The translations under genes were made by a program, and so were the position numbers. The notes below the pieces were generated by a model, which was not told the DNA's origin, searched no databases, and was given only the letters and a program-made list of their open reading frames with translations. Below are positions 1 to 38,251 of a DNA stretch of 38,251 bases, piece after piece (the first letter of the stretch is position 1; the number at the start of each line of letters is the position of its first letter). This DNA is from Dielma fastidiosa. Lineage in GTDB: Bacteria; Bacillota_I; Bacilli_A; Erysipelotrichales; Erysipelotrichaceae. Location of the stretch: positions 1 to 38,251 of the forward strand of contig NZ_HE578929.1 in NCBI RefSeq assembly GCF_000313565.1. The letters are read 5' to 3'.

Positions 1-1
1 C

Positions 2-166
2 GAAGATATAAAAGAAATTGACGGGGAACCACATTACTTGATAGCTTATTTTGATTAGGAAGCTCAAAAACCGCAGAGCCGATGGGTGCCTGAACATTTA
101 GTTATGTGCCATGTGTTTTCTGAATGTTTTAGAAAAGTTCAACGCCATAGGAGGAGATCTCAATAA
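2..166 (+). pseudogene. Tail of an unknown phage ORF with an in-frame TAG
   Basis: The window opens inside a reading frame that runs to a TAG at 56-58 and continues in the same frame to TAA at 164-166. The part before the stop ends HYLIAYFD and the part after begins EAQKPQSRWVPEHL; both look like ordinary coding sequence. A CAG-to-TAG change at 56-58 would explain this. Alternatively the gene simply ends at 58. Recoding of TAG is unlikely, because the recombinase at 226-870 and the capsid gene also end on TAG. The family is not recognised and the 5' part is outside the window. A strong AGGAGG at 149-154 has no obvious ATG behind it, so a further small gene may have decayed here. Confidence 0.4.
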
Positions 167-225
167 AAAAACATATCGTAGGCTTATTGAGCTTGATGTA
201 GAATAGCGTAACTTAAAGGAGGAGT

Positions 226-870
226 ATGCCAAGAAGAATAAAAACATTTGGTGGTCAGAAAGCCACTGTACCGCTCAAAAATGAGCGAGACATGAATAAT
301 ATCATTAATTACTTTCTGATCCAACGCGAGAAAGCTAAAACAGAGGTAAAACGCTGGCAAGCTGATCGCAACTGGATATTGTGTTTGATTGGATTCAACA
401 CAGCGTTCCGCGCAGAAGATTTACTGCAATTAAGAGTCATGGATATAGAAAAAGGGTACATGAGCATCAAAGAAAACAAAACCGGTAAAGTCCAAAATTT
501 TAGATTGAACAAACTGCTGCACGAGGACATCATGGACTATGTAAAACGCAACGAATTAACATCATACAGCTACTTATTCCCAAGTCAAAAAAATATGAAT
601 TTTACAATCACCCGGCAGCAAGCGGATCGCATACTTAAAAAGGCTGCTGATGCAATCAAGTTAAAGCAGCCTTTTTCTTTGCACAGTATGAGAAAAACAT
701 TTGGTTATCATTACATTAAAAACGGCGGCAAATTGCTAACGCTGATGAAAATGTATAACCACGATGAGACTTCAACGACTGAGATTTATATATGCTGGGG
801 TACTGATGATGCCGAGCAGGACAGGCAGTCGATCTACAACGGAGCAGTACATCGAAAAGGCAGAAAATAG
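226..870 (+). CDS. Tyrosine recombinase, catalytic domain only
   Basis: A 214-aa tyrosine recombinase/phage integrase family protein. Family residues are in order: Arg62 in NTAFRAEDLL, a Lys-rich strand near 83-88, H153-x-x-R156 in LHSMRKT, His179 and nucleophile Tyr188 in TEIYICW. It lacks the N-terminal SAM-like arm-binding domain of full integrases, which are usually 350-400 aa. The start follows AAAGGAGGAG with good spacing. It lies just upstream of late genes rather than beside an attachment site, so it is probably not the main integrase. Short proteins of this type are common near the late-gene switch of Firmicutes phages; a role in recombination or regulation there is inference. The fold is confident, the job is not. 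Confidence 0.8.
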   Translation: MPRRIKTFGGQKATVPLKNERDMNNIINYFLIQREKAKTEVKRWQADRNWILCLIGFNTAFRAEDLLQLRVMDIEKGYMSIKENKTGKVQNFRLNKLLHEDIMDYVKRNELTSYSYLFPSQKNMNFTITRQQADRILKKAADAIKLKQPFSLHSMRKTFGYHYIKNGGKLLTLMKMYNHDETSTTEIYICWGTDDAEQDRQSIYNGAVHRKGRK

Positions 871-1054
871 ATGATTTAACGGGAATTGAATGTACATGCA
901 CATTTTTATGAATTATCGAATATGTGGAATGACAAAATAAACGGTTAAATAAAGCTTAAAGGAGTGTTTGATGTAGTTAGAAAAAATGTGATAGACTTAG
1001 CGGTTATGTCACATTAATTAGAAGCACAGAAAAGTGCGGAAAGGTAAAGAAATT
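871..1054. other. Intergenic region with inverted repeat and start-stop codon pair
   Basis: No gene is supported here. A perfect 7-bp inverted repeat, AATGTGA (985-991) and TCACATT (1009-1015), lies 40 bp before the next gene and could be an operator. AAAGGAG (958-964) is correctly spaced before ATG (971-973), but the next codon is TAG (974-976). A near-palindrome around 890-905 reads ATGTACATGCACAT. Confidence 0.4.
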
Positions 1055-1744
1055 ATGGCTGGATATGGCATTGATAATATTAAAGAATGGTTTAAGAATC
1101 ATGTAGCGGAGTTACGAGTTTTAGATGATGATGCACAGGTGCTGATATGGAAACAACCCGGAACAAGAATGTGTGAGATAGACTTTGTATTTTATAAAAA
1201 TATGGTCTATATTACAGGCGACATGAGGGATGCAGTATTTAATACAACTTGGCGCACATCGTGGGACTGTAATAATGGGTGGCGTATCGGTCTTTATTAT
1301 TTTGCTGAGAAATTATCGTGTGCCAAATATGGGAAATATACATGGGATTCGAAAGAGGCTGTCAAATATCTAGCGGGAGAATATAGACAAGAATTTGGCG
1401 GTAATGACGATGAGTACATAGAAACAATTTCGTACATCAAAGATCAACACATAGAAGATGTGTATGATTTCGAAATGATTGAAATACCACATAAAGAAAA
1501 ATTTGACGATGATAGTGTATTATTGCAGATGTGTTTAGCGATAAATTACGCAAATGAATCTTCATCATCGGAAGAATTTGCACAAAACATTAACTTATGT
1601 TCAGATTTTGAGGATTTTAACGATTTTTGGGAATGGGGTTATTCTTGTGGCAGGGTGCTGAATCCGGATATTGAGGTTTATTTGATAGCTTTGCAAATGG
1701 CATATGATCAATTATCTAATAAAGAGGTGAACGTAAATGACTGA
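1055..1744 (+). CDS. Hypothetical phage protein, 229 aa
   Basis: An acidic, aromatic-rich soluble protein with no motif that assigns a function. Its N-terminal pattern (GIDNIKEWFKNH, then WKQPGTRMCEIDFVFYKNMVYITGDMRDAVF with the two halves joined) resembles hypothetical proteins often seen in Firmicutes phages. ATG at 1055 is preferred over GTG at 1034 because GGAAAGG lies at a better distance. The stop overlaps the start of the next ORF by 8 bp, so the two are probably translationally coupled. There is no signal peptide or membrane segment. Confidence 0.65.
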   Translation: MAGYGIDNIKEWFKNHVAELRVLDDDAQVLIWKQPGTRMCEIDFVFYKNMVYITGDMRDAVFNTTWRTSWDCNNGWRIGLYYFAEKLSCAKYGKYTWDSKEAVKYLAGEYRQEFGGNDDEYIETISYIKDQHIEDVYDFEMIEIPHKEKFDDDSVLLQMCLAINYANESSSSEEFAQNINLCSDFEDFNDFWEWGYSCGRVLNPDIEVYLIALQMAYDQLSNKEVNVND

Positions 1745-1952
1745 TGAAGAAAAGTATAAACTAGCGCTGTTTATGGTGGTTAGAAATAGCAAAGTTATGC
1801 CGGTAGGTTTGTCTTTAGGAAAATCAATGACAGATATTAATAAAAAAAGTATTGAAACATGCGAAACGATTGTTAAATCTATTGACTTTGAAGCAGCTAG
1901 AAAGGATTATGAAAATGGAAAACAAGCATGTAACAACAGCAAACGTAATTAG
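1737..1952 (+). CDS. Hypothetical phage protein, 71 aa
   Basis: A small basic protein that starts at an ATG behind AAAGAGGTGA and overlaps the preceding gene. It has no recognisable domain; the C-terminal half looks helical (ETIVKSIDFEAARKDYENGK). Its 3' end overlaps the next tiny ORF by 38 bp in another frame. The overlaps mark this stretch as a compact phage operon leading to the ArpU-like regulator. The family is unknown. Confidence 0.6.
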   Translation: MTDEEKYKLALFMVVRNSKVMPVGLSLGKSMTDINKKSIETCETIVKSIDFEAARKDYENGKQACNNSKRN

Positions 1953-1998
1953 AATGGCTATGGTTTTAGTTCTTCAAGAAATTTTAAGTGATAAATGA
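1915..1998 (+). CDS. Putative 27-aa microprotein
   Basis: The ORF reads MENKHVTTANVIRMAMVL followed by VLQEILSDK and TGA at 1996-1998. AAAGGA (1901-1906) lies eight bases before the ATG. It nests in the end of the 71-aa gene and overlaps the next start as TGATG, a usual sign of coupled translation. No function can be assigned. It is supported only by its ribosome site and overlap pattern. Confidence 0.4.
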   Translation: MENKHVTTANVIRMAMVLVLQEILSDK

Positions 1999-2123
1999 TG
2001 AAAACGTTATTCGCATTATTTTACAATTTATGTGTGATAGCACTCACTTGCTATATGGTTACATATCATAGTTTTTGGTGGATCGTATTACTTTGCTTTA
2101 TAGTGAGCGAGTTGAAAGATTAA
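1998..2123 (+). CDS. Putative 41-aa membrane microprotein
   Basis: The start codon overlaps the previous stop (TGATG at 1996-2000), so coupling could replace a missing SD. The peptide begins MKTLFALFYNLCVIALTCYM and continues into SFWWIVLLCFIVSELKD, giving one long or two short hydrophobic segments and a charged C-terminus. Its end is close to the ArpU-like start at 2135. Function is unknown; a single-pass inner-membrane phage peptide is the best description. Confidence 0.5.
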   Translation: MKTLFALFYNLCVIALTCYMVTYHSFWWIVLLCFIVSELKD

Positions 2124-2134
2124 CTGAGGTGAGC

Positions 2135-2563
2135 ATGAATTATAAAGATGAAAGAAAGTATCTAGAGAATGAGCTAAGGAGCTATCGTTATATTGTTAAT
2201 AAATGTTATGAATATGAAAATGAGATTGCTGAAGCAACTATTCAAAAGTTTGGCACTTCAAGTAAAAATGCGCAGCTCGTTATCTATGAAAATGTAAGTA
2301 ACCCTTATAAAGATAAATGGATAGAATTAGATGATATTATAAATAAAGCATATGATAAATTATTATTTTGGAAACAAAGACGCGAATGGATAGAAGATTG
2401 TCTTTCACGCCTCGATGATCCTTTTGAAATCAAGATTATTCATTTAAGATACATCTATGAAAGTAGCAAAACGGACATACAACTAGCAAAAGCGATAGGT
2501 TGCCACAGAAACACATTGAGAAACACAACAAATAGAGCATTTAAAAAAATGCTAAAAAAATAA
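2135..2563 (+). CDS. ArpU-like late-gene transcription regulator
   Basis: A 142-aa protein with a helical N-terminal half and a C-terminal helix-turn-helix like sigma-70 region 4. The segment LDDPFEIKIIHLRYIYESSK is followed by TDIQLAKAIGCHRNTLRNTT and a basic tail, as in phage ArpU/RinA-like regulators. Members of this group sit just before the packaging genes and activate late transcription. ATG 2135 follows GAGGTGAGC; the frame is open further upstream, but no earlier start has an SD. The gene is directly followed by a perfect palindrome and a TATAAT box, the expected target of such an activator. Confident on the class, inferred for the exact target. Confidence 0.78.
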   Translation: MNYKDERKYLENELRSYRYIVNKCYEYENEIAEATIQKFGTSSKNAQLVIYENVSNPYKDKWIELDDIINKAYDKLLFWKQRREWIEDCLSRLDDPFEIKIIHLRYIYESSKTDIQLAKAIGCHRNTLRNTTNRAFKKMLKK

Positions 2564-2567
2564 AAGT

Positions 2568-2600
2568 TTGTGCAATGCACAAGCAAAAATGGTGTATAAT
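2568..2600 (+). promoter_or_regulatory. Candidate activator-dependent late promoter
   Basis: A perfect palindrome, TTGTGCA-A-TGCACAA (2568-2582), precedes TATAAT (2595-2600). The bases at the expected -35 position are not consensus and lie inside the palindrome, which is centred near -32 of the predicted start (~2607). That layout fits an activator site that replaces the -35 box, with the ArpU-like protein as the likely activator. Confidence 0.55.
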
Positions 2601-2606
2601 CGTAAT

Positions 2607-2781
2607 CGAAGGAAGAGCAATGCTCAACATCCTCGTTGCTTATTATATAAGCACGTATAAAAATAGTGATAGTAACTCTACGGAGACTATTGCGTAAAGG
2701 CATCTATATCAACTATACGTTATTTGTATGGTTTGATATGGATGCTTTTATTTTAGGTAGCTAAACAGCTGCCTTTTTTTT
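2607..2781 (+). ncRNA. Candidate structured phage RNA between late promoter and packaging genes
   Basis: From the predicted start to an intrinsic terminator there is no ORF, only successive hairpins: GAGCA-A-TGCTC (2615-2625, with outer AGGA/TCCT); TGCTTAT-TAT-ATAAGCA (2637-2653); a stem at 2668-2691 capped by C(TACG)G, a UNCG-class tetraloop; a long stem of about 23 bp (2696-2718 with 2726-2749, one bulge); and the terminator hairpin (2756-2773). The unit is bounded by its own promoter and T-tract. It could be a free small RNA, a leader that controls readthrough into the packaging genes, or a cis-acting antitermination element. No known RNA family is recognised. Confidence 0.5.
2756..2781 (+). 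terminator. Intrinsic terminator upstream of packaging genes
   Basis: GGTAGCT (2756-2762), loop AAAC, AGCTGCC (2767-2773), then eight Ts. It lies between the late promoter and the first packaging gene, so late transcription must either pass it by antitermination or start again downstream. Confidence 0.75.
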
Positions 2782-2812
2782 GTTATCCGGCAACCCCGGC
2801 GGAGGAAAAGAC

Positions 2813-3025
2813 ATGAGTGATAAAACATTTGTTGAAGAGACAAGGGCAAGGACAGGTGAGCCAGTGTCAATGATATGGAGTACCGTCAGTATGATTTATA
2901 ACATGTCGGAAAAGACTTGCTATGCCATTGATTTTATTTACAAAGAGATTTTGTCTATGCTAGATGATCGTGTGTGCTGGACATCAAGACAAGCTGCCAA
3001 GCTGCTGTTATCGGAACATGACTAA
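2813..3025 (+). CDS. Hypothetical packaging-region protein, 70 aa
   Basis: A small protein starting at ATG 2813 behind GGAGGAAAAG. The C-terminal part (DDRVCWTSRQAAKLLLSEHD) resembles a helical DNA-binding element, but no family is recognised. It overlaps the next ORF by 8 bp. A GC-rich patch (2787-2804) sits immediately upstream in otherwise AT-rich DNA. First gene of the HNH-TerS-TerL block. Confidence 0.6.
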   Translation: MSDKTFVEETRARTGEPVSMIWSTVSMIYNMSEKTCYAIDFIYKEILSMLDDRVCWTSRQAAKLLLSEHD

Positions 3026-3206
3026 AGATGTGCCTTGTTATGAGTGCAGTGATAGGCACATTGGCTGTCATGGATCATGTAAGAGATACGCTAAGTACAA
3101 TGTGAACCGCAAAAAGATATTGAGACAGCAGCAGAATCAAACGGCGGCAGATCATGAGGTATCAAGCCATTGGTGCTATGACAGCAGGTGCAGGAGGATA
3201 GCGTAA
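3018..3206 (+). CDS. Small Cys-rich (zinc-knuckle-like) phage protein
   Basis: 62 aa with CYECSDRHIGCHGSCKRY near the N-terminus, giving a C-x2-C-x6-C-x3-C pattern (Cys and His at 7-21). Small proteins with C-x2-C...GCH-x2-C-x2-Y are common immediately upstream of HNH endonuclease and terminase genes in Firmicutes phages. Metal binding is likely, the role unknown. ATG 3018 overlaps the preceding gene, and the stop TAA shares a base with the ATG of the HNH gene. The C-terminal half is Gln/Lys/Arg-rich. Confidence 0.65.
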   Translation: MTKDVPCYECSDRHIGCHGSCKRYAKYNVNRKKILRQQQNQTAADHEVSSHWCYDSRCRRIA

Positions 3207-3529
3207 TGGCTCAACCATTTGCTAAACGTTTTTATAAAAGCAAACAATGGCAGCATGTTAGAGATTATGTATTTAAACGTGACAATGGCCTATGCCAAGA
3301 TTGCTTACAAGCTGGCAGGATCACACCGGGCTTAGAAGTACATCACTTAGTAACATTGACGGCAGTAAACATTGATGATGCAGATATTAGTTTGAACCCA
3401 GACAGATTAGTGACGTTGTGCTATGACTGTCACAAGAAGCGTCATCAAGGGAATAGAAGTGCATTAACCGAAGGATATAGGTTTGATGCAGATGGAAACA
3501 TCATTGAGGATACTCCCCCCATTAAATAA
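3206..3529 (+). CDS. HNH endonuclease
   Basis: 107 aa. Zinc ligands are C30-x2-C33 and C72-x2-C75. The HNH core is H46/H47 (LEVHHLVTL), N64 (SLNPDRL) and H76/H80 (CHKKRH), matching phage HNH proteins encoded beside terminase. In HK97-like cos phages such proteins assist terminase cleavage of the packaging site. ATG 3206 has AGGAGG eight bases upstream. The 3' end (C6 at 3515-3520) can pair with the following G-rich sequence around 3529-3541 as a hairpin with a mismatch. Function confident by motif and position. Confidence 0.9.
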   Translation: MAQPFAKRFYKSKQWQHVRDYVFKRDNGLCQDCLQAGRITPGLEVHHLVTLTAVNIDDADISLNPDRLVTLCYDCHKKRHQGNRSALTEGYRFDADGNIIEDTPPIK

Positions 3530-3544
3530 GGGTGGGGTGTCTTT

Positions 3545-3658
3545 ATGGAGACCGTAGAGAGGAGGTCAGAAAAACCGCGTGGAAAATTTACACGAGGGGG
3601 GGTTAAACCCAAAAGAAGCGCAAGAAAGCGCAATAAGAAAAAAGAAAAACGCTTATAA
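3545..3658 (+). CDS. 37-aa basic ORF overlapping TerS start, possible true TerS N-terminus
   Basis: ATG 3545 opens METVERRSEKPRGKFTRGG, then runs over seven Gs (3596-3602) into VKPKRSARKRNKKKEKRL and TAA. With six Gs, or a +1 shift on the G-run, the frame would continue as ...RGKFTRGGLNPKEAQ into TerS. The ORF covers the strong AGGAGG (3560-3565), which is 13 bases from the TerS GTG, longer than usual. It could be the real TerS start, an overlapping small gene, or chance. Confidence 0.3.
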   Translation: METVERRSEKPRGKFTRGGVKPKRSARKRNKKKEKRL

Positions 3659-3956
3659 GAAGATTTTCAAGGACGTTGATGAAAGTAAAAAAAAGTTTGT
3701 TGATTCTATGATTTCACAGCTTGCTTATATCGAAATATCACTTGAAGAATTGCAGAACCAAACGATCAATGATGGTTATATTGAATTGTTTGAACAAGGA
3801 AACCAAAGTTTTTTAAGAGAACATCCGGCAGCTAAGAGTTACAATTCTTACATAAAGAGTTATACAACGATCATTAAAACTTTGATTGATATCGTACCGG
3901 CAGCAAAGCAAAGTGATGAGCTTCAGAAATTTTTAGATAAAAAGAAGAAATTATGA
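3579..3956 (+). CDS. terS: Terminase small subunit (P27-like)
   Basis: 125 aa with an N-terminal basic segment, a helical body, and the motif REHPAAKSYNSYIKSYTTII typical of P27-type small terminase proteins. Its place between HNH and TerL supports the call. It recognises the packaging site in phage DNA and recruits TerL. GTG 3579 is the only start in this frame, and its SD is 13 bases away; see the overlapping ORF at 3545. A G7 run at 3596-3602 lies in codons 6-8. TerL begins with a 4-bp overlap. Confidence 0.75.
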   Translation: MENLHEGGLNPKEAQESAIRKKKNAYKKIFKDVDESKKKFVDSMISQLAYIEISLEELQNQTINDGYIELFEQGNQSFLREHPAAKSYNSYIKSYTTIIKTLIDIVPAAKQSDELQKFLDKKKKL

Positions 3957-5623
3957 CCTATTTAGAAGAATATGCAAGAGCGGTATTAAGCGGTAAAATC
4001 AACGCTTGCCATAGAATCAAGCAGGCTTACGCACATTTACTTGACAAACTAGAACATCCTGAAAAATATAAACCGTGGGTATTTGATGAAGATAGGGCAA
4101 ATGAACCTATTGAATTTATCGAAACTTTTTGTAAACAGGCACAAGGTCGAAACAGAGGGAAACCGTTAAAATTAGAACTATTTCAAAAAGCCAAACATCA
4201 AGCAGTGTTTGGCTTTATACATGAAAAAACCGGTGAACGGCAGTATCAAGAGGTGCTTGACATCCGAGGGCGTAAGAACGGAAAAACAACTGAACTTGCT
4301 GCTGATGCTACTTACATGATGTTAGGTGATGGTGAAGGTTCACCGGAAGTTTATTTCATAGCCACTAAATTAGATCAAGCAAAAAAAGGATTTTCTGAAG
4401 CCCATAAAATGATCATGCAATCGGATATGCTGAAAAAGTATCTGCGTAAACGACAGTCCGATATTTGGTGTGATATGAATTTCGGCACGATGCAAGCACT
4501 TGCCAGCAATAGCAATTCATTAGATGGTCTTAACGGACATTTTGTGATTATCGATGAGTTAGCAGCAATACAGAAACGTGATCTTTATGACTTGATGAAA
4601 CAATCTATGTCGTCACGTTTTCAACCGTTATTAAACTGTATTACTACTAACGGATTTGTGCGTAATTCAATTTATGATGCACAGTATGTTTATGCCATAA
4701 AGGTACTTGATTCATATGACATAGGTAAGTGTATCGATGAACGTTTCCTTCCGCTAATCTATGAATTAGATGATCGTGATGAGTGGGACAAAGAAGATTG
4801 CTGGGTTAAAGCAAATCCCGGACTTGGCACGATCAAGTCCTTTGATAAGTTGAGAGGATATGTTGAAAAGGCGAAAAAAGATCCAGCATTTAAAGCCACA
4901 GTTATGGTAAAAGACTTTAACATGACCGAAACATCTGCAAGTGCTTGGCTGACTTATAAGACACTGAACAATACAACTAAATTTGAACTGGATAAGATGT
5001 CGTTTAGATATTGTATTGGTGGTTTTGACGGATCAGATACCACCGACTTAACCAATGCGAAAGCATTGTGTATGCGACCGAATGACAATCATTTATACTA
5101 TGCATCCATGTATTGGCTGCCTGAAGAAACGCTGATCCAACGAAGCATTGAAGACAGCGCGCCTTATGAGCTGTGGGAACGTCAAGGCTATTTGCGCGTA
5201 TCAAAAGGGAACAAAATCAATTTTTATGATGTTCTCGAGTGGTACAAAGAACTTAGGGATGTGCATGATATTTATGTTTTATATATTGGGTTTGATCCGT
5301 GGCATGTTGATGAATCGTTGCTTGAAGCGTTTAAGAATGAATTTGGTAAAGAAGCAATGATACCGGTGCGTCAAGGAACAAAAACTTTAAGCAGTCCGAT
5401 GAAATCATTTAAAGCTGATCTCGATGCAAAGCTGATTGTTTATAACGATAACCCAATTGACAAGATGTGCCTTGCTAACACAGAGATCAAGACAGACATT
5501 AACAACAACATTCAGCCAGTGAAGGGATTAGATGTGCGAAAGCGCATTGATGGTACGATCGGATTTTTAAATTCTTACGTTGTCTTTAATGACAAAAGAG
5601 ACGAATACTTAACCTTGATTTAA
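3953..5623 (+). CDS. terL: Terminase large subunit
   Basis: 556 aa packaging ATPase and nuclease. The ATPase domain carries the P-loop RGRKNGKTT (about residues 104-112) and Walker B HFVIIDEL (about 197-204). The C-terminal nuclease starts with GGFDGSDTTD (about 357-366), and later acidic residues (YIGFDPWHVDE) complete the site. Length fits the HK97-like terminase group. The start overlaps the TerS stop as ATGA, indicating coupled translation. TerL pumps DNA into the prohead through the portal and cuts it. High confidence. Confidence 0.95.
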   Translation: MTYLEEYARAVLSGKINACHRIKQAYAHLLDKLEHPEKYKPWVFDEDRANEPIEFIETFCKQAQGRNRGKPLKLELFQKAKHQAVFGFIHEKTGERQYQEVLDIRGRKNGKTTELAADATYMMLGDGEGSPEVYFIATKLDQAKKGFSEAHKMIMQSDMLKKYLRKRQSDIWCDMNFGTMQALASNSNSLDGLNGHFVIIDELAAIQKRDLYDLMKQSMSSRFQPLLNCITTNGFVRNSIYDAQYVYAIKVLDSYDIGKCIDERFLPLIYELDDRDEWDKEDCWVKANPGLGTIKSFDKLRGYVEKAKKDPAFKATVMVKDFNMTETSASAWLTYKTLNNTTKFELDKMSFRYCIGGFDGSDTTDLTNAKALCMRPNDNHLYYASMYWLPEETLIQRSIEDSAPYELWERQGYLRVSKGNKINFYDVLEWYKELRDVHDIYVLYIGFDPWHVDESLLEAFKNEFGKEAMIPVRQGTKTLSSPMKSFKADLDAKLIVYNDNPIDKMCLANTEIKTDINNNIQPVKGLDVRKRIDGTIGFLNSYVVFNDKRDEYLTLI

Positions 5624-5639
5624 GAAGGGAGGTGATAAA

Positions 5640-6803
5640 ATGGGAATTAGAAATAAGATTAAAAGTTTTTTTAATAAATCTGAATCTATCACGCGTTTTG
5701 AAATGGTTACATCAAGTGGCAATGGGTTTTATTCTTGGAACGGTAAACTGTACAAGTCGGATATTATTAGAGCCTGTATACGACCTAAAACTAAGGCAGT
5801 AGGCAAAGCATTAGCAAAACATATCCGCACAGAAAAAGACGGCATCAAAGTGAATCCTGAGCCTTACATAAAAATGCTTTTGAAGTATCCGAATCCATAT
5901 ATGACGTTTCAACAGATGATTGAAAAAGTTATGAATCAGTATCAGCTAAACAATAACGCCTTTATCTATATCAATCGTGATAGCAATGGTTATCCAACTG
6001 AGTTATATCCAATACCGGCAGTGAATTGCGAAGCTGTTTACGATAAACAAGGCTATTTATATCTGCGCTGCATGATGATGAATGGAAAGGTTGTTACATA
6101 TCCATATACGGACATCATTCATTTGAAAAATGATTATAACAACAACGATATTTTCGGCGACAGTCCAATTGAAGTATTAAAACCTTTGATGGAAATCGTA
6201 ACAACCACCGATCAAGGAATCGTTAAAGCAATAAAGAACAGCGGGATCATTAAATGGCTTTTAAAGTTTAACAACTCTTTAAGACCGGATGATATAAAAA
6301 GAAACACAAAGCAATTTGTAGATGATTACTTATCGTTTGAAACAGATACGATGGGGGCAGCCGGTATTGATAACAAAGTGGATGCAATACAGATTGATCC
6401 AAAAGATTATGTGCCAAATGCTGCTCAGATGGATAGGACTATTAACCGACTTTATTCATTTTTCAACACGAATGAAAAAATAGTGCAGAACAAATTTACT
6501 GAAGATGAATGGACCGCTTACTATGAGGGCAGCGTTGAGACCGACTTGATTCAATTATCACAAACATTCACACGCAGAATTTTTACAAGACGTGAGATCG
6601 GCACTGGTAACGAAATCGTATTTGAAGCAGCTAACCTGCAATATGCTTCTATGTCAACAAAATTGAATATGGTGCAGATGGTCGATAGAGGTGCTATGAC
6701 ACCCAATGAATGGCGGGCTGTCTTAGGCATGGCGCCAGTGGAAGGCGGAGACAAGCCGATCCGTAGGCTTGATACCCAAGTGGTTAAAGAAGGAGGTGAA
6801 TAA
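5640..6803 (+). CDS. Portal protein (HK97 gp3-like)
   Basis: 387 aa, close to the usual length for HK97-type portals. Conserved-looking blocks are RACIRPKTKAVGKALAKHI, PNPYMTFQQMIEKV, NNNAFIYI and IIHLKNDYNNNDIFGDSPIE. The protein forms the dodecameric ring at the capsid vertex through which DNA passes. The start follows GGGAGGTGATAAA. It sits between TerL and the head protease, the canonical order. Confidence 0.93.
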   Translation: MGIRNKIKSFFNKSESITRFEMVTSSGNGFYSWNGKLYKSDIIRACIRPKTKAVGKALAKHIRTEKDGIKVNPEPYIKMLLKYPNPYMTFQQMIEKVMNQYQLNNNAFIYINRDSNGYPTELYPIPAVNCEAVYDKQGYLYLRCMMMNGKVVTYPYTDIIHLKNDYNNNDIFGDSPIEVLKPLMEIVTTTDQGIVKAIKNSGIIKWLLKFNNSLRPDDIKRNTKQFVDDYLSFETDTMGAAGIDNKVDAIQIDPKDYVPNAAQMDRTINRLYSFFNTNEKIVQNKFTEDEWTAYYEGSVETDLIQLSQTFTRRIFTRREIGTGNEIVFEAANLQYASMSTKLNMVQMVDRGAMTPNEWRAVLGMAPVEGGDKPIRRLDTQVVKEGGE

Positions 6804-6805
6804 GG

Positions 6806-7519
6806 ATGGATATAGAAATCAAAGGTATTATATGCTCAGATTCGGACGCATGGTATTATGAATGGTTCGGTGAATCCTGTGCATATCCGCAAATGGTCAA
6901 CAAGGCTTTAAAAAATGCAAATGGCGAAACTGTGACCCTTAAAATCAATTCTCCCGGCGGCGATGTATTTGCTGCATCAGAAATCTATACAGTATTAAAA
7001 AACTATGCAGGCAGAGTAGAAATTGAGATTCAAGGTTTAGCAGCGTCAGCTGCATCAATCATTGCAATGGCGGGCTATTGCAAAATGAGTCCTACTGCAT
7101 TGCTCATGGTGCATAACGTATCGACAAGCGCAAGCGGTGATCATCGAGTGATGGAACATCAAGCCGAAGTGCTGAAAAAAGCAAACAAGACGATGGCATC
7201 TGCTTATGTAAATAAAACGGGTATGAGTGAAGAAATGGCGCTGGAGCTAATGAGTAAAGAAAGCTACATTGATGCACAAGAGGCATTGACACTGAAATTG
7301 ATAGATGAAATCATGTTCAGCGAACTGCCATTCGTTAATTTAAACAATTTTAAGCAGCCAATACTTAGTAATTGCTCAGTTAATATTCCGGACGACGTTT
7401 TAAATCGCATCTTCACAAACAGTCAGCATAAAAATGCTGATTTTTTTATGCAGAAAAAGAAAAAAGAAATTGAAACAACATTAAATTTATTAAATCTAGG
7501 AGGAAAAAACTATGAATAA
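6806..7519 (+). CDS. ClpP-like prohead maturation protease
   Basis: 237 aa serine protease of the ClpP/S14 fold. SPGGDVFAASEI forms the oxyanion-side motif, catalytic Ser is probably S81 in GLAASAAS, and His103 lies in LMVHNVST. A terminal Lys/Glu-rich tail follows the fold. In HK97-type phages it cleaves the scaffold part of the capsid protein; the capsid N-terminus here is suitably helical. ATG follows GGAGGTGAATAAG. It overlaps the capsid gene by 8 bp. Confidence 0.92.
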   Translation: MDIEIKGIICSDSDAWYYEWFGESCAYPQMVNKALKNANGETVTLKINSPGGDVFAASEIYTVLKNYAGRVEIEIQGLAASAASIIAMAGYCKMSPTALLMVHNVSTSASGDHRVMEHQAEVLKKANKTMASAYVNKTGMSEEMALELMSKESYIDAQEALTLKLIDEIMFSELPFVNLNNFKQPILSNCSVNIPDDVLNRIFTNSQHKNADFFMQKKKKEIETTLNLLNLGGKNYE

Positions 7520-8732
7520 AGAACAGTATTTACAAAAACGTAAAGAATTGATGAATGAAGCGAATGAATTGCTGAATTCAGGAAAGATCGATGAAGCAGA
7601 GGCTAAAGCATCAGAAGTCAAGGCATTGGATACGACTTTTGAAAACATCTGCAAAGCGTCAGCGAATTTGGCAGCCTTACAGGATAATGCGGTCATTACG
7701 GACATTCAAGCAAAAGGAGTAGTTATCGAAAATACCACTTCTTTGGCAAGCACTATTGAAAAAAACGAAGATACTTATACAAACGTATGGGCTAAAGTCA
7801 TGCAGAATATTGCAATTACAGAAGACGAAAAACGTATCTTTGATGAAGCAAACAAGGAATTTAAAAACGAAGCATTAACGACTGGTAACTCACCGGTGCT
7901 GATTCCGGAAACTGTTGTAGCCGGTATTTGGAAAGAGGTAGGAGAAGTCTATCCTTTGTATGCGGAAGTATTAAAAACGAGTGTTAAAGGTAAACTAACT
8001 GTCTTAAAATCAACAGAATCAACCGAAGCTAAATGGTATGATGAAGCAACTGAAATTGAAGAGGGTAAAGAAACATTTGCAAAAGCTACTTTGAATGGTT
8101 GTGAGTTGTCACGTGACATTACGGTGTCATGGAAATTGAAAGAAATGGCAACGAATGAATTTATTCCTTTCATCCAGTCGCAGTTAGCAGAAAAAATGGG
8201 AGCTGCCGCTGCCTATGGCGTATTCAATGGTAAAGGTAAAGCAGCATCCGAATCATCAAACAAAGATGAACCAAGAGGCATTAAGACCGCTTTACTAGCA
8301 CAGGCAAACAAGCCTCAAGTAGTGGAATTAGCAGCAGATGCAGAATTAAGCTATAAGGATATTACTACATTGATTTCAAAAGTAAAGGGTACATATAAAA
8401 AAGGTTCTAAATTTTATGCAACCAGTGATTTTATTTGGGACACATTAGCCAATGTTAAAGATGCGACAGGACGTCCTTATTTCATCGCTGACACTACGGC
8501 TGGCGGCGTAGGTCGCTTGTTTGGCTTTGTGGTCGAGGAAGATGATTCCATCGATACATTATTATTCGGTAATGCAAATAAAGGCTACCATTTAAACATC
8601 AATAAACAAATGACACTGGATCAGGAAGATCACAAAAAAGCGCGCACAACGGATTATATTGCTTATGCAATCATGGATGGTGATGTTCGTACTGAAAAAG
8701 CCTTTGCTTACTTAGACGTAAAAAAAGCGTAG
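7512..8732 (+). CDS. Major capsid protein (HK97 fold)
   Basis: 406 aa. The first ~100 residues are charged and helical (MNKEQYLQKRKELMNEANEL onward), typical of a scaffold (delta) domain removed by the upstream protease. The remainder carries the HK97-family shell, e.g. NSPVLIPETVV and FYATSDFIWDTLANVKDATG. The SD is AGGAGGAAAAAC. The last codons are GTA AAA AAA GCG TAG: the A-run is a correctly phased -1 slip site, and the -1 frame stays open into the X2-like ORF, so a minor extended capsid protein of about 490 residues is likely. Confidence 0.92.
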   Translation: MNKEQYLQKRKELMNEANELLNSGKIDEAEAKASEVKALDTTFENICKASANLAALQDNAVITDIQAKGVVIENTTSLASTIEKNEDTYTNVWAKVMQNIAITEDEKRIFDEANKEFKNEALTTGNSPVLIPETVVAGIWKEVGEVYPLYAEVLKTSVKGKLTVLKSTESTEAKWYDEATEIEEGKETFAKATLNGCELSRDITVSWKLKEMATNEFIPFIQSQLAEKMGAAAAYGVFNGKGKAASESSNKDEPRGIKTALLAQANKPQVVELAADAELSYKDITTLISKVKGTYKKGSKFYATSDFIWDTLANVKDATGRPYFIADTTAGGVGRLFGFVVEEDDSIDTLLFGNANKGYHLNINKQMTLDQEDHKKARTTDYIAYAIMDGDVRTEKAFAYLDVKKA

Positions 8733-8803
8733 CAACAGTGAACTTGTTAACAGCTGAGGTCACATATCAAAAGGGCAGTAATGCAGATGTGACCGTAGCT
8801 GTT
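8720..8803 (+). promoter_or_regulatory. Candidate -1 frameshift signal at the capsid 3' end
   Basis: Heptamer A_AAA_AAA at 8720-8726 is in the X_XXY_YYZ phase, two codons before the TAG. Downstream is a strong inverted repeat: AACAGCT (8749-8755) and GGTCACAT (8758-8765) pair with ATGTGACC (8787-8794) and AGCTGTT (8797-8803). Its base is 22 nt from the slip site, further than usual. An alternative outer pairing, GCAAC (8732-8736) with GTTGC (8801-8805), would start 5 nt away. Confidence 0.6.
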
Positions 8804-8989
8804 GCCGCTCAAACGATTACGGCTGTTAAAAACCATAATGCAGATGTAAATACAGCAAATTATACATTTAATGACGGGATTTTAACTTTAAAATCAGCAT
8901 ACTTAGAAAATCTAAGTGTCGGCGAAAAACGATTGACGATTATCACCGAATCCAACAGCATGACAGTGACGCTCATCATCAAGGAGTAG
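8738..8989 (+). CDS. X2/Ig-like domain, probable frameshifted capsid extension
   Basis: Residues such as KGSNADVTVAVAAQTITAV, LTLKSAYLENLSVGEKRLTI and the spacing of strands match the X2 (Ig-like, cellulosome-type) module also found as surface decoration on phage capsids and tail tubes. As a free gene it would start at GTG 8738, but no SD precedes it. Instead the frame is open upstream into the capsid gene and is reached exactly by a -1 shift at 8720-8726, giving AGC GTA GCA ACA GTG as the junction. Such fusions are known for other siphovirus capsids and tail proteins. Surface binding to glycans or mucus is inference. Confidence 0.75.
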   Translation: MNLLTAEVTYQKGSNADVTVAVAAQTITAVKNHNADVNTANYTFNDGILTLKSAYLENLSVGEKRLTIITESNSMTVTLIIKE

Positions 8990-8992
8990 CTT

Positions 8993-9268
8993 ATGACACT
9001 TTTAGAAAAAGTGAAAGTCATTTTAAGAATTACCGGTAATGATTTTGATGAAGCAGATGTAATACCCTTAATGGCTGCATGTAAGAGAGATATCGAAAGA
9101 AACGGAATCATTTATGATGAGAACGATCCGCTCATTGAACAGGCAGTCAAAGTATATTGCCGGGCTAATTTTGGCAACAACCCGAACGCTGAACGATTGC
9201 AAAAATCTTATGAAATGCTAATCTCTTCATTGGCATTATCTGGAGGTGACGATGGAAGCAATTATTAA
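8993..9268 (+). CDS. Head-tail connector protein (gp6-like)
   Basis: 91 aa, all-helical, beginning MTLLEKVKVILRITGNDFDE and continuing with ...VIPLMAACKRDIERNGI, typical of gp6/gp15-like adaptors that dock under the portal. The position directly after the capsid block agrees. The SD is AAGGAG before ATG. Its last codons overlap the next gene by 17 bp. Called by size, helical pattern and synteny rather than a catalytic motif. Confidence 0.75.
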   Translation: MTLLEKVKVILRITGNDFDEADVIPLMAACKRDIERNGIIYDENDPLIEQAVKVYCRANFGNNPNAERLQKSYEMLISSLALSGGDDGSNY

Positions 9269-9548
9269 GGTCTTTAATGAAAAAGATATTGATCATGATT
9301 CAGAAGGTGATTCAAACACCCTGTATTATCGTAAAGTGTTTGCGGAGATCTGTTCTGTCGGCAGTAATGAATTTTATAAAGCTGCCGTAAATGGTTTGAA
9401 AGCATCAAGGGTGTTTAAAGTGTTTTATGCTGACTATAAAGAGGAAGACATGGTTCAATTTGGTGGAAAATGCTATGCAGTTTATCGTACCTATTATGAT
9501 GAAAAAACTGATCTGTATGAACTGTATTGCAATGAGGTATCAATATGA
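9252..9548 (+). CDS. Head closure / head-tail adaptor protein
   Basis: 98 aa, mostly beta, with EICSVGSNEFYKAAVNGLKA and a C-terminal FGGKCYAVYRTYYDEKTDLY, a layout seen in SPP1 gp16-like head-closure proteins. ATG 9252 is chosen over GTG 9246 because GGAGG (9242-9246) is five bases away. It follows the connector and precedes a gp10-like protein, the usual order, and shares a 4-bp overlap (ATGA) with the next gene. Confidence 0.75.
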   Translation: MEAIIKVFNEKDIDHDSEGDSNTLYYRKVFAEICSVGSNEFYKAAVNGLKASRVFKVFYADYKEEDMVQFGGKCYAVYRTYYDEKTDLYELYCNEVSI

Positions 9549-9916
9549 AAATAAACATTGAAGATCTAAGCAATACAGTTATAAAACAGATCAATAACTG
9601 GTCTGATGAAAAAAGTGATAAAATCAATCAGCATGTTAAGAAGCGCGGAAAAGAAATGGTCGAAGCAATAAAAAACGATTCACCTAAAAAAACCGGAAAA
9701 TATGCTAAAGGATGGAAAGTGAAAGTAACATTAGGAAAAGGGTATGCAAGAATCAAGGGCGTAAATATTGCTCGTCCAGAATTGACTCATTTACTGGAAA
9801 ATGGTCACAAAACTGCCGGCGGTACGAAACAGACAAAAAAATACCCTCATATAAAATGTAATGAGGATAAATTCAATGAATTGTTATTACAGGATATCAA
9901 GGAGGAATTTCAATGA
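9545..9916 (+). CDS. HK97 gp10-family head-tail joining protein
   Basis: 123 aa with the family pattern SPKKTGKYAKGWKVKV, then RPELTHLLENGHKT, near residues 45-90. HK97 gp10-like proteins take part in neck or tail completion. Starts by a 4-bp overlap with the head-closure gene and ends in a 4-bp overlap with the next gene, so the three are translated together. Motif and position agree. Confidence 0.85.
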   Translation: MKINIEDLSNTVIKQINNWSDEKSDKINQHVKKRGKEMVEAIKNDSPKKTGKYAKGWKVKVTLGKGYARIKGVNIARPELTHLLENGHKTAGGTKQTKKYPHIKCNEDKFNELLLQDIKEEFQ

Positions 9917-10239
9917 CACCTAAAGAATTAGGACATGAATTGAGCAAAATTCTTCCGACAGCTTTTAATTTGTTTAAAGAAAAACAAAAAGGTGATTACG
10001 CGGTATTTAATTACAGCATAAATGCGAGTGGAAGTGATGAGCAAAATCAGTTTATTAACTATGAGTACAATATTGAACTTTATACCAGAAACAAAGAACA
10101 GGATATAGAAAATAAGATCATGTCTATCCTTGATGTCAGAGGTATTGAGTACGAGATATCAGAGTCAGTTTATATAGAGAGCGAGAAACGTTTTATGACG
10201 GTGTTCACGTTCTCTTTTTTAACATTAAAGGAGGCATAA
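9913..10239 (+). CDS. Tail terminator / completion protein
   Basis: 108 aa with an N-terminal helix (MTPKELGHELSKILPTAFNL) and alternating strands (YAVFNYSINASG, INYEYNIELYTRNKEQD, FMTVFTFSFLTL), matching the small tail-terminator/gp17-like neck proteins that cap the tail tube. It lies immediately before the major tail protein, where this gene is expected. The SD is CAAGGAGG. Confidence 0.75.
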   Translation: MTPKELGHELSKILPTAFNLFKEKQKGDYAVFNYSINASGSDEQNQFINYEYNIELYTRNKEQDIENKIMSILDVRGIEYEISESVYIESEKRFMTVFTFSFLTLKEA

Positions 10240-10244
10240 AAATA

Positions 10245-10793
10245 ATGTTTGGCAAAAAGGAAGTCATTCTAGGTAGTGGGAAATTATACCATAAGGAATA
10301 TAGTGAGGGCGAAATACCATCAAACGAAATCATAGAAGTAGAAGAAAATATCTTAGCATCAATAAAAGGTGGCGCGTCAATTACTTACACACCATCATTT
10401 ATCGAAGAAAAAAGTGATCTAGGCGACATCATTGTAAACATCTTACAGTCTGATGAGGCTATTTTTAAAAGCGGTTTAATGACTTTGATCGGTGAAACAT
10501 TTAAAGTATTGACCTCGACAGCAAGGGTTACAAAAACCGATGGAGTAGAAACAGTTTTGATCGGTGGTGTTAATAACAATGATGGAAAAACTCATTTATT
10601 CCATTTTGTTAATAACAACCCTTTAAGACCAGTTCGAGTTACTTTGATCGGTGTCAATCAGAAAGGATTTGAATTAGCTTTCAAGCAAGATGGTGCAACC
10701 GTAGTTGATCTGGAAATCAAAGCAGAGCCAATGGATGATGAAGGTACAAAAATCAAATTGCAGTTAGGGAAGAAAGAGGCGGTGACAAAATAA
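10245..10793 (+). CDS. Major tail protein
   Basis: 182 aa, beta-rich tail-tube protein. The order terminator - this gene - G/GT chaperones - tape measure is diagnostic. Strands such as ILASIKGGASITYTPSF and HLFHFVNNNPLRPVRVTLIG fit siphovirus tube subunits. No C-terminal Ig domain is present, unlike many relatives; in this phage the Ig-like module follows the capsid instead. The SD is AAAGGAGGC. The stop overlaps the next start as TAATG. Confidence 0.82.
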   Translation: MFGKKEVILGSGKLYHKEYSEGEIPSNEIIEVEENILASIKGGASITYTPSFIEEKSDLGDIIVNILQSDEAIFKSGLMTLIGETFKVLTSTARVTKTDGVETVLIGGVNNNDGKTHLFHFVNNNPLRPVRVTLIGVNQKGFELAFKQDGATVVDLEIKAEPMDDEGTKIKLQLGKKEAVTK

Positions 10794-11095
10794 TGAATAA
10801 TTACTTTGATTTTTCTAATCGCGCAATCAGGACATTAAAGGTTAAGTTGAATGACCGTTTAACTGTACTGGTCACTGCACCTACATTAAAACTGTTAAAT
10901 GAACTCAGCAACTTTGATGTAAAAGATACAAACCCAAATCAAATTATGAAGTTGGCATTAAAGATATTTAACAACAACAAAGGCAGCAGAAGGGTTGATT
11001 TAAAGGATATCGAGAATATATCAACAGATGATTTAGTTGAATTTATCAAAGAATATACGGAATTTATAGGATCAGTCACCAAAGACCCAAACTAA
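10793..11095 (+). CDS. Tail assembly chaperone G
   Basis: 100 aa helical protein, the zero-frame product of the G/GT pair. G-type chaperones coat the tape-measure protein during tail assembly. It ends VTKDPN with GAC CCA AAC TAA, and the slip heptamer C_CCA_AAC (11086-11092) ends right at the stop. A fraction of ribosomes should shift to -1 and make the longer GT product. Starts in the TAATG overlap with the major tail gene. Confidence 0.88.
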   Translation: MNNYFDFSNRAIRTLKVKLNDRLTVLVTAPTLKLLNELSNFDVKDTNPNQIMKLALKIFNNNKGSRRVDLKDIENISTDDLVEFIKEYTEFIGSVTKDPN

Positions 11096-11134
11096 AAATC
11101 CCCTATTATCCTATTGATTCGGACAGTAGGGGAT
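11086..11134 (+). promoter_or_regulatory. -1 frameshift signal for G/GT
   Basis: Slip site C_CCA_AAC (11086-11092) is in the correct phase. A 5-nt spacer is followed by a perfect 8-bp stem, ATCCCCTA (11098-11105) with TAGGGGAT (11127-11134), around a 21-nt loop. This is the textbook arrangement for siphovirus tail chaperones. Confidence 0.9.
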
Positions 11135-11364
11135 ATGAGATTCATTCTTTAAATTATAAAATCGTACACGATTATACAGGCTTGAGTTTCTTTGAAATTC
11201 TCGATCTGCATCTTGATGAATTTTTACTCTTTCAGCGTGATGCTTTTATATACGATATGGAAAAATCAGAGCAAGGGAAAGAATATCTATCGAATGCCAA
11301 GAGGTTGGAAACCGAAAGCACAGATTATGACGCATTTGAAAAAGTAATGAATGGAGGTGGTTAA
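11093..11364 (+). CDS. T domain of tail assembly chaperone GT (frameshift extension)
   Basis: The -1 frame continues from the slip site as LKIPYYPIDSDSRGYEIHSL and on to DAFEKVMNGGG, ending at 11364, about 90 residues. The GT fusion runs 10793-11364 with one -1 shift. The T part is thought to recruit tail-tube subunits to the tape measure. No start codon with an SD exists for it; the ATG at 11182 is internal and has none. Ends one base before the tape-measure start. Confidence 0.88.
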
Positions 11365-11365
11365 A

Positions 11366-13762
11366 ATGTCGAGTAAAGTAGAAGGAATTACCGTCACACT
11401 CGGAGCGGATACCTCCGCTATTACAAAAAGTTTAAAAGACGTTAACAAGGATTTATCCAGCACTCAAAAAGAACTGCGAAACGTTCAAAATTTGTTGAAG
11501 CTTGATCCAGCGAATACTGAGCTTTTAGAACGCAAACAGAAACTTTTAGGGGAACAAGTGGAGACAACTAAATCAAAATTAGATGCTCTGACTGAGGCCC
11601 AAAAGAAAATGATTGCTGAAAAAGAAAATCTTAACAGCAAAGAATTTCAAAAACTGCAAGATGAAATAGTAAAAACTAAAAGTAAATTAGAAGATTACGA
11701 AGATCAGCTGAAGCACTCAAATGCAACGCTCGAAAAAATGACAAAGAATGCTGAAGCTTTTGCTAAAAAAACAGGTGATCTAGGCAATGTTATGCTGCCG
11801 GTCACGGCGGCTATGGCTGGAATTGCAGCCGGCAGTATAGCAGCTATGGATGCAGTCGATGAAGGGCTTGATCGAGTAATGACAGCGACTGGCGCAACTG
11901 GCGATCAAGCTAAAAAGCTTCAGGCAGTGTATGAAAGTGTCGTTCAGCAAGTACCGGATGATTTTTCTAACATCGGTGGTGCAGTCGGAGAATTAAATAC
12001 GCGCTTAGGCTTAAATGATGAAGCTCTCGAAAAAGCTTCTGTATCGGCTTTGCGGTTTTCAAAGATCAATGGCATTGATGTTGTTGACGGTATCCGATCG
12101 GTAACACGCATGATGAATAACGCCAACATACCTGCTGAAGAATACGAAAGCACTCTTGACTTGTTATCGAAAGCTGCTCAAATATCAGGAAAAGATGTAT
12201 TATCATTAGCTGACAGCTATACCAAAAATAGCGCAGCACTCAGAGAATTGGGATACTCTCATGAAGAAGCAATCGGAATGCTGTCAAAATGGGAAGTCGA
12301 AGGTATCAACGTTGAATCAGCTCTTGCCGGCATGAAAAAAGCGGTTGTGAATTTTACGAATGACGGCAAGAATGCGAAAGAAGAAATCGGCAACGTAGTG
12401 CAACAGATCAAGGAATTATCTGATAGTGGTAATGACGTTGATGCAATCGCATTGGCAATGGAAACATTTGGCAATAAAGCCGGCCCAGAGCTGAAAGATG
12501 CAATAGCACAAGGTAAATTTGAGTATCAGGATTTTATTGACGAATTAGCCAACTCTCAAGGAACGCTTGAAGGAACTTATGGCATGATCGTCGATGAGGT
12601 TGACGATTCGCAGCTCGCTATGCAGACGTTTCAGCTTGCCTTGCATGATTTAGGTGAGACGATTGCCAAGATCATCGGTCCAATACTGAAAGACTTGGCT
12701 AATTGGTTTAAAGGCATTATGGATAAATTTAACGCTCTACCTAAAGGTGGTCAAAAATTTATCATCTTATTAGGTGGCATTCTCGCTGCTATTGGTCCTG
12801 CTCTCTTGGCGGTATCGGGACTATCTGGTATGTTCGGAAAATTGATTACTAATATCACGCCACTGATCAATAAAGTGTTCCCAAGCCTTGCAGGTGCTAT
12901 CTCATTACCGGCAGCACCGATACTCGCTATCATCGCTGCAATCGGCGCACTTGTAGCAGCGTTTATCTATCTGTGGAACACGAATGAAGAGTTCAGAGAC
13001 AATATCCTTCAGCTATGGGAAATCATCCAACAAAGGATCAGTGAGATTCTCCAGTTCATACAGGAGAATTTCACTTTTGTATTTGATGCCATAAAGGGTG
13101 TTATTGATACAGCCTTGAAAGTTATTATGGATATAGTTGAAGTGTTTGTCGCTTTATTTAGCGGTGACTGGGAAGGTTTGTGGGTTGCTTTGCAGAAACT
13201 AGTAGGCGACATCGTAAATGGCATCTGCAATCTATTCAGCACGATGTATGATGGTATTATGGAGATATTCCAAAAAGTTGTTGAATGGGTCGTAGAAAAG
13301 GTGCAGGGTATCATTGATGATATAGTCGGTTTTGCTTCTGACTTTTTAAATGCTGGTAAAAAGTTGTTTCAAAACATTTGGGACGGAATGAAGTCAATTT
13401 GGACTAATTTAAGTACATGGGTATCGGAAAAAGTTGAATGGCTGCTTGGTAAACTAATGTTTTGGCGCTCAGCAAATGACGAAATGTCAAGCGGAGGTTC
13501 TGGCTCAAAAAGCAGCCGAGATGCAGACGGAAGTCATGCAACCGGTTTGTGGAATGTACCGTTTGACGGATACCGTGCAATCGTGCATAAAGGTGAGATG
13601 ATCGTGCCGGCAAAGCAAGCGGAAGAAATCAGAAACAGTAAAGGAAAAGCTGCTTCAAGCATTAACGTTACTCAAAACATTTATACAGATAAACTTGACG
13701 AGGCGGGCATGGCTAGAAAAACAACAAGAGAATTAAAGAAGTGGGCGTTAGGGGTTAAATAA
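11366..13762 (+). CDS. Tape measure protein
   Basis: 798 aa. The N-terminal ~150 residues are coiled coil (LKDVNKDLSSTQKELRNVQN and more). A domain like phage tail tape-measure repeats (RSVTRMMNNANIPAEEYEST) follows, then hydrophobic segments at about 470-500 and 520-545 (FIILLGGILAAIGPALLAVS; APILAIIAAIGALVAAFIYL), then amphipathic helices, and a C-terminal tail with GLWNVPFDGYRAIVHKGEMI. It sets tail length and may help DNA entry through the membrane. ATG 11366 after GGAGGTGG is preferred to the ATG at 11351. At 798 aa it predicts a tail of roughly 115-120 nm by the usual 0.15 nm per residue rule. Confidence 0.93.
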   Translation: MSSKVEGITVTLGADTSAITKSLKDVNKDLSSTQKELRNVQNLLKLDPANTELLERKQKLLGEQVETTKSKLDALTEAQKKMIAEKENLNSKEFQKLQDEIVKTKSKLEDYEDQLKHSNATLEKMTKNAEAFAKKTGDLGNVMLPVTAAMAGIAAGSIAAMDAVDEGLDRVMTATGATGDQAKKLQAVYESVVQQVPDDFSNIGGAVGELNTRLGLNDEALEKASVSALRFSKINGIDVVDGIRSVTRMMNNANIPAEEYESTLDLLSKAAQISGKDVLSLADSYTKNSAALRELGYSHEEAIGMLSKWEVEGINVESALAGMKKAVVNFTNDGKNAKEEIGNVVQQIKELSDSGNDVDAIALAMETFGNKAGPELKDAIAQGKFEYQDFIDELANSQGTLEGTYGMIVDEVDDSQLAMQTFQLALHDLGETIAKIIGPILKDLANWFKGIMDKFNALPKGGQKFIILLGGILAAIGPALLAVSGLSGMFGKLITNITPLINKVFPSLAGAISLPAAPILAIIAAIGALVAAFIYLWNTNEEFRDNILQLWEIIQQRISEILQFIQENFTFVFDAIKGVIDTALKVIMDIVEVFVALFSGDWEGLWVALQKLVGDIVNGICNLFSTMYDGIMEIFQKVVEWVVEKVQGIIDDIVGFASDFLNAGKKLFQNIWDGMKSIWTNLSTWVSEKVEWLLGKLMFWRSANDEMSSGGSGSKSSRDADGSHATGLWNVPFDGYRAIVHKGEMIVPAKQAEEIRNSKGKAASSINVTQNIYTDKLDEAGMARKTTRELKKWALGVK

Positions 13763-14598
13763 TGAAAAAAAACGAAAAATTAATGTATACAAATGAACGT
13801 GGAGAATCTATTGAAATGAGTTGGTTCTCCCGTCTCATTTGCAAGGAGTTCAGCGATGAATTATCAGTCAGTTACAATACGATCAAGAATGCGAACCAAG
13901 ATGGTGAAACATTAGTGTCACAGACTTTTGATACACGACCGATCACCATTGACTGCTTTTATCAGGTAGACCATCAATCAGCGGAATTTGAACGCAAATT
14001 GAAACGGATATTTAACCCGCGGTTAAAGGGAACGTTGAAGCACATTACAGAAGAAATTGAACGGGATATAAACGTAAAATTGGAATCAATCCCTATCTTT
14101 AAACATGATGGTGGTTATGGTACATTGATGCTTGATTTTGTGGCTCATGCACCGTTTTGGCAAGATGTACCACGAACTGAATATCTTGCATTTGTTGAGG
14201 CTGCCTTGTCGTTTCCGCTTACTTTTATAGGAGGTATGAGTTTTGGTATCCGGCGTAACTCATTAGTCAGCAACATTGATAATGTTGGCGACGTTGACTG
14301 CGGTTTTAAAGTAACCTTTAAGGCAAGCGGTGGTACCGTCAGCAATCCTTATATTAAAAAAGGTGATAAGTATATACGTCTAAATTATGAGATGCAGAAA
14401 GGTGATCTTATTACCGTGGATATGTTAGGTCAGTCACCGGTTATCTATCTTAACGAGCAAAAAGACAGCACTATTTTAAAGCGTAAAGAAACAGAGTTTT
14501 TTAATCTTGACGTTGGGCTGAATGAAGTTGAATATAACGCAGAAAGGAATGTCACAAACCTAGATGTAATCGTGACATACAGGCCGCAATACTTATGA
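13762..14598 (+). CDS. Distal tail protein (Dit)
   Basis: 278 aa. It begins with a belt-like N-terminal region (LMYTNERGESIEMSWFSRLI; QTFDTRPITIDCFYQ) and has a C-terminal galectin-like half, as in siphovirus Dit proteins. Dit forms the hexameric hub joining the tail tube to the tip. Its place between tape measure and Tal fits. It overlaps the previous stop (TAATGA) and the next start by 4 bp. Confidence 0.85.
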   Translation: MKKNEKLMYTNERGESIEMSWFSRLICKEFSDELSVSYNTIKNANQDGETLVSQTFDTRPITIDCFYQVDHQSAEFERKLKRIFNPRLKGTLKHITEEIERDINVKLESIPIFKHDGGYGTLMLDFVAHAPFWQDVPRTEYLAFVEAALSFPLTFIGGMSFGIRRNSLVSNIDNVGDVDCGFKVTFKASGGTVSNPYIKKGDKYIRLNYEMQKGDLITVDMLGQSPVIYLNEQKDSTILKRKETEFFNLDVGLNEVEYNAERNVTNLDVIVTYRPQYL

Positions 14599-15578
14599 TG
14601 TATCTATATAGAGAATTTAAGCTTGTTGAAATTATCGCGGCTTATGTGTCACTAGAATATACGTTAAAGCACCGCGGCGCCGGTACGTTTACGCTTACTT
14701 TAAATGATGGTGAGGTTGCGAAGTCTTTTTATCAAAATGATGTTTTGATGATTGATGATGATGCTTTTGTGATTGAAAATATCCATGTGTTTTCTGATAA
14801 CGGTGTAAACACCTATGAAATATCCGGATTGCATATAAACTCATTATTGAGCAGACGTGTGATCAGCTCGTTTACCTTCAGCATAGACGAAAGCTATGAA
14901 ATTCAGATTGAAAAGCTACTGAACGAAAATTTCATTGCTCCGATTGATACTAACAGAAAAGTAGATGGCTTTGTATTTAGCGCACAAGGCATAGAAAACG
15001 CACCGACAGTCAATTATACCTTTGAAAACATGGAAGTGTCAGAGGTTGTAAATACGGCTCTAGCACGCGCTGATTTAGGATACACGATTGATTATCTGCC
15101 TGAAGAGCATCAATATAGATTCAGGCTGATACATGGTCGTGATAAAACAGCTGATGTTATCTTTTCGGATAAAAACAACAACATCGCAAATAAAGACGTC
15201 TATCAGCAACAGCAAGACAGTAAAAACGTCGGGTATTTAAACAATGAAGGGAAACTAACAAGTAAAGGAACTGTCAGCGGAATCAATCGTCGAGAGTTTA
15301 TTTTAGAAGGCTCAGACATCACGCAACTTGATGAGCAGCTTGCAGAAAGCAAGGCACTAGTAAGTGCAGAATTTGAAGTCATCGACAATGAACTATATCA
15401 ATATGGTCGTGATTATAAACTCGGTGATGTGGTTACGTTTGAGGACTATGAAAGTAATTTAATAGCACAGCGACCTTTATTAGAGGTTGCTTTTTACTGT
15501 TCGGACACAATCACGCGGACAACAACGTTCGGTGACTCAATACCGACGATTTTCGATAAATTGAAGAAAGGAAGGTGA
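14595..15578 (+). CDS. Tail-associated protein, ReqiPepy6 Gp37-like / Tal N-domain
   Basis: 327 aa. LVEIIAAYVSLEYTLKHRGA, GTFTLTLND and a late DYKLGDVVTFEDYESN are typical of the siphovirus Gp37-like family, which forms the tail-tip hub (Tal). No lysozyme or peptidase domain is attached, so peptidoglycan cutting is not evident here. ATG overlaps the Dit gene by 4 bp, and the baseplate protein starts 4 bp after the stop. Confidence 0.82.
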   Translation: MMYLYREFKLVEIIAAYVSLEYTLKHRGAGTFTLTLNDGEVAKSFYQNDVLMIDDDAFVIENIHVFSDNGVNTYEISGLHINSLLSRRVISSFTFSIDESYEIQIEKLLNENFIAPIDTNRKVDGFVFSAQGIENAPTVNYTFENMEVSEVVNTALARADLGYTIDYLPEEHQYRFRLIHGRDKTADVIFSDKNNNIANKDVYQQQQDSKNVGYLNNEGKLTSKGTVSGINRREFILEGSDITQLDEQLAESKALVSAEFEVIDNELYQYGRDYKLGDVVTFEDYESNLIAQRPLLEVAFYCSDTITRTTTFGDSIPTIFDKLKKGR

Positions 15579-15582
15579 TGAA

Positions 15583-16533
15583 ATGTCAGAAAAATATTTT
15601 CCATTTGACGGGCAATTGGTCGAGGGTAAATCAGATAGAGTTTACTATGCAAGTGATTTTGCGAACTATTTTAAACCATTTTTCCGCAATGGCATATTTG
15701 CAAGTCAAGGCGATGGATTGATGGTGCTATCTCTTGACGACAATATGTTTATATCCTTAATGGACGGTCGTTCAATCATTGAGGGACACGGCTATCAGAA
15801 TGACAACAAAGACGGTGTTAAGAAAATGCGTATCGCTAACTCTGATATAGCGCAAGATCGTATTGATATAGTGGTAAATCGTTTAAATAAGGTTGACCGT
15901 ATGATTACAACGATAGTCGTTAAAGGAGAGCTGTCAGATGCACCGGTGCCGCCGGAAATCGTGCGGAATGATGATTACTATGACTTAAAACTCGCCGAGG
16001 TATACGTGCGCAGTGGTGTAGATAAGATACAGCAAGCAGACATCACCGATTTTAGAGGTGATGAAGATGCTTGCGGATGGGTAACGGGTTTGATTGACAG
16101 CATTAATTCAACGGCATTTTTTAAGCAGTATCAGGTAGCTTACAATGCGTTTGTCAAAGAGACTTACGATAAGGCTGAGGATCTGTTTGACTTGATACGT
16201 AACCTTTTGGACAAGGATCAAGCTAGTTATCTAGCTATGCAAATAGCCGAACTAAAAGCATATCCAAAGGTAGAACCATACGTATTAAAAGCCGATCAAT
16301 GGCAAGAGACTGCGGACGGTTTGATTTATACCATTATGGATAGTCGGTATACATATCTTGGCTCATATTGGGAGCTAATTGCTGAGCCGGATATGGATAA
16401 GAATGAGCAAAAATTGCTTACCAATGCAAGGATAACGTCGATTGATGATAAGCAAGACGGCAAGCTGATTATCCATGCGGTAGGCGTTAAGCCGACAGAT
16501 GATATACACATCAGCATCAAGATAGAGAGGTGA
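15583..16533 (+). CDS. Baseplate / tail-tip structural protein
   Basis: 316 aa. The N-terminal part (FPFDGQLVEGKSDRVYYASD, FANYFKPFFRNGIF, then a short beta domain with DGRSIIEGHGY) is the pattern of upper-baseplate proteins that start the receptor-binding apparatus in many Firmicutes phages. A helical linker (FVKETYDKAEDLFDLIRNLL) and a C-terminal beta domain follow. It probably anchors the two adhesins encoded next. SD AAAGGAAGGTGATGAA. Confidence 0.7.
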   Translation: MSEKYFPFDGQLVEGKSDRVYYASDFANYFKPFFRNGIFASQGDGLMVLSLDDNMFISLMDGRSIIEGHGYQNDNKDGVKKMRIANSDIAQDRIDIVVNRLNKVDRMITTIVVKGELSDAPVPPEIVRNDDYYDLKLAEVYVRSGVDKIQQADITDFRGDEDACGWVTGLIDSINSTAFFKQYQVAYNAFVKETYDKAEDLFDLIRNLLDKDQASYLAMQIAELKAYPKVEPYVLKADQWQETADGLIYTIMDSRYTYLGSYWELIAEPDMDKNEQKLLTNARITSIDDKQDGKLIIHAVGVKPTDDIHISIKIER

Positions 16534-16538
16534 TAAAG

Positions 16539-17939
16539 ATGTCGGTAAGAGGCAAAGATATATTTGGATTTAATGCTGCAGGTTATCCCGGTGACATCGT
16601 ATTTAGTTATGACGACTTAACAGTCGAACATCCTGAATTTTTAAAATTGGACGGCGGAGTTTATAAAAAAGAGAACTATCCACAAATTGAAAAGTATTTT
16701 AATTTCAATGGCGTAGTACCTTACAACGAAACCGTTGATCTTGCAGAATTTAACGAAACAAAAACAGATCAGGTTGATTGCAGATGGCTTTCAAGTCAAA
16801 ATGGAGACGATATTGCGCTGATTTATTTGTGTGATAAAAAAAAGTCGAGCAACGATCGTATGTATTGTAAGTTGTATTTATCACACGATGGTGGCACAAC
16901 CTTTACAAAAGTCAGTGATTCTTATTTTAGCAGTTGCAATTCTTCATCAAGTTATTCAAAGAAACTTATCAGATTAAAAGACAAGACGTTGTTATTTTAC
17001 AAAAACAGCTATAATAATGATTCTGGTTATATATATTGTTATTGTTTAAAAGATGGTGAGACATCATGGAACCAGACAACAGTATATAACGGCCATGATT
17101 CAAGTACATTGCATATAGTAACTAATGGCAACTACATTTTTGTTTGGATATATGACAAAGCGGGTTCACCATCACAATTTGTTAGATGTGCCGACATTAC
17201 CCAAGCCACTTTATCTTGGGCAACATTAGATGCAGGCTCTATATCTGTAGGAAATTCAGGTTTGTCGAGGATCGCTAACACTGACAAGATCGTTTACGGT
17301 AATGTGATTGGAAGTAGCACAGACAAATTCAGGATTTATAATCCTGATTTAACGTATACAGAATACAGCACAATGCAATCTAGCCTTATAGTTCCAGATG
17401 TGAGCAGTCTTGGCTCGTATAACTCGGCTATGCTGTTTTATCGAAATGGTGAGTACGTGATGCTGCCGGGAGGAACGTCATACGGATATTTTGTAGTTAA
17501 AACGACAGACTTTATCACATGGACAGGATATGTAAGGGAAAATCCCGCTTATGCCGTCGAAAATAGCTCAGAAATTTATTATTACGGTGAAACCGACAAA
17601 CAATTGTTGTTTAAAAAAAATGTTATGAACGAAGATGGCGGCCCGATAGCCGCACGAAACAAAGAAAATTTTACCATCGAAGGAAATGGCGACGTTTTTA
17701 CAACCGGATTAAGTGGATATTCGTACACGGGTATATCCGATACATTAAAAAGAGACGAAGGAGGTTATTATATCGTCAGTGCAATCTATCAATACAATGA
17801 AGCTACAACAAGTAAATGTATAGTGCAAAAAAAGTATTTGAGAGAAGTAAACGAATGGTTTAAACTGCCATTGGCAAAAACTATATCCGCAACCTTTAGT
17901 GCATCATCAAATAATTATCCATATGTTAGAACGGAGTAA
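16539..17939 (+). CDS. Tail adhesin 1, beta-propeller-like
   Basis: 466 aa. The N-terminus (GYPGDIVFSYDDLTVEHPEF; FLKLDGGVYKKENYPQIEKY) should be the attachment part. The rest is a run of short beta strands with an Asp-box, SHDGGTTF (about residues 115-122), and a related KTTDFITW (about 324-331), suggesting a sialidase-like beta-propeller that binds surface glycans. Catalytic sialidase residues are not evident. ATG 16539 follows AGAGAGGTGATAAAG. It is followed by a 90-aa partner gene, forming a cassette that is repeated downstream. Confidence 0.7.
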   Translation: MSVRGKDIFGFNAAGYPGDIVFSYDDLTVEHPEFLKLDGGVYKKENYPQIEKYFNFNGVVPYNETVDLAEFNETKTDQVDCRWLSSQNGDDIALIYLCDKKKSSNDRMYCKLYLSHDGGTTFTKVSDSYFSSCNSSSSYSKKLIRLKDKTLLFYKNSYNNDSGYIYCYCLKDGETSWNQTTVYNGHDSSTLHIVTNGNYIFVWIYDKAGSPSQFVRCADITQATLSWATLDAGSISVGNSGLSRIANTDKIVYGNVIGSSTDKFRIYNPDLTYTEYSTMQSSLIVPDVSSLGSYNSAMLFYRNGEYVMLPGGTSYGYFVVKTTDFITWTGYVRENPAYAVENSSEIYYYGETDKQLLFKKNVMNEDGGPIAARNKENFTIEGNGDVFTTGLSGYSYTGISDTLKRDEGGYYIVSAIYQYNEATTSKCIVQKKYLREVNEWFKLPLAKTISATFSASSNNYPYVRTE

Positions 17940-17943
17940 AATT

Positions 17944-18216
17944 ATGATATACGTAACAAAAAGAAATGACATCGCTGTATTTACAGCGTACGAGCCGGAC
18001 ACGCCTTTTTTTACGATTGAGAAACAGCCTGAATGCCCGTATCAAAACGACAGTGAGCATAAGATAATTTGGCACTGTGACATTGACAATCAAAAAGTGT
18101 GGTATGAAGTTGAATACATCGAGCAACCAACACAGCTTGACAGAATGGAGGAAACGCTAATTGAAACAAATCTTGAGGTGCAGTATCTTTCAGCTTTAAA
18201 AGAACTCGGAATTTAA
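17944..18216 (+). CDS. Small adhesin-partner protein 1
   Basis: 90 aa beginning MIYVTKRNDIAVFTAYEPD, with a C-terminal helix ending LEVQYLSALKELGI. The same ending (LNIEYMACLKELGI) closes the partner gene of the second adhesin. It may be a fibre chaperone or a tail accessory protein, as is common just after fibre genes. The ATG is 14 bases after an ACGGAG-type SD. The gene end plus the following AAGAAAGGAG is also conserved at the second copy. Confidence 0.6.
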   Translation: MIYVTKRNDIAVFTAYEPDTPFFTIEKQPECPYQNDSEHKIIWHCDIDNQKVWYEVEYIEQPTQLDRMEETLIETNLEVQYLSALKELGI

Positions 18217-18237
18217 GAAAGGAGAAAATATCACAGT

Positions 18238-19807
18238 ATGATTAAAAATAGTTTAAATATTGCGGGGGGGGGGTATATCTGCTAATAATTTAGTTAGTGA
18301 TTTTATATCCCCGTGGTATCTGCTTGCACAGGCCGGCAATCTGCGACCATTTAAGGATTTAGAAAATGAAAATGTAGTTGAACCTTATCACAGCGGTTTA
18401 TATACCTATGCTTATACAAAAAATTATCTTGTGTTTTTACAGCAAGGTAATGACGATTCTTACATTTACATCGAAATATACAAATTAGATACGTGGGAAA
18501 CTGTTTTAAAAAGAAAAATGATGTCAGAGTATTCGAATAAATCAGTTTTAGGAGGAAATTATGTTGCTTTAAACATGACGTATAATGATGATGTTTATTT
18601 GATTTCCAACGATTTTTCATCCATTTTAAATATAAGGATCGATGAAACGCAAGATAGTAAATATGTCTTTAATCTGATTGCACTGCCAAGAAAAATGACT
18701 GATTATGTATCTGTATGCACACTCGGTAATACTGCGTACATGTTTGGTTTTCGTACAGATAGCGGTACATCGTCAAGCGCCAACACTACATACACAAGCA
18801 TTATTAAATTTGATGCATCAACAAAAGCTGTTACTGTATTAGGCATAAGTACCGCGGACATGGGATTTAATGTAGGCGGTCAAAACTCCAGTAACACGCA
18901 ATCATCAGCAGGGGTTTATGGCTGTTTCCCTTACGGTGATAATGAGATTATGATATTTGGTAAACATGCTGATGCTGATTTAAAATCAGTGAGGATGGTC
19001 TTGTACAATGCATTAACTGGAGTGTATACAAATGTCACAGATGATCCTGAATTTGCATATCTAAAAAAATTAAGTATTTTTAGTACCTTGTTCAGCAATT
19101 CTGCAAGTCAAATAAAGAGTGCAAGAAAAAGTGTAGCCTCTGACGGTTTAGTTAAATACGAAACCACTAACGCTATATATGTGCCAACAGGGGGTGGCAG
19201 TTCAAGTAATCCTAGATGGTATTTAGATACAAGCAATTCGGCGTATATCTATTTAAGGGAAAACATCGTTATTGATACAAAAGAAAAGAAGTTGTACAGC
19301 ACATGGGTTCCGAGACTTACATCAGCATCTATATATAAGAGCGGTTCTTACAGCAGTCCAAGAGATGGGATGTCTTATAGTTGGATAGGTGTAAACGACA
19401 CATTTCAACAAGTGCCATCAGGAGCAAGCATCAATGCAATCGATATTTCAAGATCGCTTGTTTATAACATGGACCGCAAATCAATTAAGGCGTTTTCGAT
19501 GGATACAACAGATAGCAAGCTCAGGGCTGTTGGTGCGATGATGATAGATTTTGTAGCAGTAGTTAAAAAGGGTGTTCAGGTTAAACCGTTTTCAGAGATA
19601 CCGTCACCGATGCAAGTGAGGTTTGTTAGACCTTCTAACTTATCTATTATTGATTACGAGTCGGACGCAGAAGGCTATTATGATGTGCAGGAAGAATGTT
19701 ATATGTACATGGCAATCGAAAATGATCGCGTACCAAAGGTATCCTCAATGCCGCTTGACGGCTATCCGTACATCAATGAACAGCCATTTAAGATTTTGGT
19801 AAGGTAG
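18238..19807 (+). CDS. Tail adhesin 2, out of frame at a G10 tract
   Basis: ATG 18238 is preceded by AAAGGAG (18218-18224). It reads MIKNSLNIAGGGYIC and stops at TAA 18283-18285, because ten Gs (18264-18273) put it out of frame with a long ORF. With nine Gs the product would be MIKNSLNIAGGGISANNLVS onward, 522 aa. As sequenced, the ORF can start only at TTG 18260, which has no SD. The body is beta-strand rich, with repeats of aromatic/Asn residues and no membrane segment, like a fibre or propeller. A phase-variable receptor-binding protein is the attractive reading; a homopolymer sequencing error is the main alternative. Confidence 0.65.
18264..18273 (+). repeat. G10 homopolymer in the adhesin 5' coding region
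   Basis: Ten Gs lie nine codons after the start of adhesin 2 in DNA that is otherwise AT-rich. G-tracts of this length slip during replication, and 9 or 12 Gs would be in frame while 10 or 11 would not. Context is GCG(G-run)TATATC. Confidence 0.85.
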
Positions 19808-19818
19808 GAGGTACAGAC

Positions 19819-20193
19819 ATGATTAACAGATTAGATGGTTACGATGTTACGATGGCAGAACTGCAAGAATATCTTGCTGTATTGACAGTGCCGGTGTTTG
19901 ATGTAGAGGTCAAAAAACAGAATGATTTATTTGAAGTGTACTGCAATGGTACACTTTTATATTACTCAGAAATTGTAATCAAAGTTGATGAAGAGAAAGA
20001 ACGTCTTGAAGATTGTTGGCAGCTGGAACAGGCACAGAAGCACTTTGCGGATAAAAAGATTATGCCGGCGCCTGAGCCAGAACCACTGCCGGAATTAACT
20101 GATAGGGAATTAATGCAGCAGATATTAGACATACAAATCGAACAAGCTCTGAACATAGAATATATGGCTTGTTTGAAAGAATTAGGAATTTAA
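19819..20193 (+). CDS. Small adhesin-partner protein 2
   Basis: 124 aa, with an N-terminal beta part (MINRLDGYDVTMAELQEYLA), a Pro/Glu linker (PAPEPEPLPELTDRELMQQI) and a C-terminal helix ending LNIEYMACLKELGI, which matches partner protein 1. The N-terminal halves of the two partners are unrelated in appearance, so only the C-terminus is shared. SD is TAGGAGGTACAGAC. Probably a tail accessory or chaperone for adhesin 2; function inferred from position. Confidence 0.6.
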   Translation: MINRLDGYDVTMAELQEYLAVLTVPVFDVEVKKQNDLFEVYCNGTLLYYSEIVIKVDEEKERLEDCWQLEQAQKHFADKKIMPAPEPEPLPELTDRELMQQILDIQIEQALNIEYMACLKELGI

Positions 20194-20209
20194 AGAAAGG
20201 AGTTTTACA

Positions 20210-20374
20210 ATGACAACTTATGAAATGCTTGAAAAGCATATCAACAGCAAAAAAAGAGATGGTGTTTTTAATGATTTATTGAAAGAAACACTTAAATTTA
20301 AACTTGATGTATATATGCTGGCGAATCGCATCAGTGAAAGTCAGTATAATGCATTAATAAAACTAATGGAGTAA
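20210..20374 (+). CDS. XkdX-like small phage protein, 54 aa
   Basis: The ORF reads MTTYEMLEKHINSKKRDG, continues helical, and ends RISESQYNALIKLME. AAAGGAGTTTTACA precedes the ATG. The pattern of a short helix and a final RIS-x2-QY-x2-L is seen in small XkdX-like proteins found between the tail genes and the holin in many Firmicutes phages. Function unknown. Too short for most automatic gene calls but well supported by its SD and by filling the gap exactly. Confidence 0.65.
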   Translation: MTTYEMLEKHINSKKRDGVFNDLLKETLKFKLDVYMLANRISESQYNALIKLME

Positions 20375-20378
20375 CATA

Positions 20379-20648
20379 ATGTTTGGTTACGAATTAGTTA
20401 AAAAGAAAAAGAAACGTGATCCAATCCGCTTTTCTAAAAAGATTATGTATATCAGTTTTAGTTTTTTGACGCTGTATGTTATGGCGTCTTTTTTGTTGGC
20501 ATACCGATCCATGACAACACTGGACAGTCAATTGACGATCTGTGTGTTCGCGTTCTGGGGGACTGAATGCTTCAGCAATGCTTGGATCAAAGTATCTGAA
20601 ATAAAACATCTGAAGGAGGAAAAGAAAGATGAACTATCTAATGAATAA
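20379..20648 (+). CDS. Two-helix membrane protein of the lysis cassette
   Basis: 89 aa with a Lys-rich N-terminus (VKKKKKRDPIRFSKKIMYIS), a hydrophobic segment at about 24-44, a second at about 50-68 (QLTICVFAFWGTECFSNAWI), and a charged C-terminus. Two adjacent membrane spans with a basic start fit a holin-like or holin-regulating protein. It overlaps the next (LLH-type holin) gene by 20 bp. Family not certain. Confidence 0.65.
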   Translation: MFGYELVKKKKKRDPIRFSKKIMYISFSFLTLYVMASFLLAYRSMTTLDSQLTICVFAFWGTECFSNAWIKVSEIKHLKEEKKDELSNE

Positions 20649-20970
20649 CTGGTTTATGATTGTGGCACTCTTGACAGTGCTTTTTGTTTGCTTTCTAGCT
20701 GTCAAAAAGTGGCTTAATAAGCCGACAACTGAACAGATAGCTAATATTAAAGAGTGGCTTCTATTGGCGGTCACAGAGGCGGAAAAACAGCTAGGAGGCG
20801 GCACAGGACAGCTTAAATTAAGGTTTGTTTATGACTGGGCGGTTGAACGGTTCTCATGGGTCGCATTAATTCCGTTTGATACATTTGCATCTTGGGTGGA
20901 TGAAGCACTGAACGAAATGAAAAAGCAGCTTGCAGCAAATGAAGCAGTGAAAGCCTACATTGAGGAATAA
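20629..20970 (+). CDS. Phage holin, LLH-like
   Basis: 113 aa with one N-terminal membrane helix (WFMIVALLTVLFVCFLAVKK) followed by an amphipathic region (IKEWLLLAVTEAEKQLGGGT) and FVYDWAVERFSWVALIPFD, the pattern of the LLH-type holin family. Holins form the membrane lesion that releases endolysin. SD is GAAGGAGGAAAAGAAAG. It lies two genes before the endolysin. Confidence 0.78.
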   Translation: MNYLMNNWFMIVALLTVLFVCFLAVKKWLNKPTTEQIANIKEWLLLAVTEAEKQLGGGTGQLKLRFVYDWAVERFSWVALIPFDTFASWVDEALNEMKKQLAANEAVKAYIEE

Positions 20971-20972
20971 CA

Positions 20973-21389
20973 ATGGAATGGATCAAGCAGAACATCCTGC
21001 TGCTCATCGCTATTATTAGCGTCTGTGTTGAGATAACACCTATAAAAGTAAATCCTATATCTCATTTATTAAAATGGGCAGGTAAGCTGATGAACGAGGG
21101 TATCAACAAAAGAATCGATGATATAGAAAAAGAACTTGCTACCATGCGACAAGAAAATTATGAAAAGGACGTCCGTGATATGCGTGGTGAGATATTGGAT
21201 TTTGCTAATTCTTGCCATAATAAACGCAAGCACACAAAAGATGAATTTATCCATATCATTGAGCAAATAACCCGTTATGAAGAACTCATCGAGGAACATG
21301 ATATTGCTAATGGAGTGATAGAGGTACAAGCAAAATATATCAAAGATTTATATAAAGAGTGTCTGCGCGAAGGCACTCTTTTAAGTTAG
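20973..21389 (+). CDS. Membrane-anchored coiled-coil protein of the lysis cassette
   Basis: 138 aa. One N-terminal membrane helix (IKQNILLLIAIISVCVEITP) is followed by a long charged coiled coil (NKRIDDIEKELATMRQENYE). Proteins of this shape lie between holin and endolysin in many gut Firmicutes phages and may be a second holin component or a spanin-like helper; the role is not known. ATG follows GAGGAATAAC, three bases after the holin stop. Confidence 0.65.
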   Translation: MEWIKQNILLLIAIISVCVEITPIKVNPISHLLKWAGKLMNEGINKRIDDIEKELATMRQENYEKDVRDMRGEILDFANSCHNKRKHTKDEFIHIIEQITRYEELIEEHDIANGVIEVQAKYIKDLYKECLREGTLLS

Positions 21390-21397
21390 GAGGAAAA

Positions 21398-22120
21398 ATG
21401 AAAAAATCTAAAGAATTAGTAGAATATGTAAAGAAGAAAGCTGCTGAACCTAAGACTATCTATGTCTTGGGTTCTTTCGGTCAGATTTTGACGACAGCAT
21501 TTTTAAATCAAAAATGCCGGCAGCTTGCGTGGAATGAACAGAATAGAAATATCCTTCAGCAATACGTCGATCAGGGCTATCAAGCTTTTGACTGCTGCGG
21601 ACTTATCAAGGCTTTTTTATGGGATGATAACCCCGCTAATTATAAAGTTGCCGAAGATGAAAACGAAGCAACCATGCTTGCAAGAGCAAAAATAAAGGGC
21701 AAGATTGCATCTTTACCGGAACGACCGGGAATCCTTGTTTTTATGCCTGGGCATGTCGGCGTATACATTGGCAATGGTGAAGTCGTAGAATGTACACCAT
21801 CCGAATCACTCGGAGGATGGGGAGTGCTTACCACCAAGCTAAAGGGCAGAGGCTGGACTGTTTGGGCCGAGTATGCTCGAATCAGTTATGACACACCATC
21901 AGGATGGCAGCAAGTTGACGGATGCTGGTTTTACTTTTTTGAAGGTCATATGATTAAAGGATGGAAGTGGTTACCTATATCAAATGGATCTGATACATGG
22001 GGGTGGTTCTATTTCAACCCTGCAAACGGCATCATGCAGGCGAATAAATGGGTTAAATTTACGGACGGAAAAACTTATGAATTAGGTAAAAACGGTAAAT
22101 GGACTGGTAATGCAAAATAA
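21398..22120 (+). CDS. Endolysin, CHAP/NlpC-type with C-terminal wall-binding repeats
   Basis: 240 aa. The N-terminal ~165 residues form a cysteine peptidase/amidase: nucleophile C66 in FDCCGLIKAF and His119 in MPGHVGVYIGNGE, with an acidic third member likely just after. The C-terminal ~70 residues are choline-binding-like aromatic repeats (GWQQVDGCWFYF, GWKWLP, WGWFYFNPANGIM, KWVKF). It cuts peptidoglycan peptide bonds at lysis once the holin opens the membrane. ATG 21398 follows TTAGGAGGAAAA. No signal peptide. Ends before a strong bidirectional terminator that closes the late operon. Confidence 0.88.
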   Translation: MKKSKELVEYVKKKAAEPKTIYVLGSFGQILTTAFLNQKCRQLAWNEQNRNILQQYVDQGYQAFDCCGLIKAFLWDDNPANYKVAEDENEATMLARAKIKGKIASLPERPGILVFMPGHVGVYIGNGEVVECTPSESLGGWGVLTTKLKGRGWTVWAEYARISYDTPSGWQQVDGCWFYFFEGHMIKGWKWLPISNGSDTWGWFYFNPANGIMQANKWVKFTDGKTYELGKNGKWTGNAK

Positions 22121-22126
22121 AAATAA

Positions 22127-22160
22127 CGCTCACTCTCAATTAAGAGGGTGAGCGCTTTTT
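22127..22160. terminator. Terminator closing the late operon
   Basis: CGCTCACTCTC (22127-22137) pairs with GAGGGTGAGCG (22144-22154), one G-T pair, followed by TTTTT. It also ends the minus-strand regulator gene, whose stop lies at 22159-22161. Confidence 0.88.
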
Positions 22161-22389
22161 ATTTGTTTTCAGGCGGTATGTATTCAAGTAAATCTGTAAT
22201 ATCACAGTCAAGCGCAGTGCATAAACGACCCAAAATATCAAAATCAACTCTTACAATCTTGTTATCGCAATAATGATTTAGTTGCGTTCTTTGCAACTCA
22301 GCTTTAAATGATAATTTTGATTTACTGATACCTTTTTCTTTCATCACTTCGTTTAGTCGCATTCTTACTTTGCCGAATTCTTCTGACAT
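22159..22389 (-). CDS. XRE-family regulator (HTH_26 type)
   Basis: 76 aa single-domain helix-turn-helix: NEVMKEKGISKSKLSFKAEL, then QRTQLNHYCDNKIVRVDFDI, LGRLCTALDCDITDLLEYI. The LL-E-Y ending is typical of this short XRE class. ATG 22389 follows AGGAGATGAAAAT on the minus strand. It faces away from a second regulator at 22511 that is clearly its paralogue, with a promoter region and inverted repeat between. Probably a lysogenic-state or accessory regulator rather than the main CI. Confidence 0.82.
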   Translation of the reverse strand: MSEEFGKVRMRLNEVMKEKGISKSKLSFKAELQRTQLNHYCDNKIVRVDFDILGRLCTALDCDITDLLEYIPPENK

Positions 22390-22402
22390 ATTTTCATCTC
22401 CT

Positions 22403-22432
22403 ATACAATATATGTGCAAATCTGTATTGTAT
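22403..22432. promoter_or_regulatory. Operator candidate between divergent regulators
   Basis: A perfect 8-bp inverted repeat, ATACAATA (22403-22410) and TATTGTAT (22425-22432), lies in the 121-bp divergent promoter region. The half-site recurs partly as TGTATAGTA near 22476-22484, so both regulators may read related sites. Confidence 0.5.
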
Positions 22433-22510
22433 ATTCATTTTAAGATTGATATGATATAAATATAAGCTGTAAATTTGTATAGTAAATTCATATCTAAAGA
22501 GGTAATTATC

Positions 22511-22729
22511 ATGAGAAAAGGTAAAATAAAGATACATTTAGAAGAATTAATTAAGAATTCAGGGTTAAGTAAGACTAAATTCAGCTACCGGGCAGATATG
22601 CAAATGTCACAGGTTAATGCTTACTGTAATAACACTATTAAACGCTTAGATGTTGATGTATTGGCAAGGATATGTGATACATTGGGCTGCAGCATAGCGG
22701 ATCTGTTGGAATATACAAGAATAAAATAA
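22511..22729 (+). CDS. XRE-family regulator, paralogue of the divergent gene
   Basis: 72 aa, with LEELIKNSGLSKTKFSYRAD, MQMSQVNAYCNNTIKRLDVD and LARICDTLGCSIADLLEYT. It aligns without gaps to the minus-strand protein at roughly 40-45 percent identity by eye. ATG 22511 is preceded by AAAGAGGTAATTATC; the frame is open upstream but without a better SD. The pair could form a small bistable switch. Confidence 0.8.
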   Translation: MRKGKIKIHLEELIKNSGLSKTKFSYRADMQMSQVNAYCNNTIKRLDVDVLARICDTLGCSIADLLEYTRIK

Positions 22730-22763
22730 GAGCCCCAAAAGAGGACTCCTGAAGCTTTTAAAA

Positions 22764-22958
22764 TCAATTTGGTGAAATAGGTCTGCGTTTCAATGCCTCA
22801 ATGATGCGGTCACACGCACCTGAACCCAAGCGACGATCCTCACCTGCCATGAAAGCATAGTAATTAGATGCGTTAATGCCCATATCTCGCAATAATTCTT
22901 TCATAGTTACATAAGCGGATAGTCTATTGATTTCACAGCGGTATTCATCTTTCGTCAT
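22764..22958 (-). CDS. Small phage protein with putative DNA-binding helices
   Basis: 64 aa: MTKDEYRCEINRLSAYVTMK, then ELLRDMGINASNYYAFMAGE and a basic end DRIIEALKRRPISPN. The central part resembles a helix-turn-helix of the short phage type (MGINASNYYAFM). The start follows AAAGTGAGGTGAAACA on the minus strand. Downstream of two small hydrophobic proteins in the same direction, perhaps one operon. Function uncertain. Confidence 0.65.
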   Translation of the reverse strand: MTKDEYRCEINRLSAYVTMKELLRDMGINASNYYAFMAGEDRRLGSGACDRIIEALKRRPISPN

Positions 22959-22962
22959 TGTT

Positions 22963-23118
22963 TCACCTCACTTTGTATAGTGTTATAACATTGATAATAA
23001 TAGCAGCTAGAGCAATCATACTAGCAGCAATACCTAATAATGACGACTTATCAGCTGAACCGAGTATAAAGATACAGATGATAGTTGTGGTGATAATGAT
23101 TGTTTTGTTAGTGTTCAT
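22963..23118 (-). CDS. 51-aa hydrophobic membrane protein
   Basis: Begins MNTNKTIIITTTIICIFILG and continues SADKSSLLGIAASM, IALAAIIINVITLYKVR. Two membrane helices separated by SADKSS, with a basic end, mean an inner-membrane protein. No clear SD precedes the ATG, but a TATATTATA box lies just upstream on the minus strand. The stop is four bases before the next gene's start. It lies downstream of the 37-aa peptide in the same direction. Unknown family. Confidence 0.55.
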   Translation of the reverse strand: MNTNKTIIITTTIICIFILGSADKSSLLGIAASMIALAAIIINVITLYKVR

Positions 23119-23130
23119 AGTTTAGTTTTA

Positions 23131-23272
23131 TGGTATAATATAGATACCCCCAAAAGGGGGAGAGGAATTTTACTTCCTCTTACGCTTTTTGCGTTTGGGC
23201 TTGTTTGATTTGTAACTCATTATCGCCGTTGCTAAGCAGATTATTGAGGTTACTATATCAAGCAAGCTTTTT
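23131..23272 (+). ncRNA. Candidate antisense RNA (type I antitoxin-like)
   Basis: An extended -10, TGGTATAAT (23131-23139), gives a predicted start near 23146. The RNA would carry hairpins CCCCC-AAAA-GGGGG and AGAGGAA-TTTTAC-TTCCTCT, and end at a terminator: GCTTGTTTGA (23199-23208) pairs with TCAAGCAAGC (23258-23267, one G-T pair), then TTTTT. The transcript of about 125 nt runs opposite almost the whole 37-aa peptide gene. It contains no credible ORF. The -35 box is weak. Confidence 0.45.
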
Positions 23273-23283
23273 ATATTATCCAT
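23170..23283 (-). CDS. 37-aa hydrophobic/basic peptide, type I toxin-like
   Basis: MDNIKSLLDIVTSIICLATA, then IMSYKSNKPKRKKRKRK: one membrane helix and a strongly basic tail, the shape of type I toxins such as TxpA/BsrG-like peptides and other holin-like toxins. GGAAGG lies ten bases before the ATG. A perfect sigma-A promoter drives it, and a convergent RNA unit overlaps the gene. Membrane damage as its action is inference from this architecture. It may also simply be a small membrane peptide translated with the 51-aa protein downstream. Confidence 0.55.
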   Translation of the reverse strand: MDNIKSLLDIVTSIICLATAIMSYKSNKPKRKKRKRK

Positions 23284-23307
23284 TGCCTTTCATCCTTCCT
23301 TGATTAT

Positions 23308-23336
23308 ATTATACACTATATAAGGTGTATTGTCAA
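23308..23336 (-). promoter_or_regulatory. Consensus sigma-A promoter of the 37-aa peptide
   Basis: On the minus strand TTGACA (23336-23331), a 17-bp spacer and TATAAT (23313-23308) match the consensus exactly. Predicted start is near 23301, giving a leader of under 20 nt before the ATG at 23283. Confidence 0.85.
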
Positions 23337-23451
23337 TATAAATTAAGAAATAAATTGATTTTCTTTCATTATATTATATAAAGTAAAAAATTAAAAATGT
23401 ACTTTTATTTACTAAGTATGACAATGTTCGACAAGGCATTATTTTACTAGG

Positions 23452-23460
23452 TGCTATAAT
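23452..23460 (+). promoter_or_regulatory. Extended -10 promoter for the 57-aa protein
   Basis: TGCTATAAT is an extended -10. Its start point would be near 23467, so the ATG overlapping the box (23459) cannot be used and a start at 23477 or 23483 is implied. Confidence 0.6.
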
Positions 23461-23482
23461 GCTGAAAAAGGGTGATATGAAA

Positions 23483-23653
23483 ATGGAAATAGATATTTTT
23501 CAATTTTTAGAGATGTGTGAAATAGAACTTATCAATCAGCTATGTAAAAATTGCCCTGAGTTAACAGTAGAACAAATAGAAAACATTGCAGAAGATTTTA
23601 GCAAAGAGATTGATAAGCAGTTAGTAGTTGATGGCATCATAATTGGTAAATAA
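23483..23653 (+). CDS. Hypothetical 56-aa acidic protein
   Basis: MEIDIFQFLEMCEIELINQL, then CKNCPELTVEQIENIAEDFS and KEIDKQLVVDGIIIGK. Helical, acidic, with C-x2-C in the middle. AAAGGGTG is eight bases before ATG 23483; ATG 23477 is too close to it, and 23459 lies in the promoter. First of four small genes in a row after the divergent regulators. Function unknown. Confidence 0.6.
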   Translation: MEIDIFQFLEMCEIELINQLCKNCPELTVEQIENIAEDFSKEIDKQLVVDGIIIGK

Positions 23654-23668
23654 TTCCAAAACTTTATA

Positions 23669-23712
23669 TCCTCATGTCGATTTATAATATTAATGAGGTG
23701 TTGACATGAGGA
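23669..23712. promoter_or_regulatory. Palindrome spanning promoter and start of the 62-aa gene
   Basis: TCCTCATGTC (23669-23678) and GACATGAGGA (23703-23712) are perfect 10-bp inverted arms. Between them lie TATAAT (23683-23688) and the SD GAGGTG; the right arm contains the ATG. A repressor bound to both arms would cover the promoter. Confidence 0.5.
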
Positions 23713-23894
23713 AGATAAAATTAAACGATGATCAGTTTTGGCATATTCAATATTTTTACGAATGGTTCGGAGCAATAAATAATCATGATCAAGAAATAGT
23801 TTACAAAGAATTGATACAAAAATTTGGTGAGGATAAGGTAAAAGCTTACGAAATAGAATGCAGAAAAAGATTTAAGAAAGGTGATATTATATGA
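23706..23894 (+). CDS. Hypothetical 62-aa protein, paralogue of 24170-24364
   Basis: MRKIKLNDDQFWHIQYFYEW ... VYKELIQKFGEDKVKAYEIE. The same layout (F/L-x-x-QY-Y-E..., then FG-D-V-AY-EC) is found in the 64-aa protein at 24170, so the two are paralogues. Helical and charged, possibly nucleic-acid or protein binding. Ends in an ATGA overlap with the next gene. Its control region is palindromic. Confidence 0.6.
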   Translation: MRKIKLNDDQFWHIQYFYEWFGAINNHDQEIVYKELIQKFGEDKVKAYEIECRKRFKKGDII

Positions 23895-24106
23895 TTACCT
23901 TCTTGGGCTTTTTAGATAGACAAAAGCTAAGGTATAATAAGGCTCTCTTTGTTTCTGATCCAATGTATCGCGCAAAGATCATCAATCAGCATTTACGCAA
24001 ATTTAAAGTGTACTGTAACCAACACCCCGAAGCAAACAACGACCTCAAAATATATGAGGATGAGGTGTGGGAGTATGAAAGGAAGCTAGGTATAAATAAA
24101 TGGTAA
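23891..24106 (+). CDS. Hypothetical 71-aa protein
   Basis: MITFLGFLDRQKLRYNKALF and on to YEDEVWEYERKLGINKW: basic, helical and without recognised motifs. Starts by a 4-bp overlap with the previous gene (ATGA), so coupled to it; GAAAGGTGATATT lies just ahead of the ATG. Function unknown. Confidence 0.6.
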   Translation: MITFLGFLDRQKLRYNKALFVSDPMYRAKIINQHLRKFKVYCNQHPEANNDLKIYEDEVWEYERKLGINKW

Positions 24107-24139
24107 ATATTACCAGTTTCGTTACCTTTTTTCTTAATC

Positions 24140-24171
24140 TATAATTATGGCACAGGAGGTGCTGCCATAAT
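24140..24171. promoter_or_regulatory. Promoter and palindromic operator of the 64-aa gene
   Basis: TATAAT (24140-24145) overlaps ATTATGGCA (24144-24152), which is perfectly inverted as TGCCATAAT (24163-24171). The 10-nt loop holds the SD CAGGAGGTGC, and the right arm runs into the ATG. As transcription should start near 24151, a DNA operator is more likely than an RNA hairpin. Confidence 0.5.
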
Positions 24172-24364
24172 GGAAAAGAAATTGAATGAATTAGAGTTTT
24201 TGGGCGTGCAATATCTTTATGAACTCAATATGAGTGTACATAAAAATAATGTCAGAAAAGTATTCGAAATATTAGTTGAGAGGTTTGGATCGGATGTTGT
24301 CGAAGCATATATTAAAGAATGTAAAATAAAGTATCCAGGACATCCAATATATAGCAATCTTTAA
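24170..24364 (+). CDS. Hypothetical 64-aa protein, paralogue of 23706-23894
   Basis: MEKKLNELEFLGVQYLYELN ... VFEILVERFGSDVVEAYIKE. Shares with the 62-aa protein the QY-x-YE segment and the FG-x-D-x-V-x-AY-x2-EC block. AGGAGGTG precedes the ATG at good distance. Last gene before the prophage's right end; a rho-independent terminator follows at once. Possibly a lysogenic accessory gene. Confidence 0.65.
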   Translation: MEKKLNELEFLGVQYLYELNMSVHKNNVRKVFEILVERFGSDVVEAYIKECKIKYPGHPIYSNL

Positions 24365-24371
24365 GAGCCTT

Positions 24372-24391
24372 AGCCTTGTGCAAGGCTTTTT
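24372..24391 (+). terminator. Terminator after the last prophage gene
   Basis: AGCCTT (24372-24377), loop GTGC, AAGGCT (24382-24387), then TTTT. Closes the small-gene operon. Confidence 0.85.
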
Positions 24392-24769
24392 ATTTGTCAT
24401 CACACAAATTTAACGTTAAAACCATTAATAATAAAACATTTTTATTTCCATAAATTACCAATTTTATTACTATATCCTTGAATGTTATAAATATTGCCTA
24501 TGATAAAAAATGCACCATTTCAGATAAAACTACCATGAAACCTTATGATTTCAGTATTTGTAATAATTAACGTTATTCTTTGATTTTTTGTAACTTACGA
24601 AATTTGGTAAATTATGGTAATGCTAAAATGTTTAAATGTGTTAAAATTAAAGTAGCAAAAGGCTATTTGTCATTATTGCTGGGTGCTTAAAAAAACGAGA
24701 TTTCATTAGTCTCGTTTTTTCTTTCCCCATTGTGCATAATCACATCTATTAAAAACTTTTTTTCTTTGC
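24392..24769. other. AT-rich non-coding segment, likely prophage right junction
   Basis: No gene is supported. It holds an imperfect long inverted repeat (about 24449-24466 with 24598-24616, around ATTTACCAA) and a terminator-like stem, AAAACGAGA (24692-24700) with TCTCGTTTT (24710-24718) followed by Ts. The attachment core should lie between this stem and the pilin remnant at about 24770. Its exact sequence cannot be set without the left end. Confidence 0.5.
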
Positions 24770-24784
24770 AACTTTGAATACACA

Positions 24785-24913
24785 TTAGTGCTGATTGTTA
24801 CGATCATCGCTACAGGAATGATTGCGTTTGCCGGAACATTCCGCAATACGATGCAGGATACGATTACGGAGCAATGGGATAATATGACCGGTATCTATGA
24901 AACAGGAGATTAA
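24785..24913 (+). pseudogene. 3' remnant of a host pilin-like gene cut by the prophage
   Basis: The frame reads LVLIVTIIATGMIAFAGTF, then RNTMQDTITEQWDNMTGIYE and TGD-stop. A hydrophobic N-terminal helix followed by a short polar part resembles Flp/Tad-type small pilins, whose leader would lie upstream. The frame is open back to 24740, but that stretch (T-rich, FFLCN) looks foreign and no SD-start exists. The normal 5' end is therefore probably on the other side of the prophage. The stop is two bases before the next gene. Confidence 0.5.
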
Positions 24914-24915
24914 CG

Positions 24916-25245
24916 ATGAAAGGCGCCTTTGAATTTGGATTTATCATGTTATTTTCCTTGCCGATGATTGTCTTTGGTATAAGTTTTGTGGAAATTATGA
25001 TGAACTACAACCAAGCCCGCTATCTGCAGAATTATACGATAATGCAGATTGAACATCAGAATCGCTTAGATGATTCTGTATACGCGCTGATTGAAGAGGG
25101 CAAGCGGTATTGTGATCAATGCGATGTGCGGATCATAAATATCAATGAGCGCTATCGGGTAACCGTCACTTTTCCCATTCGTTTGCCGATTATCAATTAT
25201 GAAGCAAAGGGAATGACATCTACTTTAACACAAATTATAAAATGA
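24916..25245 (+). CDS. TadE-like pilus/secretion protein
   Basis: 109 aa: one N-terminal membrane helix (FGFIMLFSLPMIVFGISFVE) and an external part with CDQCDVRIININERYRVTVT and an end with IRLPIINYEAKGM. This is the shape of TadE/TadF-like pseudopilins in Firmicutes tad loci. The start has ACAGGAGATTAAC. It is the last gene of the locus, ended by a terminator. The locus is split by the prophage, so the pilus may not be made in this strain. Confidence 0.6.
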   Translation: MKGAFEFGFIMLFSLPMIVFGISFVEIMMNYNQARYLQNYTIMQIEHQNRLDDSVYALIEEGKRYCDQCDVRIININERYRVTVTFPIRLPIINYEAKGMTSTLTQIIK

Positions 25246-25268
25246 GAGGGGACACCCTCTCATTTTGA
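25241..25268. terminator. Bidirectional terminator
   Basis: AATGAGAGGG (25241-25250), loop GACA, CCCTCTCATT (25255-25264), T-rich on both sides. Serves the TadE-like gene and the convergent PRD regulator. Confidence 0.88.
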
Positions 25269-26732
25269 TTAAATACACCTTGAGGAAGGCACATGGTTCC
25301 TGATATAAGCGAAGATTTTCATAGTATCATCCATCGTTAATACAGGACTGATATGAATTATGTCATAGCCTTGCAGAGAAGCTTCTCTTGAAGTAGCTAA
25401 TATTAAATCAATCTGATCATGATTCGCCGCTGCCGCTGCTCTGTAAAGCGGATAAATACCCGATATCGTTAAAAGCTGTCCAAAATATAAATTTAATTCA
25501 GTTTTTAACAGTTCAGTCAAGCTGGTACTGAGATCAGTCAAAATAATTATATTTAATTTTTTTATATTACCGTCAAGGATAACTGACAGCCGGGCAGTTA
25601 ATGAGTTTAATTCATTTTCTGTAAGCAGTTTGTCAGTGTATTTTTTGATAATTGGATTCATCAAGGAAGCAACCTGATAAGCAAAGGGATGGGTTAATTT
25701 TAAATTAATCAAGTCATTAAATTCAGAATGGGTAACCGTTGTATGATAATAAATCATCGCTGATAAATGCTCAGTTAATGGCTGCTGCTGATGCAGCTGC
25801 AAACCAAAGCTTAAAAGAGCGGCTTCATAAAACTCATCGATAATTTTATTTGTCAGCACATCAATTGCTTCTTCGTTTGTGTTTATTGCATTATATCTTC
25901 TTTTTTTAGCAACCAGTTGATTTAGATATTGCTTATCATATTCGGAAAATTTTAATTTTAAGAGTCTTTCAATATCATCAAAAGGCAGATCGATGCTTGC
26001 TGAAGAATCCACGGCTGCTTCAATGTTTTTTTGCTGAATCCTGTTTCGATATGCGCTGATCAATAATTCATTGGTTATAATCATGAGGCTCTTATTGGTC
26101 AGCATGATTTTTATTTGCGTCAAATAGGACATGAGAATCTGGTAAAGCGTTTCAAAATTATGCAGCTCATCATAATTCTCAACAATATACCGATTAATAT
26201 AAGCGCCTTCCAATTCATAAAAAAGGAGAATGATTGAAGAATATAAGTTTCTTTTAGCATATTCAGAACCAAGAATCTGCAATCCTTTCTTTGCTGATAT
26301 CGATAGCTGCAACCCTTTTGATGCCATAACAATTTCTTCTATATGCTTAATAGTATTTGAAATGGTCGTCTTTGAAACATAGAATAAATCAGCCAATAAA
26401 CCCATACTCGTATATTCATAATCATGCTCTAAAAGATAAAAACAAATCGCAATTTCTCTTTGATTCTGATTGGCAGGAATCAAATCATTCTTTGATTCTT
26501 TAATATAATTAATAAATGCTGTCTTATCATTCTCTTCAATCCAATAGCCCTTGCTTGGGTTTGAGTAAATCTGTAAATTTTCTTGATGAAAAAATGTATT
26601 GATCGTTGCAATATCCTGCCGCAGAGTTCTGGTAGTTGTATTGATGCGCTGAGAAATCTCTGAACCATGCAGCGGTTTTGAATGACTTAACAAGAGCTGA
26701 ATAAGGCTTTTTTGACGCTGATTAATTTGCAT
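25269..26732 (-). CDS. PRD-containing transcriptional activator (BglG/LicR-like)
   Basis: 487 aa. Order: N-terminal HTH_11 (about 5-60, LHGSEISQRINTTTRTLRQD), a second HTH/Mga-like domain (about 75-155, LLADLFYVSKTTISNTIKHI), two PTS-regulation domains (about 170-370) and a C-terminal EIIB-like region (about 390-485). Unlike BglG itself it has DNA-binding domains, so it should act on promoters, with activity set by PTS phosphorylation. The usual phospho-His of each PRD is hard to place; YYHTTVTHSEF is one candidate. Divergent from the beta-glucoside operon, which it probably controls. ATG 26732 is seven bases after GAGG. Confidence 0.85.
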   Translation of the reverse strand: MQINQRQKSLIQLLLSHSKPLHGSEISQRINTTTRTLRQDIATINTFFHQENLQIYSNPSKGYWIEENDKTAFINYIKESKNDLIPANQNQREIAICFYLLEHDYEYTSMGLLADLFYVSKTTISNTIKHIEEIVMASKGLQLSISAKKGLQILGSEYAKRNLYSSIILLFYELEGAYINRYIVENYDELHNFETLYQILMSYLTQIKIMLTNKSLMIITNELLISAYRNRIQQKNIEAAVDSSASIDLPFDDIERLLKLKFSEYDKQYLNQLVAKKRRYNAINTNEEAIDVLTNKIIDEFYEAALLSFGLQLHQQQPLTEHLSAMIYYHTTVTHSEFNDLINLKLTHPFAYQVASLMNPIIKKYTDKLLTENELNSLTARLSVILDGNIKKLNIIILTDLSTSLTELLKTELNLYFGQLLTISGIYPLYRAAAAANHDQIDLILATSREASLQGYDIIHISPVLTMDDTMKIFAYIRNHVPSSRCI

Positions 26733-28325
<1,593 letters not shown>

Positions 28326-28343
28326 AATCAGGAGGTACTCAGC

Positions 28344-29741
28344 ATGAGTTCAAATAAAAAATTAGCAGAGCAAATATTAAAAAATGTTGGTGGGAAAGAG
28401 AATATATCAAATTTTCTGCATTGCGCTACAAGGCTTCGGTTTAATCTGATTGACTTTGATAAAGTAAATAAGGATGAAATTGAAAGCTTAAGCGGCGTAT
28501 GGGGAACCAATGTAAACAGCGGTCAGCTTCAGGTTATTATCGGTCAGACTGTAACTGAGGTGTATGATGAAATATGCGTTTTAGCCGGACTGGAAAAGAA
28601 TGAAGGAATTGATGAAAAATTAGATGATTTAAAAGCTAAAAAGAAATTTTCAATCAATGCTTTATTTGATGTATTATCCAGCTGCTTTAATCCAATTATT
28701 CCTGCGTTTGCCGGTGCCGGTATCTTAAAGGGTCTGCTTACCTTGCTTACTACATATGGTATTATGGGAAATGAGACGGGTCTTTATCTGATGCTGAATG
28801 CAGCCAGTGATGCGACTTTCTATTTCCTTCCGTTTTTGCTGGCAGTAACCGCGGCTAAAAAGTTTAAAACCGATATGACGATGGCTGTGGTGCTGGCGGG
28901 TATTTATATGTATCCTACAATTATAGCCGGGGCTGGCAGCAGTGTTGAAATCTTTGGCATTCATGTGACATTGGTTAAATATTCATCGACAGTTATTCCG
29001 ATTCTGCTGTCTGTATGGATCATGAGTTATGTGTATCGATTTATCTATGCACATACGGTCTCCTTTCTGAGAGTCGTAGTCGTTCCAATCGTGACCTTGC
29101 TGGTTATGGCTCCGCTGAGTCTGATGATTCTTGGACCATTGGGTTATTATGCCGGTATTGGGGTTGGTGAATGCTTTAAATGGCTCTTTAATGTAGCGCC
29201 GTGGCTGGGCGGCTTAATTGATGGCGCTACCCGACCTTTCGTTATTCTGACGGGCATGCATATGGCTATGACACCTATCAAGTTAGGCAACCTAAGCACA
29301 TTGGGTTATGATATGCTGGCACCGGTTGATTGTGTCGCAACCATGGCAGCAGCCGGTATGTGCTTCGGCGTATTTTTAAGAGCTAAAAAGGCTGAAAATA
29401 AATCATCAACCTTCTCCGCTTTTATCTCCGCCTTTATCGGTATTACCGAGCCCGCTTTATACGGCGTTGCTTTCAGATTTAAAAAACCGCTGCTGGCATG
29501 TATCATCGGCGGTGGAATATCCGGTGCTTTTGTTGCTATGATGCAGGCTAAAGCGATTACTTATGCTATGCCGGCGATTATCTCCCTCCCGGCATATACC
29601 GGATCAATCCCGGTAATGCTGATCGGACTGGCTATTTCATTTGTAGTATCTGCCGGCTGTGCCTATGCGTTAGGTCTTGATGAAAATATCAAGAAAGATC
29701 AGCGGGCGGCAGAAGCAGAAAAAAAGGCAATTAATTTTTAA
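28344..29741 (+). CDS. PTS beta-glucoside EIIBC transporter
   Basis: 465 aa. The N-terminal EIIB carries the phospho-Cys27 in NFLHCATRLRF. About eight to ten membrane segments of EIIC follow, with GLIDGATRPFVILTGMHMAM and the loop GITEPALYGVAFRFKKPLL, typical of the glucose/beta-glucoside family. There is no C-terminal EIIA domain, so a separate EIIA must serve it. The SD is CAGGAGG. The gene is 18 bp after the glucosidase and in the same operon. Confidence 0.92.
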   Translation: MSSNKKLAEQILKNVGGKENISNFLHCATRLRFNLIDFDKVNKDEIESLSGVWGTNVNSGQLQVIIGQTVTEVYDEICVLAGLEKNEGIDEKLDDLKAKKKFSINALFDVLSSCFNPIIPAFAGAGILKGLLTLLTTYGIMGNETGLYLMLNAASDATFYFLPFLLAVTAAKKFKTDMTMAVVLAGIYMYPTIIAGAGSSVEIFGIHVTLVKYSSTVIPILLSVWIMSYVYRFIYAHTVSFLRVVVVPIVTLLVMAPLSLMILGPLGYYAGIGVGECFKWLFNVAPWLGGLIDGATRPFVILTGMHMAMTPIKLGNLSTLGYDMLAPVDCVATMAAAGMCFGVFLRAKKAENKSSTFSAFISAFIGITEPALYGVAFRFKKPLLACIIGGGISGAFVAMMQAKAITYAMPAIISLPAYTGSIPVMLIGLAISFVVSAGCAYALGLDENIKKDQRAAEAEKKAINF

Positions 29742-29750
29742 ATTATCATA

Positions 29751-29796
29751 AGAGTACATTTCCCTTTTAGATGAGCGGAAGGGTACTCTTTTTTTT
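29751..29796 (+). terminator. Terminator of the beta-glucoside operon
   Basis: AAGAGTAC and GTACTCTT are perfect 8-bp arms (about 29751-29788), with inner CCCTT/AAGGG pairing possible, then eight Ts. Confidence 0.8.
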
Positions 29797-29892
29797 GATG
29801 AAGATACCGCTGTCGAATAAAGTATCAGCCTGAGCCTGACTTTTGTGTTACACTAAAGAAAAGCACCCGTCTGTGGTGAAAGGAGGCAACTG

Positions 29893-30846
29893 ATGATCTA
29901 TACGATAACTTTAAATCCATCCTTAGATTATGTAATGATGGTTAATGAATTAAAAAACGGTGAAACTAACCGCTCACAGGCAGAAAAGATTTATCCTGGC
30001 GGCAAGGGCTTTAACGTATCCAGAATTTTAAATGAATTTGGTATCGCCAATAAAGCCATCGGATTAGCTGCTGGTTTCAGCGGTTTGGAAATTGACCGCC
30101 TGCTGAATGAAAAAGGGATCGATCATGAATTAATATTTATGGCTGAAGGTTTTTCACGCATTAATATTAAATTGAAAGGCAGTGAAGAGACGGAAATCAA
30201 CGGTGCCGGTCCGAAGGCGGATGCGATGGTTATCAAGCGTTTGAAACAAATTCTTGATACGATGAATGAAGATGATACGGCTGCGCTGTGCGGCAGTCTT
30301 TGTCAGGGCATTGACAGTTCAACATTTGCTTCGATTTTATCATTATTGAAATCAAAAGGGGTTCGTCTGATCGTTGACATGAGCAATGAAGCACTGCTTA
30401 ACAGTCTGGCATATGAACCATGGCTTATTAAACCCAACCTCAGTGAGCTGTGTGAGCTTTGGAAAAGGCCGATCCATAGCCTCAATGAGCTGCGTGACGC
30501 GATGATGTTCTGCAGTCAGCGGAAAGCTCAAAATGTATTAGTGTCATTAGGCAAAGACGGAGCGGTTTTGCTAGATGAACAGCAGCGTCTGTATTACTGC
30601 AGCGCACCGGCGGGAGAAGTGAAAAACAGTGTCGGTGCCGGTGATTCGATGCTTGCTGGCTTCTTAACGGCCTATATGCAGAGTCAATCCTATGAAAAAG
30701 CACTGCGGATGGGGGTGGCATGCGGCAGTGCGACAGCGTTTAATGATGATCTTGCGAAATTGAAACAGATCATGTCATATTATGAGGGTCTGAATGTACG
30801 AAGCTTAAATGCTGATGAATCAAGGCTTGCTGAAATAGTTGAGTAA
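29893..30846 (+). CDS. PfkB-family hexose-phosphate kinase (FruK/LacC-like)
   Basis: 317 aa. N-terminal MIYTITLNPSLDYVM and the PGGKGFNVSRIL motif, C-terminal NSVGAGDSMLAGF with the catalytic Asp at about 250, as in 1-phosphofructokinase and tagatose-6-phosphate kinase. It phosphorylates a hexose phosphate for glycolysis. No FruA-type transporter is beside it, so the substrate cannot be fixed; fructose-1-phosphate is the best guess. SD GAAAGGAGGCAACTG. Its 3' end overlaps the convergent XRE gene by 27 bp. Confidence 0.88.
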   Translation: MIYTITLNPSLDYVMMVNELKNGETNRSQAEKIYPGGKGFNVSRILNEFGIANKAIGLAAGFSGLEIDRLLNEKGIDHELIFMAEGFSRINIKLKGSEETEINGAGPKADAMVIKRLKQILDTMNEDDTAALCGSLCQGIDSSTFASILSLLKSKGVRLIVDMSNEALLNSLAYEPWLIKPNLSELCELWKRPIHSLNELRDAMMFCSQRKAQNVLVSLGKDGAVLLDEQQRLYYCSAPAGEVKNSVGAGDSMLAGFLTAYMQSQSYEKALRMGVACGSATAFNDDLAKLKQIMSYYEGLNVRSLNADESRLAEIVE

Positions 30847-31098
30847 CTTAAAGATTAATTCCTTTTCGTCATCCTGAAGATTAGTAATGTTGATCAGCAA
30901 TTCATCACTCATATCTAAAATATAATCCGTAGATGTGTTAAACAGCAGAGCTAATTCGACAATATACTGAGTTGACGGTACGCTGATGCCCATTTCCCAT
31001 GCATTGATGGCCGATCTTGTCAGACTTAGTTTACGGGCTAAGTCACTTTGTGTCATGTCATTTTTCTCACGCAATTCCTTGATTCGATCGGCGATCAT
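30820..31098 (-). CDS. XRE-family transcriptional regulator
   Basis: 92 aa: classic Cro/CI helix-turn-helix in the first 60 residues (RIKELREKNDMTQSDLARKL; SLTRSAINAWEMGISVPSTQ; FNTSTDYILDMSD) and a short helical tail. ATG 31098 follows ATAGGAGTTGATACT on the minus strand; in-frame codons upstream lack an SD. Convergent with the kinase gene by 27 bp and divergent from the EAL-protein gene, so it might act on the shared control region. Target unknown. Confidence 0.85.
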   Translation of the reverse strand: MIADRIKELREKNDMTQSDLARKLSLTRSAINAWEMGISVPSTQYIVELALLFNTSTDYILDMSDELLINITNLQDDEKELIFKLLNYFSKP

Positions 31099-31171
31099 AG
31101 TATCAACTCCTATATCTTTGATATTACACTTTCTTGATAGGTAATACATTATCACTAATGATTAATTAAAA

Positions 31172-31357
31172 TTGACACCGCCTTTTAATATGCTACAATA
31201 TTAATGTTAGTATGTGTTATTTTGCTTTTATCAAACATATTTAAAAGTGAAGCCACATAAAAATTCATAAAACCTGGGAAGTGAAAAGAGAGAGCGGGCA
31301 TAAGGATGATAAAGCTAAAAAGGTTAAGTTCCACTTTCTTTAGGAAGGCGGCATTAT
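31172..31357 (+). promoter_or_regulatory. Promoter and structured leader of the REC-GGDEF-EAL gene
   Basis: TTGACA (31172-31177), 16-bp spacer and TGC-TACAAT (31194-31199) form a strong promoter with extended -10. The ~150-nt leader has AAAGTG near 31246 that can pair with CACTTT near 31333, and AACCT with AGGTT inside it. Strings such as AAAGCTA recall c-di-GMP-I riboswitches, but the invariant bases are not there. Regulatory use is unproven. Confidence 0.45.
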
Positions 31358-33451
31358 ATGGCATCTAAAGCAACGTTATTATTAATTGAGCCGCAGACTG
31401 ATCAGTCTCAGTCTTTGACAGCTTTGCTTGATGAAGCATATCAGGTGATCAGCGCGGTTGATGAACAGCAGGCTATTTCATTACTGAAAGCCAATGCTGA
31501 CACGGTTTCAGTCATTTTAATGGCTGATCTTTCGTGCGAACGCTCCAAGCGCCTGTTTAATTATTTAAAAGTAAAAGAAGCGGATCAGCGCCTGCCGATC
31601 CTTGTAATTGGCAGTCAGCTGGAAGATGAGGTCTGCGCGCTAAGGCAGGGAGCATGGGATTTTATTGCCAAGCCTTATCAGAATCAAGTTTTGCTGCTGC
31701 GCATTAAAAATGCCGTCGAACGATCTCAGCTGACCGCATTCAGGCAATTAAGATATTTAGCGGAATATGACAGTCTTACTGGTATCTATAATAAAATTAA
31801 ATTTTTTGAGGTGACTAAACAGATGATTGAAGCAGACAGTGAGCAGCTGTATGCTTTCGTGCGCTTTGATATTGATCGCTTTCAATTAATTAATTCATTT
31901 TTCGGCACTGATGAAGGTGACCGCCTGCTGTGTTATATCGCGAATAGAATTCAAGAATTTGCCAGTCAGCTTGCCGCCTGCTCCTATGGCCGCATGGAAT
32001 CTGATATCTTCTGTATCTGTTTGCCTTATGCTGATTTGAATAAAACCAATCTTGTTGAACTGATCCGCAATTATCTTTATGAATATAATACAGATTATGA
32101 TATTGTACCTTCAATGGGCATCTATCTAATTCAGGATCGTTCTTTATCGGTTGAGTCAATGTATAACCGGGCGGCTTTAGCTGCCAAGCAATGCAAAGGA
32201 AGCTATGTTAAATGCTTTGCCTATTATAATGAAAGCTTAAGTGTCTCTTTAGCGCGTGAACAGGAAATCATCAATGAGATGAATACAGCGTTAGAAAACC
32301 ATCAATTTATCATTTATCTGCAGCCTAAGATTGATATTCAAAATGGCAAGCCATGCGGGGCTGAAGCGCTGACTCGATGGAATCATCCTAAGCGCGGTAT
32401 TATGGCGCCCAATGATTTTATCGGCATCTTTGAACAAAACGGGTTTATCACCAAGCTTGATTTTTATATATGGGAACAAGTCTGCATCTTATTGAGAAAG
32501 TGGCTGGATAATGGTTATCAGCCATATCCGATTTCAGTCAATATTTCACGGGTTGATTTATATAATCCGAAACTGGTCGATATGATTCTTGAATTAATTC
32601 GTAAATATCAGATTGTGCCTGAGTTGCTGAATCTGGAATTGACCGAGAGCGCCTATACGGATAATCCGATCATGCTGAGTGAGACGATTGAGCGTCTTCA
32701 AAAGCATGGCTTTACGATCATGATGGATGATTTTGGCAGCGGCTATTCATCGCTGAATATTTTAAAGGATATGGATGTTGATATTTTGAAAATCGATATG
32801 CGCTTCTTATCAAAAACTAAAATTGCCGGCCGCGGTGAAAATATTATCGCTTCGGTGATTCGAATGTCCAAATGGCTTAATATTCCAGTTATTGCCGAAG
32901 GGGTAGAGACAATGGAACAGGTTGCGTTTTTACGCAGTGTAGGCTGTGACTATGTGCAGGGCTATTATTATGAAAAACCAATTCCTGTTGAATATTATGA
33001 GACTAAATATCTGCCGCAGGGACATTATCAAATACATAGCTTTGACAGTTATCGTGAGAGTAAGCATATTTATGATGAGCTGTTTTTAAATGATCCACAG
33101 ATTAAAAAGCTCTTTAATTCAAGCAATGAGGCAGCGGTTATTTATGAATTTGCGGAAGATAAAGTAGAATTGATCCGGGTTAACGCGAGTTATTATAATT
33201 TGCTTGGCTATGAGGATCAGGCATTAAAGGCACCGGATATGCTTCAGCTAGTGGCCGCATCGGATCAAGAGGCGATGATTGAGCTATTCAGAAATGCGAT
33301 TCATGATAAAGTCAGTAAGGCGATTGATTATACTTATCTGCCTGCCGAGGGCAAGCGGCTTTGTCTGCATCTGGTTCTGCGTTATGTAACGGAAATTTCC
33401 GGCAAATATATCTTAATGGGCAGGCTGTCAATGGCTCAGCAGCAAGCTTAA
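31358..33451 (+). CDS. REC-(degenerate GGDEF)-EAL-PAS-like c-di-GMP phosphodiesterase
   Basis: 697 aa. A receiver-like domain (1-125) has lost clear acid-pocket residues: LLIEPQTD and ILMADLSCE replace the usual DD and D; the AKPY Lys is kept. A GGDEF-like domain (about 135-295) has GRMESDIF in place of RxGGDEF, so it should not make c-di-GMP. The EAL domain (about 310-555) is complete: EALTRW at about 336, NISRVDL, ELTESA, MDDFGSGYSSL, DILKIDM, EGVET and VQGYYYEKP. A C-terminal PAS-like part follows (about 580-690). It likely hydrolyses c-di-GMP. Start after TAGGAAGGCGG. Confidence 0.88.
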   Translation: MASKATLLLIEPQTDQSQSLTALLDEAYQVISAVDEQQAISLLKANADTVSVILMADLSCERSKRLFNYLKVKEADQRLPILVIGSQLEDEVCALRQGAWDFIAKPYQNQVLLLRIKNAVERSQLTAFRQLRYLAEYDSLTGIYNKIKFFEVTKQMIEADSEQLYAFVRFDIDRFQLINSFFGTDEGDRLLCYIANRIQEFASQLAACSYGRMESDIFCICLPYADLNKTNLVELIRNYLYEYNTDYDIVPSMGIYLIQDRSLSVESMYNRAALAAKQCKGSYVKCFAYYNESLSVSLAREQEIINEMNTALENHQFIIYLQPKIDIQNGKPCGAEALTRWNHPKRGIMAPNDFIGIFEQNGFITKLDFYIWEQVCILLRKWLDNGYQPYPISVNISRVDLYNPKLVDMILELIRKYQIVPELLNLELTESAYTDNPIMLSETIERLQKHGFTIMMDDFGSGYSSLNILKDMDVDILKIDMRFLSKTKIAGRGENIIASVIRMSKWLNIPVIAEGVETMEQVAFLRSVGCDYVQGYYYEKPIPVEYYETKYLPQGHYQIHSFDSYRESKHIYDELFLNDPQIKKLFNSSNEAAVIYEFAEDKVELIRVNASYYNLLGYEDQALKAPDMLQLVAASDQEAMIELFRNAIHDKVSKAIDYTYLPAEGKRLCLHLVLRYVTEISGKYILMGRLSMAQQQA

Positions 33452-33553
33452 TGCAATGAAGAATACTGATGATTTATGCGCATCAGGAATAAACCTGTGA
33501 TATACTAAAACCAAGACCATGATTTTGATGATGGCTGAAAGTGAGTGAATAGG

Positions 33554-34288
33554 ATGGAGAATAAACAGCTGTTAAGAGCGATAAAAATGCGTCATTCAAG
33601 AAGATCCTTTCAGGATAAAATGATTCCAGCCGATATGCTGGTGAGTGCTATTGATCAGATTAATGAAACGGCCGGTCTGCATATTCAGCTGCTTTTAAAT
33701 AATCCGGAGGCATTTGATTCTTTAAAGAAGAGCTATGGCATGTTCCGTGGTGTTCGTCATCTCATCGCCCTAGTGGGTTCAAGTGATGATCCTTATCTTT
33801 ATGAGAAGCTGGGTTATTATGGTGAAATGCTGGTGCTGAGAGCAACGGCTTCCAATCTTGCCACATGTTGGGTGGGCGGTACTTATTCTAAGAATGACTG
33901 CCGGTGTCAGCTGCTGCCGCATGAGGAGCTGGTGGCGGTAATTGCCGTTGGTTATGGAGAAGAAACAATATCAATGAAAGAGAAAGTCATTACTTCAGTG
34001 ATTCATCGCCGGCATAAAACATATGCTCAGTGTACAAAGCTGGAAGGCACACCGCCGGAGTGGTTCAAATATGGTGTTGAGGCGGCTTTGCTGGCACCTT
34101 CTGCATTAAATGCCCAGCCTGTCATCTTTACATGGAAGGCATCAACAGCATATGCTTCTATTCCTGAAAAACGTAAAATTGAACAGGTAGATCTCGGCAT
34201 AGCAAAATATCACTTTGAGCTTGGCGCTGGCTGCGGAGAATTTGGTTGGGGCAATCACGCCGGTTTTACGGTGAATGATAATGTGTGA
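33554..34288 (+). CDS. Nitroreductase-family protein
   Basis: 244 aa. An N-terminal block with AIKMRHSRRSFQ (FMN phosphate-binding Arg and Ser), a middle with YYGEMLVLRATASNLATCWV and a C-terminal half with YGVEAALLAPSALNAQPVIF match the putative TM1586-type nitroreductases, which bind FMN. The substrate is unknown. ATG 33554 is preferred over the in-frame GTG at 33545 by position relative to GTGAGTG. The 3' end overlaps the tag gene by 8 bp, so the two are one operon. Confidence 0.8.
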   Translation: MENKQLLRAIKMRHSRRSFQDKMIPADMLVSAIDQINETAGLHIQLLLNNPEAFDSLKKSYGMFRGVRHLIALVGSSDDPYLYEKLGYYGEMLVLRATASNLATCWVGGTYSKNDCRCQLLPHEELVAVIAVGYGEETISMKEKVITSVIHRRHKTYAQCTKLEGTPPEWFKYGVEAALLAPSALNAQPVIFTWKASTAYASIPEKRKIEQVDLGIAKYHFELGAGCGEFGWGNHAGFTVNDNV

Positions 34289-34835
34289 ACCATGCAGCCG
34301 CTGCCGCTGGGCAAATGATAAAGAAGGGATTCTGCGTGCTTATCACGATCATGAATGGGGTGTTCCATCACATGATGACGCGCATTTATATGAACTGCTG
34401 ATCCTGGAATCCTTTCAGGCTGGTTTATCATGGGCTATCGTTTTGAAAAAGCGTGAGGCATTCAGAGAAGCGTTAGATGGCTTTGACTGCGCGAAGATTG
34501 CCGCCTATGATGAGACAAAGCTGAATGAGCTGATGAGTAATCCGCGGCTGATTCGCAATCGCCGCAAGTTTAACGCAATGATCGCCAACAGTCAGGTGTT
34601 CTTGCAGATTCAAGCGGAATATGGCAGCTTTGACGCATATATCTGGAGTTTTACTAAGGGTCAGGTGATTAAAAATACTGATGATCAAATACCGGTAACC
34701 TCACCGCTTTCTGATATGATTTCCAAAGACCTGATCCGCCGCGGCATGAAATTCATGGGCAGCATTACAGTTTACTCTTATTTAGGGGCGATTGGGATCA
34801 TCGATGATCATGAACTGAACTGTTTTAAATATTAG
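34281..34835 (+). CDS. tag: DNA-3-methyladenine glycosylase I
   Basis: 184 aa. The N-terminal zinc Cys and Trp (CSRCRWANDKEG), YHDHEWGVPSHDDAHLYELL, and ESFQAGLSWAIVLKKREAF are hallmarks of Tag, which removes 3-methyladenine from alkylated DNA to start base-excision repair. The C-terminal HELNCF supplies further zinc ligands. ATG 34281 is six bases after GGTGA; ATG 34275 is too near. A terminator follows. Confidence 0.93.
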   Translation: MCEPCSRCRWANDKEGILRAYHDHEWGVPSHDDAHLYELLILESFQAGLSWAIVLKKREAFREALDGFDCAKIAAYDETKLNELMSNPRLIRNRRKFNAMIANSQVFLQIQAEYGSFDAYIWSFTKGQVIKNTDDQIPVTSPLSDMISKDLIRRGMKFMGSITVYSYLGAIGIIDDHELNCFKY

Positions 34836-34839
34836 CTTG

Positions 34840-34864
34840 AAGACTCATTTTGAGTCTTTTTTTC
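34840..34864 (+). terminator. Terminator after tag
   Basis: AGACTCA (34841-34847), loop TTT, TGAGTCT (34851-34857), then TTTTTT. Confidence 0.88.
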
Positions 34865-34916
34865 TTGATGATTGATTTATTAAACTAATGGTTGATTTTT
34901 ATGGCGAAATAGTTGG

Positions 34917-34945
34917 TTGTATTCAACTGATAGAAGACCTATAAT
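34917..34945 (+). promoter_or_regulatory. Promoter of the XRE-ABC operon
   Basis: TTGTAT (34917-34922), 17-bp spacer and TATAAT (34940-34945). AATTATCAATTGATA just downstream is a near-palindrome that could be the regulator's own site. Confidence 0.65.
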
Positions 34946-34979
34946 TAAATTATCAATTGATATATTCAGGAGCGCGCTG

Positions 34980-35849
34980 ATGAAAAAAACAAATTTAGGT
35001 GAAACAATTTATAAATTAAGAAAACAAAGAGGAATTACTCAGGAAGAATTGGGCCGGGCAGTAAATGTCAGTACGCAGGCGGTTTCTAAATGGGAACATG
35101 GCGGCAGTCCGGATGCGGAAATGCTGCCGCTGCTTGCCGATTATTTTCATGTCAGTATCGATTCGCTTTATGGCCGCAGCGAGACAGCTGCCCGTAATAT
35201 ATTTGACGATGTACTGATCGATTTAATTAATAAATCAAAAGAAGAACGTTTTGAACATGCCTTTCAAATATGCTGGGCAATGATCCGCGGTTTAGTCGGT
35301 ATTGATCTTGTGAAAAATATTTATTATGATAACCTGCCGCAGCTGCCCAAGGAGTCTGAAATGTTTATGAAATCACTGATCAGCTTGGATGAGGGAGTGG
35401 CATACATGCTTTTGAAAAAGGAATTTCATTATTTCATGCTGTTCCCTGAACCTAAAGGCGGTTTTAATCAGGAGCTGGCTGACGCCGCAGACTATACTGA
35501 ATTATTCAGCTTCCTTGCGAAACCTGATACGGTTAAGATTCTGCTGTTCATTTTTGCGAATAAAGCGCAGAGCTTTACGGCTTCACTGATTGTCTCAAGA
35601 CTGAAGATCGAAGAAGCGGCGGTACTGATGATTTTAGATGAAATGACAGATCGCAGCTGGCTCTATCGCACAGAAATAGAGACTGAGGACAAACTGCTGA
35701 TTTCTTATCAGCTGAGCGGCGATAATCAGATCCTGCCATTTTTAATTATTGCCAAGGCATTGATAGACAGTCAAACGAATCTCTACTATATGAACCTGAA
35801 TGATCGTCATCTTCCCTTGTTTTCTGGAAAAGGAAGAAAAAATGAATGA
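34980..35849 (+). CDS. XRE-family regulator with long C-terminal domain
   Basis: 289 aa. N-terminal Cro/CI helix-turn-helix (IYKLRKQRGITQEELGRAVN; VSTQAVSKWEHGGSPDAEML) followed by ~210 residues with EERFEHAFQICWAMIRG and a second wing-like segment near 190-250 (FTASLIVSRLKIEEAAVLMI). ATG 34980 follows AGGAGCGCGCTG. The stop lies inside the start region of the ABC exporter (8-bp overlap), so the regulator probably governs it, perhaps sensing the exported compound. Confidence 0.82.
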   Translation: MKKTNLGETIYKLRKQRGITQEELGRAVNVSTQAVSKWEHGGSPDAEMLPLLADYFHVSIDSLYGRSETAARNIFDDVLIDLINKSKEERFEHAFQICWAMIRGLVGIDLVKNIYYDNLPQLPKESEMFMKSLISLDEGVAYMLLKKEFHYFMLFPEPKGGFNQELADAADYTELFSFLAKPDTVKILLFIFANKAQSFTASLIVSRLKIEEAAVLMILDEMTDRSWLYRTEIETEDKLLISYQLSGDNQILPFLIIAKALIDSQTNLYYMNLNDRHLPLFSGKGRKNE

Positions 35850-37539
35850 ATCAATGAATATCAAACAACAATTTAATAAGCATAATAAGTTAAATCTGAC
35901 AGCGGCGGTATGCCTGGCAATCATCCAATCCTTTCTGTCAATCGCGTTAGCGTTCATATTGAAGGCATTGATGGAAATTGCCGGCGGCGGTACGCTGTCT
36001 GAGCTGGTTAGACTCTTGGTAATCTGTATCGTTTATCTGCTTATCTATCTGCTGATAACCCAACTGGCTAATAGTTTTACTAACCGATATATCCAAAAAG
36101 CGCTGATTCAGTTTAAAGAAACATGCTTTGAGCGCTATTTAAAGAAAAGTATTACAGCTTTTCAGCAAGCGGATGAGGGTACTTATATCTCCTCACTGAC
36201 CAATGATATTAATTCTATTGAGACGAATTATTTGAGTGCCCGAATCAGTTTTTTTACTCATTTGTCTTTATTGATCAGCGGTATTGCGGCAATGCTTTAT
36301 TTAAACTGGAAACTGGCCTTATGTGTTTTATTTGCTTGTTTTCTGCCTTTTCTGATTTCTATAATTTTTGGCAGTCAGCTTGCTGAAAAGGAAAAAAATG
36401 TCTCTGAGGGCAACAGCGCTTTTACTTCTTTAGTTAAAAATTTATTCGGCGGTTTTTCCATTATTAAGAGTTTTCAGTCTGAAAAGGAAATTCAGACATT
36501 ATTCAATCAGCGAAATCAATCGCTTGAAATGGATAAAAAACAACGCCGCGGTTTAAATTATTTTATCCAAGTTCTTTCTATGCTTGCCTCATCAATCATT
36601 AATTTTCTTGTTTTTGGTTATGGCGCGTATCTGTCCATTCAGGGTGAAATTTCAGCTGCGGCTGTGATCGCTTTTATTCAGCTGCTTAATTATGTTATCG
36701 CACCGCTTCAGCAGCTGCCTATTTTATACAGCGGTTATCAAGCGGGTGCGGCACTGATTGAACGGCTGCAGACTTTGATGGCCTGTGAGCAGGATACTAA
36801 GCATGATGAGCTTACGGCCTTTAATGAGGCAATTCGAGTTGAAAATCTAACCTTTGGTTATACGGATCAGCCGATACTTAAAGGTATTAATTTTACTTTT
36901 AAGAAGAATAAACGCTATGCCATTGTCGGCAGCAGCGGCAGCGGCAAATCAACTCTGCTGAATCTTTTAATGGGCTATATAGACGCCGCCAGCGGCAATA
37001 TTTATTATGATGATCAGCCGCTTAATCGTATCAGTTCAGCCTCGTTATCTGCGTGTTTATCATTGATTCAGCAGAATGTGTTTATTTTCGATGATTCATT
37101 GCATGCTAATATTTCAATGTATAAGGATTTTGATAAAGATGAATTGGAAAAAGTGATTGCAATCAGCGGCTTAGCAGAAGTTTCAAAAGAGAAGGGGATG
37201 GCATATCGATGCGGTGAAAACGGCAAAAACTTGTCCGGCGGTGAACGTCAGCGGGTAGCGATTGCCCGTGCATTGCTGAGAAATACGCCGATTCTGTTTG
37301 TTGATGAGGCAACCTCAGCCTTAGATAACGCAACAGCGCAAAAGGTTGAGGAAGCTATTTTATCAATCCAGAATCAGACATGTATCTGTGTGACACATCG
37401 GCTTCAGGCAGAAACACTTGCGCAGTTTGATGAAATATTAGTTATGCATCATGGAACGCTGTGTGAGAGCGGCACCTTTAATGAATTGCTTGATCGTAAG
37501 CAGGTTTTCTATTCATTATATAAGCTGTCAGCGGCTTAG
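35842..37539 (+). CDS. ABC exporter, fused membrane and ATPase domains
   Basis: 565 aa. Six membrane helices in the first ~310 residues (AVCLAIIQSFLSIALAFILK and others), then an ATPase domain: Walker A GSSGSGKST (about 363-371), signature LSGGERQRVAIARAL (about 464), Walker B ILFVDEATSALD (about 483) and the H-loop CICVTHR. A half-size exporter acting as homodimer, or with an unseen partner. Substrate unknown; peptide, drug or lipid are possible. The SD is GGAAGAAAAA before ATG 35842, overlapping the regulator gene. Confidence 0.92.
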   Translation: MNESMNIKQQFNKHNKLNLTAAVCLAIIQSFLSIALAFILKALMEIAGGGTLSELVRLLVICIVYLLIYLLITQLANSFTNRYIQKALIQFKETCFERYLKKSITAFQQADEGTYISSLTNDINSIETNYLSARISFFTHLSLLISGIAAMLYLNWKLALCVLFACFLPFLISIIFGSQLAEKEKNVSEGNSAFTSLVKNLFGGFSIIKSFQSEKEIQTLFNQRNQSLEMDKKQRRGLNYFIQVLSMLASSIINFLVFGYGAYLSIQGEISAAAVIAFIQLLNYVIAPLQQLPILYSGYQAGAALIERLQTLMACEQDTKHDELTAFNEAIRVENLTFGYTDQPILKGINFTFKKNKRYAIVGSSGSGKSTLLNLLMGYIDAASGNIYYDDQPLNRISSASLSACLSLIQQNVFIFDDSLHANISMYKDFDKDELEKVIAISGLAEVSKEKGMAYRCGENGKNLSGGERQRVAIARALLRNTPILFVDEATSALDNATAQKVEEAILSIQNQTCICVTHRLQAETLAQFDEILVMHHGTLCESGTFNELLDRKQVFYSLYKLSAA

Positions 37540-37616
37540 CCGATCGTTATTAATTCAGCGTTTTCTTGATCTTATATGGAATCCACGAAAATGTTTATAA
37601 AGTTTCAAAAAAAGGC

Positions 37617-37645
37617 TTTACAAATTAGTTGCTTTTAGATATAAT
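37617..37645 (+). promoter_or_regulatory. Promoter of tRNA-His
   Basis: TTTACA (37617-37622), 17-bp spacer, TATAAT (37640-37645), ending 23 bp before the tRNA. Confidence 0.8.
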
Positions 37646-37668
37646 AATACTCGCTAAGCAACTATCTG

Positions 37669-37744
37669 GCGATTGTGGTGAAGCGGTTAACACAGCGGGT
37701 TGTGGTCCCGTCATGCGTGGGTTCGAATCCCATCAGTCGCCCCA
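37669..37744 (+). tRNA. tRNA-His (GTG anticodon)
   Basis: A full cloverleaf: acceptor GCGATTG with CAGTCGC, D arm with AGCGGTTAA, anticodon loop TTGTGGT holding GTG between GCGGG and CCCGT, T arm GTGGGTTCGAATCCCAT. The CCA is encoded (37742-37744). The base before position 1 is G (37668), facing C73 (37741), as tRNA-His needs its G-1. Own promoter and terminator. No other tRNA is seen in the window. Confidence 0.95.
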
Positions 37745-37756
37745 TTTAATGAAACA

Positions 37757-37788
37757 AGCGGTACTCATTATGAGTTATCGCTTTTTTT
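37757..37788 (+). terminator. Terminator after tRNA-His
   Basis: AGCGGTACTCA (37757-37767), loop TTA, TGAGTTATCGCT with one bulged T (37771-37782), then TTTTTT. Confidence 0.75.
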
Positions 37789-38014
37789 GTTATATAGGAA
37801 ATTTCATTTTCAAGCATCTAAGCACTGATATCTCATTATGAAGAGGTATCTAAAAAATGATAAAATCAGATGAAATCATCGTGTGAATATGGTATACTAT
37901 AAGTAATAAAAAACAATCTATTTAATCATTAAATTTCTTATAAGCATCACCTAGTTTCCTTTGTATCAATCGAATCTCAGTGGATGCTTTTTTGTTCAAG
38001 GGGGGGGAACATCC
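37789..38014. other. Non-coding segment before the TnpB-like gene
   Basis: No ORF or tRNA is supported. AAGCATC near 37943 pairs with GATGCTT near 37983, and GGATG...GTTC with GAAC-ATCC around 37982-38014, so a left-end hairpin of an IS605-type element or a structured leader is possible. A promoter-like TATACT is present near 37892. Eight Gs (38000-38007) lie seven bases before the ATG. Confidence 0.4.
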
Positions 38015-38251
38015 ATGAAGTGTTTATCTTATTCAAATCGTTTCTATTATAATGAGTTATCAGAAGAAGATGCGAATTGTATTAAGAAGGATTTGATCCT
38101 GTATAACTCAATGCTGCATACAGCTTATAAGAAACTCTATTTAACTTGTTTTCATGGTGTCAAGGATGCAGTCTCTCTACAAAAACAGTTTAAAGCAAGA
38201 TATGGTACGAATGATTACTTTCCTTTATCTGCAATACATGAAGCCAGAGCC
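38015..38251 (+). CDS. IS605 OrfB/TnpB-like protein, N-terminus, cut by window edge
   Basis: 79 codons are visible, starting MKCLSYSNRFYYNELSEEDA, then NCIKKDLILYNSMLHTAYKK. This recalls the N-terminal region of large IS605-type OrfB (TnpB, RNA-guided nuclease) proteins in gut Firmicutes. No catalytic motif is in the window, so the call rests on general N-terminal pattern. The ATG has G-rich sequence (38000-38007) as its SD. No TnpA transposase is seen upstream, so it may be an IS1341-type element. Confidence 0.5.
   Translation, partial: MKCLSYSNRFYYNELSEEDANCIKKDLILYNSMLHTAYKKLYLTCFHGVKDAVSLQKQFKARYGTNDYFPLSAIHEARA

Follow-up and report, generated by a model that had tools for sequence, protein, structure and literature searches.

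AbiF, a HEPN protein, belongs to a toxin lineage that is reported as ancestral to Cas13, its antitoxin RNA being the forerunner of the Cas13 crRNA. The AbiF RNA of C. difficile (RCd22) acts in trans, neutralising its toxin through direct binding, and depends on its stem structure for this effect (PMC12373285), and a PbAbiF-ncRNA structure is available as PDB 8vz6 (PMC12737573). Two phage systems pursue the same mimic strategy against ToxIN and CRISPR, namely pseudo-ToxI of phage phiTE, an RNA that resembles the antitoxin of an abortive-infection RNase while the toxin gene is absent (PMC3475682), and the solitary-repeat RNA anti-CRISPRs, or Racrs (PMC10651486). Cyanophage S-CREM1 carries an sRNA with an abiF motif, for which the available text of a review describes the motif only, leaves its role unconfirmed and proposes no anti-AbiF function (PMC12197685). 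Our search of the freely readable literature, beyond which others may have priority, retrieved no proposal of phage anti-AbiF RNAs.

Here, we describe an AbiF-type hairpin in a prophage of Dielma fastidiosa, located in a window of 38,251 nt (the whole stretch of DNA analysed; contig NZ_HE578929.1, positions 1 to 38,251, assembly GCF_000313565.1). Like the S-CREM1 sRNA it is phage-borne, and as for pseudo-ToxI the toxin gene is missing; it differs from the latter in its presumed target family, AbiF instead of ToxN, in having one hairpin where pseudo-ToxI has tandem repeats, and in that its function is predicted by comparison. The window RNA shares with the Racrs the organisation as a solitary defence-RNA unit in phage genomes, with the copy in phage Sfi19 lying close to an acr gene, but would mimic the AbiF antitoxin and not a CRISPR repeat.

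Results

Folding of the 245-nt region 2568-2812 yielded −84.6 kcal/mol, compared with −52.6 ± 4.3 in dinucleotide shuffles (z −7.5; 0 of 200 shuffles equally good). This fold lies far beyond chance, and a real structured RNA is present, flanked by a late-type promoter and a tandem pair of terminators (Table 1). All elements listed in a first-pass annotation of the sequence (palindrome, TATAAT, hairpins, a UNCG-capped stem, a long stem and a terminator) were recovered in the sequence or the fold. The UNCG-capped stem is the hairpin 2666-2694, which also appears in the full-length fold and is built of a 7-bp stem, a 3-nt 5' bulge, a 3-bp stem and a UACG loop at 2679-2682. The strong terminator noted there is indeed present but not single, as it is part of a tandem pair that also occurs in a second prophage. 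Likewise, the description of the segment as free of ORFs holds except for 2620-2697, where a candidate 25-codon ORF (MLNILVAYYISTYKNSDSNSTETIA), preceded by AGGAAG at 2610, overlaps both leader and motif, so that its translation would compete with folding of the hairpin. The stop of this ORF coincides with the 3' limit of the AbiF-type hairpin.

Table 1 Features of the RNA locus and its flanking late genes in the window.
Feature	Position	Strand	Basis and remarks
Late transcriptional regulator (putative)	2132-2563	+	PHROG 36 (E 1e-14), PHROG 248 (E 4.9e-7); ATG assumed at 2135
Perfect inverted repeat TTGTGCAATGCACAA (TTGTGCA-A-TGCACAA)	2568-2582		Presumed late-regulator operator, from sequence
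−10 element TATAAT of the late promoter	2595-2600	+	Sequence; presumed start near 2607
5' leader with two hairpins (~2614-2626, ~2638-2653)	2607-2665	+	Fold, sequence
AbiF-type antitoxin RNA motif	2666-2694	+	Covariance model R1, fold, covariation
Long hairpin (~24-bp stem, ~2697-2749) and TTTTATTTT	2697-2754	+	Fold; first of the tandem terminators
Second intrinsic terminator, strong	2755-2781	+	Conserved in the sibling prophage
First late-operon genes, for a small protein, HNH, probable TerS and TerL	2813-5623	+	Pfam and PHROG searches

The gene directly upstream encodes a putative late regulator of PHROG 36/248 type, without a match in a Pfam search and comparable to the RinA/LtrC/ArpU-type late regulators of Gram-positive phages. 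As in these systems, the regulator gene directly precedes the promoter region and the terminase genes, whereas operator and activation are presumed from the sequence in the window. The regulator is the presumed activator of the promoter at 2568-2600; no −35 box of simple consensus was found upstream of the TATAAT element, and the inverted repeat would occupy the −35 position, which fits an activator-dependent late promoter. The RNA is followed by genes for HNH, a putative TerS (PHROG 1066), TerL and portal. Searches for relatives of the late regulator gave none beyond the same prophage. An Rfam scan of the window returned only a tRNA at the gathering threshold, a sub-threshold SpF19 match being judged a chance hit, and when phages and plasmids were searched with the region by BLAST, no useful match emerged. 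Elsewhere in the window, downstream of the lysis gene, two similar small helix-turn-helix proteins are encoded divergently at 22159-22419 and 22475-22729.

When related genomes were searched with the segment by BLAST, short copies emerged, 84-91% identical and spanning only ~2661-2698, which in two genomes lie directly upstream of a gene whose Abi_2 product is 321-323 aa long (E 3e-34 and 3e-35). This protein matches PDB 8vz6 (E 9e-9), and the AbiF loci show the order promoter, hairpin, terminator hairpin, abiF, often with the hairpin in two copies. A pattern scan covering genomes of 84,980 species, plus Streptococcus phages, added AbiF-adjacent copies in Companilactobacillus, in more Erysipelotrichaceae and in two phages, the satellite Javan230 and IPP38. 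Stoquefichus, Erysipelotrichaceae, Companilactobacillus and Streptococcus phages all have the hairpin immediately 5' of an Abi_2/AbiF gene. Across 316 genomes of the order Erysipelotrichales, the pattern gave 12 sites versus 0 for a reversed control pattern, and the stems of the copies differ by compensatory changes (GCGAUAG/CUAUUGC, GCGAUGG/CCAUUGC, GCGUCAG/CUGAUGC). GC-rich pattern matches (L117-L119, L121-L123, L150, L152-L157, L162-L169 and similar) were discarded because their composition and conserved flanks mark them as coding look-alikes; some matches of this kind score 36-39 bits (L163, L201, L216, L221), so that a bit score by itself is no proof once a scan has selected for the motif.

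We derived a covariance model, R1, exclusively from nine copies adjacent to abiF, leaving out that of the window. Applied to the window, it retrieved 2666-2694 at 45.4 bits (E 5.8e-11) as the sole match up to E 10, and the hairpin retains all 13 invariant R1 positions. A terminator hairpin (2697-2749 plus TTTTATTTT) follows directly 3' of the motif, a layout also seen at the AbiF loci L116, L108 and L130. No abiF gene lies directly downstream of the window motif, where the late operon is found instead, and the unit comprises only one motif plus an unusual 60-nt leader with two further hairpins. Judged by its sequence and predicted structure, the window hairpin would be classed as an AbiF antitoxin RNA of the R1 subtype.

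The R1 motif, with its 5' bulge and UACG tetraloop, is distinct from the Rfam abiF RNA RF03085, in which the internal loop (CAAAUC) is on the 3' side and the apical loop is larger. The RF03085 model matched neither the window nor the R1-type AbiF loci, and scored 37.6 bits on C. difficile phage phiC2 as a positive control. AbiFr, RCd22 (phi027) and RF03085 resemble the window RNA in the succession of outer stem, asymmetric internal loop, 3-bp inner stem and terminator; unlike at the AbiFr/RCd22 loci, the window has no abiF gene and its RNA lies behind a late promoter. DNA of lactococcal phage sk1 reportedly protects phage 712 from AbiF (thus the title of Rince et al. 2000); phage sk1 (L235) contains neither R1 nor an RF03085 match. 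Two tRNA-like genes are located at 27505-27717 of that phage.

The R1 label clustered on a phylogeny of 24 Abi_2 proteins, requiring 2 changes versus a shuffled mean of 7.5 (0 of 500 as low). The host genome encodes a single Abi_2 (L093 5708-6688, G000:C5) on a long branch outside the R1 cluster, upstream of which neither an R1 RNA nor a recognisable antitoxin RNA was found. That the window RNA serves this protein was considered unlikely for both reasons. R1-type AbiF was found neither in the host genome nor in the sampled genomes of its family.

The second, related prophage of the genome (L002/L094) has a TerL 93% identical to that of the window. Alignment of the two revealed a common promoter GTATAATCGTAATCGA, tandem terminators and a CCGGCAACCCCGG block preceding the first late gene, whereas the interior enclosed by these elements is swapped. 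The two prophages also have different operator-like palindromes, TTGTGCAATGCACAA in the window versus the near-palindrome TTGTAGGTAACCACAA at the same spot. Promoter and terminators are therefore the standing architecture and the RNA is an exchangeable insert. The sibling carries a different hairpin, AAGGAAAAACCUACAAGGUUUGAUCCUUGC (L002 ~1535-1645, minus strand, G000:C2), in place of the AbiF-type hairpin. It is built much like R1, with an outer stem, an A-rich bulge, a UAC loop and a UUGC end, and has 12 nt (GGAAAAACCUAC) in common with the RNA upstream of abiF in satellite phages Javan537 and Javan72. The R1 model gave no match on this hairpin, which may be another AbiF-RNA subtype.

Copies of the motif also recur in phages as solitary defence-RNA units, as in the window, without a cognate effector gene. 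A solitary hairpin is located downstream of the endolysin gene in the S. thermophilus phages O1205, Sfi19, Sfi21, Sfi11, SFi18 and CHPC919 (12 records), where it forms a free-standing unit that has a TATAAT-like box of its own and, immediately 3' of the hairpin, a T-run; this unit is missing from six related phages sharing the same region. In Sfi19, the following genes are orf111 and then AcrIIA6, so that an anti-defence gene lies next but one, while none was recognised beside the window copy. Several small units, each combining a TATAATAT-like box with a terminator-like hairpin, occur between the endolysin and the next genes of S. thermophilus phages (L227 2660-2900; same region of L228-L231 and L234), including a second recurring unit in addition to the AbiF-type RNA (e.g. 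CAATCCCCCCACATCC..GGACAGATACG..TGGGGG). These small units could be an array of counter-defence RNAs.

Within the order, solitary copies score 37-48 bits with R1. Three prophages of the order carry them on the integrase side (L124, L125, L127/L120), and in L213, L174 and L160 solitary copies adjoin a tRNA-like sequence and lie upstream of terminase genes, with a PHROG 248 regulator further upstream in L213. Brief inspection added copies on the viral contigs L151/L184, L171, L180, L192, L200 and L226; several of the viral-contig copies come from a scan that selects for the motif. A chromosomal solitary motif (L112 5420-5447, G078:C123), with a TATAAT-like box and a terminator, is situated between a MarR-type regulator and the cysteine synthase region. 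None of 80 viral TerL relatives contained an R1 motif except in the same prophage, which argues that the RNA is no standing part of the late operon of this lineage.

Covariation was assessed in 14 distinct solitary sequences, including that of the window and one chromosomal, non-phage sequence (L112). All cells were paired (100%), and 13 two-sided changes were counted versus a shuffled mean of 3.6; the covariation score was 0.43 versus at most 0.10 in slid controls, of which 35-51% of cells were paired. The covariation check in homologues that the first-pass annotation had proposed thus did reveal compensatory changes, and its suggestion of a phage small RNA, presumably transcribed from the late promoter, is supported. 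By tblastn, no abiF remnant was detected near solitary copies at E<0.1. A decayed abiF gene with nine stops (L148 1323-1500, G084:C1:262253) is accompanied by a degraded R1 motif (23.7 bits). On the same contig, ~38 kb away, an intact solitary copy is located near an integrase. As the decayed gene has a decayed motif while the solitary copies are intact, a kept function is favoured, although a single control is no proof.

Discussion

Based on sequence comparison and analogy to the described systems, the element is a solitary phage-borne AbiF-type antitoxin RNA and probably a mimic that neutralises AbiF abortive-infection toxins. We infer its transcription, AbiF binding, neutralisation and timing as follows. 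The late regulator would switch on the promoter after induction or late in infection, whereupon many polymerases would halt at the tandem terminators to give an RNA of ~145-175 nt, and read-through would allow transcription of the packaging genes. Folded like the cognate antitoxin, the hairpin would bind AbiF dimers, and AbiF made or freed during infection would be kept inactive, so that the lytic cycle could be completed. Since the C. difficile AbiF RNA acts in trans, a solitary phage copy could inhibit AbiF. Late expression, however, is later than usual for anti-defence functions and counts against the mimic reading, as do the single motif, the unusual leader and the candidate ORF over the motif, as well as the lack of R1-type AbiF in the host and sampled family genomes and of the motif in close viral TerL relatives.

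An alternative is that the RNA is the remnant of a complete AbiF toxin-antitoxin locus, left without present function after loss of abiF. Streptococcus phages and satellites commonly carry AbiF loci, often adjoining the integrase, and three solitary copies hold such integrase-side positions; but tblastn gave no abiF traces at E<0.1, the window has no room for a lost abiF gene, the S. thermophilus phages carry a free-standing unit, and solitary copies retain full pairing and compensatory changes whereas the motif of the decayed abiF has degraded. We therefore regard a remnant as unlikely. Somewhat less probable still is a self-protection or superinfection device, by which a lysogen or phage would tolerate AbiF of co-resident prophages, satellites or plasmids, as opposed to chromosomal defence. 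Many R1-type and related AbiFs are borne by phages and satellites, and the integrase-side copies may, judging from their position, be expressed in lysogens, but the copy in the window follows a late-type promoter outside the lysogeny region, in a genome in which no R1-type AbiF was found.

Two further readings had already been raised in the first-pass annotation and found no support here. A regulated late leader, i.e. an attenuator or put-like antitermination controlling read-through into the packaging operon, would agree with the promoter and tandem terminators preceding the late operon in both prophages, and termination could be coupled to translation of the candidate ORF. The siblings nevertheless have different inserts, swapped in between the promoter and the terminators, and the conserved part is an AbiF-antitoxin hairpin found elsewhere upstream of abiF; a leader, which we hold to be improbable, would account for the terminators and not for the hairpin, and could coexist with the mimic. 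The position before the terminase genes, likewise in L213, L174 and L160, would suit a packaging-associated RNA or DNA element (a pac or cos signal, or pRNA-like). However, the small terminases of these three belong to PHROGs 51, 1889 and 83 and the putative one of the window to PHROG 1066, TerL relatives do not have the motif, and the same hairpin occurs upstream of abiF or near endolysin, integrase and tRNA genes. No Rfam pRNA match was found in the window, and unlike the phi29 gene set, the window has a TerL ATPase/nuclease within an HNH operon. A role in packaging is accordingly very improbable.

Returning to the mimic, we see an even chance that solitary AbiF antitoxin RNAs represent a widespread, unrecognised class of RNA counter-defence in Bacillota phages, including the classical S. 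thermophilus phages, with recurrent slots (the late-promoter/terminase junction; near tRNA and acr genes) in which sibling phages would exchange RNA subtypes. If true, such an antitoxin-imitating phage RNA would be to AbiF what pseudo-ToxI is to ToxIN and the RNA anti-CRISPRs are to CRISPR. The mimic reading is testable in the laboratory dairy phages Sfi19, Sfi21 and O1205, and could help explain the AbiF insensitivity of some phages. A further implication is that counter-defence RNAs can occur among the unannotated intergenic hairpins of well-studied phages.
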